NCBI GenBank assembly: GCA_947650005.1
Contig: CANSTU010000001.1
Coordinates: forward strand, 62,001 to 126,000
Direction: 5' to 3'
Source of the DNA: an uncultured Lachnospiraceae bacterium
Lineage (GTDB): Bacteria; Bacillota; Clostridia; Lachnospirales; Lachnospiraceae
DNA length: 64,000 bases
In this document: positions 1 through 64,000 of the stretch, one piece after another
How the letters are laid out: every line of letters begins with the position of its first letter
How positions within the stretch are numbered: position 1 is the first letter of the stretch
The notes under the pieces: model-generated
What the model was told of the DNA's origin: nothing
The model's input: the letters and a program-made list of their open reading frames with translations, nothing else
Database searches by the model: none
Translations under genes and position numbers: made by a program

Positions 1-257
1 TATCATCGATCACCAAAATCCACTGCACGAAGAGATGTACTTACTAAAGGGACAGCACAGTCATGTAAAGAATTTGAAATCCCTTTCGTGCACTTTCTAT
101 ATGCTATGAAAACCCTGGGCAAAAGTTCCCCACGATACTAATATTTTAGCATGATGAAGCTTGAAAGACAAGCCCCACTTCTACGTAAAGCCCTCCCGTT
201 TACAGACTTTTACTCCTTTCCCCCACCGGAAAGGATACCCGTAGAACCGCAAAGGAA

Positions 258-1373
258 CTATATCTTTGCCATATCCTCTCCCTGGCTCTGGTAAAGATAC
301 TTATAGACCAGCTCGTCCGCCTTGGTTCCCACCTTATTGTACCGAGGCGCAGTGGAGTGCTCCCGCAGCAGGCAGATGGCCTCGGCCTTTTCCCTCTGGC
401 CATCCACAGTATTGACAATCATTGACTCGTTAATGCAATAGAAGCTCCTGGGTTTGACCATTTTGGCGACAAGATCCTGCACAGCTTGGGGAAGCTGATC
501 CTGAATGGCTTCATAGACAGAGGTTTCAATCTGGATCTCGTCAGTATTTAAGAGGAGCTGCGGCTTGATGGTTTCCAGCTCCTGCGCATTGAGCGCATGG
601 CGGCTGATCAGCACTCGATGCAGCGTGGGACGCTGGTTACCGCCCGCCGAGGTGGTAATACAGGCCGCAAGCTTACACATAAGCTCCTGGTTATTAAACT
701 GCTGATGGCTGAGCACCAGCATGTTAATCTCTCCAAGTTTGTCGTTCCTGAGAATACAATACCCGGCCCGCTGGTGCGGAGAAATCAAGAAACGCCCATA
801 GTACTTTTTTATAATAGGCTTTCCTGTTCTGTCCTTTTGATTCGTATCTAATTCCAACCTTGCGCTGCAGGAATCATTCCCGTCGTTCCTTTTCAGGCTT
901 AAGACCCCGGTCAATATTTTATTTTCACCGGAAATGGTCGGATAAAAGTAGGTTTTGTACTCCCCAACGTATCCCGTAAACTCGTATTCATCCGGATTGC
1001 TCACCAGGGATTGCCGAACGGCTTTATGGCCGGACTCTTCCCGGACGGGGGCATCCAGAAGAGCGTCTAATTCCATATTTTCGAGATCCAGATCCAGGAT
1101 CGCGGACAAGTCCAAAGACAATACCTTGCAGATACAGACAATATGCGCAAGAGAGAGATTCGTATTTCTCTGTTTGGACTGTACATCGTAGAGCGCCTCG
1201 TAATTCAACAGCTTAGATAGGGCTCCCTGGGTCATTTTGACTCCCATAGACGCACACCGCTCCACAATTTCCTTTTGGGAAAGCCCCTGCCGTTCAATTA
1301 CCTTTTTCAGGCGACGAGTAATCTTGGAATAATAGTAATAGGTAAAATTACTTTGTGTAAAATCATTATTCAT
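258..1373 (-). CDS. HTH (XRE-like) domain regulatory protein
   Basis: ORF 258..1394; N-terminus 'KKVIERQGLSQKEIVERCASMGVKMTQGALSKLLNYEALYDVQSKQRNTNLSLAHIVCICKVLSLDLSAIL' reads as an HTH_3 fold. Start moved to the internal ATG after the GGAAG SD. Confidence 0.75.
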   Translation of the reverse strand: MNNDFTQSNFTYYYYSKITRRLKKVIERQGLSQKEIVERCASMGVKMTQGALSKLLNYEALYDVQSKQRNTNLSLAHIVCICKVLSLDLSAILDLDLENMELDALLDAPVREESGHKAVRQSLVSNPDEYEFTGYVGEYKTYFYPTISGENKILTGVLSLKRNDGNDSCSARLELDTNQKDRTGKPIIKKYYGRFLISPHQRAGYCILRNDKLGEINMLVLSHQQFNNQELMCKLAACITTSAGGNQRPTLHRVLISRHALNAQELETIKPQLLLNTDEIQIETSVYEAIQDQLPQAVQDLVAKMVKPRSFYCINESMIVNTVDGQREKAEAICLLREHSTAPRYNKVGTKADELVYKYLYQSQGEDMAKI

Positions 1374-1444
1374 TGCAATCTTCCTGCCTGCCACGCCGGG
1401 CGCAAATTAGCGGTTGAAAATCGCTTCAGGACGATTTTCAACCT
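1374..1444 (-). promoter_or_regulatory. Two-hairpin 5' leader abutting the SD (RBS-hairpin family)
   Basis: Minus strand: GGTTGAAAATCG-TCCTGAAG-CGATTTTCAACC (perfect 12-bp stem), then CGCC-C-GGCG, then GGCAGGAAG and the start codon. Confidence 0.6.
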
Positions 1445-1656
1445 GGTTTCCCTTTTTCTCCAAAACGGATAAATTGCCGCAAAACCAGACTCCCTGCAAC
1501 ATCGAACAGCCTTTGTTGGCAGACTACCGAAGTCAATTTTAGTGTAATTATATCACTATGAGAATTCAAGCACAATGGACTTTTTACAATATCGATTCTT
1601 CAAAATATTCTTATAAGAATATTTTAAATACTATTAGAATTTAATTACAATAAATA

Positions 1657-1685
1657 TTGACAAATTCTTCTTGTGGTGTTAAAGT
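1657..1685 (+). promoter_or_regulatory. Possible sigma70/sigmaA-type promoter upstream of the small DUF697-like gene
   Basis: TTGACA (1657-1662), 17-nt spacer, TAAAGT (1680-1685). Confidence 0.35.
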
Positions 1686-1795
1686 GAGAACATGTTAAAA
1701 AAGCATAAGCAGGCCGAAGTTCCTGCCGCCGTTCAAGAAAGGAGAACGGATCCCAAAAACTTAATATGCATTATGAGGAGAAGGAGGATTTCGTT

Positions 1796-2152
1796 ATGAC
1801 GACCAGAGAAAAAGCCCTTGCCGCAGTCCATGCAGCTGCTGCTACCGGCGCCCTGACCGTAGCAGCTCTGCCCATCGGATTGGATGCCATCGCCCTTCGC
1901 GGGGAGGAAATAGCTGCCATTGCTCTCATCGGATCCTTTTATGGAGCAAAGCTCAGTAAGGCAACCGCATCCGGCCTCATGGCATCCGGTTTCGCCCAAA
2001 TGGTTGGAGAAAAAGCCGCACTCGCATCCCTGGAAGCTAGCCACGCCACCGGTTTCGGCGCCTATGTCATCAAGGCAGGAATCGCCACCGCATTAATAGA
2101 GGCCGTCGGCCGATGTGCAGCCGACTACTTCGAGGAAGCCGCTGCAGCATAA
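1796..2152 (+). CDS. Small alanine-rich DUF697/YcjF-like protein
   Basis: AGGAGG SD before ATG 1796. 'LPIGLDAIALRGEEIAAIALIGSFYGAKLSKATASGLMASGF' resembles the DUF697 pattern (P.aD...L...qv.mi..i...Yg..lsk). Confidence 0.55.
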   Translation: MTTREKALAAVHAAAATGALTVAALPIGLDAIALRGEEIAAIALIGSFYGAKLSKATASGLMASGFAQMVGEKAALASLEASHATGFGAYVIKAGIATALIEAVGRCAADYFEEAAAA

Positions 2153-2188
2153 AGCCAACTTATGCAAAAGAAAGGAACGGGTATATCT

Positions 2189-2509
2189 ATGGCGGATTAT
2201 AAACGACGCAGACTAGGCAGTTCCATTTTCAAAGGAATGATGGCCGCGGGCCTCGCTTTTGACTTGAATAATATGATGGGTTGGATTGCCGGCCAATGTT
2301 CCGACGTGCCTGCTGCTTCCGGGAGCAATAAGCAGGGTGCGGATATAGCCTTTGGAAATTCACGCGACGGCTTCAGCCGCGGGCACAGCTCAAGCTATTG
2401 GAAAGAAATGGCGGCTGAAGAATATGCAGAGAATGGAAAAAGCGCTTCCTACAATTATTATATGAAGTGTTTGAAGGAAGCTCTTGAGGATAAGGCATCG
2501 AGTAGTTGA
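2189..2509 (+). CDS. Small protein of unknown function
   Basis: ORF 2162..2509 with internal ATG at 2189 (MADYKRRRLGSSIFKG...); co-directional with its neighbours. Confidence 0.5.
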   Translation: MADYKRRRLGSSIFKGMMAAGLAFDLNNMMGWIAGQCSDVPAASGSNKQGADIAFGNSRDGFSRGHSSSYWKEMAAEEYAENGKSASYNYYMKCLKEALEDKASSS

Positions 2510-2875
2510 GGGATAGAGAGGGGAGCTTATCTATCGAGAAAGAAAGAGCGAAACTGCTCAAGACATGGGTAGCTACAAGCTCCGGGAAAGCCTCAGTCCT
2601 TCCTACGGGCCTTGATGCAGTCGCATTGTTCCAAGAGGAGGGACTCATGGTGATTCATGTGGCCTCTCTGTTCGGCCCCCGATATCACCAAAAAAATGGC
2701 TATTCAGGCACTGAATACCGGTATTTTAGGCATCTTTGCTGGAACCGTTGTGTTTGAAGGACTCCATATCGGTTACCCGTCTACTATCCCGGCAAAAATC
2801 GGGATTGCCGCCGTCGTTATGATATCGTTGGGGATTGCCACATATGATTTTTATACGGAAGGTGGGAGACTTTAG
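2506..2875 (+). pseudogene. Frameshifted paralog of the 1796..2152 DUF697-like gene
   Basis: Frame 1 '...LPTGLDAVALFQEEGLMVIHVASLFG' continues in frame 2 as 'PDITKKMAIQALNTGILGIFAGTVVFEGL...'. The shift maps to the C5 run at 2676-2680. Confidence 0.65.
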
Positions 2876-2897
2876 ATTTTATTGGGATATTTATATG

Positions 2898-2930
2898 GGG
2901 CGGCAGGGTATGATCTCGACCCTGCCGCCC
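2898..2930. terminator. Strong hairpin, possible transcription terminator
   Basis: GGGCGGCAGGGT / 9-nt loop / ACCCTGCCGCCC, perfect 12-bp stem just after the stop at 2875. The T-tract is weak. Confidence 0.5.
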
Positions 2931-3019
2931 TTCAAAATTAGATTTGCAATGTCCGGCATTTATTCTCTAAACGCATCCAAAAGATCCCTCTCTCTTTTGT
3001 CTATCCTTCAATAAAGCCC

Positions 3020-3550
3020 TTTACCTGTGCCAAATATTCTTCGTATCCAGCCGTTCTATTTGCTGCTTCCCCGACCACTAGGTGTTTCGACAGCTGAACT
3101 TTCCTCTCTGACCGTTGTAAAAACCATTCATATTCCATATCTAAGTTCCCAATGTCCAATACTCTATAACCCTTCAAAAAAATTCCTCCGCCAATGCTTT
3201 AGCCGTAACACCAAGGGCTATAAGGAATAATTTGTTCTTCTCATATTTCAAGCCTTCTTCCAGTATTCGTAATATATTTTCCGAAAAAAAGAAGTTGATC
3301 CTGCCAAAAGAGTCGAGAGGAGGGAACATAAATACCCATATCTCCAAATGTATCCAGCAAAGCTATCATCAGCCCTTCATATTCTGACTGAATAACCCGT
3401 TTTAACCCATCTGATATCTCTGCCTGCACATCCTGAAATATCGTATTTTTCCACTTATCACTCCAATGTCACTGTCACCAAAACGCACCCTATTCTTTTC
3501 CGTGTTCAGCAGTTCATCCAGTGTCTCATCGACAGAATATATGAATCTTA
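3020..3550 (-). pseudogene. Decayed GT-D (SP_1767/DUF1792-like) glycosyltransferase remnant
   Basis: Minus-strand fragments 'YSVDETLDELLNTEKNRVRFGDSDI', 'EISDGLKRVIQSEYEGLMIALLDTFGDMGIYVPSSRLFWQDQLLFF' and 'LEEGLKYEKNKLFLIALGVTAKALAEEFF' match the intact gene at 10338..11216, with frameshifts and an internal deletion. Confidence 0.75.
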
Positions 3551-3559
3551 TTTCGAAAG

Positions 3560-4139
3560 GAATCCTGCGAGATGCATTTCATAAACAAGAAGTTATGGTC
3601 CTCCGACATTTCCTCAAAGTATTTCACGGTCTCATTATAAGACTACGGCTGGTTCTTCTTGACCATCAGTAGAAGTACCCTTTCTGAGAAAGGATCTGCT
3701 CCATGGTCTGTGTCCCTATCGCATCCGTTGTGACAGTACTCCCCTGTATATCCAGAAGCTTCAGCAGCTCCGGTAATGCTTTCATCTCACAGTCCTTATC
3801 CCGGATGGGTAGCTGGGCAAGTATCAAGCCTGTCATAACATCTATCGCATTCAGAACCATTGGCGTTCTGAAGCCCTTCACTTTCTCCATGGATCCACGC
3901 AGTGCTTTTCCGTCAATCACAAGTTGGATTCCTTTCGTGCTCACGGTCTCCCCGATCCATTCCATGAATTCTAGCGCAAATAGTTCCCCATCCATCCCTG
4001 ACAGGAGACGGCATGCCGTCGATGGGGAGGCGATGCCATTCTTTAATGGAAGGTATTTCCGTAATTCTACTAAATGCTTTTTGCACCATCTAAGGCTTCT
4101 GCGTATGGTTATCCTTCCCACAGGGAAACCGCACACCAT
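3560..4139 (-). mobile_element. Truncated/frameshifted ISAs1-like transposase remnant
   Basis: 'LVIDGKALRGSMEKVKGFRTPMVLNAIDVMTGLILAQLPIRDKDCEMKALPELLKLLDIQGSTVTTDAIGTQTMEQILSQKG' followed out of frame by 'MVKKNQP', the ISAs1/H-repeat DDE style. Confidence 0.75.
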
Positions 4140-4210
4140 TTATCTTCGCTCCCATCTGCGTACAGGCACAAACATCGGTATGGATAAAAGTCGCTTTACA
4201 GGAACGGGTT

Positions 4211-5107
4211 TTATTCTTCTTTTTTATATCTCCACCTCCACAGAATATACAAAACCATCCCCGGAATCCCCCCAACAACATACCTCCACCTTTCCTTCAA
4301 TCGTCCCATCAACGTTCTACTGTCCTCCCTCGCAAAGTGCCCGTATATTACATACAGCAGGATCATCTTCCACTTAATCAGTTCCTTAACCGCTGCGTCG
4401 TTCAGATAGACTTCCGCCCGCATCGCCATCCCCCGCGGCGACCGGATCTTCATCCGCCTCCCCGACCGAGTCAGTCCCCCCTCTAGATATTCCGAGATAT
4501 AGACACATCGGTTGATATGAACCATGCGGTATGGCCCGGACATCTGCACCCAGACCAGATCCTCTGGCACATATTTCTCCCCCTCATAGACCGGAAAGGG
4601 AAAACGCCGAAGCACTTTTGTATAGAAAACCTCCGCCTTGTCTCCCCCCATTCCTGCGTTGATCCGGGCATTCACATAGGTATCGATTTGTTCATCCTTC
4701 GGGTAGTATCCCTCGTTCACCCTTCCGTCCGGATAGCACCGCAGAAAACTATACCCGCACAGTCCCTCTGTCCCCGCATATTTTGCATGATAGCGGAGGA
4801 TGATTTCCACCGCATTCTCCGGCAGCGTATCGTCGCTGTCCACAATGAAGAGCAGCTCCGATCGGGCAGTTTTAATCCCTTGGTTCAACGCCGTATGCTT
4901 TCCTCCGTTATCCTGATAAACATATTGTATGGGAAATTCCGATGCTTCCGCCCATCCTTGAAGCAGCTCCCCTGTTCCGTCGCCGCTGCCGTCGTCCACC
5001 ACCATCCACAGGAAATCCTTTTTCGTCTGCTTCAGCAGGCTTTCATATAAGGCAGGAAGCGTATTCCTTCTATTATAAGTGGGCGTCAATATCGTTATAG
5101 TTTCCAC
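4211..5107 (-). CDS. GT2 family glycosyltransferase
   Basis: 'ETITILTPTYNRRNTLPALYESLLKQT...WMVVDDGSGDGTGELL' with 'IVDSDD'. GTG start at 5107 after GGAGG is likely. Confidence 0.85.
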   Translation of the reverse strand: METITILTPTYNRRNTLPALYESLLKQTKKDFLWMVVDDGSGDGTGELLQGWAEASEFPIQYVYQDNGGKHTALNQGIKTARSELLFIVDSDDTLPENAVEIILRYHAKYAGTEGLCGYSFLRCYPDGRVNEGYYPKDEQIDTYVNARINAGMGGDKAEVFYTKVLRRFPFPVYEGEKYVPEDLVWVQMSGPYRMVHINRCVYISEYLEGGLTRSGRRMKIRSPRGMAMRAEVYLNDAAVKELIKWKMILLYVIYGHFAREDSRTLMGRLKERWRYVVGGIPGMVLYILWRWRYKKEE

Positions 5108-5126
5108 CTGTGATTCCTCCCCATCG

Positions 5127-6182
5127 TCATCCCCTATGTCCGGCAGCTTCCAGAAGCTTGTCCGCAATAACCTCCACCGGATACTGCTCCCTGATCTTCG
5201 CCCCATTCGCGGAAATCCGGGTCGCAAGTTCCGAATCCGACGCCAGCTGAAGCATTGCCTGTGCGAGCCTGTCCTTATCTCCTACCGGAACCAACAAGCC
5301 GTTTTCCCCATCCCGAATATAGGTGGCGGAACCCCCGATGGGGCAATCCGTAGAGATGACAGGAATCCCCATGGCCATCGCCTCCAGCATGGAATTGGAG
5401 ATCCCTTCAAAATCCGATGATAGGATATACATGCCAGCTTTGACGATTTTGTTACGGGCATCCGGGCAGAATCCATGCCACACAACTCGACTTGATATAG
5501 ATAAATTTTCAGTTTTTTTAATTAATTGTGTTTTTAATTCACCTTCTCCATATATATGAAGCATATATTGAGGAAATTTTTCAACAAATATAGCAAAGGC
5601 CTCCAACAAGAGTGCAGGATTTTTCTGTCGATGAAGCCGCCCCACGAATACTACCGTTTTTTCCCGCTCCCCTTCAACCGGCTCCGGAAGTTCCAGATCC
5701 ACCGGATTCGGAATCACCACCGTCTTTTTTTGAAGAAAACGGGGAAAATAACCCGCACATTCCCTGGTCTGCACAGCGATCTTTACGGCCCTGGCATAAG
5801 CCAGGTCACGCATCGGCCCCTGCCGCCCCCTTCTCGGATCATTCCGTTCCGAGACCAGCATTGGACAATGCAGACCGATGTCGGCTATCGCGGAAAATAC
5901 CGTTCCCATTACGCTGAAAGAGTAGATAAGGGATCCCCTGTTTTCCCGGAAATACTTCCGCATCCTGCACAGCCGTTTCCACTGCACCCTGATATCTCCA
6001 TAAGACTGTGGAGATACACACAGAAGCTCCACACCGGGATCCAAACGGTAGGCACACTCCTCCCCGGCAAACATCAAGATCGTTACCCCGATCCCCCGCC
6101 TTCTGTATTCATTGGCCAGAAGGGAAATCACCCGCTCCGTCCCGCCGCCGGTCATATTCGGTATCACAAATATAATTCTCAA
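5127..6182 (-). CDS. GT4 family glycosyltransferase
   Basis: 'MTGGGTERVISLLANEY', 'VVFVGRLHRQKNP', 'SDFEGISNSMLEAMAMGIPVISTDCP'. Confidence 0.9.
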   Translation of the reverse strand: MRIIFVIPNMTGGGTERVISLLANEYRRRGIGVTILMFAGEECAYRLDPGVELLCVSPQSYGDIRVQWKRLCRMRKYFRENRGSLIYSFSVMGTVFSAIADIGLHCPMLVSERNDPRRGRQGPMRDLAYARAVKIAVQTRECAGYFPRFLQKKTVVIPNPVDLELPEPVEGEREKTVVFVGRLHRQKNPALLLEAFAIFVEKFPQYMLHIYGEGELKTQLIKKTENLSISSRVVWHGFCPDARNKIVKAGMYILSSDFEGISNSMLEAMAMGIPVISTDCPIGGSATYIRDGENGLLVPVGDKDRLAQAMLQLASDSELATRISANGAKIREQYPVEVIADKLLEAAGHRG

Positions 6183-7933
6183 ACGCTCCCCCTTAGAACT
6201 TCTTTCTTTTCTCTCCGGGTCACCTTGCCGTCCGCCACCTCGTAGATCACATCCACATTCCGGATCGTCGTCAGCCTGTGGGCAATGATGATCATGGTTT
6301 TCAGGCCCTTGAGGCTATCAATCGCCTTCATTACCGCACTCTCCGTTTCATTATCCAGGGCAGAGGTTGCCTCATCCAAAATCAAGATCTCCGGGTCATG
6401 GTACAACGCCCTGGCAATCCCGATCCTCTGCCTCTGTCCTCCGGACAGGCGAACCCCCCTGTCTCCCACCATCGTATCCAAACCGTCCGGGAGATTGTCC
6501 ACAAAATCAAATAGCTGCGCTTTCCGGATCGCCTCCCGTACTGCCTCTTCATCAATTTCCTCCTCCAGGATGCCGAACGCTATGTTATTTTTGATCGTAT
6601 CGTCGGACAGATAGATGGTCTGCGGGATATAACCGATCTCCTTCTGCCAAAGGGAAATATTTTTACGCACATCCAATCCGTCGGCCGTAATTTTACCATA
6701 CTGCGGCATCAAAAGTCCCAAGATAATATCCACCATCGTCGTTTTACCAGCGCCGGACGGGCCTACGAAGGCTACGGAACTTCCCTTTTGGATATCAAAG
6801 CTCACGTCTGTCAGTACATTTTCTTCTGCATCTGGATAATGATAGCTTACTTTTCTCACCTGAAGTTCCTTTTCAAACTTCCACTCTCCCTCAGCCTCCT
6901 TTCGCTCTGCCATCACCTCTTCCACCTCTTTCAGATCGTGATAGATCAGATTGATGGATGGATTCGCATACTGAATATTGGCCATATGTTCGTTAATCCT
7001 GCCAACGGACGGCATCAGCCGAAAGGCCGCCACTGCAAAGACCGCAAGCTGCGGGATGAACTCCACAATATCCTTTTGCCCCGCATACAGTTTTATGATT
7101 ACGGCCAACAGCATTCCTGTCATGCTGACCGTCTCAATGGCATATTTAGGAAGGATACGTATCAAGCTGCTGATCCGCAGCCCTCTGGCATATTTTTTAA
7201 AATATATGTCGTAAGAATCCACAAAGAAGCTTTCCCGATTCAAAACCTTGATTTCTTTGATCCCTCCCAGTCCCTGATTCATCCATTTATAAATATTTCC
7301 CTTATACACCTGACTTTTCTTTCCCAGATCCCTGGAAAAATTTTTGGATATCCGGAAAAATACAAGCAGACAGGTCACAAGGAGCAGCACTACAACAGTA
7401 GTAATGGATTGGCTGACGATGAACAGATAGATTCCAATTGCTATACAGACACAGATTTCCGCTAGCATTTCCATAATATGGATCATGGCTTTCGCAAACA
7501 TATCCGTATCTTCCTGCATACTTCTCTGCAGCTCCGCCACATTCTTATTCAAATGAAAAGTATAGGGCTCATGCATATAAGCCGACAGGAGGCGCGAAGA
7601 TAATCTTCTTTGTACATCATAGGAGAACTTGTATATGGCATTTTTTTCAAGTGCGAGATATACATTTTTAAAAAGATAGATAAAGATAATGACTCCCGCA
7701 AGGGCCGCCAGGAAGGCAGTTACCGACTGAAAATTCAGAATATCATAAAAAAAACGGAGCCATCTGTTTTCCCGGATGGTATCCTGCTCCATAATGATAT
7801 TTATAAAGGGCATAAATATGGTAACTCCCAATAGTTCCAGGAAACTTCCAAAAATAATTGCAGCCAGCAGGACGAATAGCTTTCCTTTATCCTTCTTGCT
7901 GAAAATATATTCAAGCTTTCCCACCATGTCCAA
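6179..7933 (-). CDS. ABC transporter, fused TMD-NBD (MsbA/PglK-like exporter)
   Basis: Walker A 'GPSGAGKTT', signature 'LSGGQRQRIGIARAL', Walker B 'ILILDEATSALD', N-terminal TM region. Confidence 0.92.
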   Translation of the reverse strand: MDMVGKLEYIFSKKDKGKLFVLLAAIIFGSFLELLGVTIFMPFINIIMEQDTIRENRWLRFFYDILNFQSVTAFLAALAGVIIFIYLFKNVYLALEKNAIYKFSYDVQRRLSSRLLSAYMHEPYTFHLNKNVAELQRSMQEDTDMFAKAMIHIMEMLAEICVCIAIGIYLFIVSQSITTVVVLLLVTCLLVFFRISKNFSRDLGKKSQVYKGNIYKWMNQGLGGIKEIKVLNRESFFVDSYDIYFKKYARGLRISSLIRILPKYAIETVSMTGMLLAVIIKLYAGQKDIVEFIPQLAVFAVAAFRLMPSVGRINEHMANIQYANPSINLIYHDLKEVEEVMAERKEAEGEWKFEKELQVRKVSYHYPDAEENVLTDVSFDIQKGSSVAFVGPSGAGKTTMVDIILGLLMPQYGKITADGLDVRKNISLWQKEIGYIPQTIYLSDDTIKNNIAFGILEEEIDEEAVREAIRKAQLFDFVDNLPDGLDTMVGDRGVRLSGGQRQRIGIARALYHDPEILILDEATSALDNETESAVMKAIDSLKGLKTMIIIAHRLTTIRNVDVIYEVADGKVTRREKKEVLRGSV

Positions 7934-7941
7934 TGTCCTCC

Positions 7942-8997
7942 TTATTTAGGGCAGTTGTATTTTCTATGATAGTTGATCCCCTTATCCAGAATCACTTCGT
8001 CCGTATACCGTTCTCCCCTACTCCTTTTACAGATCCTCGCCGCATAGCTGACCTGGGACAATCCTGCAACCAGCCCTTCACAGGAGGAAAGTGTATACAT
8101 ATCCCGTAACACCTCACAGCCCAACAGATAATGGTGATTCTCCCTCGTTGATGACGAATTCATCACACTTTCTGTCCCATTGTCCCGCATCGCATCCTGA
8201 TAAAAGCGCAGGTCGCTGCCAAAAGCCTCCTGAAACAGTTGAAGCGCCCCCGAATCGTCGGTTGCCAGGAATATCCGTTCATATTCCCCCCTGCCGAATT
8301 TCTCTTTGGCCTCCCGTAAATATTCCTCCGGCCTGATAACCACCGGATGTCCGTTATAGTTCCACTTAAAGTCTGTTCCCCGGACGTGTACTCCTAGGGT
8401 TTTCCTTCCCCCCAGCATCTCGTCCCGCCCCGCGCACAGCATATTCCCCACGGTCTCGTTAAAGCGGACATATTTGCCGAAAATTTTTCCCATCTCGTCC
8501 AGATGCTTTTCCGACTTGGTGTAACCGCCTCTCTTCTCGTTCAGGCTTTCAGCCAGGATTACATTCTCCCTCCTGCTACGTATCACACTCCCCAGCCTGT
8601 CCAGATCTTCCAGGGAAACCGCCCCAGGCTGCTTAAAATAATATTCGTAGGGATTGCTCGACCCGTTCACTGAATGGGACTCCGCATATCGAGACTGCTC
8701 AGAAAATTCCACCACAGGAATGAGAGCCATTTGGTCAGCAAAATAGAGATAAGCCAACAACTTATTAAAATCCGCAAAAAAGCCGGAGCCGGACGGTTCC
8801 ATGGCAATATGATAAACCATGCTGATGCCTCCGTTCTCCTCCCCTTTCTCCACTGATACCACATTGTACTCTTTCCCGATGCGCTTCACGCTATCCACAA
8901 ACCTCTGATCATCCCCATGTGGTAGGCAATACAGGGCAAAAAACAGCTGCTTCTTTGTTTTTCTGATTTTTCTCGCAATATCTTCCCAGCTATACAT
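7942..8997 (-). CDS. GT23/NodZ-like fucosyltransferase-fold protein
   Basis: 'HVRGTDFKWNYNGHPV', 'IFLATDDSGALQLFQEAFG', 'GLVAGLSQVSYAARI'. Confidence 0.55.
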   Translation of the reverse strand: MYSWEDIARKIRKTKKQLFFALYCLPHGDDQRFVDSVKRIGKEYNVVSVEKGEENGGISMVYHIAMEPSGSGFFADFNKLLAYLYFADQMALIPVVEFSEQSRYAESHSVNGSSNPYEYYFKQPGAVSLEDLDRLGSVIRSRRENVILAESLNEKRGGYTKSEKHLDEMGKIFGKYVRFNETVGNMLCAGRDEMLGGRKTLGVHVRGTDFKWNYNGHPVVIRPEEYLREAKEKFGRGEYERIFLATDDSGALQLFQEAFGSDLRFYQDAMRDNGTESVMNSSSTRENHHYLLGCEVLRDMYTLSSCEGLVAGLSQVSYAARICKRSRGERYTDEVILDKGINYHRKYNCPK

Positions 8998-9019
8998 AGC
9001 TCCCCTTCCGTTTGCAGTA

Positions 9020-10165
9020 TCAGCCCTCGCCTATCCTTCTCCTGATCGCCTCAACCTGTTCATAATAATTCCGGAACTGAAAGTTCTCTTTCACATGCCG
9101 ATATCCTTCCGCTCCCATCCGGACCAGGCCGTCCCGGTCACGAATGATCAGCTCCAGCTTGTCCCTCAGATCGTTTTGGTCATTGTCCTCGAACACATAA
9201 CCTGTTTTCCCCACATCGATATAGCTCGCCGTTCCATTGTCGCTTCCACTGATTGCCGGCACGGAAAAAGACATGGCTTCAATCACCGTGATGGAGGCCG
9301 GCTCCCCGGTACTGGGAACCACATATACATCCGCCTTCCGGTATTCTTCCGCCACCGCCTCCCTGCCCAAGTTGACGAGAAAGGTTACTCGCTCCTCCAT
9401 GCCATGATCCCGCACATATCCGGTGACCATTCTGTAATATTCCTCATGGAAATGGTTGGACCGTTCCCCGGCAATCGTCAAATGCAGGTCGTATCTGTCC
9501 GAAAGCTCTTCAATAACCTGAATCATCATCAACAAATTTTTGCGTTCCTGATACTTTCCGATACAAAAGACGTTGATCCTTCCTCCCGCAAAGTATGTTT
9601 TCTTCTCAGGAGCCATATGGGGTTCCACGATAAATGGCGCCCAGTAACCCTTTTCATCCTTCACCAGACCGGTGAAATCGATCCCCACCAGATTCGTAGG
9701 CGTCATTCGGTATTCCGGCGTCAGTTTCCATACGATCCTGTGGGCTAAATCCATTTTGCGGGGCTTTTCCCACACCGGGCTCAGATTATAAAGGATGGTT
9801 GGGATCCGGTAGAATCTGCAGATGGCATTCATACAGATTGTATACATAGAGCGTTCCCGCAGGATGGCGAGGTCCGGCCGGAACTTTCTAATATAGCCGG
9901 CCAGCCTGAAAAGAGGAGGGATCCCGCATTTTAACTTCATATCTATCGCAAAGGGATCCTTCCTTTTCAGGAAATGAATATAGACATAATCGAACGCGCG
10001 AAACAGGGGAGAGTAACCCACCACAATGGGTTTCACATATTTATAGTCCTCTATTTTTCCCGCATACTGGCTGAGGAATACCACCTCATGGCCGCTTTCC
10101 ACCCAGCCTTTCATAATGGCGGTCTGGTTGGTATGATATCTGTGGGACATGTACATTACTTTCAT
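9020..10165 (-). CDS. GT4 family glycosyltransferase
   Basis: 'VFCIGKYQERKNLLMMIQVIEEL', 'YVVPSTGEPASITVIEAMSFSVPAISG'. Start corrected to the ATG after GGGGGATAACC. Confidence 0.85.
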   Translation of the reverse strand: MKVMYMSHRYHTNQTAIMKGWVESGHEVVFLSQYAGKIEDYKYVKPIVVGYSPLFRAFDYVYIHFLKRKDPFAIDMKLKCGIPPLFRLAGYIRKFRPDLAILRERSMYTICMNAICRFYRIPTILYNLSPVWEKPRKMDLAHRIVWKLTPEYRMTPTNLVGIDFTGLVKDEKGYWAPFIVEPHMAPEKKTYFAGGRINVFCIGKYQERKNLLMMIQVIEELSDRYDLHLTIAGERSNHFHEEYYRMVTGYVRDHGMEERVTFLVNLGREAVAEEYRKADVYVVPSTGEPASITVIEAMSFSVPAISGSDNGTASYIDVGKTGYVFEDNDQNDLRDKLELIIRDRDGLVRMGAEGYRHVKENFQFRNYYEQVEAIRRRIGEG

Positions 10166-10300
10166 GGTTATCCCCCTGCATTTCGCAAGCGAAGCTTGTG
10201 ATACTGCCAACAATAAAGAGTTTGAAACAAAGTTTAAAACTTATCCCCCTGCATACCGCAAATTGTGCCTACGATGCTTCAAATAAACGAGTCTTGAACT
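10166..10300 (-). promoter_or_regulatory. Tandem pair of B-type RBS-hairpin leader elements
   Basis: Two copies ending '...GTATGCAGGGGGATAA' and '...CAAGCTTCGCTTGCGAAATGCAGGGGGATAACC-ATG', each preceded by a 'GTT(T)CAA(A/G)ACT' segment. Confidence 0.55.
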
Positions 10301-10337
10301 TTTCCTATCCACGTTCTCTACACACATGCAAAATCCA

Positions 10338-11216
10338 TCATTCAATATAACATACAATCTCTTTCAAATATTGATCATACCCCGCCTCCCGGTTCGCCTG
10401 CTCTCCAATGACCTGATGTTTCAAAATTGGCTCTTTGGTCACTGCTCCGCACAGATACCATTCATACTCCATATCCAGATTTCCGATGTCCAGCACACGG
10501 TACCCTTTCAGAAAAAGTTCTTCTGCCAGAAATTTTGCCGTTATTCCTACGGAAAGAAGAAAGAGTATATCCTTTTCATATCGAAGGCATTCCTTCAAAA
10601 TCCGTTCCAGGACACGATAAGCATTTCTACTCGGGCAGATGATCCGCTTCACTTCCTTCGCTTGGTCAAGCAAGTCATTTCCCACACCGTTATGGGTGGT
10701 GCAGCCCTCCACCACCACTATCCTCCGATCCTTCCACACTTCCCTGAAACGTCGGAAAATATTGCCGCTTCCAGATTTATCCGCGTAAGTAATATATCCG
10801 CGGGTCACCGATGTATTATAATAAGCCTTATCCAAATCACAAAATTTTTGATAAACATGCCTGAAAAATAACAGGTGATCCTTCCAAAAATCCTGCGAGG
10901 CCGGTACATAAATATTCAAATCTCCAAATATGTCAGGCAATGTCACAATGAGGTTCTCATGGTGGAATCCAAGAATGCGTTTCAATCCTTCCGCTATTTC
11001 TTCATTTCCAGCCTGGGTAGGGATATTTCTTCCATTGATGACCACAATCTCCCCATCTCCAAATCGGACCATGCTTTTCTCAGTAGTGAGCAAAACATTC
11101 AATGTCTCTTCCACTGAATTCACTCTGATCCGGCTCGGCAATACCTGATGTCGATATAATCCATATGCAATTCCCGCCAACCACTTTTTGATAATCTTCT
11201 TTATTTGCGGGCTCAT
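10338..11216 (-). CDS. GT-D fold (SP_1767/DUF1792-like) glycosyltransferase
   Basis: 'SMVRFGDGEIVVINGRNIPTQ', 'ICPSRNAYRVLERIL', 'LFLLSVGITAKFLAEELFLKGYRVLDIGNLDMEYEWYL'. Confidence 0.75.
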   Translation of the reverse strand: MSPQIKKIIKKWLAGIAYGLYRHQVLPSRIRVNSVEETLNVLLTTEKSMVRFGDGEIVVINGRNIPTQAGNEEIAEGLKRILGFHHENLIVTLPDIFGDLNIYVPASQDFWKDHLLFFRHVYQKFCDLDKAYYNTSVTRGYITYADKSGSGNIFRRFREVWKDRRIVVVEGCTTHNGVGNDLLDQAKEVKRIICPSRNAYRVLERILKECLRYEKDILFLLSVGITAKFLAEELFLKGYRVLDIGNLDMEYEWYLCGAVTKEPILKHQVIGEQANREAGYDQYLKEIVCYIE

Positions 11217-12259
11217 TTCTGTTCCCTCTTCATATCCTGCATAAACGCATTTTCCTGCAAGCTATACTGATTTCTATAAAACAGCTTGTGCTTCACCACC
11301 CACCAAGCGGGAACCCAGATATATCTATGCATCGCCGGAGATGCGCTGCCGATCATCCAACAGTTTCTATCGCATTTCCTGGTGTGCTCTCTCACTTCCT
11401 TAGCCTGCTTGGAATTCCATAACTCATCCCAGGATTGTTCGCGCAGATTTCCCATTACCGCTTTCTGTGCCATTCCATTGCACGGGATCACATCACAAAA
11501 CGGATCAATAAAAAAGGCGTTTTTTGACATATCGCAGGGCAGAAGCCGTTTGTTTCCATAGATATAATTGATCAAACCATGATTAAAATAGGCGCGAAAC
11601 CACTTTTTAGGCGACTTGCTCTTCAAAAGTTCGTTGATCAGTCTTTCAAAATTCTGTGCCACTTTATATTTATCATCAATCTTATTATCCGTTTTTCTAA
11701 AATAAAAAGAGTTATGCAGAGTAGCCGTAGCGAACTCCATGCCCATATCGTTTGCGATGTTGTAAAGAGGGAGCAGGTCTTCACAGTTTTGATCCTGCAC
11801 CGTCATACCGAAGCCCACATCCGGATGCTTCCGTTCCACCAGGGTCTTCAAAGTCGTGTAGCCTCTGTTAAATCCGTCCGGAATCCCCCTGATCGCATCG
11901 TTGGTTTCCTGAAGTCCTTCAATGCTGATCCTGATTCCCAATTTGGGAAATTCCTCACACAAAGCGAGGATACGGTCTGTAAAATAACCGTTCGTAGAGA
12001 TGACGATACGGTCGCTCTTTTTATATAATTCCCGCACGATTTCAGGCAGATCCTTCCGGATGAAAGGCTCTCCCCCCGTGATATTCGTAAAAGCCATTTC
12101 CGGAAGCTTCCGGATCACATCCAGCGTAATTTCTTCCTCCGGCCTGGTGGGATCCCGGAAACAGTCGCACATATTGCAGCGGGCATTACAGCGGTAGGTA
12201 ACGATAACCGTCCCATATAAGGTTCTTCTGCTCATTCTGAATTCCTTCCAATCCGACAT
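11213..12259 (-). CDS. Radical SAM/SPASM-domain protein
   Basis: 'VTYRCNARCNMCDC', 'NITGGEPFIRKDLPEIV', 'ISTNGY'; C-terminal Cys cluster 'DPFCDVIPCNGM...HTRKCDRNCW'. Overlaps the next gene by 4 nt. Confidence 0.88.
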   Translation of the reverse strand: MSDWKEFRMSRRTLYGTVIVTYRCNARCNMCDCFRDPTRPEEEITLDVIRKLPEMAFTNITGGEPFIRKDLPEIVRELYKKSDRIVISTNGYFTDRILALCEEFPKLGIRISIEGLQETNDAIRGIPDGFNRGYTTLKTLVERKHPDVGFGMTVQDQNCEDLLPLYNIANDMGMEFATATLHNSFYFRKTDNKIDDKYKVAQNFERLINELLKSKSPKKWFRAYFNHGLINYIYGNKRLLPCDMSKNAFFIDPFCDVIPCNGMAQKAVMGNLREQSWDELWNSKQAKEVREHTRKCDRNCWMIGSASPAMHRYIWVPAWWVVKHKLFYRNQYSLQENAFMQDMKREQK

Positions 12260-12379
12260 AATTTTTATTATATATCAGTTTCCTTCTGTTTTCTATTATT
12301 TTTCCTTTTTTTATTCCTTTCATCCAACAAATTTGTAACATTTCAGGCAGATCCGAACTGTCCCTCGCATTTATCGGCT

Positions 12380-14077
12380 TCATTCCACCACATACACCGT
12401 ACTGTACTGCGTGCGAAACAGCCGTCTTTCCCCCTCGACTCCCAATTCTTCCTTCACCGCATTTAATATGGAACCCTCATCCATAAAATTCTGGTCAATA
12501 TACACCAAAAACTGGGTAGCCCCAGACACTCCCAGTTCTTCCAGCGCTTCCGAAAGCCCTCTGATTCCCTCCTCTTTCACCGGATAGATATGCTGCGCCT
12601 TAGAAAGAAAAAAGCTGTCCCCGCACACCCGGTATCTGCTGTTCGCATCGGTAACATAAAACGCAGGCAGATGGGAATGGTTCTCTACCGTCTGCAGCTT
12701 CTCCTCTGTACCCTTATACAAATAGTTGACGCCAGGCGACCAATATCCCGCAAGGATGAGAAAGCCCATGGCCCCTGCCATGGCGGTGACCGCCGTTTTC
12801 CTGCCCCTCAAGCCAAAACTCAATTTTTTCCCCACATAAACTAGGGCTAAAGCCAAAGCCGGATATACGTTAAAAACATATCTATCGATCCGATAGGGCG
12901 CTATTTTTACCACCAAAAGCACGTAACACACTGCCGCTGCCACAAGCTGAACCCAGAACAGATCTTTGATATCGACCCAAACCTCCATCCGTTTCTGCTC
13001 CGCCTTCCTTTCCGCCAGATATTGTATCCCCTCCTGCGTCCTCACCTGCCGTACATCCCAATAGGCGAACAGAACCCTTGCCAGGAGCAGAAGCGCCAGA
13101 AGGAGCGTCAGGACGCCCATCCCAATCCTTCCTCCGAACAGGCCCGACGCAATAATATCCGTATATTCCTGCAATGCTACGGCAAAGTTCTGGCTTTCCC
13201 GCAGATTATCAAACGCCTCCACCCCCCTGTAATCCGTCAGAATATCCCTCAGCATTTCCGGCCAGAGCAGATAGCTTCCCAAGATCCCGCCGGCCATGAC
13301 CAGGGCATATTCCAGTGCAAATCGGAAGTTTTTTTGCAGCAAAGCACATCCCCAAAGGGCCGCACAGGTGAAGAACGCGTATAGAAAGAAGTAATAGTGG
13401 TTCAGGATTCCCAAGACTGTTGTCGCCGCAAGCGCCGCATAGATACGCCAAATCCCCCTCCTCTCCCCTTTCCAGAGCTTCTCCCAAAGCAGGACGTTCC
13501 AATACGAAAAGAGCACACAGGTAAAGGTGAAAATCATGTACATACGGATGAATACCACCGTGCTCACCGCTCCGACGCTAAATCCGTAGAGAGCGCAGGA
13601 CGCCATAGCCCATTTCTCCGATCCCAGCATTCTCTTTCCGAGCGCATACAGAGCGCCGATCGTCAACACAAAAAAACCGAGATTGAGAAAGATACCGAAC
13701 CACTTGGAAAACACGCCCGGAAGCACAAAGGCTGCCGCCGAGCACACCATCTCCAGCAGCAGATAATAGATCGGCGGATGCACATCCAAACGGATACATT
13801 CACTTGTTCCTGCTAAATCAAACGCTTCCTCCGGCGTAATTGTAAAGTAATCCATGAAAAATTCGGGCGTATGCCAGGCATTCAGCCATGGCTGTCCCTC
13901 TCTTCCGCCATTTATGCTGGGATAGTCCACCTGACAGACAAAATGGTAGGAATAGAGCTCATCGCAGTAGTATCCCTCTTTACGGCTCCCCCAATAAAGT
14001 AAGTTCACCAGAAGGGCCACAGCCAGCAATCCCCATGCCAGGATCCGTTTCTTTTTATCCGCTAGTCTTTTCATCAT
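12380..14077 (-). CDS. Multi-pass membrane glycosyltransferase-like protein (GT39/ArnT-like)
   Basis: Many TM segments; early loop 'YYCDELYSYHFVCQ...RLDVHPPIYYLLLEMVC'. Confidence 0.6.
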   Translation of the reverse strand: MMKRLADKKKRILAWGLLAVALLVNLLYWGSRKEGYYCDELYSYHFVCQVDYPSINGGREGQPWLNAWHTPEFFMDYFTITPEEAFDLAGTSECIRLDVHPPIYYLLLEMVCSAAAFVLPGVFSKWFGIFLNLGFFVLTIGALYALGKRMLGSEKWAMASCALYGFSVGAVSTVVFIRMYMIFTFTCVLFSYWNVLLWEKLWKGERRGIWRIYAALAATTVLGILNHYYFFLYAFFTCAALWGCALLQKNFRFALEYALVMAGGILGSYLLWPEMLRDILTDYRGVEAFDNLRESQNFAVALQEYTDIIASGLFGGRIGMGVLTLLLALLLLARVLFAYWDVRQVRTQEGIQYLAERKAEQKRMEVWVDIKDLFWVQLVAAAVCYVLLVVKIAPYRIDRYVFNVYPALALALVYVGKKLSFGLRGRKTAVTAMAGAMGFLILAGYWSPGVNYLYKGTEEKLQTVENHSHLPAFYVTDANSRYRVCGDSFFLSKAQHIYPVKEEGIRGLSEALEELGVSGATQFLVYIDQNFMDEGSILNAVKEELGVEGERRLFRTQYSTVYVVE

Positions 14078-14281
14078 AATAACTATGCCTTTCCGTATCC
14101 TCAAACTTCATTGTGTAAGTAGTACGCGATGCCGCAGGCATGCAATCGCGATTATAGCCGCTCTACACCACGCCAGTCATGCGCGCATCCCGTTTCCCTG
14201 CTCTTTCCCTTCCCCCAAAGAGCCTTCCGCATCTATCGCCACTGCCGCGAAAAACGGGACGGAAAACACGATCGGCAGCCC

Positions 14282-16033
14282 TTACCGGAAATAGGCGTTT
14301 ACCGGCGAAGCCGCGCAGACCAGCAGAACCACCAGGGAAGGTACAAACAGAAGCAATCGTTTCCACCTTTTTTTCTCCGCAAGGAAGAATGCGGCCAAAA
14401 AAGCACACCAGGTATAAAATCCGATGGACGTCGTATATCCCAACAGGGGTACTTCCCGGAACGCCTCCAACAACCGCCGCAGGGATCCTACGGCCTCCGG
14501 GAATCTCGATTTCAGATCAAAACCGTCCGCGTTCAGCGTCCAGATGTCCGCTCCCACGACGAACCATTCCTTTGTCCGCCCTTTATCATCTGGATAGAAA
14601 TAGCCATAACATTTATTCAAAAAGGCATCGATATAGGTGACCGGATGCGCAGACATTTGCTGAAAATAGACCCGAAGGTATGCGTCGATTTCCTCCTTGG
14701 TCGCCTCATTGTTATATCTTTCCTTCACCCTGTCCGAAAATTCCGGCAGATATCGTTCCGAAAGTGTATCAAATTCTAACACCGCGTCAATAGCCGCTTT
14801 TTCTTCCTCGGTCATTTCCTCCCCATAATAGGATACGCACCGCGCCGTCTGCAAAAAAGGAATCGAAAGGCTTTCCGCAATGCTGCCGTCCGCCACCCCC
14901 AGCAGAGGAAGAATGGCCTTCAGCCACACCAGGACAAATCCAATTACCCCGGCGAAAATGCATCCGAAGCGTTTCCAATCCTTCTTTGCGGCCAGGATAA
15001 AGCAAGGGATAAATCCCAGGACAATGGCAAGACCTTCGTTACGGAACAGGCACAGCAACACCAGAAGAACCGGAAACAGCAGCATTTTCCCTCTGCTGTG
15101 GACGAATTCCTCCGGCGAGTCCAAAGCTTCCAGCAGAAACATCGTCAACAACAAGACCACAATGGAAAAATTGATATTCTTTCCCACTGAAAGCGCATAT
15201 ACCGGAAAAACCGGTAAAAAGGCGTACAGACAGACCAACGTTTTTCGAACTTTTTGCCCGATCCCTTTTCTTTTTAGAAGTTTCGTCTGGTAAGCCAGCA
15301 CCACGATAAACGCAATCTCCTGTACCAATACATATAAAAACATGCCAAAGGCTGCCGAGCCCAGGATTTCCCCGAATCGTACAAAAGATCCAAGTAATAT
15401 AATCTGGAAAAAAGGATGGTGGTTGGTCATGGGTGCATAACCATAGAATTGTTCCAGCATGGTTCCCGCATCATAAAGGGCCGTCCCTGGATACAGCAGC
15501 ATTAGATAGGGCAGCCAGCACAGAAAGAGAAACCCGCCCACCTTCAGTCCATGGTATACGATCTGCGTTTCGCCGCCATCCCTTCCCTGCGTCTTGCTCA
15601 GCCTCTTCAGATGGCTTTGAAGGAAAAGGATCCCATAATACACCAGCGTACCATATCCCAGAATGACGATACCCGTCTTCGCCATCTGCGCCGGCCCGGC
15701 AATTGCCAAAATGATTCCCGTAGCATTCCGATAGCACAGTCCCATCACCATAAAAAGCGACAGAAAAAAAGAAAATGCGGCCACATCCCTGCGGAACGTA
15801 AATATCGTCTGCGCATATCCATAAACGCCCGTAAGGCAGATTACAAACAGGCATTGGCCCAGCCCCCATCCATGCAACGAAGAAAGAATTTCATATAATA
15901 TCCCGCCTCCAGCGCATTCCTCCGCTATCTCAAAGTCCATTCCCAAAGCTGTTACCGTAGTGACTGCCAGCAGGAAACATAGGAATTTAGATGTTTTACC
16001 CTTTCTATCTTCCACATACCCTCTTTCAAACAT
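14282..16033 (-). CDS. DUF6020-like multi-pass membrane protein
   Basis: 'YPGTALYDAGTMLEQFYGYAPMTNHHPFFQIILLGSF' and 'ALSVGKNINFS' are reminiscent of DUF6020. Confidence 0.6.
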   Translation of the reverse strand: MFERGYVEDRKGKTSKFLCFLLAVTTVTALGMDFEIAEECAGGGILYEILSSLHGWGLGQCLFVICLTGVYGYAQTIFTFRRDVAAFSFFLSLFMVMGLCYRNATGIILAIAGPAQMAKTGIVILGYGTLVYYGILFLQSHLKRLSKTQGRDGGETQIVYHGLKVGGFLFLCWLPYLMLLYPGTALYDAGTMLEQFYGYAPMTNHHPFFQIILLGSFVRFGEILGSAAFGMFLYVLVQEIAFIVVLAYQTKLLKRKGIGQKVRKTLVCLYAFLPVFPVYALSVGKNINFSIVVLLLTMFLLEALDSPEEFVHSRGKMLLFPVLLVLLCLFRNEGLAIVLGFIPCFILAAKKDWKRFGCIFAGVIGFVLVWLKAILPLLGVADGSIAESLSIPFLQTARCVSYYGEEMTEEEKAAIDAVLEFDTLSERYLPEFSDRVKERYNNEATKEEIDAYLRVYFQQMSAHPVTYIDAFLNKCYGYFYPDDKGRTKEWFVVGADIWTLNADGFDLKSRFPEAVGSLRRLLEAFREVPLLGYTTSIGFYTWCAFLAAFFLAEKKRWKRLLLFVPSLVVLLVCAASPVNAYFR

Positions 16034-16150
16034 TCCTTTTCTCCTAATCCACTCCCTATTTCTGCTTGACTTTTTATTTGCAGACTTTTTTTAATCTGCC
16101 CGAATCAGCGTCTTTCCATCCCCTCTTCTCAGAGATCAATTTATGCAGTC

Positions 16151-17194
16151 TTATTTTAGAAGAGTGAAAAACGGCTCCCTTTTTGTTTTGTATGTAGTCA
16201 TGCAGAGCGCCACGCAAATCACAAGCGTTATCACAAAATTAATCGGCCTATTTACGGGAACTCCGAATATCATAGCCACAATAATTATAATTGAAAGAAT
16301 AATCCTATGTAAATAGTAAATCCCTACACTTAGATTTCTACATAATACGGCCCTCTCCCTTTTAATCGATATCTCATAATTTAATAAGATCTTCACCAAA
16401 GACGGAATCAATACTAAAAACGAAAGGAATAAAGAATGGTCATCCGCTGTATTTTTTCTGCGTATATAGGTCACTTCTGCTAACAATCCAATAAATGAGG
16501 CAGTCAATAACAGCCAATATAAGCCCATTCCTCTTTCTTTTTGCATCTCATCCGCCCTAGCCAGAGAAACCCCAATTGCCATAAATATGAATCCTACAAA
16601 GATTCCGTTTCTTGCCGATGTAGTTATTTTCAGGTATATATCTACAATTCTTTGAATTTTCGTGCCCTCTGTCAGAAAATAATAACTATTCATCAAAAGA
16701 GCTAGACAATATAAAATAATTCCCAACAATATACCTAGTTTTAGTTTTTCTCTCTTGATAAACCATGAAAGCAGGATAACAGCAATCATGCTCGCCCACA
16801 CATACCAAAGAGCGCCGTACGGATAAAAAAGGATTGAACGCAAGACTCTGAAAACAATTTTTCTTCCATCCACTCCATTTAATACCATCTCTAAAACAGC
16901 CAGCACAATATTAATCATACTGAACACGACATAGGGATATAATAGACGATTTATATAATGAATCAAACGCTCTCTCAAATCCGCATGCCCACAGTGAAGC
17001 CCTCTTCCCCAAAAGTATCCAGAAACCACAAAAAAGAAGGGCACTGCCAGCCTTAAAAGACAATGTAGCACATACCATTCACCCGGCGCCATATGGTATG
17101 CGCCTGAATGCAGAAACACAATGCAAATACAAAAAAACAGCCGTGCCACATCAATCAATGCATATTCTGTCTTTTTATTTTTTTCAATCATCAC
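16151..17194 (-). CDS. Acyltransferase family 3 membrane protein
   Basis: 'ALIDVARLFFCICIVFLHSGAYH', 'LRLAVPFFFVVSGYFWGRGL', TM-rich. Confidence 0.8.
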   Translation of the reverse strand: MMIEKNKKTEYALIDVARLFFCICIVFLHSGAYHMAPGEWYVLHCLLRLAVPFFFVVSGYFWGRGLHCGHADLRERLIHYINRLLYPYVVFSMINIVLAVLEMVLNGVDGRKIVFRVLRSILFYPYGALWYVWASMIAVILLSWFIKREKLKLGILLGIILYCLALLMNSYYFLTEGTKIQRIVDIYLKITTSARNGIFVGFIFMAIGVSLARADEMQKERGMGLYWLLLTASFIGLLAEVTYIRRKNTADDHSLFLSFLVLIPSLVKILLNYEISIKRERAVLCRNLSVGIYYLHRIILSIIIIVAMIFGVPVNRPINFVITLVICVALCMTTYKTKREPFFTLLK

Positions 17195-17584
17195 AACTCG
17201 CCTTTCATATAGAGGTGGAGCCTACAGAGTACGCTGACATTCTGGCGGTCAAGGCATCATATGCGATGCCTGTGCCTGCGGAAAGGGCACCGCAGAAATG
17301 CGTAGTTTGGAGGAGACTCTAGTATCTGGCATAAGAATAACGTGTATTCCAATAAACTCCACAGATCAATGGCTAAAACCATGTTTTCCTCCGCCATCTC
17401 CGTTTTGTTGCACACAAATATCACTATCAAAACTCCCACTCCACATAGTAGCATCTGCAGAATTGATAACATATGAAACAAACTGGTATAGGTATGCATA
17501 CCGCCCCCAATATCCTGGAACATTATAACAATAAGAGCCACTGTAGTCTGCCATTCCATCTACAGGTCAATTAAAACACGCTTC

Positions 17585-19168
17585 TCATCCAGGCAGCTTC
17601 ACCACAACCTGACCATCTATTTTCTGCACACTTCCCTCAGCAGGGTAAACCGGCATCTGTTTTACTTCCTCATTCTCGTACAGCTGGATTCGTTCCTCAT
17701 TGGGAAGAGTCTCCAGCCTGAATCCCAAAAATGCCAAGCAGAAATCCGTAACATCCAATTCATTTCGGATCATTGTCCTGGAATCCACATCTCTCATTCC
17801 GTCCAGATCTGCAAAAATTTCCATCTCCTCAGGAAAATCCACTGCAAAAATACGAACCTGCTTTAGCATATTTTTTGTTTCAATATCCGATTCATTGATG
17901 AATGCAACCGGGACATTATGATCATATCCTGGGCATTCCTCCAATCGCATGGTCATTTTCGTCATCCAGGAATAGGTCGCTTCATAGGCCAGATTCATTC
18001 TAGCATAAATACGGTTTGTCGTTAAATAATTTAAATAAACAATACACACCAACGCTATACAGCAAATCCCCAAAATCGCCTTTTCCACACGTTTCCATCT
18101 AAAAAAGCCAAAATGCTCACAACATATAACTGCAAGAAAATAGGGAACTTCAAACGCGATCATGCTTACAGGCCATAACCGGTTCCGACTGATGACAGAC
18201 AGATTATTAACAGCAACTGGAATCATGGCAACAATCCCCCAGAAGATAATCTGCTCGTACCATTTTCTTTTATTTCTATAGTAAGATACCGTTATTAATA
18301 AGACCACTCCTGCCAAAATAATTATATGGAGCCCATTCTGTCTCCAATCCCCGGTAAACCCTCCGTCCCGAAAGAAAAATGCAAGGAATTGGTAGTAAGC
18401 CGCTCTTCCATACCAATATATTTCTTTCAGGCTATTAAACTGTCCAAGTTTGTCCATATCCTGATAAGAGGAAAAGCCGATCCCAGAAATCCTCTGAATA
18501 ATTCTAGTTATCAGATAGTAGACTCCTAAAGATAAAGCTAAGTTGATACAGCCAACAATTCCCTGCTTTACGAACTCAACAAATCCTGTTTTTCCACTCA
18601 CATAATTAATAAAAATCGTAGCAGCCAACAGAACTGCACCAAAGCACCAATAGGGTTGATAGATCGCACAAACCACCACCATTAACAGGCAACTTGGAAA
18701 GAATGCGGGCTTTTCCCATTTGAGCATGGCATAGACATATATGACAGCCATAGCAAACGCTGCGAAATAAGCATCTGCTGTATACATATAACAAAAAGTA
18801 CTAGCTACCACCGGAAATGTAACAAGGACTGCGCTGTTCAACCCAATTGCAATATCAGAATGTAGCTCCCATATGGAAACCAACATAGCCGCTGCAAATG
18901 CCATATAAAGGATGCTCAGCGCTCCAATTACCCAAGGAAGAACAGGAGTTGAACTTATTTTTAAAAAAGGTAGAATTGCCCATCTCCCCAACCCAATATA
19001 ATGTTCTGTGCTTTCCCTTTCCAAAATAGAGTTTACACAATCATGATTAATGATCATATTGGTAAATGCATACATATGGGTGAGCATTCCCAGAAAAACC
19101 GTCAGGATAAAAGCCTTCCTCTGTTCCCTTGTCCCTCTGTTAAACAGATTAATATTCCACTCAGCCAT
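17585..19168 (-). CDS. GtrII-like membrane glucosyltransferase-domain protein
   Basis: TM-rich; 'NHDCVNSI...GLGRWAILPFLKI' and 'SVISRNRLWPVSM'. Confidence 0.65.
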   Translation of the reverse strand: MAEWNINLFNRGTREQRKAFILTVFLGMLTHMYAFTNMIINHDCVNSILERESTEHYIGLGRWAILPFLKISSTPVLPWVIGALSILYMAFAAAMLVSIWELHSDIAIGLNSAVLVTFPVVASTFCYMYTADAYFAAFAMAVIYVYAMLKWEKPAFFPSCLLMVVVCAIYQPYWCFGAVLLAATIFINYVSGKTGFVEFVKQGIVGCINLALSLGVYYLITRIIQRISGIGFSSYQDMDKLGQFNSLKEIYWYGRAAYYQFLAFFFRDGGFTGDWRQNGLHIIILAGVVLLITVSYYRNKRKWYEQIIFWGIVAMIPVAVNNLSVISRNRLWPVSMIAFEVPYFLAVICCEHFGFFRWKRVEKAILGICCIALVCIVYLNYLTTNRIYARMNLAYEATYSWMTKMTMRLEECPGYDHNVPVAFINESDIETKNMLKQVRIFAVDFPEEMEIFADLDGMRDVDSRTMIRNELDVTDFCLAFLGFRLETLPNEERIQLYENEEVKQMPVYPAEGSVQKIDGQVVVKLPG

Positions 19169-19186
19169 TGTAATCTCCTCCCTATC

Positions 19187-20740
19187 TCAACAGCGTCTCT
19201 TTCTACTCATCCCAGCCACCTGCCATCCTGCACAGACCGCCATTCCGATAACCATTCCCCAAATAGCTGCACTCACTTTCCCCCGAATACGTTCCATGGT
19301 GAGAATCATACCTTCCAGCTCGTAAACATCCTCTCCAGGACTCATGTCTCCTAAAAAAAGGCTGTTCTGTTCATCCCAATCCTGCCCTTCTTCCACTGTA
19401 AAAAAATCTCCGAAACGTTCCGCCATCCCCCTATTCACATAAACCTGCTCCGTCTCTCTCCAAAATATTTCAAAGAAGATCAGAAAAATGCCAGCCATAA
19501 GCACTCCACAAACTACACATTGTTTCCAAGCCAACCTTTTTCCCTTCTCCCAAATACAAACTCTCTTCCTAGAAATAGCCGGAATCTGTATGGAATCTAT
19601 CCCTCTGGCCAGGAAACGCATCTTTCTATTCCAAATGTTCTCCCTGCCTCTGTCCATCAGATCATTATATACGTAATCCCCCACAAGGAAAAGGGAAATA
19701 TTCTTAAAAGACAGATTAAACAGAAACTGTTCTGTCACCCCAGCTAAAGAGGTGCTTAAAAAGATCCCAGCCTCATTTAATCTTCCATTTTTAATTTCCC
19801 TGTGAATTGCCAGCAAATAGATGCTTACCAGTAGTACAAACGCCACAATCCCATAATACATAAGCAGATATGCAAAAGAACTGTCCAACGTCAAATGCGC
19901 CTCCGTCTCATATGTGGTATCCGTCCCAAACCAAGAAACCTGAAACTCATGAAAATAAAAATATACCAACTCAAACCGCGTGGAAAGAAGCTTATTAAAC
20001 AATTGAAAGAGCCTTCCCTTAATCACCAACGGCCCCAGAATGGGGAAAACTATACAAAACGGCGCTACGCATTGCAGCAAAATTTTCTCCAAACCGGAAG
20101 GCCTCTTGCGCACATCAAAATAAAGATTCAGACATAGATGAAACATGACGATGATCACCCCGGTATAACTCATAGAGTACAGAAAAATGTACAGGTTCCC
20201 CAAAAACAGAAGCCCGCACGCCGCCCATAACTTTTTCCCCTGCATCGGAAAAACATATAGAAGCAGCAGCACGATCACAAAATAGGTAACATGCAGCACG
20301 TTCGGATGGGTATATCCCAGCGAATACCGGATGATTGGCCCCAGGCCCAGTCTGGCATGCACCACCACCACACCGTCCCCAAAACCCAGAACGCCACGCA
20401 GAATGGAAAACAGGAAAGTCGATCCCCAAATGGCCAACGCCACCCTCATTACCCGGCGAATAGGGATATTTTTCATTCCGATTACCATACAGACCGCCGC
20501 CAGGGCAGCCGTTTCCCCGGAACTTCTCCAGATGGCCGCCGTCATCAAAAGAAGAGCCACATTCAGGCACCATTCCTTCAGCTTATAATCGGTCAGCAGC
20601 ATCTTAAAAAGAAAGCACAGATAGGCGGCTGCTATGCAGACTGTAAAAGGCTTCTGTCCTTCTGTCCATCCGATTCCCTTCGCTCCCATGGTTAAGATCA
20701 GGAAAAGGTAATATAAGATTTCCCCTTTTGTCACTGTCAT
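19187..20740 (-). CDS. O-antigen polymerase/Wzy-like membrane protein
   Basis: TM-rich; 'RYSLGYTHPNVLHVTYFVIVLLLLYVF'. Confidence 0.6.
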   Translation of the reverse strand: MTVTKGEILYYLFLILTMGAKGIGWTEGQKPFTVCIAAAYLCFLFKMLLTDYKLKEWCLNVALLLMTAAIWRSSGETAALAAVCMVIGMKNIPIRRVMRVALAIWGSTFLFSILRGVLGFGDGVVVVHARLGLGPIIRYSLGYTHPNVLHVTYFVIVLLLLYVFPMQGKKLWAACGLLFLGNLYIFLYSMSYTGVIIVMFHLCLNLYFDVRKRPSGLEKILLQCVAPFCIVFPILGPLVIKGRLFQLFNKLLSTRFELVYFYFHEFQVSWFGTDTTYETEAHLTLDSSFAYLLMYYGIVAFVLLVSIYLLAIHREIKNGRLNEAGIFLSTSLAGVTEQFLFNLSFKNISLFLVGDYVYNDLMDRGRENIWNRKMRFLARGIDSIQIPAISRKRVCIWEKGKRLAWKQCVVCGVLMAGIFLIFFEIFWRETEQVYVNRGMAERFGDFFTVEEGQDWDEQNSLFLGDMSPGEDVYELEGMILTMERIRGKVSAAIWGMVIGMAVCAGWQVAGMSRKRRC

Positions 20741-20741
20741 T

Positions 20742-23045
20742 TTACATTTCCCTTTCCCGTCTTCTCTCCTTCAAGATTCCCGCTTTCTTCCCTGCCACTA
20801 ATATAATCCAAAGCAGGAAAAAAAGAGACACCGCTTCACACACTCTCCAATACCAAGGCTCCACAAATCTTATCGTAATGCTACCCTTATAGGCTCCGGG
20901 AACTTCCATTCGGATTCGTCCAGAGGTTCCGATATTGAGATCTATCCTGATTCCTTCCTCCCCCTCTGCCCTGTAACCTCGGTAAAAAAGAAGCGGGATT
21001 TCTACCTCCGCCACATCATCTGTTAAATTAAACAGTTTAACTCTGATCCCCTTTCCTGTCCTTTGCCAATCCTCCACCATAATCTGGCTAGCATCAAAGG
21101 TTAACTGTCCCACATAATCTTCTACGTTACTTTTCTGTGGAAGATATTCCCCGCCTTCAATCTCATCGCCAGACAAATTCCCTCCTTGATAGATACGCAT
21201 AGGCCGCATTTCTAGGAGAATCGAACTCTCAAAGCTTATCCCCTGCCATAACGCAATGCAAATAAGGATACCAGCCATGAACTTTCTTTGCTTTTCTGAC
21301 GAATTCTGCAGAACCAGGCAAGCCATCCAGGTCAGAAATATCCCAGCCATAGCCAGAAAACGCCATGGATATTGCAAACTTCCTTCAAGATATTGAAGGA
21401 TCGGTAAGATCTTGGCCAGAGTAGACCAAGGAATCAGATAAGTGGTCAGCAATAGGCTCATCAGGCAGAATAAAAAGCAGAGTCTTCCTCCCTCTCTATC
21501 CTCCGATCCACCGTTTTGTACCTCTTTGCCTCGAGGCATGAGGAACCAAACGCCCAGAGGCAATAACGAAGCCAGGCCAGGGGTCTGAGGCATTTCCTCC
21601 ACCACCCCTGTATGATGCGCTAGTGACAGAGCCGTCGTCTTATAGGTATTCATGAACAATTGAGCCACAAAGGAAGCACGTTCATCAAGACGAAACATGG
21701 TATATCCGTCCGTGTTATTGATCACGAGCATGCTGTTTTTCATATAATCAAGAAAAGGAACTAACGACCACAGGCACAAAGTCACAATTACCGCTGAAGC
21801 CTTTGCCAAAACCACAAATGTCTGCTTACGAAATGTCCTTTTCCAGCAAATCACGCACAACAGGATCACAAACAAAGCAATCATTTCGCAAGAGATCATG
21901 TGGCAGTGGTAAATGCTGGCACAGCCCAGTGCAATGACACGCCAGCTTTTCTGATGAGACTGTGACCCTTCCGGTTCTGTATAAGCCATCCAAAATCCAT
22001 ACAGCACCAGCGGTAAGAACACCATCGCTGTATATTCCCCAACGGCTGCACGGCTGTAAATACAGGTCAGCCTGTAAATATTCATCGTATATACACAGGC
22101 GCATACCAGCCCGATCTTTTTACTCTTACCCATCCTGGAAAAGCAATACCAAGCCAAAAAGGCGGTAGCCGTGTTCACCGTAACCACATACAGACGATAA
22201 ACCGTCTGCAGGGAAACACCAAATATCCGCAGCAGGGCCGAGGGATAGAGAAACAAGTCTCCGTAAAAGACAGAAACCGCATAACCGTGTCCATTCAGCC
22301 AGCCGGGTTGTATTTTTACCGGAAACATTCCATTTATGAGGCCTTCTTTTAATCCCTCTATGCGCATTAGATGAAAAGGAATATCATGGGCATCCCTTGG
22401 AAGATAATCCACCATCAAAGGCAGGCTTCCGATAAAAATAAGCAGAAGAAGGGCCTTCAGACAGAACCGATTCTCTCGATCCTGCAGGAGCCGATTCCGA
22501 TATAGGAATATGGCAATAAGCGAGTCGAACAGCAGCGCAAAGACGGCCAAGCTGAACAGATGGTTTCTCATAGCATAGGGAGAATCTTCTATTACCACCT
22601 CCCGGATAAGAAGATAGCTTCCTTCCCATGTCTCGCCCTGCAGCCTTCCGAAAACATACATTGGCCGGTCTGCATATCCTACCTTAAAGTCGCAGACCGA
22701 ACTTCCCTTTTCGGAGGCAGAGATGTCGCCACTCACCTCATAGTCATGCCTGCTGTCTGTATAACACACCCCCAGCATTCCCATCCCCGCAAAATCATAG
22801 CTGATGCGCACGGTATACATTCCCCTAGGCAAGGTGAATTCTGGAGTTATAATCCGGCCAACACTAAAGGACTCGTCCACGTAGAATCCCGCTTCCCCAT
22901 TTTCGTACAACAAATCTTCCTGAGAAAAGCTAAGGTTTATGGGTTCTCTATGCATAAAATGGAAAGCAGAAACGACAAGCACCAGAATCTCCGCCACAAT
23001 AATGATAAGCCAGCCCCTCCAGCCCGATTTTACCCACTTAAGCAT
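20742..23045 (-). CDS. Large membrane protein, YfhO/PTPS-related-like
   Basis: 'LPRDAHDIPFHLMRIEGLKEGLINGMFPVKIQPGWLNGHGYAVSVFYGDLFLYPSALLRIFG'; multiple TMs and a C-terminal soluble domain. Confidence 0.6.
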   Translation of the reverse strand: MLKWVKSGWRGWLIIIVAEILVLVVSAFHFMHREPINLSFSQEDLLYENGEAGFYVDESFSVGRIITPEFTLPRGMYTVRISYDFAGMGMLGVCYTDSRHDYEVSGDISASEKGSSVCDFKVGYADRPMYVFGRLQGETWEGSYLLIREVVIEDSPYAMRNHLFSLAVFALLFDSLIAIFLYRNRLLQDRENRFCLKALLLLIFIGSLPLMVDYLPRDAHDIPFHLMRIEGLKEGLINGMFPVKIQPGWLNGHGYAVSVFYGDLFLYPSALLRIFGVSLQTVYRLYVVTVNTATAFLAWYCFSRMGKSKKIGLVCACVYTMNIYRLTCIYSRAAVGEYTAMVFLPLVLYGFWMAYTEPEGSQSHQKSWRVIALGCASIYHCHMISCEMIALFVILLCVICWKRTFRKQTFVVLAKASAVIVTLCLWSLVPFLDYMKNSMLVINNTDGYTMFRLDERASFVAQLFMNTYKTTALSLAHHTGVVEEMPQTPGLASLLPLGVWFLMPRGKEVQNGGSEDREGGRLCFLFCLMSLLLTTYLIPWSTLAKILPILQYLEGSLQYPWRFLAMAGIFLTWMACLVLQNSSEKQRKFMAGILICIALWQGISFESSILLEMRPMRIYQGGNLSGDEIEGGEYLPQKSNVEDYVGQLTFDASQIMVEDWQRTGKGIRVKLFNLTDDVAEVEIPLLFYRGYRAEGEEGIRIDLNIGTSGRIRMEVPGAYKGSITIRFVEPWYWRVCEAVSLFFLLWIILVAGKKAGILKERRREREM

Positions 23046-24246
23046 CCCGATAAACCTCCAAGAGTTTCCCGCAGTATTCTTTCACAGAATCAAAACGTTC
23101 CTGCGCTCGTTCACATCCCTGCGCATATCTTTCACATAACTTTATATCATTCCAAAGCTTTCCAATCTTTTCCGCCAGCTCCTCCCCGTCGCCTGCCCGG
23201 AACAGTTCCCCACTGTTCCCACTGTCTATCAGTTCCCTGGTTCCCCCAAGATCGGAGGCCAATACCGGCGTCCCGCAAATCTGACTTTCCATCACGCTGA
23301 AAGGGCAGTTCTCATACCACTCCGAAGGAAATACGCTGAAAGCCGCACCGGAAATCACCTGCGCCAGTTCTTCTCCCGACAAGAAACCTCTGTTCGTTAT
23401 ATTCCCCACCGCCTCCACTTCGCACTCCAAGGGGCCTCCTCCTGCAAAGACGAAGGGAATATCCGAAAGCCTTCGGCACACCTCAAGAAGCGTACCGACT
23501 CCCTTTTCCCGGCAATACCTCCCGAAATACAGCACATAGCCGCCCTTTTGCCCTTGATAGCCAGACGGCCTGTCCACAAAGTTATGCATCACCACCAGTC
23601 TGTCCGTCAGATCCGGGGATGCAGAGAGCCTTTCAGCCATGAACTGACTGGGACATATGATGCAGTCCAGCTTTCGGTACGTATGAAGGCCGCGATACAG
23701 ACACCCTTCCAGACTTCCCAGCACACTTTTTATCAAAGACCCATGGATACATCTTCCCCCAATGCAGGCCAGCGCGCTCCCCTTGACACATCTGTCGCAC
23801 AATTCATATTCCAAGGGCCGCAGAAGGAGATGATTGGGACAAACCAGTTGATAGTCATGGGCTGTATAGATAATCCGCACCCTTTTTCTTCGCTTTCTCT
23901 CAAAACGCCTTATTTCATATATCACAGAAGGAGTCAGCTGAAAATTGAAATTGTTCAGATGCACCACATCAGGCTCAAAATCCTCCAGGACAGGGCGTAT
24001 CTTCCTTCTCGCCTCCAAGGAATAAATGATCCGGAAGGGATAGAGTAGTTTTCCCGCGCCTTTCCCATGGAAATCCATATCGGAGGTATAGCTTTCGGCC
24101 CGGTTTCCCACGATCCTTCCCGCATGTTCCATGCCGAAATACTGAACCTCATGTCCCATTTTTACCAGCTCTTCCCCTGTCCGAAAAATATAGGTCTCTG
24201 AGCCGCCGTTGGGATAAAGGAATTTATTGACCATCAATATTTTCAT
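23038..24246 (-). CDS. GT4 family glycosyltransferase
   Basis: 'MKILMVNKFLYPNGGSETYIF', 'VLYFGRYCREKGVGTLLEV', 'VFPSEWYENCPFSVMESQICGTPVLASDLGG'. Confidence 0.9.
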   Translation of the reverse strand: MKILMVNKFLYPNGGSETYIFRTGEELVKMGHEVQYFGMEHAGRIVGNRAESYTSDMDFHGKGAGKLLYPFRIIYSLEARRKIRPVLEDFEPDVVHLNNFNFQLTPSVIYEIRRFERKRRKRVRIIYTAHDYQLVCPNHLLLRPLEYELCDRCVKGSALACIGGRCIHGSLIKSVLGSLEGCLYRGLHTYRKLDCIICPSQFMAERLSASPDLTDRLVVMHNFVDRPSGYQGQKGGYVLYFGRYCREKGVGTLLEVCRRLSDIPFVFAGGGPLECEVEAVGNITNRGFLSGEELAQVISGAAFSVFPSEWYENCPFSVMESQICGTPVLASDLGGTRELIDSGNSGELFRAGDGEELAEKIGKLWNDIKLCERYAQGCERAQERFDSVKEYCGKLLEVYRDA

Positions 24247-24252
24247 TTGCCG

Positions 24253-26250
24253 TTAATCTCGCTTCCCCCGGTATAGCTTCAGCGTCTGCTTCGTCACATC
24301 ATCCCAGTTATATTTTCTGCAGATATACTCCGCGCTGTTATCCTGATAGGCATTTCTCTTGGCTGGATCGCGCACCAACTCTTCCAGCGCCCTCCGGAGA
24401 TCCTCCACGTTTCCCTTTTCAAAGACAGCTGCATAATCCTGTGTCACCTCGGTATTTTCCCGGATATCGCTGACCACGCAGCAGTTTCCATAGCTCATGG
24501 CCTCCAGAAGGCAGACAGCCATACCTTCCACGTCGCTGGGAAGGATGAAAAGATAGGCATTGGAATACAGCTCTTCCAGCACCTGTCCATCCACAAAACC
24601 GGTCATCAGGATCCGTTCGTCCGTGGCGGCCATGCGCTCCACCAGCTCCATGTATTCCTGAGAGTTACTGTTCCCCCCTGCAATCACCAGCCTTTTCGAG
24701 GTTTCCATCCCCTTAAACGCCTCGATCATATAGTGAATGCCTTTTTCCGGAACAATTCTTGCCACGAACAGCAGATAACCGTCCTTTTCCAACCCGTAGC
24801 GTCTTGTAATCTCCTGCGCAGGGCGCTTCTGCGGCCTGGAAATCCCGTTGGGAATGAAAATCGTCTTTCTTCCGTACTGCTCCAGGAAATATTTTCCCAT
24901 GTTGTCTGAAAGCACGATCAAATCATCCGCGTACCTGGCGGCCATCTTTTCACCCGTTTTGAGCACCAGAGAGGCAAAGTTCCCCCATTTAGAGCGCTGC
25001 CAATCCAGCCCATGAATAGTGGCCACGGTCCGGATACCCAGCAATTTCGGAAGCCAAATCATCACGCAGGGCCCCTCCGCATGAAAATGGATTACATCAT
25101 AGCGGCCAAATACCGCCCGAAGCACAGCCAGGACCGAATAGACGATGGCGTTCAGCTTTCCGTTGCGAAACGTGGGAACGGTGATCAGACGGATCCCGTT
25201 ATAGCTTTTCCCCTTATACTGCTTATATTTTTTTCCCGCCGTATGCCTTCCGTAGCGATTGTAGGCATCTACCCTGCATCCCAGCTTCACCAGACGGGTG
25301 GACAGCTCGTCCACCACGATCTCCACGCCTCCCTCCCGGGAAGGGATTCGTTTATGTCCGATCATCGCTATTTTCATCGGACGATCCTGCCTTTTCCCGG
25401 AAATTGCCCTGTGCCGTACCTTATCTTTTGCAGATGCATCTTTGCCATCTTTCCTCTCCGTGCTCTCTGCCGCTCTCCTGTTTCCGGCATCAATTCCCTT
25501 TTTCCCCTTCAACCGTTCTCTGAACAAATGGAACAGAAAGGCAAAATTGGTATCCAGGTAGCGTGGAAACAGCCGCTTTGGATCCTGCCCGATCCGAAAA
25601 AGCCATTCCATGCATGACTCCTGCATCCAGGCCGGCGCACGCTTCACCGTACCCGCATGGAAATCAAAACCGGCTCCCACCCCCAGCATAATCCCGCAGA
25701 CCTTCCCATCGTGGGCCGCCATCCACCGCTCCTGTTTGGGAGCACCCAGTCCGACCCAAATAAAGTCCGGCCTGGCTTCATTGATCCGCCTCACATCCTC
25801 CGCATCTTCCTCCGGCGTTAAGGAACGAAACGGGGGCGAATACATCCCAGCGATCTCAAGGCGCGGGAATCTTTCCATCAGGCTTCTCCGTAAAGCCTCC
25901 AGGGTTTCCGGCCTGCTTCCGTAGAAATAATGGCGGAATCCTTCCTGCTGCGAAATACGGAAAATCTCCGGCATCAGATCCGGTCCCGGAACCCTTCCGG
26001 CTTCCCCATGCCCGCCCCAACGCTGTACGATGGAAAGCGGCTTTCCGTCCGGTAGGTTCCTTGCCGCCCCGTTCTGTATCTTCCGATACCCCGGATCCCG
26101 ATAGGCCATCACCGTGGTATGCACATTCGACACACAAATGTAATGCCCGCGCAGTTCTTCCAGGTTTTCCCGCAGATCCTCGACCGTAGCGTCCATATCC
26201 GTCACATTGATTTTGGTTCCCAGGATGCTGTGGTATTTTATCTTTGCCAT
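24253..26250 (-). CDS. Bifunctional WecG/TagA/CpsF (GT26) - GT4 fusion
   Basis: N-terminus 'NVTDMDATVEDL...PDGKPLSIVQRWGG...DFIWVGLGAPKQERWMAAH'; C-terminus 'MKIAMIGHKRIPSREGGVEIVVDELSTRL...GYLLFVARIVPEKGIHYMIEAFKG...SDVEGMAVCLLEAMSYGNC'. Confidence 0.88.
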   Translation of the reverse strand: MAKIKYHSILGTKINVTDMDATVEDLRENLEELRGHYICVSNVHTTVMAYRDPGYRKIQNGAARNLPDGKPLSIVQRWGGHGEAGRVPGPDLMPEIFRISQQEGFRHYFYGSRPETLEALRRSLMERFPRLEIAGMYSPPFRSLTPEEDAEDVRRINEARPDFIWVGLGAPKQERWMAAHDGKVCGIMLGVGAGFDFHAGTVKRAPAWMQESCMEWLFRIGQDPKRLFPRYLDTNFAFLFHLFRERLKGKKGIDAGNRRAAESTERKDGKDASAKDKVRHRAISGKRQDRPMKIAMIGHKRIPSREGGVEIVVDELSTRLVKLGCRVDAYNRYGRHTAGKKYKQYKGKSYNGIRLITVPTFRNGKLNAIVYSVLAVLRAVFGRYDVIHFHAEGPCVMIWLPKLLGIRTVATIHGLDWQRSKWGNFASLVLKTGEKMAARYADDLIVLSDNMGKYFLEQYGRKTIFIPNGISRPQKRPAQEITRRYGLEKDGYLLFVARIVPEKGIHYMIEAFKGMETSKRLVIAGGNSNSQEYMELVERMAATDERILMTGFVDGQVLEELYSNAYLFILPSDVEGMAVCLLEAMSYGNCCVVSDIRENTEVTQDYAAVFEKGNVEDLRRALEELVRDPAKRNAYQDNSAEYICRKYNWDDVTKQTLKLYRGKRD

Positions 26251-26252
26251 TT

Positions 26253-26275
26253 ATCCTCTCATTCTGCCGCCCCGA
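26253..26275 (-). promoter_or_regulatory. C-type RBS-hairpin leader
   Basis: Minus strand GCCGCTCGGGGCGGCAGAATGAGAGGATAA-ATG. Confidence 0.5.
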
Positions 26276-26293
26276 GCGGCTTTCAGGTTTGAT

Positions 26294-27814
26294 TCAGCGA
26301 ATTCCCTTTTTCAGATGGCTGTATAAATATCTGCATTCGCTTCCCCTGCCGAATGCCAGCAGGAAAATTCCGTTATATATTACAGTGATCAAAACCGCGG
26401 TCAGAATCATCCGCCACAGCGTAATATCTATCAATATAGCATTCCCCAGGAAACGGCAAATAATCAATGCCACCACAGAAACGCCGGTATAGCGGATCGT
26501 ATCATAAAAATAGTTCCCAGCCCCTCGATCAAAGCAGGCACGGTATATGATGACCGGACGAACAACATTGGCGATCAAACCGGAAACAATCGTCCCGATA
26601 TAAATCCCCAACAGCCCGATGCGCTGCACCAAAACCACGGAAACCACCAGGTTCACCGCGCCCTGGATCAGAGGCAGCCATTTATCCTGCTCAAACACGC
26701 CTGCCGCGGTTTTATAATTGGAAAGAACCACTCTCTCCCCTTTAAAATAATAATCGACGAGAATCGCCCCGATCACGTATCCGGGCAAGGCAAACCGTTC
26801 TCCATAGACCCAGGAAACCAGGGGCGTAAGCAGAATGAAAAAAGCCACCGCCGAAAACCCATAGATCCAGGAAGCGACGAACCTGTATGCCAGGAACGTT
26901 TCGTATTGCTTCTCCTTTTTTTCCGTTGCAATCAGATTCCCCAGGCTCGATATCACGGAATTGAAAATTACATTTACAAAGTTCGCAATCAGATTGATGA
27001 ACTTGTTATAATTTTCCACAAAGCCTGACATGGCCACGTTGATAAAACCCGAGATCAGGATGGAATCCGTCTGAAGCCTGGCAGCATCCCCCACCTTGTG
27101 ACAGACCAGGGCGCTTGTCTTCCTCCTGATATCAGCGGCCTCCTCGACGGTCAGTTTCCGCGTTTCTTTCTCCTTCAGATAGGGATACTTATGGTTTAAA
27201 TAGATATTTGCAAAAATTTTCTGTAACAGTTCCACCGCCGAAGCTGTCAGCAGATATAGATAGAAATTCCCTCCGCCCAAAAGCAGAGCGATCTGCAGCG
27301 TCACAGTGACTATTTTCGTAATCGTCAGAATATTTGACTGGATATAGTTCTTCTGCTCCGCGTTGGGCAGGCTGTATTTATATGCCACAAAGTAGGAACT
27401 CACCGTATTGAACAGGAAAATCAGATAAAAAAGGATCAGATCCCGTTCTCCTTCGATTCCCACCGGATCCTTGATCATATATTTCAAAAAAGGCACCAGG
27501 AGGAGCCCCACGCCGGCAACCACCAGCGCGATGACCCGGTAAGCCTTCCTATAGAACAACATGTAGGCCTTGACCGTCTCTTGATCTCCCTTTGCCACGG
27601 GAGCATACAGGCTGAAATTGATTGCTGTCCCCAGCCCCAATTCCGCCATAGATAACACTGAGAGGATACTGTTGTAGGTACTGTTCACCCCCAACAGGGT
27701 TTCCCCCAGCCGCATAATGAAAATCTTCTGTAATACGATTCCCAGAACCCCGGTTACCGCATTGCCCAGATACCCGAAGAAAATGTTCCGGGCCGCATAT
27801 CTGACTCGTCCCAT
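26294..27814 (-). CDS. Wzx-like polysaccharide flippase (MOP superfamily)
   Basis: 'NIFFGYLGNAVTGVLGIVLQKIFIMRLGETLLGVNSTYNSILSVLSMAELGLGTAINFSLYAPVAKGD'. Confidence 0.88.
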   Translation of the reverse strand: MGRVRYAARNIFFGYLGNAVTGVLGIVLQKIFIMRLGETLLGVNSTYNSILSVLSMAELGLGTAINFSLYAPVAKGDQETVKAYMLFYRKAYRVIALVVAGVGLLLVPFLKYMIKDPVGIEGERDLILFYLIFLFNTVSSYFVAYKYSLPNAEQKNYIQSNILTITKIVTVTLQIALLLGGGNFYLYLLTASAVELLQKIFANIYLNHKYPYLKEKETRKLTVEEAADIRRKTSALVCHKVGDAARLQTDSILISGFINVAMSGFVENYNKFINLIANFVNVIFNSVISSLGNLIATEKKEKQYETFLAYRFVASWIYGFSAVAFFILLTPLVSWVYGERFALPGYVIGAILVDYYFKGERVVLSNYKTAAGVFEQDKWLPLIQGAVNLVVSVVLVQRIGLLGIYIGTIVSGLIANVVRPVIIYRACFDRGAGNYFYDTIRYTGVSVVALIICRFLGNAILIDITLWRMILTAVLITVIYNGIFLLAFGRGSECRYLYSHLKKGIR

Positions 27815-28211
27815 AAATGGCCCTTCCCAAAATAAAAAAGACATAAAATGGATATATTACATTGAAAGCCCTGGACGGGCAAAGAACGTTCCACCCAAAA
27901 TTTCCCTGCATGACTCAATTATCTTACCATAAAGAGTTACTTTCTTCAACCGACTTGCGGAAAGGAGACAAGGAAATTGCCATAAGCCATCCCTTCTTGA
28001 ATAATTATGGAAAACCAGGATCCCTGCGTGCGCGGTAGCAACCCATGGAACAAACATTAATATTTTATGAATTCACTTGTTCCCAATTCCCAATTGCTAT
28101 ATACTTAATATAGTGTCCTTTTATGTTTTTGCCTCAAACGCGGATCGAATCAGCCCAGGATGGAAATAGCTGGAAGCTTCCTTAAATGCTTCATGTGAAA
28201 TCTTTGATTTC

Positions 28212-28410
28212 CCAGGAAACGAGGAGTTTCCTGAGCCTGATTTGTTTGCCTGCTAAAGCGGGCAGACGGAGGTTAACGTGAATGTCTGGATTTCCAAACA
28301 CGATTCGAATTCCTGTTAAAGCAGGCAGATTGGAGTCAGATTGAAAAATGTCTTTTCAGCCATTTTTCAACCATGAATTTATGCCTGCTGAAACAGGCAT
28401 GGAGGTTATT
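28212..28410 (+). promoter_or_regulatory. Array of three tandem RBS-hairpin leader elements
   Basis: GCCTGCTAAAGCGGGCAGACGGAGG, CCTGTTAAAGCAGGCAGATTGGAG, and GCCTGCTGAAACAGGCATGGAGGTTATT-ATG. The last is preceded by the GATTGAAAAATG...CATTTTTCAACC stem. Confidence 0.6.
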
Positions 28411-29496
28411 ATGAAAAAAAGAAAACTATGTACAATCCTATTAGCCATCTCCCTTCTATTCGGCCTATGTCTGAACGGCTGCTCCTCTCCAGAAAACGCC
28501 TCCGGGGATTCCGAGAAATCCGCCGCTGAGTATGAGGCGCAGATCCAGGAACTCCAGGCGCAGATCCGTTCTCTGGAAGAGCAATTGGCCCGCTATGAGC
28601 CCGTCTCCACCGAGCCTCCTGCGCAGGAATCCGAGATCGCCCAAGCGCCCTCTGAATCCGAATCCCCTGCCCAAACTCAGGAACAGGCCGAATCTCCTGA
28701 GGAGACGCAGGCCCAGGAGGGTGAAACGTCGACAGAAGACCATCGGAAGCAAATCGTGGTATTCGGAGACAGTATCTGGGACAGCTCCCGGGATGAATCC
28801 GGCATCGCCTATCTCGTTTCCCAGTATATGGACGCGGACGTGTATAACTGCGCCATAGGCGGCACGCGAGCAACCATGAAGCCCGGCGCTCCCACAGAGG
28901 ATTTCAAAAATTGGGATTCCACTTCCCTTTCCGGCATGGTCCATGCAGCCATCGGAGATGTAGATCCAGAACAGTTTTTGGAAGGATATGTGGCCGGCGG
29001 CGTATTCATGAATGTGGATTTCTCCAAAACCGATTACTTTATCATCTCCTATGGACTGAACGACTATTTCGCGGGAGCCGTCCTCAATGCGGACAATTCC
29101 AACAGATGGGATACCCATGGCTACGGCGGAGCGCTCCGGATGGCCATCGATCGGCTGCGCAGGAACTTCCCTAATGCCCAGATCCTGCTGATTTCTCCCA
29201 CTTACTGCCAGTTTTGGAAAGATGGGGTGATGTATACGGACAGCAACATGAAGGATTTTGGCGGGGGAACCCTCACCAACTATGTCAATGTCTGCCAGAA
29301 CGTAGCTGAAACCGAGCAGACTCTGTATATAGACGCCTATACCGTTATGGGGATCAATACCTATACTGCGCAGGACTATTTGGAAGACGGAATCCACCTT
29401 ACCGCAGCAGGACGGGAATTGTACGCCAAGGCCGTCTCAAGTTGTTTGAAGTATGGAATGCCGGGAAAAGTTTCCGGCAATTCCATCTACTATTAA
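28411..29496 (+). CDS. Lipoprotein with SGNH/GDSL hydrolase domain
   Basis: Signal/lipobox 'LLAISLLFGLCLNGCSS'; coiled linker; 'IVVFGDSIW', 'ISYGLNDYF', 'DGIHLTAAGRELYA'. Confidence 0.85.
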   Translation: MKKRKLCTILLAISLLFGLCLNGCSSPENASGDSEKSAAEYEAQIQELQAQIRSLEEQLARYEPVSTEPPAQESEIAQAPSESESPAQTQEQAESPEETQAQEGETSTEDHRKQIVVFGDSIWDSSRDESGIAYLVSQYMDADVYNCAIGGTRATMKPGAPTEDFKNWDSTSLSGMVHAAIGDVDPEQFLEGYVAGGVFMNVDFSKTDYFIISYGLNDYFAGAVLNADNSNRWDTHGYGGALRMAIDRLRRNFPNAQILLISPTYCQFWKDGVMYTDSNMKDFGGGTLTNYVNVCQNVAETEQTLYIDAYTVMGINTYTAQDYLEDGIHLTAAGRELYAKAVSSCLKYGMPGKVSGNSIYY

Positions 29497-29576
29497 ATGC
29501 AGCGAACCGTCTCAAATCGGACAAAACCGAAATCTTTCCTACATAAAAAGAACCACAGGGGGAACGTACCGTTCAT

Positions 29577-31073
29577 ATGAAAAAAAGGAATGCAGGTGCC
29601 AAAATATCCATATTTTTAACCATTCTGTTTCTGGCAGGCCTGATCCCAGTTCTGCTCCTCGGCAGATATAATTACCCCTGCGCGGATGATTTCGGTTTCA
29701 GCGCCTACAGCCATATTGCATGGATGGAAACCCGATCCGTATACCAGGTTCTAAAAGGGGCCTGGCAAACGGTGGTGGAACGTTGGATCGGATGGCAAGG
29801 CACTTTCTCCAGCATTTTCGTCATGGCGCTGCAGCCTGCGATATGGGGCGAGGGCGCATACTGCTTGGTTCCATGGATTATGATTGGAGCCATGTCATCG
29901 TCCACGCTTTTCCTGCTTTTTGTACTTTTTATCCGTATTCTCCGCGCTCCGAAATCCGTTTTCGTCAGCGTTTCCATGATCTATCTGATCTTTGCCCTGC
30001 AATGCATGATCGACAAGACCCAGGGATTTTTCTGGTTTAACGGAGCCGCCCATTATATGATTCCCCATAGCATAGCTCTTTTTCTCATGGGCGTGCTGCT
30101 TCTCCTGGTAACGCAAGAGCGTAAGAGACCATTTCATCTGGCTCTCTCCTGTCTTCTGGCCATTTTCACGGGAGGGAGCAACTATATCACCGCGCTTCTC
30201 GCCGCAGTCCTCTTTGCCGGCTCCCTCATCCTGCTCCTGTTATGCCGTAAAAAAAAGGAAAGCGCTCTTCTTGCCCTTCCCTTTTTCTTCTTTTTGACCG
30301 CCTTTGCCCTGAATGTGCTGGCTCCTGGAAATGCTGTCAGGCAGGAAACCATGGAATACCGCCCCGGCATTGTAAAATCGATACTCCTCTCCTTCTACTA
30401 CTGTGTGGAATATGTCTCCGAGACCTGGTTTGACTGGACTTACCTGCTCTTCGTCCTGGCCCTCCTTCCCTTTCTCTGGGAAGCGGTAAAGGCGGTTGGC
30501 CCGCGTTTTTCTTATCCCTGTCCCCTGCTCGTTTTTGGCGGCTCCTATTGCCTTCTGTCCGCCATGTTTACTCCTAGCCTTTTTGCTACGGGAATCGCAG
30601 GCGGCGGAAGGATATTCAATATAATTTTTCTGGACTTCCTGCTGTTAGTCATTGCCAATCTCTTTTATATGATGGGATGGCTGTATCGACACGGCCATCT
30701 GTCCGATAAGCTCCCTGGAAGCTGCCTGGAGCGGAGGAACACGCAAATTTACTTAGGCTGCGTCCTTCTGCTTGCAGGCTTCATCGGCGTTCTGTATACT
30801 GCGGTAAATCCCGACTATTTCACCTCAGCCTCAGCCTACCATTCCCTTCTCACCGGGGAAGCTGCCGCCTATGGAAAAGAAGGGGAGGATCGGACACAAG
30901 CCCTCCGCATGGCAGACGGGGATAGCATAAGCCTGGAACGCTTTGCCACGCATCCTTATCTCCTGTTTTTCAGCGATATTGAGGAAAGCCCAGATGACTG
31001 GAAGAATAAGTCCATGGCCAGATACTACCAAAAGCAGCGTATTTCAGGCATTACGCCGGGCGCCATGGAATAG
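29577..31073 (+). CDS. DUF6056-like multi-pass membrane protein
   Basis: 'CADDFGFSAYSHIAWMETRSVYQVLKGAWQTVVERWIGWQGTFSSIFVMALQP'; paralog of 32647..34146. Confidence 0.65.
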   Translation: MKKRNAGAKISIFLTILFLAGLIPVLLLGRYNYPCADDFGFSAYSHIAWMETRSVYQVLKGAWQTVVERWIGWQGTFSSIFVMALQPAIWGEGAYCLVPWIMIGAMSSSTLFLLFVLFIRILRAPKSVFVSVSMIYLIFALQCMIDKTQGFFWFNGAAHYMIPHSIALFLMGVLLLLVTQERKRPFHLALSCLLAIFTGGSNYITALLAAVLFAGSLILLLLCRKKKESALLALPFFFFLTAFALNVLAPGNAVRQETMEYRPGIVKSILLSFYYCVEYVSETWFDWTYLLFVLALLPFLWEAVKAVGPRFSYPCPLLVFGGSYCLLSAMFTPSLFATGIAGGGRIFNIIFLDFLLLVIANLFYMMGWLYRHGHLSDKLPGSCLERRNTQIYLGCVLLLAGFIGVLYTAVNPDYFTSASAYHSLLTGEAAAYGKEGEDRTQALRMADGDSISLERFATHPYLLFFSDIEESPDDWKNKSMARYYQKQRISGITPGAME

Positions 31074-31135
31074 GGCCCTATTCCTTTTTCGCGCCTTTCC
31101 CAGCCTTTCTATCCGAATTTTCCCTAATGTAAGAT

Positions 31136-31412
31136 CACTGAAATTGCATCCGCTCATGCCCGGCAGGATTTCGCCCGAAGAGGAACGGCCAGGAGGGTGC
31201 ATGGCGGCCGCACCATGTTTTTGCGTGCATATTGCGCCATGCAGATGAGACCTGCTTCCCAGGAGAGCCTTTGCTCGACTGGGAAGCGTCCAGGGCTCAT
31301 TGGAATGTCCGGCGCAACGGCACGCCAAAACATGGTACGGTCGCCATGCACCCTCCTGGCCGTTCCTCTTCGGGCGAAATCCTGCCGGGCATGAGCGGAT
31401 GCGGTTTCAATG
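31136..31412. repeat. ~277 bp near-perfect foldback palindrome
   Basis: Left arm TGCATCCGCTCATGCCCGGCAGGATTTCGCCCGAAGAGGAACGGCCAGGAGGGTGCATGGCG... (31147 on) is the reverse complement of the right arm ending ...ATGAGCGGATGCGG (to ~31404). The inner part also pairs (TTGCGCC/GGCGCAA, GCTTCCCAG/CTGGGAAGC). Confidence 0.9.
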
Positions 31413-31439
31413 CTCTTGCATTGATTTCATCTCCTATGG

Positions 31440-32519
31440 TTATTGCAGGAACAGAAATCTTTTTATTTTTTCCCACCCCACACGCCTTCCTCTCGTTGCG
31501 ATCGTTTCACCCACCTTACTGATTTTCCTTGTCAATCTGTCTTCCACGCTCCCCAGCAGGAATTTTCTCACGGCCTCAATCACGATGCATATGCCAAATG
31601 TCAGAAGCACATCCGCTGTAATCCACACGGGCATCCAGTTCGACATTATCATATCATGATCAAACTTCATCACATATCCGTGTACCAGCTCCATCACAAA
31701 GGTATTCATGATGAAAACGGCGAATACCTTTTCTGCCACACAGTTTATGAATTTTGACCGGAAGCGGAACCCTTTAAACAGGTAAAGGAGCAAGACGGAA
31801 ATCAGAATATTGGTAATGCTGTTATCCTTGGTCAGCCTGAGCGTAATCCCAGCTATATGAATCGTGAAAACATGGGATAAGTAATTGACGCCCGCAAGAA
31901 TCAGCAGGAGCAGTATCCCATTTTTCCTCTTCAGCTCGTAATCCCCATACATCCGAATCCACCTGCCAGCCAGATACAGCATGGTCATATTGACCAGGCC
32001 TTTTCCCAAATCCATGGTAATTTCAAAATACAGGAAGGTTGGAAAAATGCTGAATAAAACCAGCATTACCCCAACGAGCCATGTAAAGAGGTCCTTTCCC
32101 ACCTTTTCCACCGCCCTGTTCCAAAAAGGGCTCATCAGCATCAGGCAGACATAGCAGCTGTAAAACCAGTACTTTCTGGATGCCGCGGGAATACAGGACT
32201 TTACCAGCAGTTCAAAAACGCTGTCGGTCATCGACTCCGGGAAGAATGCTGCCCCCAGCATCGTCATGCACAGAGAATAAAAAATAACCATCAGTTCCAT
32301 ACGGATCAGCTTCTTCCACTGAAAACTAATTCCATAATATCCAGAAATCAAAATGAAGCAGCTAACTCCCGTATTACAGACAGCGTTAGCCAACCTCGTC
32401 GTATTTTTGCCCAACTCTGTATACCCCATCCCGGATATCAAGCCAAAGGCATGTATGTAGAGAACCATAAGAATGGCTATGATTCGCAGCGCCTCCATAT
32501 TGGAATCCCGATTTTTCAT
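31440..32519 (-). CDS. Acyltransferase family 3 membrane protein
   Basis: 'NMEALRIIAILMVLYIHAFGL', 'TGVSCFILISGYYGI'. Start moved to the ATG after GGGAGCAGTA. Confidence 0.8.
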   Translation of the reverse strand: MKNRDSNMEALRIIAILMVLYIHAFGLISGMGYTELGKNTTRLANAVCNTGVSCFILISGYYGISFQWKKLIRMELMVIFYSLCMTMLGAAFFPESMTDSVFELLVKSCIPAASRKYWFYSCYVCLMLMSPFWNRAVEKVGKDLFTWLVGVMLVLFSIFPTFLYFEITMDLGKGLVNMTMLYLAGRWIRMYGDYELKRKNGILLLLILAGVNYLSHVFTIHIAGITLRLTKDNSITNILISVLLLYLFKGFRFRSKFINCVAEKVFAVFIMNTFVMELVHGYVMKFDHDMIMSNWMPVWITADVLLTFGICIVIEAVRKFLLGSVEDRLTRKISKVGETIATRGRRVGWEKIKRFLFLQ

Positions 32520-32570
32520 TACTGCTCCCATCTGCGCGCCTTGGTACGCATACAAATCAGGGAAGTTGAA
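32520..32570 (-). promoter_or_regulatory. A-type RBS-hairpin leader
   Basis: Minus strand CCTGATTTGTATGCGTACCAAGGCGCGCAGATGGGAGCAGTA-ATG. Confidence 0.5.
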
Positions 32571-32646
32571 AGCGTTCCTCTTTCAGCCTTGCTTCCCTCT
32601 TACGTACAGAGCGCGTTCTTCAACCAAAGAGAGTGGAACTAAATTT

Positions 32647-34146
32647 TCAATTTTTTCTTTCCACTCCTATAATTTTATCCTTCCGATAGAATTCGCAGGC
32701 CACTTGATTCGTCCAGGCATTCGGATCCGGCAAAACCTCCATATGCATAAGAGGCCCCTGTTCCTGGTTGATCTGCGGAAGAATCACCTCCTTGCGCGTA
32801 TCGTCCGATAAAAGCAGAAATCTTTCTTCCATCTGTGCCTTATAGTCCTCAGCCTGCCCACTCATTACATATTCTATACACTGGATCATGGTAGAATCCC
32901 TTACATAGCTTCTGCAGACTATCACAAGAATCCCGCATAAAAGGACGATCGGAAAGGCCCCCTTCCATCGAAAGCCTTCCTGATCCATCCAGAAGGGCTG
33001 CTTGTTCCCTGCATATTTTCTCTTCATCCGCATATACAGCCAGCCCAGATCATAGATGATTATAGCTGCGGATAACAGTAAAAAAACCTGGAAAATTGTA
33101 TTGGGCACGCCCCCTGACACCTCCGTGCCCGCATAGATACCAGGCGAAAACATAGCGCACCAGGTGCCAAACAGAAGGAACGTGAAAACAGCAGGATTCC
33201 GAAACTCAAAGTCTGTTTCTTCCCGCAGCAGCGCCTCCCACACCACCACTGCAATAAACAGCAGGATAATGTAAATCACAGGTCTTTCCCTCCAATACTC
33301 TCCAACCGTTCTTCCCCCCAGCCTGAAGGATTCCAGTACCGTATCCAACGCCTTTCCCACGGAAAAGGCCAGTTCGTCTCCCCCGCGCACCCGATTGCCC
33401 GGCGCCGCCATACTAATAGCCAGCCCAATCCCTTCAACTGCCAGCGGAATCAGTAAAAGCAAAGAACGCCGACGTCTTCCAGCGTAGCACAGCAACAAAA
33501 GAACCAGGATAATCGGCGCCAGCAACGCGGACAAATAACTGGCTCCTCCTAAAAAGAACATACATACCAGGGAAATCATCCAATATCGAAACCGATAAGT
33601 GTCAATATATCGATAGAAACAGTAAATTGCAAGCAATGCCATAAAAAACGGAACAATATAATGGGCCGTTCCATTATACCAAAAAAGCGCAGACTTTGTC
33701 CTGGGAATAAACTGCAGCATACCGAACAAGAGGCAGCAATCCACCGTCGCAAAAACACTTTTGGAAAATCCCACCTTCTCCACCATGAAATAATAGACCA
33801 GAAGAGACACGCCTGCTATTGTCAGCCCACTCATGAGAAATGGAACGATCCAATACGCATCCTGGGAAAATACTTCCGGCTGTAACGTAAACAGGAAAAC
33901 GGAAGACCATGTTCCCTGCCAGCCATAATAGTATTTCCGAACGGTTCGCCCAGCCGCCTTCAATACCTCCCAAAGCGAACGGGTATCCAGCCATGCGGCA
34001 TGTGTCCACGCACCATACCCGTAATCGTCACCCGAGGCATGCACATACTTGCACATGTACAGCAGCGGAAGCATACTCAATAAAAACACGGCCACAGAAC
34101 ATATGGCAACCTGCCTTTTCCCCAGCTTCATTATCCATTTCTTCAT
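32647..34146 (-). CDS. DUF6056-like multi-pass membrane protein
   Basis: 'GDDYGYGAWTHAAWLDTRSLWEVLKAAGRTVRKYYYGWQGTWSSVFLFTLQP'; start after GGGGAGATTTGG. Confidence 0.65.
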   Translation of the reverse strand: MKKWIMKLGKRQVAICSVAVFLLSMLPLLYMCKYVHASGDDYGYGAWTHAAWLDTRSLWEVLKAAGRTVRKYYYGWQGTWSSVFLFTLQPEVFSQDAYWIVPFLMSGLTIAGVSLLVYYFMVEKVGFSKSVFATVDCCLLFGMLQFIPRTKSALFWYNGTAHYIVPFFMALLAIYCFYRYIDTYRFRYWMISLVCMFFLGGASYLSALLAPIILVLLLLCYAGRRRRSLLLLIPLAVEGIGLAISMAAPGNRVRGGDELAFSVGKALDTVLESFRLGGRTVGEYWRERPVIYIILLFIAVVVWEALLREETDFEFRNPAVFTFLLFGTWCAMFSPGIYAGTEVSGGVPNTIFQVFLLLSAAIIIYDLGWLYMRMKRKYAGNKQPFWMDQEGFRWKGAFPIVLLCGILVIVCRSYVRDSTMIQCIEYVMSGQAEDYKAQMEERFLLLSDDTRKEVILPQINQEQGPLMHMEVLPDPNAWTNQVACEFYRKDKIIGVERKN

Positions 34147-34222
34147 CCAAATCTCCCCACTTCGCTCTCGACGATCGTGCAATTCCACCTCCGGCTCTTC
34201 CCTGTGGAACACATAACCGGAT

Positions 34223-35299
34223 TCAGATCACTTTTCCTTTCTCATCAATCAACACCCAGTCTCTCCACAGTTCATGCATCCTGACAGGGTCGATTTCCTG
34301 GCCGTTTTTGTGCCTGGCGGGCCGGATCATCATTTTATCTTCCGTACCATTCAGCCTGGCGCCCCAGAAACTGAATGTGCTGTTGGCACAGATATTGTGT
34401 TTGCAGTAGCTCATGAGTTCCATATCATAGAAACTGTCCCTGCCCTTATTCCAGTCAACGATGGTGTACTCCCTTCCATGATAATTCTGCTCCAGATATG
34501 CCGTATCGTCTGAAAAAAGGTAAAAATGTGCATCCTTCACCCGTTCCCTGATATACCGTTCCGCCGAATTGTAGTATTCTTCCGTACAGATCCCCCCGAA
34601 CATTCCTGCATTAGCAGGATCGAGGTAATCCCCTCTACGTATGTGGATACTGACAGAATTTTCTGTTTTCATTTGATTTTTAATATTTATATTCTTATTA
34701 TTCTGATTTTTTTCTATATTCTGCCTATCATCGAATTTTTCATATATAATCCCCTCTTCATTCTGTCTATTTTCATTATTTTCTTCTTTTTCCGTCTTAT
34801 TTTTACTATTTTTCAATTTTTCAACAAAATTTTCCTCTTTTGTGCCGCTATATCCAGAATATTCAATATAATTCTGTTCCAAAGAATGGGGAAATCTAAT
34901 TTTTTCTCTCAGCAAGGACAAAATGTCCCCATAGTATTTCTCGCAAGCCCAGTGCCCCTCCAGATAGCAGTCCGTTAAAGTGAAAATCTCTGGATGGTAC
35001 ATATCGCTTTCCTGAAAATGCCGATATCTCTTTGGATTCAGCCTTCGGGCCACCTTGCCTAGAAGGTTTCCTTTTCCCAGCAATGCCTCTTTTTCTTTAG
35101 GGGTACATACCCTGAATTCCAGCTTATCAAATAGCCTTAATTCCAGCTCCCTCCTGGCCAATACATTCTCCTGCTGCATGGAATCCTCGAACCAGGAAAT
35201 GTCCAGGCTGGCTTCCTTTCCCATCGATCTGAATTTTTCATATAGGGCATACTGCTGCATCTGGTTGCCCAGGCCGCCCATCACCTTGATAATGATCAT
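34223..35299 (-). CDS. GT11 alpha-1,2-fucosyltransferase-like with low-complexity insertion
   Basis: 'MIIIKVMGGLGNQMQQYALY', 'VSIHIRRGDYLDP', 'ICANSTFSFWGARLNG'. Confidence 0.88.
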   Translation of the reverse strand: MIIIKVMGGLGNQMQQYALYEKFRSMGKEASLDISWFEDSMQQENVLARRELELRLFDKLEFRVCTPKEKEALLGKGNLLGKVARRLNPKRYRHFQESDMYHPEIFTLTDCYLEGHWACEKYYGDILSLLREKIRFPHSLEQNYIEYSGYSGTKEENFVEKLKNSKNKTEKEENNENRQNEEGIIYEKFDDRQNIEKNQNNKNINIKNQMKTENSVSIHIRRGDYLDPANAGMFGGICTEEYYNSAERYIRERVKDAHFYLFSDDTAYLEQNYHGREYTIVDWNKGRDSFYDMELMSYCKHNICANSTFSFWGARLNGTEDKMMIRPARHKNGQEIDPVRMHELWRDWVLIDEKGKVI

Positions 35300-36321
35300 C
35301 TCTTATACGCCTTCCGTCCTATCCACCAATCATACAGTGCGAACAGATTCTTCCCGGCCAGACAGCGAAATCCATCCGGCTGCTTCATCACCCATAGCAA
35401 TATCCGATTTGCCTGCTCCTGCGTCTCTATGGAATAGGCGGATAATCGGCTCTTAATCCCCATATTTTCACATATCGCGGCCGTGCGGGCCACGTATCCC
35501 GGCTGACCGCCGCGCAGCTCATTCTTCACTGCCAGCATGGCCAGATATACGCTCTCCTTTTCCCACTGCTTCTCCCATCCCTCCGGTTCTTTATCGCGGA
35601 AAACCGTCCAAACCGCATCCGACAGCGCCCGAATTCCTTCCTCCATTTTCTCATCGTACCGATGCACCATGGAAGCCGGATTATAGAAATAATGGTAGTA
35701 CAAGGCATCCTCCAGAATCACAAGCCGGCGGCAGTCGCAAAGGGCAGGAAGAACAATATTCACATCTTCGCCCATACGGATCTTCGGATTACAGTATTTC
35801 ATATTTTCCGTAATCAGTTCCCTGGAAAACAGTTTCATACAGCGAGACATGGATACCGTTCTTCTTTCATTGCCCAAAAGTCTGGATTTTACCTCCTCAA
35901 GAGAAACTCCCTCGTAGGTCCCCCAGGGCAGCTCATGACGATGTTTTGTGGCTCCGTCCGGCCGTTCGATCAGGAAATTGCAGCAAATGATTTCTCCCGT
36001 ACATCCCGTAGCCTTCTCCGCCAAAGCTTCCACCATACGAGTATCCACCCAGTCGTCACAGTCCACAAAGCACAGATATTCCCCCGACGACTCCGTTACG
36101 CCGGCCATCCAAGCCGACATCAGCCCGCCGTTTTCCTTATGGATCACTCGGATCCTTGGATCCTCCTCGGCAAAGCTATCGCATAACTGTCCGCTTTTAT
36201 CCCTGGAACCGTCGTTCACCAAAATGATCTCCAGCTGCCTCCAGGACTGTCCTGTGATGCTCCTCACACATTTCTCCAGGTAAGACTCTCCGTTATAGAC
36301 TGGTACAATCACGCTTACCAT
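35296..36321 (-). CDS. GT2 family glycosyltransferase
   Basis: 'VSVIVPVYNGESYLEKCVRSITGQSWRQLEIILVNDGSRDKSG', 'FVDCDDWVD'. Confidence 0.92.
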   Translation of the reverse strand: MVSVIVPVYNGESYLEKCVRSITGQSWRQLEIILVNDGSRDKSGQLCDSFAEEDPRIRVIHKENGGLMSAWMAGVTESSGEYLCFVDCDDWVDTRMVEALAEKATGCTGEIICCNFLIERPDGATKHRHELPWGTYEGVSLEEVKSRLLGNERRTVSMSRCMKLFSRELITENMKYCNPKIRMGEDVNIVLPALCDCRRLVILEDALYYHYFYNPASMVHRYDEKMEEGIRALSDAVWTVFRDKEPEGWEKQWEKESVYLAMLAVKNELRGGQPGYVARTAAICENMGIKSRLSAYSIETQEQANRILLWVMKQPDGFRCLAGKNLFALYDWWIGRKAYKR

Positions 36322-36347
36322 TTCCCTGTAAACTCCCCTTACCTGCT

Positions 36348-36923
36348 TTAGCAGGCATTTCCACCAGGCTTATGATCCGGCAGCGCCTGCCCGGGCACCC
36401 CCACTACGCGGGCTCCCTGTTGCTTTACGCTGCGCGTTACCACGCAGCCTGCTCCAATAGCCACATCGTCCGCCACATACACATCCCCGATCACACAACT
36501 TCCCCAGCCCGCCATAATTCGATCTCCCAATATCGGACTGGCCGTTCCCGGCCCGGTATTCCCTGCGCAGAAATTTCCCGTAATCCGGCAATCCTCTCCT
36601 ATTCTGGCATCCTCGTTGATCACGATCGGCGCTATATGATAGATCAGAAGTCCTTTTCCCACACAGTTCTCCGGAATTTCAAATCCCAACCTAGCCCCCA
36701 GCATATTTTTCCTACGGTGATACCAGACGAACGCGGCCCTACTGAACGGGCCGGAACGCATTTTATAATACTCGGCATGACGTAGTGCCCATAGATACTG
36801 CCAAATCCGGTACATCTTGGAACGCATCAGCCGGGCTGCGAACACGGATCCCCCTTTTTCCCTGAAATAGAGGGCCCGCTCACAGGCAAGGTATTCCTTC
36901 AGTTCAGCCCTACTTCGAATCAT
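36348..36923 (-). CDS. Hexapeptide-repeat (serine acetyltransferase-like) O-acetyltransferase
   Basis: 'INEDARIGEDCRITGNFCAGNTGPGTASPILGDRIMAGWGSCVIGDVYVADDVAIGAGCVVT'. Confidence 0.82.
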   Translation of the reverse strand: MIRSRAELKEYLACERALYFREKGGSVFAARLMRSKMYRIWQYLWALRHAEYYKMRSGPFSRAAFVWYHRRKNMLGARLGFEIPENCVGKGLLIYHIAPIVINEDARIGEDCRITGNFCAGNTGPGTASPILGDRIMAGWGSCVIGDVYVADDVAIGAGCVVTRSVKQQGARVVGVPGQALPDHKPGGNAC

Positions 36924-36995
36924 GATTATACCCCTGCATATAGCAAGCTGCGCTTGCAATACTGTTGCCAAGAAAGAATTTGAAACGGAATCTCA
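36924..36995 (-). promoter_or_regulatory. B-type RBS-hairpin leader
   Basis: Minus strand GTTTCAAATTCTTTCTTGGCAACAGTATTGCAAGCGCAGCTTGCTATATGCAGGGGTATAATC-ATG. Confidence 0.5.
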
Positions 36996-37015
36996 AATTC
37001 ATGCCCCTGCATCAT

Positions 37016-38218
37016 TTACGCTTCCCCGGATTTCGCCTCCGAAGGGCGTTCCTCCCAACAAAGCGTTTCATTCAAGACGGAAAACACCGTCCGGTTCACA
37101 CGACTGTAATCAAACTGCGACGACTTTTCATGGGCATTCCGCACATACCGGCCGTACTCTTTTCCGATCCGGTCCATGGCCTCCTGTATCTGCTCCACGC
37201 TGCCGTCCGTCACTTCCGAATCCAGGCTATAGGTTAACGCCTCGCCGATCCCCCCCACATCCGTGGTTATCACCGGCAGCCCATAGGAAATACTCTCCAG
37301 AATGGTCATCGGAATCCCTTCAAACACCGAATTCATGAGAAGAATATCCGCACGCTGCATTTCCTCGGACACCTCCTCGGGCCCAACGGCCCCGACAAAC
37401 CGGATCCTATCGCTGCCGCCCGCCAAACGCTCCAGCATTTCCCGCTCCTCTCCGTCTCCCAGTATGGTAAGACAACAGTTTCTGTGATATCCTTTCACCG
37501 CTTCGATCAGCGGCCCCACATTCTTTACCGCAGACAGACGGCCGGCATACAGGAAACGTACGCAATCCTCATGCAGACTTCGTTCGAAAAAGGGATGGCA
37601 GACGATGGAATTCTTCACCTGATACACTCTGGCATTATAAGCCTCATAGTCCTCCAACGTCTTTTTCTCCAATACGAATACCGCAGTGCTTCTTCTGATC
37701 ACATGCATCAGAAAGCCCTGAAACAGCCTGCGCACCAAAGGCGCCTTTTTAAAAAAACGTACCCGCCGCCACATATCCAGATAGGTTCCGTGGGAAAACA
37801 CATAGCACGCCGCACCGGGCCGCAGGAGCCGGATCGCCGCAAAAGCTTCCGGCGTATGGATATAATTACAGTCCCCTTTCTTCAGCCCGAGACATCGCCT
37901 GTATTGGAAAAGGCCTTTCAGATATTCCAGCCTCAAAGACTTTTTCACATGTCCCTGATCTGTGGCTGCCTGCGTCACCGCAAGAAAACGGAATTCGCCT
38001 CCCTTGCCAAGCCCTTCCCCCTCTATATGAATCCTTTGCTCCCTGCCAACCTCTCCTTCATCGCATGAAACGCCCACTAGAAGCACCTCGCCGATTTTTT
38101 CGGGATACTCTTCCGAAAGAAAACGCAGAAAATTCCGGATACTCGTCAGCTGCCCGCCCACCGGGTAATCGCGAAAGTTACATGTATCATACAGTATTAA
38201 CCGTCCCTGTCCGTTCAC
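37016..38218 (-). CDS. GT4 family glycosyltransferase
   Basis: 'VRFLYAGRLSAVKNVGPLIEAVKGY', 'MNSVFEGIPMTILESISYGLPVITTDVGGIGE'. Confidence 0.9.
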   Translation of the reverse strand: MNGQGRLILYDTCNFRDYPVGGQLTSIRNFLRFLSEEYPEKIGEVLLVGVSCDEGEVGREQRIHIEGEGLGKGGEFRFLAVTQAATDQGHVKKSLRLEYLKGLFQYRRCLGLKKGDCNYIHTPEAFAAIRLLRPGAACYVFSHGTYLDMWRRVRFFKKAPLVRRLFQGFLMHVIRRSTAVFVLEKKTLEDYEAYNARVYQVKNSIVCHPFFERSLHEDCVRFLYAGRLSAVKNVGPLIEAVKGYHRNCCLTILGDGEEREMLERLAGGSDRIRFVGAVGPEEVSEEMQRADILLMNSVFEGIPMTILESISYGLPVITTDVGGIGEALTYSLDSEVTDGSVEQIQEAMDRIGKEYGRYVRNAHEKSSQFDYSRVNRTVFSVLNETLCWEERPSEAKSGEA

Positions 38219-39308
38219 TCGCCACTCCTTCCAGCAGCCCGAGCAGCCGCAGCGCCGGGCCGTCGCTCCATGGGTAACTGCCGTATCTTTGCGGATACTC
38301 CCCGAATCCTCCGCACTCTCCGGAACATTGCCTCACTCTGCCGCCGTTGACACAGGATAACACAAATTCTGTTGCCCCCAAAACCGCTCCATCCACCTTT
38401 TCATCCAGGATACCGTCCCGCTTTCCCTCCAGGAGGGCACAGGCAATCATGGCCGTGGCCGAGGTATCTGCCGGGCCCTCCACAGCGGGCAGAAGCCAGC
38501 CAAAACTGCCGTCCCCTCTTTGAAAATCCAGAATGGTTTCCACCAGTTCCCGAAACCGCTCCTGAAGCAAATTTCGCCTCGGATCCTCTTTGGTAAGCCA
38601 GGGAAGACTCCGGGATAGTCCCGTCATCAGCCATCCTACGGCCCTGCCCCAGCCAATGCAGCCATATTTTTCCCCTGTCCGGCTGTCAAACCCATGGTAA
38701 GGCAGGCCGCTCCCCTCGTCCATTCCCTTTTCCAGGAAATGGATCAGCTGGACTTCGCCAAGTTCCATCGCCGCTCCTTCTTTGGTCTTTTTCCCATAGC
38801 GGCAAAGGAATGGGCAGATCATACCCAGTCCGTCGGCATAGATATGATTTCCCTGCCTGATCCGATAGGGAAGATTTCCCTGCTCGTCCCGATCATGATT
38901 TTGCAGGAATTCAGCCAGCCTTTCTGCTCCGTCCAGGTACTTCTTTTCCCCGGTATATTCATATAAATCCAGCAGCGGCATACCGTTTGCCCCATTGTCC
39001 AGGCAATACATCGGAAGCCCTTTTTGGAGCCATCCGTCATAATATCTCTTCAATGGCTCTACGCCCCGTCCATCTCCCCCCGCCTTCATCCATTCGGAAA
39101 GTCCTTCCGCCAAAAGGGCATTGGGCCAGTAATAATGATCGATCGGCGGCACACTTCGGAATAAAATGTACTTTTTTATCCGGCGCTTCCACTTTTCCTT
39201 GCGGCTCAAAACGGGCCAAGTAAACAGATTCTCCGCCACGGCGGCGCATAACTCCTCGGCTTTGCGCTCTGTCTCCGAATTGCGCCAAAGCGCTCTTAAT
39301 TGTTCCAT
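38187..39308 (-). CDS. GH88/GH105-like (alpha/alpha-toroid) protein, probably cytoplasmic
   Basis: 'LDNGANGMPLLDLYEYTGEKKYLDGAERLAEFL', 'IYADGLGMICPFLCRYGKKT', 'GLPYHGFDSRTGEKYGCIGWGRAVGWLMTGL'; no signal peptide after start correction. Confidence 0.55.
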   Translation of the reverse strand: MEQLRALWRNSETERKAEELCAAVAENLFTWPVLSRKEKWKRRIKKYILFRSVPPIDHYYWPNALLAEGLSEWMKAGGDGRGVEPLKRYYDGWLQKGLPMYCLDNGANGMPLLDLYEYTGEKKYLDGAERLAEFLQNHDRDEQGNLPYRIRQGNHIYADGLGMICPFLCRYGKKTKEGAAMELGEVQLIHFLEKGMDEGSGLPYHGFDSRTGEKYGCIGWGRAVGWLMTGLSRSLPWLTKEDPRRNLLQERFRELVETILDFQRGDGSFGWLLPAVEGPADTSATAMIACALLEGKRDGILDEKVDGAVLGATEFVLSCVNGGRVRQCSGECGGFGEYPQRYGSYPWSDGPALRLLGLLEGVASERTGTVNTV

Positions 39309-39360
39309 GCTTGGCTCCCATCCACGCGCCAGGGCGCATATCCAAATCAGGAAAAAGAAA
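39309..39360 (-). promoter_or_regulatory. A-type RBS-hairpin leader
   Basis: Minus strand CCTGATTTGGATATGCGCCCTGGCGCGTGGATGGGAGCCAAGC-ATG. Confidence 0.5.
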
Positions 39361-39437
39361 TGAAGTTTCAATCCTTTCTCATATCGCAGGCATCCTATAC
39401 AATTACCCGCGCATCGATCGCCATACTGCGCGCACTC

Positions 39438-40625
39438 TCACTGACTCGTCAAACGTTCAATCATCTTTCCTGCCTGCCTGGCCCGCTCCAAATAGGCGGG
39501 CATCACGGCGGTCAGCCTCTTTTTCACCGCTTCCTCTTCCCGGCGCAGCCATTCAAATCCGGCGGTCAGTTCCCCGCTTTCCCGCAACGTCTGTACCGGC
39601 ATCACATAATTTTCCCATGTCCCGAACAGATCCAGGGCAATTCCTCGCGCCTTCACGGAATACCCTACCACCAAGGTAGGAATTAATGATGAATAGGCGG
39701 CGATGGTGGAATGGGTCCTCGCCCCGATGAAAAACCGGCATCTCGCAATGTACCCCTTCAGCTGCGCGCAACCACAGTCCTCGATCAACACGACCCGGCC
39801 CGTATCCTTAAATTCCCGGTACAATTCTTTCAAAACCGTCCTGTCGTCATTGTTCTTCCATACCACATGGGGAATCAAAGCCACGCTCAGATCCGTGTGC
39901 GCCATCACATGCCGAATTAGCTCCCGATAATTTTCCATGGTAATCCCGGGTATCCCTTCCCGTTCCACCACCATGGGGCTCACGTTCAGTCCCAGCGTAT
40001 TTCCCTCTGCAAATCCCGCAGGGAGAGGCAGGCAAGCAGCCTCTAGAAGGAATGCCGGATCCGGAGCCAGGAAGCTCCTTTCTTTCAGCCCTGCCTGTAC
40101 AAGCGCCTGCCAGGTTAGAGATTCTCTGGCGATAATACCGCTGTAACGCTTCATATCTTCGATAATCTCCGGTTCTGAAAGAAGATCCGGCTCAATAGAG
40201 CAGCCCAGTAGAAAAGTCTGGGCTCCCTGTCCCGTGAACAACCGGTTCGTATATACCAGATCCTTCACCAAGGTGTCATAGCAGTAATTATCCCCCCCGA
40301 TAGAGATGTTCACCTGGCGCAGGTTCCTCCCGCATACCTCCCGGAACCGATAGCGGAACGCCGCTTCCGGTTCATGCAGCAGCCTTTCCTTCAGATAATA
40401 AAAAACATGGATAAAAAAATTCTTCCTGATTTTCTTCTCTTCTATCAGGGTACACATTCCCTTCAGCGAATAAGATTCGTCCTCCGCTGCGCTGTTCGTC
40501 ACCACAATCGCCGGTTTCGGCAACATTCGGATTACCGTATGCGCGATGGCCTCACAGCCGTGGTTCCCGCTCCCCGCATGCATATATAGAACAATTTTAT
40601 CCTTTTTTCCACGATATCGCCGCAT
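39438..40625 (-). CDS. Polysaccharide pyruvyl transferase family protein
   Basis: 'YMHAGSGNHGCEAIAHTVIRML', 'FIGARTHSTIAAYSSLIPTLVVGYSVKARGIALDLFG'. Confidence 0.85.
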   Translation of the reverse strand: MRRYRGKKDKIVLYMHAGSGNHGCEAIAHTVIRMLPKPAIVVTNSAAEDESYSLKGMCTLIEEKKIRKNFFIHVFYYLKERLLHEPEAAFRYRFREVCGRNLRQVNISIGGDNYCYDTLVKDLVYTNRLFTGQGAQTFLLGCSIEPDLLSEPEIIEDMKRYSGIIARESLTWQALVQAGLKERSFLAPDPAFLLEAACLPLPAGFAEGNTLGLNVSPMVVEREGIPGITMENYRELIRHVMAHTDLSVALIPHVVWKNNDDRTVLKELYREFKDTGRVVLIEDCGCAQLKGYIARCRFFIGARTHSTIAAYSSLIPTLVVGYSVKARGIALDLFGTWENYVMPVQTLRESGELTAGFEWLRREEEAVKKRLTAVMPAYLERARQAGKMIERLTSQ

Positions 40626-41755
40626 TATTTCCGCCCTTTCCAGACATGGTATAATCCCAGATATGCTCTCGGTGCATACAGGAAAACTGGCCCCTTGATC
40701 CGATAGCCTGCCGGAAGCATCCTTCTTCCCCTTCTTCCCAAACGCTTCCATGCTACGCCGGCCGCTTCATGGCAGGCCCAAAGATATCTTTCCCGGAAAG
40801 CGCCCCGTCCTCTTGGGGCTCCATCCGTTCCGCTTTCCGTTTTCCCTTTCCCTCCGCTTTCTCTCCCCCAAGCCGCTTCCTCAGTTCCCCGCGTTCCTTC
40901 TCCGTCTTTGGGCAACAACGCCAGCTTTCCTGCCACCAGCAGCGCCGCCTGAAACAGACAGGCCGCGGCCTGCGGCACACAGGAGGGATACAGGCCCGCA
41001 ATCTTTTCTTCTGCCAGCTTCCAGCAGCGGATCTGATCCATGTAGGAGGCACGGAAAGGGGAATACATCGCCCCCTCTTCATTGATATAATAGCAGTATT
41101 CCCGGCTTTTCATCACGGTAACCCGACGCATGAACGGAAGGCAGTCCACCAGGAACATGAGATCCTCGCCAATCGTCAAATCCGTCCGAAATCGGACCTG
41201 ATTCAAAACTTCCCGTGAAAAAAGGATGCTCCAGCAACGGGTATTACCTGCCAGAAGATACCCTCCCGCATAGCCCTCCGGATCCATTGTCTCAGCTTCG
41301 AACGCATCCGCCTCGCCCCGGGATATGACTTCGGTTTGGGGCGTCCCTCTGCACAGGCTTCCCTGCTGCCTGTCCCGTTCCGCCCGTCCCACTTCCCGGA
41401 AACCGCCCAACACCATATTGCTGCCTTCCCGTTTTAAACAATCCATCTGCCCTTCCAACATTCCAGGCAAAATCCAGTCATCCGCATCCACAAAGGCGAT
41501 ATATTCCCCCGATGCTTTCTCCAATCCTCTGTTTCGTGCAGAAGATACCCCTGCATTTTTCTGACGTAAGAGGCGAACCCGCCCGTCCTTTGCACACCAT
41601 TCTTCACATAGAGCCGCGCTTTCGTCCGTGGAGCCGTCGTCCACCAACAAAACTTCCAGGTTGCTATAGCTCTGCGCAAGAATACTTGCCACACAGCAGG
41701 AGAGATATTTTTCCGCGTTATAAACCGGCACAATCACCGAGATCAGGCCATTCAC
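40625..41755 (-). CDS. GT2 family glycosyltransferase
   Basis: 'LISVIVPVYNAEKYLSCCVASILAQSYSNLEVLLVDDGSTDESA', 'FVDADDWI'. Probable GTG start overlapping the upstream stop. Confidence 0.9.
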   Translation of the reverse strand: MNGLISVIVPVYNAEKYLSCCVASILAQSYSNLEVLLVDDGSTDESAALCEEWCAKDGRVRLLRQKNAGVSSARNRGLEKASGEYIAFVDADDWILPGMLEGQMDCLKREGSNMVLGGFREVGRAERDRQQGSLCRGTPQTEVISRGEADAFEAETMDPEGYAGGYLLAGNTRCWSILFSREVLNQVRFRTDLTIGEDLMFLVDCLPFMRRVTVMKSREYCYYINEEGAMYSPFRASYMDQIRCWKLAEEKIAGLYPSCVPQAAACLFQAALLVAGKLALLPKDGEGTRGTEEAAWGRESGGKGKTESGTDGAPRGRGAFRERYLWACHEAAGVAWKRLGRRGRRMLPAGYRIKGPVFLYAPRAYLGLYHVWKGRK

Positions 41756-42879
41756 TGTGCAAGAACCTCCCAATACTGGCTGGTACGGCTGTCCCAATCA
41801 AACCGTTTTACGTTTTCATAGCCCTTCCGGATCAATTCTTCCCGGAGCTCTTCGTCCGAGACCAACCGGTTAATGCATTCCACCGTTCCCGCTATATCCT
41901 CCGGATCCGTCAGAAGCCCGGCATCGCCCACCACCTCAGGCAAGGCTGTGCGGTTAGAGCAAATCACGGGCACACCCAGCTGCATGGCTTCCACGGGCGG
42001 GAATCCAAATCCTTCGATCAGAGAAAGGAACAGAAATGCCCTGGCTCCTGCCAAAAGGCTGTGCATCTCCTCCGCGCTTTCGATATACCGATAACAGATG
42101 ACGGCCTGCGCGGCCTCCGGGCTGATTCGAATGCCGTTTTCCAGGCAAACGCGCTCCACGCTCTCCACGCCCACCAGAACCAACCGAAGGGGAGCTGCCG
42201 CTTGACGAAAATACGCGTCATAGGTTTTCAGAATGCCCGCGGCGTTTTTATGGGGCAAACCTGAGGTGACCGCATGCAGATAGGGCTCCTCTGGCCTCAG
42301 GCTGTTTTCTCCCCCCATGTCGGCAATCGCATTCACCCCGTTATAGATCACTCTGACGCGCTTCCCGCTTCCCGGACACATGGCATCCACTTCTTGCCTG
42401 GAAAATTCAGAAATCGTAACGATCCGGTCCGCATGCTTCATGGACGCTTTGAGCCTGCTCATGATATAGGCATTTTCCACCCGGTTGAGCACACCGGGAA
42501 AATATTTGTCGTAGAAGAAAGGAATCAAATCGTGGATAATTACCGTATCCTTTCCCCTGTAAAAGGCAGGCCTGTATCCTCTGGGGAATAGAATCCGATC
42601 CGCGCCGTATTTTCTGGCCTGCCCGGGAACCAGGAATAGTTCCCATATCATACAGTAGACTTTGTTCAAAGGATTTCCCTTCATTTTCACAAAGCGGATC
42701 CCAGGGATATCGAAGTCCTTCCGGTTATATTCATTGCCCAGGACAATGATTTCCTCGCAGTGTTCCCCGTTACGGTTGCTTTCCGCCAGATGTCCCGCCA
42801 ATGTCTTAGCCAGATTATAGATGCCGATGCTCTTTCCTTTTCCTTTCACCAGTTTAAAACAGTCAATCACCAGCCGCAT
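41752..42879 (-). CDS. GT4 family glycosyltransferase
   Basis: 'YLHAVTSGLPHKNAAGILKTYDAYF', 'FLFLSLIEGFGFPPVEAMQLGVPVICSNRTALPEVVGDAG'. Confidence 0.9.
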   Translation of the reverse strand: MRLVIDCFKLVKGKGKSIGIYNLAKTLAGHLAESNRNGEHCEEIIVLGNEYNRKDFDIPGIRFVKMKGNPLNKVYCMIWELFLVPGQARKYGADRILFPRGYRPAFYRGKDTVIIHDLIPFFYDKYFPGVLNRVENAYIMSRLKASMKHADRIVTISEFSRQEVDAMCPGSGKRVRVIYNGVNAIADMGGENSLRPEEPYLHAVTSGLPHKNAAGILKTYDAYFRQAAAPLRLVLVGVESVERVCLENGIRISPEAAQAVICYRYIESAEEMHSLLAGARAFLFLSLIEGFGFPPVEAMQLGVPVICSNRTALPEVVGDAGLLTDPEDIAGTVECINRLVSDEELREELIRKGYENVKRFDWDSRTSQYWEVLAQ

Positions 42880-43000
42880 AGTCGGCTCCCATCTGCGCGC
42901 TTTGGCGCGCGTACAAATCAAGGGGTATACTCCTGCCTATCGCAAGCAGTGCTTGCAATACTGCTGCCAATAAAGCGTTTGAAACAAAGTTTCAGACTTT
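42880..43000 (-). promoter_or_regulatory. Tandem B+A RBS-hairpin leader elements
   Basis: Minus strand GTTTCAAACGCTTTATTGGCAGCAGTATTGCAAGCACTGCTTGCGATAGGCAGGAGTATA followed by CCCCTTGATTTGTACGCGCGCCAAAGCGCGCAGATGGGAGCCGACT-ATG. Confidence 0.6.
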
Positions 43001-44185
43001 GTATCCCTTCCTATCGCCGGCCATGCCCGCGATATTGACTCCGGCATCTCCTTCGTTCCTCGTCACCATTCCCGTCCACCAGGCTCCCATCAGAAACAGC
43101 GCATAATTCCTACCCAAATAGACGGATATAAAATGCGCCTCCAGCATAGTATACAGCGCGAAGCTCGTCAATAAAATGAACCCCGCATAATCCTTCCTTC
43201 TTCGGCATTCCCACATCGTACGCGCATACATCGTAAGAAAGGCAACAGCCGGAATGATTCCGTACCAGTAAAACAGGCGCACATACCCCATATCAAAATA
43301 TTTTACGTTTTCCGGACGGGAGAAAAGACGCCAGTTCGTGATAATCCCCCCTCCGTCCGTCCAGTTATTCATGCTCGTAATCCGGCCAGTAAAGATCCAG
43401 TCAAAGGGATAGAACGGCCCCTGATACCGTTCGTAGCAGGCGATCCATACGGAAAGGCCCGCGCACAATAGAAAACCGCCGATTCCCAGCAGATAGATCC
43501 ACTTGCTCTCCCATACCCCCTTTCCCAACGTTAAACTTACGGAAAAAACCAGGGTAAAAAGCAGAATCAAAATTCCCGTCCGGGAATTGGTGGGCAGATA
43601 CAGAAGGACACCAAGGACAGCGAGCGCGCCGTAATGCACCAAGCGCATCCGCTCATGATACAGGTAGATTCCCAGCGTTACCAACACCCAGAACATACAG
43701 TAGAAAGCGTTGGGATGCCCCAGGCCGAAGCAGTAACGGATCCCTCTGTCCCCCTCATCGATAATATACATGTTCCCGAAGAGCCCCGTCGCCGCAAGCC
43801 CTACCAACGCCAGGCATCCGGCCAGCGTAAACCAAAATGCGAGCTTTAACGCCTTTTTCAAATCCACATCCTGGAAAGCCGCGCAAAATACCACCAGCCG
43901 TACCGCCTCATCCCTGCCCGAGGCAAGATAGCATATCCCGGCAATGACGCCGAAACCCAGGATCCACAGCCATTGTCGCACGCAATAGCGCGAGCAGAGC
44001 AGTTTCACGGAAAAAAGCACAAAGGCTAATCGGAAAAGTTGGCCCTCTAACGGATTGATATATACACTTTTATCGAGGATGACGATGGCAAGCTCCACGA
44101 TCAGCCCCAGATAGAAGCAAGCCTGTCCCAGGGGATAAAGCTTATCATACCATTTTTTGTGATAATACAGCATGTCTTCTCTCAT
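42992..44185 (-). CDS. O-antigen ligase/polymerase (Wzy)-like membrane protein
   Basis: TM-rich; 'RYCFGLGHPNAFYCMFWVLVTLGIYLY', 'LPTNSRTGILILLFTLVF'. Confidence 0.65.
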   Translation of the reverse strand: MREDMLYYHKKWYDKLYPLGQACFYLGLIVELAIVILDKSVYINPLEGQLFRLAFVLFSVKLLCSRYCVRQWLWILGFGVIAGICYLASGRDEAVRLVVFCAAFQDVDLKKALKLAFWFTLAGCLALVGLAATGLFGNMYIIDEGDRGIRYCFGLGHPNAFYCMFWVLVTLGIYLYHERMRLVHYGALAVLGVLLYLPTNSRTGILILLFTLVFSVSLTLGKGVWESKWIYLLGIGGFLLCAGLSVWIACYERYQGPFYPFDWIFTGRITSMNNWTDGGGIITNWRLFSRPENVKYFDMGYVRLFYWYGIIPAVAFLTMYARTMWECRRRKDYAGFILLTSFALYTMLEAHFISVYLGRNYALFLMGAWWTGMVTRNEGDAGVNIAGMAGDRKGYKV

Positions 44186-44212
44186 TCTGCCGCCGCAGGC
44201 GGCCCATAGATC
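44186..44212 (-). promoter_or_regulatory. C-type RBS-hairpin leader
   Basis: Minus strand GGGCCGCCTGCGGCGGCAGAATGAGAGAAGAC-ATG. Confidence 0.5.
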
Positions 44213-45260
44213 ACGAGACGGGTTCCCGATCTACGCCAAGTCTGTGAAGCAGCCCGCCCCAATAACCCAGCACTGTGTTCTTCCAAAACCAACGAATCCT
44301 CTCTCTAGCGTATTCTCCAAAATCCGCGCCGCAGGAACGGGCGTTCTTCCATCCCTGGCCGTAAACCACCGTCAGACGCAGCATTTCTCCCCTACAATCT
44401 TCGTTTTCCTTCAGATGGTACTTTTCATACAGGAAACGGCTGTCTTGATATTTTCTGATATCCCGCTCCGCAAACATCCCGGTATATTGCTCTTCATGAA
44501 TGCCGATGGATACCAGCGGCTGGCCGGTACACACGAAATGCGGATTTCTGCCCAGAATCTCAAAGTACAGGAACATATCGGAGGCCCAATTGCTTCTCTC
44601 ATCGAATCGTGCGCCGCAGGAACGGTACAGGGTCGCGCTGGGCGCGCCGATCTCGTTTCCCAGAAATAGGCTGCGGTAATCCGCCCGCAGCCTGTCCAGA
44701 TAGGGCTGGCCGGCCTGGCGGGACCAGGACTTTGCCTCGGACACCTGCCTTGTTCCGCAAAACGCCAAAGAGGCATCCGGATTTTCTTCCAGCAGGGAAA
44801 CCATTTTCTCAAGGCTTTCCTCTTCGGTGAACCAGTCGTCGCTGAACATGATTTTGATATATTCCCCTTCTGCCAGCTCCAACGCCCGGTTCCAATTGAA
44901 AATATGACCCAGGGGCTTTTCGTTGTGATAATATCGAAAACGGCCCGGAAGAGGTACCGCCTCTGCCCCCGCAGCCGTCCTCCTGCTGTCGCCCGGATTT
45001 ATGGCATCTCCTCCCTGCTGGCCTTTGCTCTGAGCAGGACCCACAAAAAGCGTTTCCCCCTTCTCCAGAGGAATTCCCCCCTGGAAAATTTGTGCGGCAA
45101 GGGCTTGCGTTTCTCCGTCCGTGGAATCGTCGCTCACGATTATTTCCACATCCCGGAAGGTCTGCCCCGCAACGGAAAGGAGAAGGCGCCTTACCTCATC
45201 CACATTATTATAACATGGTATACAGATCGAAACCTTGGGGTTGTCTGCCTTTCTTTCCAT
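44211..45260 (-). CDS. GT2 family glycosyltransferase
   Basis: 'VSICIPCYNNVDEVRRLLLSVAGQTFRDVEIIVSDDSTDGETQ', 'FSDDWF'. Confidence 0.88.
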   Translation of the reverse strand: MERKADNPKVSICIPCYNNVDEVRRLLLSVAGQTFRDVEIIVSDDSTDGETQALAAQIFQGGIPLEKGETLFVGPAQSKGQQGGDAINPGDSRRTAAGAEAVPLPGRFRYYHNEKPLGHIFNWNRALELAEGEYIKIMFSDDWFTEEESLEKMVSLLEENPDASLAFCGTRQVSEAKSWSRQAGQPYLDRLRADYRSLFLGNEIGAPSATLYRSCGARFDERSNWASDMFLYFEILGRNPHFVCTGQPLVSIGIHEEQYTGMFAERDIRKYQDSRFLYEKYHLKENEDCRGEMLRLTVVYGQGWKNARSCGADFGEYARERIRWFWKNTVLGYWGGLLHRLGVDREPVS

Positions 45261-45354
45261 GTCTGGCTCCCATCCGCGCGTCCGGCGCGCATACAACTTC
45301 TGGGGAAAATCCTGCTCCCATCTGGCCGCGGTACCGCCTCACGCTCCCATGAGG

Positions 45355-46326
45355 CTAACCCCTTCCAGCAAGCCTGCGTATCACCCGCTTCATTCCCCGG
45401 CCTGCCCGATAATAATTCCGTTTTCCCCAGGACAGGCCATGGCGTAATGCCCTCTTCCACCCAGGTTCCTCCTTCAGGATCAGGAAATCATATTCCGACA
45501 AGTGTTCCCGCAGATAGGCAGGATAGGTCGAATCGATTTCCACCCGTTCAAATACCGCATCCCGCCCGAAAATATCCTTCCCGTCCCTGATGTTATCGTC
45601 CACTTTGGAGAGAATTTCCGCCCGGTTCAGTTCCTGATGGGCAGCAGACCGTACCTTCTCCGCCACCCTTTTCTTCGCGTTTTTCTCCCCGTGGCCGCCC
45701 ATATATCCAAAATGCCATCCCCCATCCGCCACCCGAACGCCGATTTCCTTTCGCTGTGGGAACCGAAGTTCTCCCAATTGAAGATTCTGTTCCCGCAGCA
45801 ATTGGAAGCTGCACATCTTGCTTCCGATCCACTGCTTTTTCTCCACCCCTTCGAACTCTCCCGCATAGGAGAGCAGGTTTCCTGACGTCTCTTCCATGTT
45901 CAGATAGCAGTAAAACATACGCTGGGCAAAATGGTAGATTTTATCCGGATCAAAATCCGCCAAAATTTCCCTGATTTTATCCGGATTGGGAATCTCGTCC
46001 AGATCGCTGAAAAGAATAATGTCCTCGTCCCGGCATCCTTTCAATCCCCTCCCCACCGCATTCTTCTGAAACGTATCCCTATCGTGGGTATAGCCGGGAG
46101 GCGTGTCCTCCACCACCACATGAATGATCTTGTCCGCGAACTCAGAAAACATATCCTTATTTTCTTCATAATATAACGGCTTTGGATTCCCGGAAAAGGT
46201 CTCCGTGGCTTCGCTGATGACGAAACGATCCACCACCGGCGAGAGCACATGCAGCCGAAGCTTCAGAATATCCAGTTCATTGAAAAACTGAAAACAATCG
46301 TATACCATAGGATCCCTTTCATCCAT
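45355..46326 (-). CDS. GT17-like (beta-1,4-N-acetylglucosaminyltransferase III-like) glycosyltransferase
   Basis: 'MVYDCFQFFNELDILKLRLHVLSPVVDRFVISEATETFSGNPKPLYYEENK', 'IILFSDLDEIPNPDKI', 'GWHFGYMGG'. Confidence 0.82.
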   Translation of the reverse strand: MDERDPMVYDCFQFFNELDILKLRLHVLSPVVDRFVISEATETFSGNPKPLYYEENKDMFSEFADKIIHVVVEDTPPGYTHDRDTFQKNAVGRGLKGCRDEDIILFSDLDEIPNPDKIREILADFDPDKIYHFAQRMFYCYLNMEETSGNLLSYAGEFEGVEKKQWIGSKMCSFQLLREQNLQLGELRFPQRKEIGVRVADGGWHFGYMGGHGEKNAKKRVAEKVRSAAHQELNRAEILSKVDDNIRDGKDIFGRDAVFERVEIDSTYPAYLREHLSEYDFLILKEEPGWKRALRHGLSWGKRNYYRAGRGMKRVIRRLAGRG

Positions 46327-46427
46327 ACGCCAAACTCCTGCACACCGCAGACATCGTCCGCAATACCGCCTCCATAACGTTTTTTGACCGGCTCCCATCT
46401 GAGCGCTTTAGCGCATACGTTTGAGCC

Positions 46428-47180
46428 TTACCTTCTGGCATTCACAATCCTGCCATGCAGCCTGCGCAGGGCATCTATCAGCGGATGTTTCCGTCGAAAA
46501 TCCGGATACGCCGCATTCGTCCCCTGCCACTTATGGAAAGCAAAGGGAACGATCCCCTCTGTCTCCGGCAGCATACTTTCATGCCCGAAATATCTTGCCA
46601 CCTCCAGAGGGGCGATGCGCATTTCCTCCGCCTCCAGAAGATGGCGGATCCGACAGCACAGGAAGCCGTCCTCGTTATACCAACCCTTTTCCGGCGTCCA
46701 GGGAACGCCTGCTTTCTTCGGATAATCCATCAAACGCTTGCTCCGGATCCCTACGCTATTCCCCACCCTGCACAGATTCCCGTGGATATCCCGGTAGGTA
46801 GTGTCGTCCCCCTCTTTGGGCAGTGGCCATGGGGAGCCGATATAATCATAGTCCAGGAATTCATTCCTCCATTGCTCCGGATGCACCACATAGCCATCAT
46901 AATGCACCAGCATCGCATAATCCGTCTGAATATAGTCTCCCAGATCATATACTGTTTTATAGTTAAAATCGTCGATATTTTCCAATTTGGAAATGTGCCT
47001 GTAATGGATTCCCTTCGGAAGGAAAAACGGTTTTCTATGGGTAATGATCAGGGCGTCCCCAAAGCAGATTCCCCGCATGCTATATTCCATCGCCCTGATT
47101 GTGGCCCGCACGTTTACGCTGGTCATGGCGCATAGGGTCACGTTGGGAAGTTGGAGCTTGTCTGATTCCTTTTTCTTCAT
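46428..47180 (-). CDS. DUF5672-like putative glycosyltransferase
   Basis: 'DYAMLVHYDGYVVHPEQWRNEFLDYDYIGSPWPLP', 'VGNSVGIRSKRLMDYPKKAG', 'NEDGFLCCRIR'. Confidence 0.75.
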   Translation of the reverse strand: MKKKESDKLQLPNVTLCAMTSVNVRATIRAMEYSMRGICFGDALIITHRKPFFLPKGIHYRHISKLENIDDFNYKTVYDLGDYIQTDYAMLVHYDGYVVHPEQWRNEFLDYDYIGSPWPLPKEGDDTTYRDIHGNLCRVGNSVGIRSKRLMDYPKKAGVPWTPEKGWYNEDGFLCCRIRHLLEAEEMRIAPLEVARYFGHESMLPETEGIVPFAFHKWQGTNAAYPDFRRKHPLIDALRRLHGRIVNARR

Positions 47181-47182
47181 TT

Positions 47183-47255
47183 TGGCCTTCCTGCCCGCTT
47201 TAGCAGACGTAATTTTACGGTTGAAAATGGCTGTAAGCCGGTTTTGACCTGTCCT
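47183..47255 (-). promoter_or_regulatory. Two-hairpin RBS leader
   Basis: Minus strand GGTCAAAACCGGC-TTACA-GCCATTTTCAACC, then GTCTGCTAAAGCGGGCAGGAAGGCCAAA-ATG. Confidence 0.55.
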
Positions 47256-47278
47256 TCTTATCCTTCATAAACAGACTC

Positions 47279-48331
47279 TTACTTCGCATATCTCACCCGA
47301 TACCCCATCCGCCTCTCCAGCGAATACCAAATTTTCTTCAAATAAAATTTCCCGTATATCCATCTGCTTTGCAGTATCCCCAGCCGTCTTTCCATTCCTT
47401 CCAACCGTCGTCCTGCCAAAGCGTATCTGTCCGAATTCTTCTTATATTCCTCCAGTTCCTTCCTGCATTCATCCGCGCTAAACAGCCTTCCCTGCCTGTC
47501 CTGATAATGAAAAATGCTGTAAATATTCTGCTCCGAGGCCCAATAGCCGTCAGATACGTTATGCCTGGCCCAGTATTTGGGGGCGATGGCATATGCCAGC
47601 GTGTCGGAGGTATAGGCCGGGAAAAAGGCAAAGCTGGAATTGGACAGCAGAAGGTATCTGGCATTTTTGATCATCACATAATCCCGATCCAAATCGGAAT
47701 GGTAGACCGGCAGGCCTGGCAGCAGCTTCCGGGCGGCCTGCGGATCGTCCGTTACAATAATGAACTCCATATCCGGACGGAGCTTTCTCATATTTTTCAT
47801 TCCATCCATCCAATATTTTTTCCCGAGATACAGTTCCGGGCTATCCGTATATTCTCCACCCCTCAGATTTAGGATACACAGGTTATCCCTGGTAAATTCA
47901 TGACTGTCATAGGCCGGAAGCACCTTCATCCATTCCCGGATCTCATCCCTGTATTTCTCAAAATAGCCTTCCGCCTGCATATTTCCATAGATCAGCGTAT
48001 CGTCAGATAGGCTGTGAAGCGCATCATCCTCCCCCGCCACATAGCAGCCATGTTCCATATCGTGTCGGGAATTTCCCAAATAAACGCGCTCTTCCCTCTC
48101 ATCATACCGCACCATCCCGCTCCTGGTAGATCCTTTCGCATCCACTATGGGTTCGCCCAGGTCGAGTTCCATAAAGTACATCCCCCGTTTACTGTGGATA
48201 TTCACCGCCAGCTGTTCCTGCCCTGCCGTACCGAAAGCACATCCGCGTTCCCTGGCAATACACCTGGCCGTAATATAACAGAACAACTGGTTTCCCAGTC
48301 CCTGCCCCTTTAAAAACTCCGTGCCTATCAT
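47279..48331 (-). CDS. Divergent GT11-like fucosyltransferase family protein
   Basis: 'EFLKGQGLGNQLFCYITARCIARERG', 'ILNLRGGEYTDSPELYL', 'FIIVTDDPQAARKLLPG', 'LLLSNSSFAFFPAY'. Confidence 0.65.
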   Translation of the reverse strand: MIGTEFLKGQGLGNQLFCYITARCIARERGCAFGTAGQEQLAVNIHSKRGMYFMELDLGEPIVDAKGSTRSGMVRYDEREERVYLGNSRHDMEHGCYVAGEDDALHSLSDDTLIYGNMQAEGYFEKYRDEIREWMKVLPAYDSHEFTRDNLCILNLRGGEYTDSPELYLGKKYWMDGMKNMRKLRPDMEFIIVTDDPQAARKLLPGLPVYHSDLDRDYVMIKNARYLLLSNSSFAFFPAYTSDTLAYAIAPKYWARHNVSDGYWASEQNIYSIFHYQDRQGRLFSADECRKELEEYKKNSDRYALAGRRLEGMERRLGILQSRWIYGKFYLKKIWYSLERRMGYRVRYAK

Positions 48332-48490
48332 GTTTGCTCTCATTCCGCCGCGCAAGCGGCATTTTAATCAGCGGAAACTTTGGGACGCGCAGCGTCACAA
48401 AGTCCGAGATTGAAAATGTCAATTTTCAATCTTGCTCCCATCTGCCGTTTCAGCGGGCATACAAATCAGGGAGATTGAAAATTTCAGCTT
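48332..48490 (-). promoter_or_regulatory. Composite A- plus C-type RBS-hairpin leaders
   Basis: Minus strand TTTGTATGCCCGCTGAAACGGCAGATGGGAGCAAGATTGAAAATTGACATTTTCAATC ... GCCGCTTGCGCGGCGGAATGAGAGCAAAC-ATG. Confidence 0.5.
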
Positions 48491-50259
48491 CAATCTTTGC
48501 ACTTCCCCCGCGTCAAGGTAATTTTGCATTCATTCACATTGTAAATCATATCACACTTCTCTATGGTCTGCAATCTGTGGGCTATGATGACCATCGTCTT
48601 GCGCCCATGGAAACTTTCGATGGCATCCATGATCGCCGACTCCGTGTCGTTATCCAACGCCGAAGTAGCTTCATCGAATACCAGAATCTCCGGGTCATGG
48701 TACAGCGCCCTGGCAATCCCGATCCGCTGACGCTGGCCTCCGGAAAGCCTGACGCCCCGATCTCCCACGCTGGCCTCCAGCTGCCCAGGAAGCTGCCTGA
48801 CGAAATCCTTCATCTGCGCTTCCTCCAGCACTTCCCATACCCTTTCATCGTCGATCTGTTCCCGCGCCACGCCAAAGGCGATATTTTCACGCAGGGAATC
48901 GTCCGTCAAGAAAATGGACTGGGGGATATAACCGATATGGGAAAGCCAAGAGGGATAATTGTCAAATACATTCTTTCCGCCGCAGATGATCTGTCCTTCC
49001 TGTACCCGCAAAAGCCCCATGAGAATATCGATGGCCGTGGTCTTTCCCGCACCGGAAGGCCCTGTCACTCCCACGGACTTCCCCACGGGAATCCGCATAC
49101 AGGCATCCTTCAGCACGGGCCGATTGGAATCCGGATAGGTATAACAGATATGATCCAGCCGGATTTCCCCCTCCACTCGGATGGGCTGTGCGTCCGCCTG
49201 ATCCCTGTTCTGATAGGCTCCATACTGGGTATAATCGCTGAAATCCACATTTTCATATACATAATCCAGGGAAGGCTGGAAAAAGGCGATATTAGTCACA
49301 TGACCATTAATCCTATTTACGCTGGGAATCAGTCTGGTGGCGGCATATCCAAAGGCTGCGATTTGTGCCACCATCCCCATCATGTCCCCGCCTGACAGAA
49401 TAAATGCGGCCACATAGAGCAGGATTGCGGTCATACAGATGGTCTCAATCAACATCCTGGGAATGTTGTTGAGCACGGTATATTTGGTGGTCACCTCTCC
49501 CGCAATCCGGGAATACTTCCTGAAATTCTGCGCAAAAAAGCTTTCCTTGTGCAAAATCTTCACATCCTTGATCCCGTAAATGGACTGAAGGCGCCATTTT
49601 CCCATCCGGCTCTGTACCTTTTGAGACTTTAATCCCATGGTATTGAGCCCCGGCTTCATAACCTGCAGGATCATTAACGTCATACCCACCAGGATTCCCC
49701 CGATGATCAGCGTCATCTTGTAATCCACCACCAGCAAAAAAGTACAGATAAACAGTGCCACCACGCCCTCCGAGGCCAGCTGGATATATTCCAGCAGGAT
49801 GGTGAAAACCTTCGGCACATCGCTGTCCACCAGCCGGAATACGGTGGGAATGTCAGCATTCAGATAGAATTCATAGGGGCGGTTCAGATATTCTTCCAAC
49901 ATATAGCTGACCGTCCGGAACTGATTGTTATTCACGAACTTGGCCTGCACATAGGTCTGCCAGAGGATAAACAGATTTTTAATCAGTATGATCCCGATCA
50001 ATGCACCCAGCAAAAACAGAATAAACTGATTAAAATTCTCATCCGTCAGTTGTACGCCGAACCACCCGCATACATTCTGTACCTTCTCATTTGCAATCAT
50101 ACCCTCCCGGTTCAGAATCGCCTGCACCAGCGGCAGCACTGCGCCGATTCCCACGGTTTCCAAAAGGCCGCTGACCAGGATCATGATGCACAGCGCCACC
50201 ACCCTGTGTTTCTGCGACCGGCTCAGTATATGGTTCAGTTTCCTTATATTCTCCGTCAT
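48490..50259 (-). CDS. ABC transporter, fused TMD-NBD (second copy)
   Basis: 'VTGPSGAGKTTAIDILMGLL', 'VRLSGGQRQRIGIARALYHDPEILVFDEATSALD'. Start at MTENIRK overlapping the upstream stop. Confidence 0.92.
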   Translation of the reverse strand: MTENIRKLNHILSRSQKHRVVALCIMILVSGLLETVGIGAVLPLVQAILNREGMIANEKVQNVCGWFGVQLTDENFNQFILFLLGALIGIILIKNLFILWQTYVQAKFVNNNQFRTVSYMLEEYLNRPYEFYLNADIPTVFRLVDSDVPKVFTILLEYIQLASEGVVALFICTFLLVVDYKMTLIIGGILVGMTLMILQVMKPGLNTMGLKSQKVQSRMGKWRLQSIYGIKDVKILHKESFFAQNFRKYSRIAGEVTTKYTVLNNIPRMLIETICMTAILLYVAAFILSGGDMMGMVAQIAAFGYAATRLIPSVNRINGHVTNIAFFQPSLDYVYENVDFSDYTQYGAYQNRDQADAQPIRVEGEIRLDHICYTYPDSNRPVLKDACMRIPVGKSVGVTGPSGAGKTTAIDILMGLLRVQEGQIICGGKNVFDNYPSWLSHIGYIPQSIFLTDDSLRENIAFGVAREQIDDERVWEVLEEAQMKDFVRQLPGQLEASVGDRGVRLSGGQRQRIGIARALYHDPEILVFDEATSALDNDTESAIMDAIESFHGRKTMVIIAHRLQTIEKCDMIYNVNECKITLTRGKCKD

Positions 50260-51122
50260 ATCCGAATCATATCCTCCGTATAAATATCTTCGCATGTCTG
50301 CCCGTTCAGCCATCTTTCCGGCGCTATCACCATCTTTTCCGGGTTCCCGTTCAGCCACGCCCCCCACCAGCTGAAAGAGCTATTCGCGATGATCTGGTGC
50401 CTGCACCTGCTCATGAGGAACAGATCCAGATATCCCGTCTCCTCCGTACTCCCTGTCACCAACCGCATGTCCGCTCCGCCAAAATGCGCTCCAGTCCATT
50501 CCGGGTCATTGCTGAAAAGATAGAAGACAGCCGCCGGATATCTTTCCCTGATCCTAGCAAAAGCCCTGCTGTAATAATCCGGCGTACAAATCCCCGTGTA
50601 GATTCCGCCGTGGGACGGATCCAGGTAATCCCCTCTGCGGATATGGACGCCCACGGACTGTGTCCCTTCTATCTGCGTAAGGAGTTCACGAAAAGATTCC
50701 GGGAGCGGATATTTCCCGTTCTCGATTCCACGGAACTGAAAGGCCTCCCGCACCTGCTCCCTGCAGTCCGCGAAATATTTCTCACTCTGAAAGCATCCCT
50801 CCAGCAGCGCCGGATCCCGTTCAAATACGGTCGGATCCATATTTACGCCAGCCTCCCGGTAGGCCTTTGACCTGCGGCCCGCCAGTTTCCTTCGGATCCG
50901 CTGAAAAGGGGCCATGGAAGCGTCCGTCATTTGAATCAGCTCTTCCCGACTGGCCCGCTCATAGTCGATGCCAAACACATCCAGCTGTTTCGGCCTGGTC
51001 CCCTGCCCATAACAGGTCACATCGTCCATCTTCACCTGCCTGCCCCGGGCCGCAAGCGCCAGATACAGAGCATATTCAAACATCTGGTTTCCCAGCCCAC
51101 CCGATAATTGAACGATTACCAT
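50256..51122 (-). CDS. GT11 alpha-1,2-fucosyltransferase-like
   Basis: 'MVIVQLSGGLGNQMFEYALYLALAARG', 'VGVHIRRGDYLDP', 'IIANSSFSWWGAWLN'. Confidence 0.9.
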   Translation of the reverse strand: MVIVQLSGGLGNQMFEYALYLALAARGRQVKMDDVTCYGQGTRPKQLDVFGIDYERASREELIQMTDASMAPFQRIRRKLAGRRSKAYREAGVNMDPTVFERDPALLEGCFQSEKYFADCREQVREAFQFRGIENGKYPLPESFRELLTQIEGTQSVGVHIRRGDYLDPSHGGIYTGICTPDYYSRAFARIRERYPAAVFYLFSNDPEWTGAHFGGADMRLVTGSTEETGYLDLFLMSRCRHQIIANSSFSWWGAWLNGNPEKMVIAPERWLNGQTCEDIYTEDMIRI

Positions 51123-51187
51123 AATTTCCTCGCTTTTCCCTCCTTACGGCACATGAACCGGCTCATCCGGGCCAAAGCATGCGCTTT

Positions 51188-52276
51188 TCAAGAACGGGTT
51201 TTCTTCACGCTTCTGCGAATTCTCTGTTTCATGGGCACCACATACCTGTCGTTCATCCAGATTACCCATAGATAAATACGCGGGGAAAACAGAAAAATCT
51301 TCATTTTCCGCTTCTCCTGCGCCTTGGCGCCGCGGCAGTCATAAACTCGGTCCATCTCTTTCCGGTCCCGCAGAAGCCTCTGCCGGATCCTTTTCCGGAA
51401 ACATCTTCTCTTCTCCGGGGCCGCCTTGCCCAGGGCCGTATAGTAAAGCAGCATCCTCTTATAGAAAAAGTACCGGTGCACGTCCGCCAAATCCGTCCTA
51501 CCAATGCTCCTTAAAAAGGCTTCCTTTTCCTCATAGGCCGGGATTTGATCCGTAAAAATCCGTTCACCGATTCCTTCCCCCATGATGCTCCCATCCCGTT
51601 CCAGCACATAATTGTACCAGGCCTGATCCAGATAGACCGTCCGGCCGGCCCTAGCCAGAAGCTTTGTGGTATAAACGATATCCTCGTAATATTTTCCGAC
51701 AGGGAAACGAAGCTCCCCCATCAGCTCCCTTTTGTACAGCTTGTTCCAGGCCGCATTCTGAATTGCCACCTCATCCTCTTCCAGAAGAAAACATTCCAGC
51801 GCTTCTTCTCCCTCAAACACCAACGCTGCTCCTGTGGAAGCATCCTCGATCTGTTTTCCCCGGATCTGCTTATACCGGCAGACGCACAGCGGAGCGTCAA
51901 ACTGGCGCAGCGCGGAAAGCATGTTCTCGTACATGCCTTCGTCCACCCAGTCGTCCCCGTCCACAAAAGCCAGGTAGTCCCCTTCCGCCCTCTCGATTCC
52001 CGCATTCCTGGCGTCTGACAGCCCACCGTTTTCTTTGTGTACCACCAGGATCCGGGCATCCTCTCCTGCCAGGGCATCGCAGAGCGTCCCGCTTGCGTCC
52101 GTGGAGCCGTCGTTTACCAGAATGATCTGCAGGTTCTTCCAGGTCTGGCGCATTAAAGAACGGACGCATCGTTCCAGGTAATCTTCAATATTATATACGG
52201 CCACGATCACTGAAAGGCGCTCCCGTTGTCCTCCCTCCTGCACAGGCAACGGTTCAAACTGTTCTATTTTACGCAT
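51188..52276 (-). CDS. GT2 family glycosyltransferase
   Basis: 'LSVIVAVYNIEDYLERCVRSLMRQTWKNLQIILVNDGSTDASG', 'FVDGDDWVD'. Confidence 0.9.
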   Translation of the reverse strand: MRKIEQFEPLPVQEGGQRERLSVIVAVYNIEDYLERCVRSLMRQTWKNLQIILVNDGSTDASGTLCDALAGEDARILVVHKENGGLSDARNAGIERAEGDYLAFVDGDDWVDEGMYENMLSALRQFDAPLCVCRYKQIRGKQIEDASTGAALVFEGEEALECFLLEEDEVAIQNAAWNKLYKRELMGELRFPVGKYYEDIVYTTKLLARAGRTVYLDQAWYNYVLERDGSIMGEGIGERIFTDQIPAYEEKEAFLRSIGRTDLADVHRYFFYKRMLLYYTALGKAAPEKRRCFRKRIRQRLLRDRKEMDRVYDCRGAKAQEKRKMKIFLFSPRIYLWVIWMNDRYVVPMKQRIRRSVKKTRS

Positions 52277-54150
52277 ACCGCCCTTTCCGCCATCCAGGCC
52301 TGGAACATCAGGAGAAACCAAATCTGGATGCGCCAAATCCCCTTGTTTATGAAATCATCCCAAATCCGGCCCACCACATCCGGATTCAGCAAGCCCTGTT
52401 CCTCCAAGGTCCTTTGGTTCAGCAGCGATTCCGCCCATTCCCGCAACCCTGGTTCCCTCAACCACTTTTCGATGGGGATGGAAAACCCTTTCTTCGGCCG
52501 ATCCATCAGCTCCTTTGGCACATGCCGATATAGCACGTCCCTCAGTATCAGTTTTCCCGTCTCACCCTGCCTCTCATACTCCACCGGCAGGCTCCAGGCG
52601 AATTCCACCACATCCCGGTCCAGCATGGGAACCCGGGTCTCCAGGCTCACCGCCATGGCAGTGCGATCCACCTTCACCAAAATATCGTCCGGATGGTACA
52701 TCAGCATGTCCATGAGCATCACGGTATGGCAGGTTTCTTTCAGGAAACCCGGTTCCAGCTGCGTATACTGATAGGGGAGGCCGCCTGGCCGACGCACGAT
52801 CCTGGCCGTTAAGGGATCCGTTTCATAGGACAGGCGGTATACATCCGCCGGATCCTTTGCACCCAGCAGCTTCCCCTTGATGCGTAGTACGTCCTTTTGG
52901 GCCAAAGGGGAATGCAGCACCATTGCTCCCGCCGCCCGGCGCAGGGCATAGGGCACGTGTCCGATCTTTCCCCAGATCCGGTTCACAGAAGGGTAGGAGG
53001 TATACCCACAGAACAGTTCGTCTCCCCCGTCCCCGGACAGGGAAACCGTTACATGCTCCCTCGTCATCCGGCTCACCAGATAGGTGGGGATTTGAGAGGA
53101 ATCTGCAAAGGGCTCCCCGAACATATAAGGCAGCTTTGGAATCACTTCCTTCGCGTCCCGTTCGGTAATATACAGCTGCGTATGCTCCGTCCCCAGATGC
53201 TTCGCGATCTCCTCCGCCGCTTCCGCCTCGTTATAGCCTGCTTCCTCCATCCCGATCGTAAAGCTTCTCACCTTCCTGCTGCTTTGAGACTGCATCAGAG
53301 CCACCACTGTGGCGCTATCTATCCCGGCGGACAGAAACGCTCCCACCGGAACATCCGCCACCATCTGATCCCGGATGGACGCTGAAAGCAGGCGCTCCAG
53401 TTCCTCAGATGCCTCCTGCCTGCTGCCTTGGAAGGGATTCTCCTGTCCCCTGCGCGCCGTCTCCTTCAATGACCAGTATTCCTCCGTGGAGGCGTCTTTC
53501 CAAGGCGCTCGGATCGTCAGAATGCGTCCCGGCTCCAGCTTCCGAATGCCCTGATAGATGGAATAGGGTGCGGGAATGTAGCCATGCACGAAATAGATGT
53601 CCAGCACTTCCCGGTTGATCCCGTTATCGAATCCGTCAAGCGCAGAGATGGAACCGATCTCCGAGGCGAATACAAAACGATTTCCCACCAGTCCGTAGTA
53701 AAGCGGCTTCTCCCCGATCCTGTCACGAATCAGGTGCAGCGTGCGTTCTTCCCTGTCGTACAGAGCGATGGCGAACATGCCTTTGCAACGGCCTATAGCC
53801 TCTTTTACCCCATAGCATTCCATGGCCTCCAGCAGCACCTCCGTATCCGAGGTTCCGCGGAAACGCTCCACCTTCTCTTCCTCGAGAAGCTGTTTCTTCA
53901 ATTCCCGGTAATTATAGATTTCCCCATTAAAGGCCATCACATAACGGCCGCTGTGGGAAACCATGGGCTGGGAACCGCTGGGCGTAAGATCCACGATGGA
54001 CAGACGCTGATGTCCCAGCACCACTTCCCCCTCCTCGTCCGCCCACACGCCGGAGGCGTCCGGTCCCCTGTGGCGCATCCGGTCATTCATCCTTCTGATA
54101 TCGCTTTCCCAGCCGCTTCTAAAGCCGCATATCCCTGCAATCCCACACAT
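52264..54150 (-). CDS. asnB: Asparagine synthase (glutamine-hydrolysing)-like amidotransferase, copy 1
   Basis: 'MCGIAGICGF', 'RMRHRGPDASGVW', 'VPVGAFLSAGIDSATVVALM', 'VSLSGDGGDELFCGY', 'VKVDRTAMAVSLETRVPMLD'. Confidence 0.9.
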   Translation of the reverse strand: MCGIAGICGFRSGWESDIRRMNDRMRHRGPDASGVWADEEGEVVLGHQRLSIVDLTPSGSQPMVSHSGRYVMAFNGEIYNYRELKKQLLEEEKVERFRGTSDTEVLLEAMECYGVKEAIGRCKGMFAIALYDREERTLHLIRDRIGEKPLYYGLVGNRFVFASEIGSISALDGFDNGINREVLDIYFVHGYIPAPYSIYQGIRKLEPGRILTIRAPWKDASTEEYWSLKETARRGQENPFQGSRQEASEELERLLSASIRDQMVADVPVGAFLSAGIDSATVVALMQSQSSRKVRSFTIGMEEAGYNEAEAAEEIAKHLGTEHTQLYITERDAKEVIPKLPYMFGEPFADSSQIPTYLVSRMTREHVTVSLSGDGGDELFCGYTSYPSVNRIWGKIGHVPYALRRAAGAMVLHSPLAQKDVLRIKGKLLGAKDPADVYRLSYETDPLTARIVRRPGGLPYQYTQLEPGFLKETCHTVMLMDMLMYHPDDILVKVDRTAMAVSLETRVPMLDRDVVEFAWSLPVEYERQGETGKLILRDVLYRHVPKELMDRPKKGFSIPIEKWLREPGLREWAESLLNQRTLEEQGLLNPDVVGRIWDDFINKGIWRIQIWFLLMFQAWMAERAVCVK

Positions 54151-54215
54151 ACCTTCCGTCCTTTCCTCAGGCCTGCGATCCGTTTCCACAGTCTAAACCG
54201 GCCGGCGCCTTTGGC

Positions 54216-55310
54216 CTATTCCTCCGTCACATAAAAATCCTTGTTTTCCAGGCGTTCCCTGATTTTTGCCTCCGCCTCCCGCGTCCTGCTCTCCCACAGC
54301 CCGGCCGCCTCATCCCAGCTCTCATATCCCCTCTCGCCCCTCTTATCCGGAATGGAATAATGCTCCTTCAGATAATTTCCAAGAAAGACGCTGCATTTCT
54401 CCATACCGATAGCATTCGTATGCCCGCCGTAATCCGCAAAATCTACCTCAAAATCGATGCCGATCTCCTGATAGTAATCATTCATGTTCAGATAGCCGTA
54501 TCCCGCTTCCCGAACAATATCCGAAATATAATTGTACTGCTTCTGTTTTTCCTCTGTCATGGTATTGGGCGCGACCACGAACAGGGCGTCCAGCCCGTTT
54601 TCCTGCAGATATGCCAAAAGCTCCCGAAGCACCTCTTCCTGCTCCGCTGGGATGGCCTGGCGCTGCGTCACCCTGGAATAATCCGCCATTTCGCTTGGGC
54701 CCACCTCGTCCTTGATGACCGCCCCCTTCATCGGATGGCGGCGGGAATAGGCAAACGTGGCCAGCTGGCTGGGCTGGATCAGCGTCTTCCAGTTGGAATG
54801 ATATTTGAACAGGTCAAAATAATAGGAATATCTGTCTTCCTCCTCCCCTTCGGGCACCAAATCCTGAATTGTCTTCACCCGGTTCAGGGAGTACTTCATG
54901 TTATCAGTCACGCCCCTAGTATAGGCCATATTTTCCATCAAACGTTCCTCTGGCCCCAAGTACATGCGCAGTTCAAACAGATACAAAGACGGGTTCTGGG
55001 TCTTCTCCGCCTCCTCCACCAGATGGATGGCTGCCCTGGGGCGCTGCATGTTCGAAGACAGGGGATAGCAGGTGATCCCGTGCTCCTCCCAAATCTTCGG
55101 TGCGGCAAAACAAGGATAGACCGGGCTGGAGCCGATCATCACCACGTCCAGGCTGTTGCGCTCCTCCCCATAAAATCCGTTGAAAATGTCTTTTATGTCT
55201 CCGTTCGTCCGAAGGCAATAGCTAAGCGGCACCAAAATCAGAAAAAAAATGCATATAAAACAGATCCCACCCGCTATGCCGTTCATTTTATTCTTTAAAA
55301 TTGTCTTCAT
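54216..55310 (-). CDS. Membrane-anchored SGNH/AlgX-DltD-like protein
   Basis: N-terminal TM 'GGICFICIFFLILVPLSYCL'; 'VVMIGSSPVYPCFAAPKIWEEHGITCYPLSS'; 'FADYGGHTNAIGMEKCSVFLGNYL'. Confidence 0.55.
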   Translation of the reverse strand: MKTILKNKMNGIAGGICFICIFFLILVPLSYCLRTNGDIKDIFNGFYGEERNSLDVVMIGSSPVYPCFAAPKIWEEHGITCYPLSSNMQRPRAAIHLVEEAEKTQNPSLYLFELRMYLGPEERLMENMAYTRGVTDNMKYSLNRVKTIQDLVPEGEEEDRYSYYFDLFKYHSNWKTLIQPSQLATFAYSRRHPMKGAVIKDEVGPSEMADYSRVTQRQAIPAEQEEVLRELLAYLQENGLDALFVVAPNTMTEEKQKQYNYISDIVREAGYGYLNMNDYYQEIGIDFEVDFADYGGHTNAIGMEKCSVFLGNYLKEHYSIPDKRGERGYESWDEAAGLWESRTREAEAKIRERLENKDFYVTEE

Positions 55311-55472
55311 CCCATCTCCCGAAAGGCCGTCTGTCTTCCCCATATTGCGCTGGCAGAACCTATGCGCTCCGTCTGCATGGCATACCGCCAAGAATGAAGG
55401 CCGATTGCTTTGTGCACGGGTTCTCCCGCTAGCGCCGCCGAAATCTCCGTTCCGGCCCATGGCTCTCTATAC

Positions 55473-56654
55473 TTATACCGGTTCTTCCCGCGGCGGACGG
55501 TCTTTCGTTCCCTTGCCGAGCCCCAAAAGGTATTGCATCCATTCCGCACATACCCGGTCTGGATGGTAGGCCTTCGCCAGCTCGGCAGCTTTACGTCCCA
55601 TCCGCTCCGCTTCTTCCCCATCCGAAAGCATCCGCTCCAGCGCGCGTTCCAGGCCTGCGATATCCCCAGGCGCGACGAGCAGGCCGTTTTCCCCGTCCCG
55701 GACCAGCTCCGCCGGCCCTCCACAGGGACAGTCCGTGGAGATCACCGGCAGTCCCATGCACATAGCTTCTATCAGCGTATTGGGCATTCCTTCGCTGTAA
55801 GAGGAAAGGACGAATACGCTTCCTCCATAAATCCGCTCCGCCACGTCCTCCACAATCCCCGGAAAACGGACGCGCTCTCCCAGACCAAGTTCCTTCGCCA
55901 GTCCCTCCAGTTTTTTGCGGCAGGGCCCGTCCCCACAGAGCACCAGGGAATAGTCCGGATACCGCTCCGCCAAGGCAGCGAACGCGCGGACAATCATCTC
56001 ATGGTTTTTATTTTCGTCCATCCTGCCCACCGCATAGACGGCCTTCTCCCTCTCTCCCCTAAAAGGAGGACGAATGAAAGCAGGATTCAGCGGATTTTTC
56101 ATCAGAACCGACTTGCGCCGCACCCGCTCCGGGAAAAAATCCCGCGCCTGTCCGGTTTGCAGAATCACTCCGTCGGCCAACGGGAAGCACAGGGACGCCA
56201 ACAGACGCATCAACCCGCCTCCGTATTCCTCACGCGGCTCCCCCCGTACGGAAACAACCACGGGGATCCTCAGGAAACGAGAAGTTAAGATCGCCATCAG
56301 ATTATTCTTCCCGATAAAGGACAGGATCACATCCGGCCGGGTTTCCTTCCAGACCCGCCGCAGCCGTCGGAACCTACGCAAGAAATTTAACATCCTGCTG
56401 CTGCCGATCTCCTCCTTAAGAATCTCGCTGTACACCCGTCCGATCTGAGGGGACAGTGTATATTGATCCTGTCCTTCGTACTGATTGACCATGGTCACAC
56501 GGATTCCCCTGGCATTCAAATATTCCGCCAGGTTTACCAGGACGCGTTCTGAGCCGCCCCGGCGCAGCGCGCTGATGAACAATGCAATATGAAATGCCCG
56601 GTCTTGCGGGCCAATCTCCCTGTTTTTCTCCAATTCTCCGGCTCCTGTCCCCAT
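55473..56654 (-). CDS. GT4 family glycosyltransferase
   Basis: 'SALRRGGSERVLVNLAEYL', 'AVGRMDENKNHEMIVRAFAAL', 'SSYSEGMPNTLIEAMCMGLPVISTDCPCGGPAELV'. Confidence 0.9.
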   Translation of the reverse strand: MGTGAGELEKNREIGPQDRAFHIALFISALRRGGSERVLVNLAEYLNARGIRVTMVNQYEGQDQYTLSPQIGRVYSEILKEEIGSSRMLNFLRRFRRLRRVWKETRPDVILSFIGKNNLMAILTSRFLRIPVVVSVRGEPREEYGGGLMRLLASLCFPLADGVILQTGQARDFFPERVRRKSVLMKNPLNPAFIRPPFRGEREKAVYAVGRMDENKNHEMIVRAFAALAERYPDYSLVLCGDGPCRKKLEGLAKELGLGERVRFPGIVEDVAERIYGGSVFVLSSYSEGMPNTLIEAMCMGLPVISTDCPCGGPAELVRDGENGLLVAPGDIAGLERALERMLSDGEEAERMGRKAAELAKAYHPDRVCAEWMQYLLGLGKGTKDRPPREEPV

Positions 56655-56658
56655 GTAT

Positions 56659-58578
56659 TTACTCCATATAATGATGATACCATTGCTGGAAAGTGAAGAA
56701 TGACCAGACTATCTTGGAATAATTCGCTCCGCTGGCAGGACCGCCATCCCCTGTTTTCAAATAATTTCCCACCAGGCGGATGCAGTAATCTTTGTCGAAA
56801 ATCCCCTGCCGGGCCAGATAGTCCCGGTCAATCCACGAAAGCAGCTGTTCCTTCAGCGGCCCGCGCAGCCATGCATCCAACGGCACCCCAAACCCCACCT
56901 TGGGCCGGTCCAGCAGTTCCTTCGGAATATATTCATAAGCGATATCCTTGAGGATACGCTTCTTATTCCCTCTGTTATACTTAAAGCGATGGGGCAGACG
57001 GAAGGAGTACTCCATCACATCCCGGTCCAGAATGGGACATCTCGCCTCCAGGGAATACTTCATGGAAGCCCGATCCACCTTGCACATGATATCCCCCGGC
57101 AGATAGGTATCCATATCCAGAAGCATCCGCCTAGTCTGCCAATTTGCCACCTCATATCCGCTCTCCTGCCTGTATTTACAGGGCAGACCGTCGCCCGGCA
57201 CCAGCGCATCGGCAATCTCGATATAGCTGGGAGAACCGAACTGGGTCTTCGTTTCCCGATCCCTGTTGCGCGCTACCACGCGCACCCGAAGGGGAAGCTT
57301 CTGCATTACTCCCGCCTGTCTAAACCCAGGCAGACCGCACAGGGCGTTCACCGCAGCGCCAGCGGCGTCCAGGGCTTGGGCCTGGGCCACATTTTCATAG
57401 ATATTATACCCGCAGTAAAATTCATCCCCGCCGTCGCCGGACAGGGCTACCGTCACCCGCTGCCTGGCCAGGGCGGAAACCAGCATGGTCGCGATCTGGG
57501 AGCTGTCTGCAAAGGGCTCGTCATAATATTCCGGAATGCTCTCCACCAGCCGGAGCATCTCCCCTTCGTCGATGATCCGCTCCGTGTGATCCGTTCCCAG
57601 ATAATCCGCTACCGCCTTCGCATATTTCGCCTCATTATACCGTTCTTCATGAAAACCGATGGAAAAGGTTTTCACCGGTTCCGGAGAACATTCCTGGGCG
57701 ATGGCCGTTACCAAGGAGGAATCATATCCCCCGCTCAGGAAGCTCCCCAAGGGAACATCCGCGATCATGCGGGAGGATACGGAGCGCTTCAGAAGCTCCT
57801 TCAATTCCGCCTTTGCCTGCTCATAATCCCCCACCGGATTTTGGATCTGCCTATGATAAACCTCTTTGATATCCCAATATTTACGGATCCGTAGGCCCGC
57901 CCCTTCCTTTTCCAAAGAAAAAGTGAGCACGCAGCCCGGTTCCAGCTTGTACACATCTTCAAAAATCGTATCCGGCGCATTGATATACTGCTGATAAAGG
58001 AAACGGGACAGCACGTCCCGGCGCATCCGCCTGGGAAACCCGGGACAGGCCATGATGGGCTTCAGTTCGGAAGCGAAAACCAGATTTTCCGCGTCCCTCC
58101 AATAATAAAGGGGCTTCTTGCCGATCCGATCCCGAACCAAGTGTATTTCCTGGGTTTTCCGGTCATAAAGAGCAATGGCGAACATCCCGTTGAAACGCTC
58201 CAAACAGGAAATTCCCCATTTCAAATAGGCGGCAATGATCACCTCCGTATCGCAGTTGGAACGGAAAGGGTAATCGCCCAGTTCTTTTTTCAGTTCCGGA
58301 AAATTGTAGATTTCCCCGTTATAGACCACGCTTACTCTGCCGGGCTGGGCGGAAGGCGACGCCGTCCCTTCCCCGGAATGCATGGGCTGATGCCCCAGTT
58401 CGGATAAATCCATGATGGCGAGCCGTCTTTGGGCCATTCCCACACGGAATCCCAGCCTGCCCGGCATGATCTGCGCTCCCGCGTCGTCAGGCCCTCTGTG
58501 GAGCATCGTATCGTTCATTTTCCCCAGTTCTTCCAAGCTGATATCCCTTTTGCTGATGAAACCGCAAATCCCGCACAT
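56659..58578 (-). CDS. asnB: Asparagine synthase (glutamine-hydrolysing)-like amidotransferase, copy 2
   Basis: 'MCGICGFISKRDISLEELGKMNDTMLHRGPDDAG', 'VPLGSFLSGGYDSSLVTAIA', 'VALSGDGGDEFYCGYNIY', 'CKVDRASMKYSLEARCPILD'. Confidence 0.9.
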   Translation of the reverse strand: MCGICGFISKRDISLEELGKMNDTMLHRGPDDAGAQIMPGRLGFRVGMAQRRLAIMDLSELGHQPMHSGEGTASPSAQPGRVSVVYNGEIYNFPELKKELGDYPFRSNCDTEVIIAAYLKWGISCLERFNGMFAIALYDRKTQEIHLVRDRIGKKPLYYWRDAENLVFASELKPIMACPGFPRRMRRDVLSRFLYQQYINAPDTIFEDVYKLEPGCVLTFSLEKEGAGLRIRKYWDIKEVYHRQIQNPVGDYEQAKAELKELLKRSVSSRMIADVPLGSFLSGGYDSSLVTAIAQECSPEPVKTFSIGFHEERYNEAKYAKAVADYLGTDHTERIIDEGEMLRLVESIPEYYDEPFADSSQIATMLVSALARQRVTVALSGDGGDEFYCGYNIYENVAQAQALDAAGAAVNALCGLPGFRQAGVMQKLPLRVRVVARNRDRETKTQFGSPSYIEIADALVPGDGLPCKYRQESGYEVANWQTRRMLLDMDTYLPGDIMCKVDRASMKYSLEARCPILDRDVMEYSFRLPHRFKYNRGNKKRILKDIAYEYIPKELLDRPKVGFGVPLDAWLRGPLKEQLLSWIDRDYLARQGIFDKDYCIRLVGNYLKTGDGGPASGANYSKIVWSFFTFQQWYHHYME

Positions 58579-58590
58579 ATTTACGCCTTT

Positions 58591-59331
58591 CTAAAGTTGA
58601 TCCCGCACCGTGGCAAAGTGCTTGCATTCGTTATCTATGGTATCCAGAAGTTCCGCATTTCTTTCCGCGATCAGCGTCCGGAAATTTTTCAGATTATCAT
58701 AGCCCCTCTTCGTCCAGGAATAGGGATGGGTTAGAATCTGTATTTTATCGTTAGAAAACAGGGTTTCCCGATCCGGTATCCCGTAATTCCAGCGATGTTG
58801 CGCATCGGAGATATATTTTACCGCCAGGCTGGTCTGGGGCGTCACCCGTTCGGAAAAGGTAAAGTATTCGTCCTGATAGGCGTTGATGATGCCAGGCAGC
58901 TTAATATCCTCCCGCAGGATATCCGCAGACGGCCTGTGGATGGAAAACTCCATAATCTCGAATCCCAGCATCTCGCTGAGCACGTTCACCTCCTGCAGGA
59001 TCTTCTTACGGATCAACTCCATATCCGTCAGACCGTTTAAGGCAAAATGGAGGCCTATCTCATGCCCCCTCTCATGCATATATTTGATCATGTCCATATT
59101 TCGTTTAGACAGAATATTGTAAGCATTGTTGGTCCACTGAAAAAAATAAGTGGAAGTAAAGTCCATGGAAATCTCCAGCCGGGACAGGGCAAAGGCCCGA
59201 TCCACTGAAAACTCCACGTCGTGCCGCATAATGATGAACTGATCTTTCCCTCTCGCCTGCTTGAAATTGGCTCCCCGGCCGCTCTCCTGTATCAGTTGTA
59301 TGATTTCCTTATATTCTTTATATGAAAACAT
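58591..59331 (-). CDS. Polysaccharide deacetylase (NodB-like) family protein
   Basis: 'FIIMRHDVEFSVDRAFALSRLE', 'YMHERGHEIGLHFAL'; start at MFSYKEYK. Confidence 0.65.
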   Translation of the reverse strand: MFSYKEYKEIIQLIQESGRGANFKQARGKDQFIIMRHDVEFSVDRAFALSRLEISMDFTSTYFFQWTNNAYNILSKRNMDMIKYMHERGHEIGLHFALNGLTDMELIRKKILQEVNVLSEMLGFEIMEFSIHRPSADILREDIKLPGIINAYQDEYFTFSERVTPQTSLAVKYISDAQHRWNYGIPDRETLFSNDKIQILTHPYSWTKRGYDNLKNFRTLIAERNAELLDTIDNECKHFATVRDQL

Positions 59332-59335
59332 GGCC

Positions 59336-60496
59336 TCATGCCTTTCCCTTTGAAAGCGCGCCCGCCCTCTTCCGGCCGCACACCTCTTCAATATAGTCGC
59401 ACCATTCTTCATAAACAGCCTGTCCGTTTGCGATTTCCGCAATTTTCCGCGCGTTTTCTCCCATCCGTTCCGCCTCTTTAGGATGCTCGATGAGATAGCA
59501 GATTCCCTCCGCCATCCGCCCCTCATCCTTAATCGGCACCAACAGGCCGTTATAGCCGTCTTTCATCACTGTCCGCGGCCCTCCGCAGGGACAGTCCGTG
59601 GCCACAATGGGAAGCCCCAAGGCCATGGCCTCCAGAAGCGCATTGGGGAGCCCTTCCCAGTCAGAGGAAAACGCATATGCGGCCGCTCCGGGCAGCACCT
59701 TTTCCAGCTCGTCGCTGGCGCCCATCAAGGTCACATAGCTCTCGGCTTTCTTTTCAGCGATCAACGCCTCCAAAAGCTCCTTCGTCCCATCAAGGGAATC
59801 CCCGCCATAGATCTTCAGGTCATAATCCGGATGCCTTTCATGCACCTTTACAAAGGCCCGGATGAGCATCAGCTGATTTTTAAAGTCCACCAGCCTTCCG
59901 GACTGCACCACGGTTTTGCTGCGCGCCTCGGGTTTGGGTACGTCCAAGTATTTTGGATTAACGGGATTCAAAATAATCCGGGATTTTCGCTGCGTCCCCT
60001 TTGGAAAAAAGTCCCTCTGCCCCTCGGTCTGGAACACACATCCCGACGCCCTGGGGAACAGCAGCGGAATCTGGATTCGATCCGCCAGGGAGTCATAATG
60101 TCCTACAGGGTCGGTCCGTATGGAAATAATCACCGGGATCTTCATTCCCACCGTAGCCATCAATGCCCTGTAATTCGCCTTCTGGGCAAAGGCGATCAGC
60201 ACATCCGGCCTTTCCTCCCGCACGAAGCGGCGCAGATGCGTGATGCGACGCAAGATCTGCACAGGCCTGGGCGCTTTCTGATCTTCATCGGTCAGGCCCA
60301 CATGCACGCGCCGGATTCCACATGACAGCCTAAATTCATTTTCCCCAAACCACTCCGTGGCAATCCATACTTCATGCCCCTGTTCCTGAAATTGATGGGC
60401 CAGGTTGGTGACGACCCGCTCGGCCCCGCCCTGTTCCAGGCAGTTTAAATGAAAAGCTATTTTCAGCATAAAAGCCCTTTCGCCGTCTTTTTCCAT
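59336..60496 (-). CDS. GT4 family glycosyltransferase
   Basis: 'NCLEQGGAERVVTNLAHQF', 'VVQSGRLVDFKNQLMLIRAFVKV', 'SSDWEGLPNALLEAMALGLPIVATDCPCGGPRTV'. Confidence 0.9.
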   Translation of the reverse strand: MEKDGERAFMLKIAFHLNCLEQGGAERVVTNLAHQFQEQGHEVWIATEWFGENEFRLSCGIRRVHVGLTDEDQKAPRPVQILRRITHLRRFVREERPDVLIAFAQKANYRALMATVGMKIPVIISIRTDPVGHYDSLADRIQIPLLFPRASGCVFQTEGQRDFFPKGTQRKSRIILNPVNPKYLDVPKPEARSKTVVQSGRLVDFKNQLMLIRAFVKVHERHPDYDLKIYGGDSLDGTKELLEALIAEKKAESYVTLMGASDELEKVLPGAAAYAFSSDWEGLPNALLEAMALGLPIVATDCPCGGPRTVMKDGYNGLLVPIKDEGRMAEGICYLIEHPKEAERMGENARKIAEIANGQAVYEEWCDYIEEVCGRKRAGALSKGKA

Positions 60497-60664
60497 CCGT
60501 AAATACGGTCAATCCGCCGTTTCTTTCGGTTAGGAAAATCTGGCTGCATAAGAATTCATTCCAGTTTACCACAGAAAAATCCGGGATACAATAGATAGGC
60601 TGCTTCCTATATCCAGAGGGACTCACCCCAAAAAGGGTTCCTCACGACGGATATCAATAAGGAA

Positions 60665-62395
60665 CTACAACCTCAGTCCCCGATACCGGTTTAGGCATCC
60701 AAAGATCTCCTGCCGCCGCGGCATGGCCAGATCCGTGGGCAGATAGGAAGAGGAGGATAAACCGGCCAGGCCCTTCTTTTCCATCAAGGCGCATATGGAA
60801 TCCACCAGTTCCCGCATGGTTTGGCGTCCGTTTAGCAGGTTCTTTTCCGCCAGCGCTAGAATGAAGGAAAGGGCCGTTGACTGTTCGGAATCCGTCAGCT
60901 GCTCCAGATAGCGCAGGTCAATATCCTCCCGTCCCAGCTGGATGGAATCCTTCCCGTGCACCTTTGTTTTCAAGCGGTCGTCCTTACGCAAGGCGGCGTT
61001 GAAAGCAGGCCGCCTGTCAAAGGAGGGCAGAGCAGGCGCGGACAGGCCCGCCCCAGCTTCCTGACCTGCGTAACCCCCGGACTGCGCCGCGTAGTCCGCC
61101 GCCTCTTTTTTGGCAAACGCCGTAATATCCCTAGGCACATAGCGATCCATCTGAATAATGGCATCCGCGATATAGAAATAAGAGCCGGAGCTCCCGGCCA
61201 CCAGAATAGAGGAAATGCCGCATTTCTCGTACAGGAAACGCGCCCGTTCTATAAAGGGCGTAATGGGTTCCTCTTCTCGGCATACCACCCGCTGCATCAG
61301 TTCATCCCGAATCATGAAATTGGTGGCGCAGGTATCCTCGTCAATCAGGAAAGCCGATGTGCCGCTTTCCATCCCCTCTATCACATTTGCCGCCTGGGAA
61401 GTACTTCCGCTGGCATCCTCGGAATAAAAGGCCTTCGTATCCCTTCCATTGGGAAGGTTGTTGATGAACATGGAAATATCCGTCTTTTTAATGCTACGCC
61501 CGTCCTCCGCCCGGATTTTCAGGGCATCTTCCCTGGTAATCACATATTCTCTGCCGTCGCCGGCGATATGATTATATACGCCCAACTCCAACGCTTCCAG
61601 CAGCGTGGATTTTCCGTGGTAGCCGCCGCCCACGATGAGGGTGATTCCCTTTCGGATCCCCATCCCCTTGATTTCGCCCCGGTGCGGCAGCGTCATAGTC
61701 ACTTCCATGGAGGCAGGGGAAGTAAACGGAATGCCGTCCTTCATGGGCCGGTCTGATACCCCGGACTGCCTGGGCAGGACGGAGCCATTGGCCACAAAGG
61801 CGCACAGCCCTTCTTCATCGAGCCGCGTACGGATGAAATGCTGATCCTCCGCCAAATGGATTACTGCCTGCACCTTGGCCGCAGGCAGTTTTTTATAGAA
61901 AAAGACGGACTGTACGCATGCGGGCAGAAAATCGAACAAAATGCGCTCCAGCTGTCCCGCGTTGATGGTTCTTCCATTGGCCGGAAAGCCTGCGGCCAGA
62001 CGGATATGAAGACCGCCGTCCGCTGGATTCAAGGTCACCGCAGAACGCTCCAGGATTTCCTGCCCACACCGGCTCACGGAAATCAGACCGCTCTTTCCGG
62101 ATCCCTTTGCCTTAAAGGTATATTTCTCGATTTCCTGATAAAAAAGACGATTCAGATAATCCTGCAGAGCAATGCGGCAATGCTTTTCCTGATAATATTT
62201 CAGCGGAAAAGCCGCCTTTGCCCCGCCGATGAGAATACTGAGACGGGAAGGGGAAGCGAAGGGATCTCCCTGTACATGATCGATTCCCAGCACATAGGTT
62301 CCGAAGGAATATGCCCCCTTCAGATCTTTATAGGCAGGATAGCTTTTACGGTCGATTGCATGGAGCATGCGACGAAGTTCTTCCGCTGTTTTCAT
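60665..62395 (-). CDS. ABC_ATPase (P-loop, DUF2791/PF09818-like) protein
   Basis: 'YPAYKDLKGAYSFGTYVLGIDHVQGDPFASPSRLSI', P-loop 'IVGGGYHGKSTLLEAL', 'AFLIDEDTCATNFMIRDELM'. Confidence 0.8.
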   Translation of the reverse strand: MKTAEELRRMLHAIDRKSYPAYKDLKGAYSFGTYVLGIDHVQGDPFASPSRLSILIGGAKAAFPLKYYQEKHCRIALQDYLNRLFYQEIEKYTFKAKGSGKSGLISVSRCGQEILERSAVTLNPADGGLHIRLAAGFPANGRTINAGQLERILFDFLPACVQSVFFYKKLPAAKVQAVIHLAEDQHFIRTRLDEEGLCAFVANGSVLPRQSGVSDRPMKDGIPFTSPASMEVTMTLPHRGEIKGMGIRKGITLIVGGGYHGKSTLLEALELGVYNHIAGDGREYVITREDALKIRAEDGRSIKKTDISMFINNLPNGRDTKAFYSEDASGSTSQAANVIEGMESGTSAFLIDEDTCATNFMIRDELMQRVVCREEEPITPFIERARFLYEKCGISSILVAGSSGSYFYIADAIIQMDRYVPRDITAFAKKEAADYAAQSGGYAGQEAGAGLSAPALPSFDRRPAFNAALRKDDRLKTKVHGKDSIQLGREDIDLRYLEQLTDSEQSTALSFILALAEKNLLNGRQTMRELVDSICALMEKKGLAGLSSSSYLPTDLAMPRRQEIFGCLNRYRGLRL

Positions 62396-62443
62396 TCCGG
62401 TTTCAATCCTTTCTCTTCAAAATAAATGCCATCCCCGCAATCA

Positions 62444-63508
62444 TCAGCCCGTGATATTCAGCGCATGCATACAGGCGTCCGCTCCCCTGGCGCAGACCAC
62501 GGTCAGCCGCTTTCCCGCCACAAACACCTTACAATTGCTGATGCTCCTCACCGCATCCAGCTTCAGCTGCATTTCCCCCTGCGGCGTATCCAGATACAAC
62601 ACATCCTCCGTCGACTTGCTGCTCACAGTCCCGCTCACAGTAGCCGGAGAGGAGGTATCAATATTCACCGCCCCCGCAGTTCCTTTGATTCCAATCACAC
62701 AAGCCGCATGCATATAAGCATCCGATCCCCGGTAGATGGACACCGTCAGGATGCTTCCCGGTGTCAATACCATCCCATTCCTCGTATCCGAATTGCTGTC
62801 TATCACGATCTGCATTTCTCCGCTGTCCGTGGATAAGTACAGCATATTTTCCCTGGTATTTTTCGTCACCTTTCCGACCACCGCTACCGTAGCCAGTTTC
62901 TGATAGGACAGATCCGCGGGCGCAGGCGTAAGCCCTGTGCTGGTCGTCGGAACCGCTCCGCCGCCGTCCGAAATGCTCACCGCATGCATCATCGCGTCGG
63001 ATCCCCTGGCGCAGACGATCTGATAGGTCCTTCCCGCCACAAGGACGGAACAATTCTTCATGCTCGTATTGCTGTCCAGCTTAATCTGCATCTGCCCCTG
63101 CGCCGTATCAAAGTACAGGACGTCCCCGGTCGTTTTCTTATTGATGGTTCCCGTCACCGTAGCCGTAGATGATGTATCCACCGTCACAGCAGACGTTGGC
63201 GCTTCACTGGTAATCTTGACCGCATGCAGATACCCGTCCGTCCCTCCGGACACAGAAACGCTGATCTTCTTATCAGCAAGCAGTATCTTACATTCGCTGG
63301 CATCCGTATTATTGTCCAGCTTAATCTGCATCGTTCCTTCCTTTGTAGAAAGGAAGAGCACATCGGCGGTGGTTTCCTTCAACACAGTCCCATGTACCGT
63401 CGCAATCACCTCTGCAGCCTGTATGCCCATTCGGTTCACCGGCAGCATGGTAATTCCCAATACAAAACCAAGCGCCACACAAATTTTCCTAATTCCGTCT
63501 TTTCCCAT
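62444..63508 (-). CDS. Secreted protein of four ~80-aa tandem repeats
   Basis: Signal-like N-terminus 'MGKDGIRKICVALGFVLGITMLPVNRMGIQAAEV', then four 'ATVxGTVxxxTxxDVLYLxTxxGxMQIKLDxNT...CxVLVAG...G(S/A)DAxMHAV' units. Confidence 0.75.
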   Translation of the reverse strand: MGKDGIRKICVALGFVLGITMLPVNRMGIQAAEVIATVHGTVLKETTADVLFLSTKEGTMQIKLDNNTDASECKILLADKKISVSVSGGTDGYLHAVKITSEAPTSAVTVDTSSTATVTGTINKKTTGDVLYFDTAQGQMQIKLDSNTSMKNCSVLVAGRTYQIVCARGSDAMMHAVSISDGGGAVPTTSTGLTPAPADLSYQKLATVAVVGKVTKNTRENMLYLSTDSGEMQIVIDSNSDTRNGMVLTPGSILTVSIYRGSDAYMHAACVIGIKGTAGAVNIDTSSPATVSGTVSSKSTEDVLYLDTPQGEMQLKLDAVRSISNCKVFVAGKRLTVVCARGADACMHALNITG

Positions 63509-63580
63509 ATCAACCTTCCTGCCCGCTTCTTGAGGCGTAAATCCGCGGCTATAAACGGCCTGACGGCCGGTTTGAAGCCT
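63509..63580 (-). promoter_or_regulatory. Two-hairpin RBS leader
   Basis: Minus strand TTCAAACCGGCC-GTCA-GGCCGTTTATAGCC, then CGCCTCAAGAAGCGGGCAGGAAGGTTGAT-ATG. Confidence 0.5.
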
Positions 63581-64000
63581 GTACAACATGTTTCCTCTAT
63601 GCGAATGGCCTTTCTTTGCAACTCGATGACTATCTACCTAATAATCCCCAAAGTAGCATTTTAGTACAGCCCTATCATACAATATTTGTACTTGTAACGC
63701 AATACCCAGGGATTGGATTCCCCATCCGCAAGCCGCCTCTCCTGCTTCCGGCTTTCCATCATTTGCGCCCTCCTACTCCCCTTGAATGCCGCTCTCCCAG
63801 CCTAGATCATAAAATCTTAATCTTTCCGTAAGGAATTCGCAAGCTTTTCGGTGTAAATAACACAGTACGCCATCTTCTTTTTCTGATACAATATCTATAA
63901 AAGTGCAGCCCCGTCCCTGAGAAGCGCATCCTACATCCCTGGAGCGCCAAACAGCCGGGAAGCATAATCAATCCTGCGGCCCTGTAGGCATAAAACTTAG

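Follow-up and report, generated by a model that had tools for sequence, protein, structure and literature searches.

The window, i.e. the whole stretch of 64,000 nt analysed here, holds a single long inverted repeat. It is located at 31126-31422 (297 bp) between two convergent genes: a DUF6056 gene (PF19528) on the + strand, which ends at 31073, and an acyltransferase gene (Acyl_transf_3, PF01757) on the - strand, which ends at 31440. Both genes had been recognised correctly from the sequence alone. The features of the locus are as follows, + being the core-sense strand throughout:

31067-31084, +: terminator-like hairpin plus T5 of the DUF6056 gene, outside the element (hairpin search)
31126-31422, no strand: whole palindromic (foldback) element (inverted-repeat search, arm map; 40+ further matches elsewhere in this genome)
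31126-31228, +: left arm; 95 of its 103 positions pair with the right arm (arm map)
31229-31319, +: conserved structured core, 91 nt (alignment A1; matches to the covariance models R1 and R2)
31241-31243, +: 5' half of the GNA/GNA internal loop, GCA in the window copy (A4 columns 14-19: G 97%, N variable, A 100%)
31244-31249, +: 5' strand of helix P2 (GATGAG), pairing with 31296-31301 (all eight P2 pairs changed on both sides in A4)
31296-31301, +: 3' strand of helix P2 (CTCATT; same A4 covariation)
31302-31304, +: 3' half of the GNA/GNA internal loop, GGA in the window copy (A4 columns 95-97: G 100%, N variable, A 100%)
31320-31422, +: right arm (arm map)

The palindrome first reported at 31136-31412 is real and forms the inner part of this slightly longer one. 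Its arms of 103 nt each are 92% complementary and enclose a centre of 91 nt; the eight mismatches are of the transition type only (G.T or A.C). A perfect arm reaches 61 nt, compared with 11-12 nt in five shuffles of the window, and the RNA folding energy of the palindrome is -257 kcal/mol (z = -24). The inner ~90 nt had been read as a continuation of the pairing. This part does form additional structure, namely a conserved hairpin interrupted by internal loops, and is no simple extension of the stem. ORFs on both strands of the palindrome have HPPGRSSSGEILPGMSGC in common and gave zero Pfam matches; the mirrored peptides are indeed an artefact of the symmetry.

A search of the host genome and its relatives had been proposed as a check. 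The own genome (G000, Eisenbergiella) contains about 70 dispersed copies of the hairpin, and target-site duplications were found at copies in relatives. BLAST with a 291-bp region as the query gave 46 matches in G000, and the covariance model R1, built from 25 copies, located about 69 distinct places among the matches listed, whereby the opposite-strand echo that palindromes yield was excluded from the count. In most of the G000 copies the centre is exactly 91 nt long and is flanked by arms of 66-155 nt, many of them 100% complementary. The arms diverge strongly between copies and pair almost perfectly within a copy: mean pairwise identity between copies was 63% for the arms (taken as the first ~30 nt on each side) versus 87% for the core.

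The core consists of several helices, which are split by a GNA/GNA 3x3 loop, an A.G mismatch and a short 3' bulge, and many copies have tandem G.A-like pairs near its tip. Statements on conservation are based on the alignments A1 and A4, as the sequences of A2 and A3 were chosen by an exact pattern and are conserved partly by construction. In A4 (93 distinct sequences, aligned to the covariance model, which favours the structure of that model), 93.4% of the cells are paired and 26 of 27 pairs are changed on both sides, a level reached by none of 500 shuffles. Among 100 model matches from many genomes, the G and the A of the GNA/GNA loop are present at 97-100% while the middle positions vary; the pairs of the adjacent helix P2 all vary with two-sided changes. 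Copies in G211, for instance, carry AACGAA/TTCGTT in place of GATGAG/CTCATC (L321). At four loci (L239, L241, L243 and L244) an 18-nt hairpin of the AATTACTTTAGTAATT type substitutes part of helix P1 beside the core. The E. tayi core in L032 (about 1544-1565) has 22 N in its centre, i.e. an assembly gap or a masked stretch at the hairpin tip.

In 34 G000 copies, the 3154 arm pairs contain 25 G.T, 38 A.C and 14 other mismatches. A count in the core helices gave 38 G.T and 34 A.C. Selection on an RNA stem should tolerate G.U and remove A.C. The similar numbers of G.T and A.C therefore point to young DNA mutations, after which one arm was corrected from the other; the tRNA control for this comparison comprised 10 tRNAs, too few for calibration.

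The core occurs patchily within the Lachnospiraceae. The model R2 matched in 21 of 397 genomes of this family (17 of 334 genera); the copy number per genome ranged from one to at least ten. A class-wide sample of 392 gave three matches, all from the same family and none from outside it. Among the congeners, G012 (AP025576.1, complete), G001 (Eisenbergiella tayi DSM 26961) and G003 (E. porci) carry the element with other arms, G002 has two copies according to R1 and eight further congeners have zero copies by the same model. No match was obtained with the exact core pattern in 2.9 million viral contigs, nor by BLAST in phage and plasmid records. In Rfam 15, no family matched the core at its gathering threshold, and evalue mode yielded no credible match either. 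The family was not described in the literature searched on long inverted repeats, MITEs and palindromes in Lachnospiraceae or Eisenbergiella; subscription papers and preprints were mostly outside this search, so novelty is unproven. In the mouse-gut MAG CAJTGF01 the hairpins are found as inverted pairs inside larger non-coding composite repeats, which have asymmetric ends and no visible duplication. Divergent core pairs were verified by the model in G267, G226, G388 and G427. The apparent general divergence (-,+) of neighbouring cores was dropped as a rule, as it had been partly inflated by false regex matches in G000; the model-verified pairs (L265, L272, L282, L283 and L285) and the composites of the CAJTGF type were retained.

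Evidence for mobility was obtained mainly from relatives. In G012 many young copies have the common ends CTCAAACTTCGCAG...CTGCGAAGTTTGAG, with CTCAAACTTCGCAG as the shared terminal inverted repeat; on both sides of these copies lie direct repeats of 7 bp that follow the pattern TNNNNNA (TAAGATA at L116, TAACATA at L110, TAAAGTA at L111, TAAATGA at L121, TCATTCA at L125, and others). With the terminal A/T counted as part of the element, these duplications are 5 bp long; 5 bp had been the first reading and was given up when the alignment of the ends gave 7 bp. A flanking direct repeat of at least 6 nt is present at 23 of 39 G012 copies, compared with ~2.5% for permuted pairs of left and right flanks. 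Copies in G211 and G427, which belong to two other genera, share the terminal inverted repeat TAGGYAATTGCGAAAC and are flanked by repeats of 10-13 bp (~11 bp). The ends of the G000 copies are diverse and eroded, and non-palindromic flanking repeats of at least 6 nt were found at 8 of 51 copies versus ~2.4%, a modest excess. At the window copy no clear target duplication is recognisable. The mobility of this copy is therefore inferred from its family. Presence and absence were observed at one locus, where the E. tayi hairpin L131 is missing from the corresponding place in CE91-St56 (L219). An orthologous copy in two related MAGs (L137 versus L204) shows matched arm changes. G012 and G211 also contain coreless or half elements with the same ends, which are heterogeneous, as in-place deletions would give; thus, they are silent on whether the core is needed in transposition. 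One intergenic region (L202 versus L224, about 7150-7500) contains different hairpins in CE91-St56 and in E. porci, which suggests a repeatedly hit site.

Candidates for a mobilising or partner gene were searched in the genomes carrying the element. None of the PF01609 (IS4-type) transposase loci in G012, G211 and G427 has the ends of the element, and G000 has no PF01609 match. In G211 no pair of ends encloses a transposase; a 3-kb end pair considered as a transposon was discarded, since it held a coaBC-like gene and two separate hairpins. An all-vs-all comparison of the flanking ORFs for a common neighbour gene recovered only ordinary families (ABC transporter, two-component, sugar-transport), and no gene lies between the paired cores at L144. 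The Y1 transposase (PF01797) is absent from seven of nine positive genomes, namely G000 and six of the eight others tested; two of the seven are single-contig. The reverse transcriptase PF00078 is absent from G000, G132 and G118 and present in six other positive genomes, although drafts may miss genes. Neither was found in all positive genomes.

Of the known systems, the element resembles MITEs, including the foldback types, in being short, non-coding and intergenic, with inverted-repeat ends, high copy number and target-site duplications (G012, G211, G427). In contrast to MITEs, almost all of the element consists of its inverted repeats, whose sequence changes rapidly from copy to copy; a structured core is kept in different genera and in elements whose ends differ, and no parent insertion sequence was found. 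REP/BIME sequences with RAYT (Y1) are likewise dispersed palindromic DNA with internal mismatches, but the present element is far longer (arms of 66-155 nt, whereas the REP/RAYT criterion is a palindrome of 20-40 bp), has duplications of 7 or ~11 bp and occurs in genomes lacking a Y1 transposase. The CAJTGF01 arrangement, in which inverted hairpin pairs lie within non-coding composites that have asymmetric ends and lack a visible duplication, presumably resembles PATE-like elements of the IS200/IS605 type. Such elements are not known to have inverted-repeat ends or duplications, unlike the solo hairpins of G012, G211 and G427. Retron msd and other RT-linked hairpin RNAs also are long hairpins from structured DNA or RNA; in contrast, no PF00078 was found in the genomes G000, G132 and G118, and the copies are not located beside one common gene.

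The palindrome is best explained as a non-autonomous, MITE-like foldback mobile DNA element with about 70 copies in this Eisenbergiella genome, a reading to which we assign a probability of roughly 75%. The foldback MITE, one of the candidates named in the sequence-only reading, is thus the best-supported of them, given the copy number, the duplications in relatives and the locus that differs between species. It is not a plain MITE, however: the covarying core extends across genera and is not needed by a plain MITE, ends and duplication lengths differ, and the PF01609 loci of G012, G211 and G427 revealed no autonomous element sharing these ends. The unrecognisable target duplication of the window copy and the modest excess in G000 also count against this reading, and the one-sided orientation of the G427 and G211 copies just upstream of a start codon is not obvious for a purely selfish element. 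According to the proposed mechanism, a transposase acting in trans on the ends would insert the element. Template switching of the polymerase probably copies one arm from the other, so that arms would drift between copies and not within one; template switching in replication can make and repair perfect stems (PMC8794818). The core would be kept by selection, most likely for its role as a recognition site in the form of folded DNA (or RNA), because a correction of the type proposed for the arms would erase unpaired loops, which nevertheless persist. A trans factor recognising the core would help the element to spread.

Three other explanations were weighed against the mobile element. A foldback or chimeric assembly artefact, suggested by the draft state of the own genome (138 contigs, several of which end inside a copy), has a negligible probability: the arms are different in every copy and the flanks are conserved at an orthologous site. 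For the family as a whole an artefact is ruled out, as complete single-contig genomes carry it (G012, G226, G267 and G416). The position of the palindrome between two convergent stops and the extreme stability which its RNA hairpin would have could indicate that it serves the two genes as a bidirectional terminator of very large size or as an RNase III substrate, a weak one among the candidates listed earlier. This is highly improbable, because a terminator belonging to the DUF6056 gene itself lies at 31067-31084, which the earlier reading had left unmentioned when it stated, correctly, that no T-tract directly follows the palindrome at its ends. The GC-rich hairpin followed by a T-tract, by which an intrinsic bidirectional terminator is recognised, is not seen at the palindrome. 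Furthermore, the ~70 occurrences of the same element lie in other contexts and in all gene arrangements, and terminators have no need of a conserved 91-nt tip.

Alternatively, the core might be a non-coding RNA with a defined structure, a candidate also named earlier. It could be a regulatory leader, a small RNA or a ribonucleoprotein RNA, which the repeats carry or which was domesticated from them, and the hairpin would act after transcription. Helices that covary, together with loops that stay invariant (GNA/GNA and A.G), are a typical mark of RNA motifs. However, G.T mismatches are no commoner than A.C, either in the arms or in the core helices, and this speaks against RNA-level selection on the pairing. 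Most copies in G427 (9:1) and G211 (7:2) are sense-oriented directly upstream of a Shine-Dalgarno sequence and start codon; no orientation bias exists in G000 (5:6) and G012 (10:8), the longest-ORF gene caller being too crude for firm statistics on gene orientation. By the same crude gene calls, copies lie between convergent as well as other gene pairs, which, like the missing Rfam match, speaks against an RNA. Overall we regard this explanation as improbable for the family, but an RNA role in some lineages is possible, given the orientation bias in G427 and G211 and its absence from G000 and G012. The copies directly upstream of a Shine-Dalgarno sequence (L251, L285-L293, L255 and L273-L281), mostly in one orientation, could affect downstream translation.

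Extending the reading as a mobile element, the core could be the recognition structure of an undescribed mobilisation system of the Lachnospiraceae, a suggestion we make tentatively and consider unlikely. A trans factor would bind the folded tip with its GNA/GNA and A.G loops, as ssDNA or a cruciform, and reading of the fold instead of the ends would be the common denominator. Such a common step would account for the presence of one core in elements whose ends and duplication lengths differ.

The data suggest a family of transposon-like elements, undescribed so far, in which the arms stay matched and the shape of the tip is kept across many related genera. A large repeat family, apparently new to description, is thereby added to common gut bacteria. 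The family offers a natural experiment in palindrome evolution, in which the arms of dozens of copies change in concert and the unpaired tip resists. Comparing arms and tip separates DNA-level stem repair from selection on structure; the two are usually confounded where covariation is taken as proof of a functional RNA. Caution is advised, since covariation alone can arise in mobile palindromes.

Several other repeats and RNAs were also observed. In the window, two further repeat families are dispersed: D7 occurs at 32524-32562, 39314-39352 and 42885-42923, and D4 at 10166-10242, 36924-37000 and 42923-42999; the two adjoin at 42885-42999. In a Hungatella MAG, a GA-cis RNA (RF02987; L203:408-502, - strand) lies 0.25 kb from a core hairpin, outside the repeated element. 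A TwoAYGGAY RNA (L259:2597-2757) and a large SRP RNA (L154:4885-5093) are located near core hairpins and show no sign of belonging to the element. CE91-St56 additionally contains coreless hairpin-forming repeats of other palindromic families (L228:4218-4317, L228:2155-2185 and L111:2689-2822), with ends such as GTTACTGTCCACAGCC and CAGTTCAGAC.
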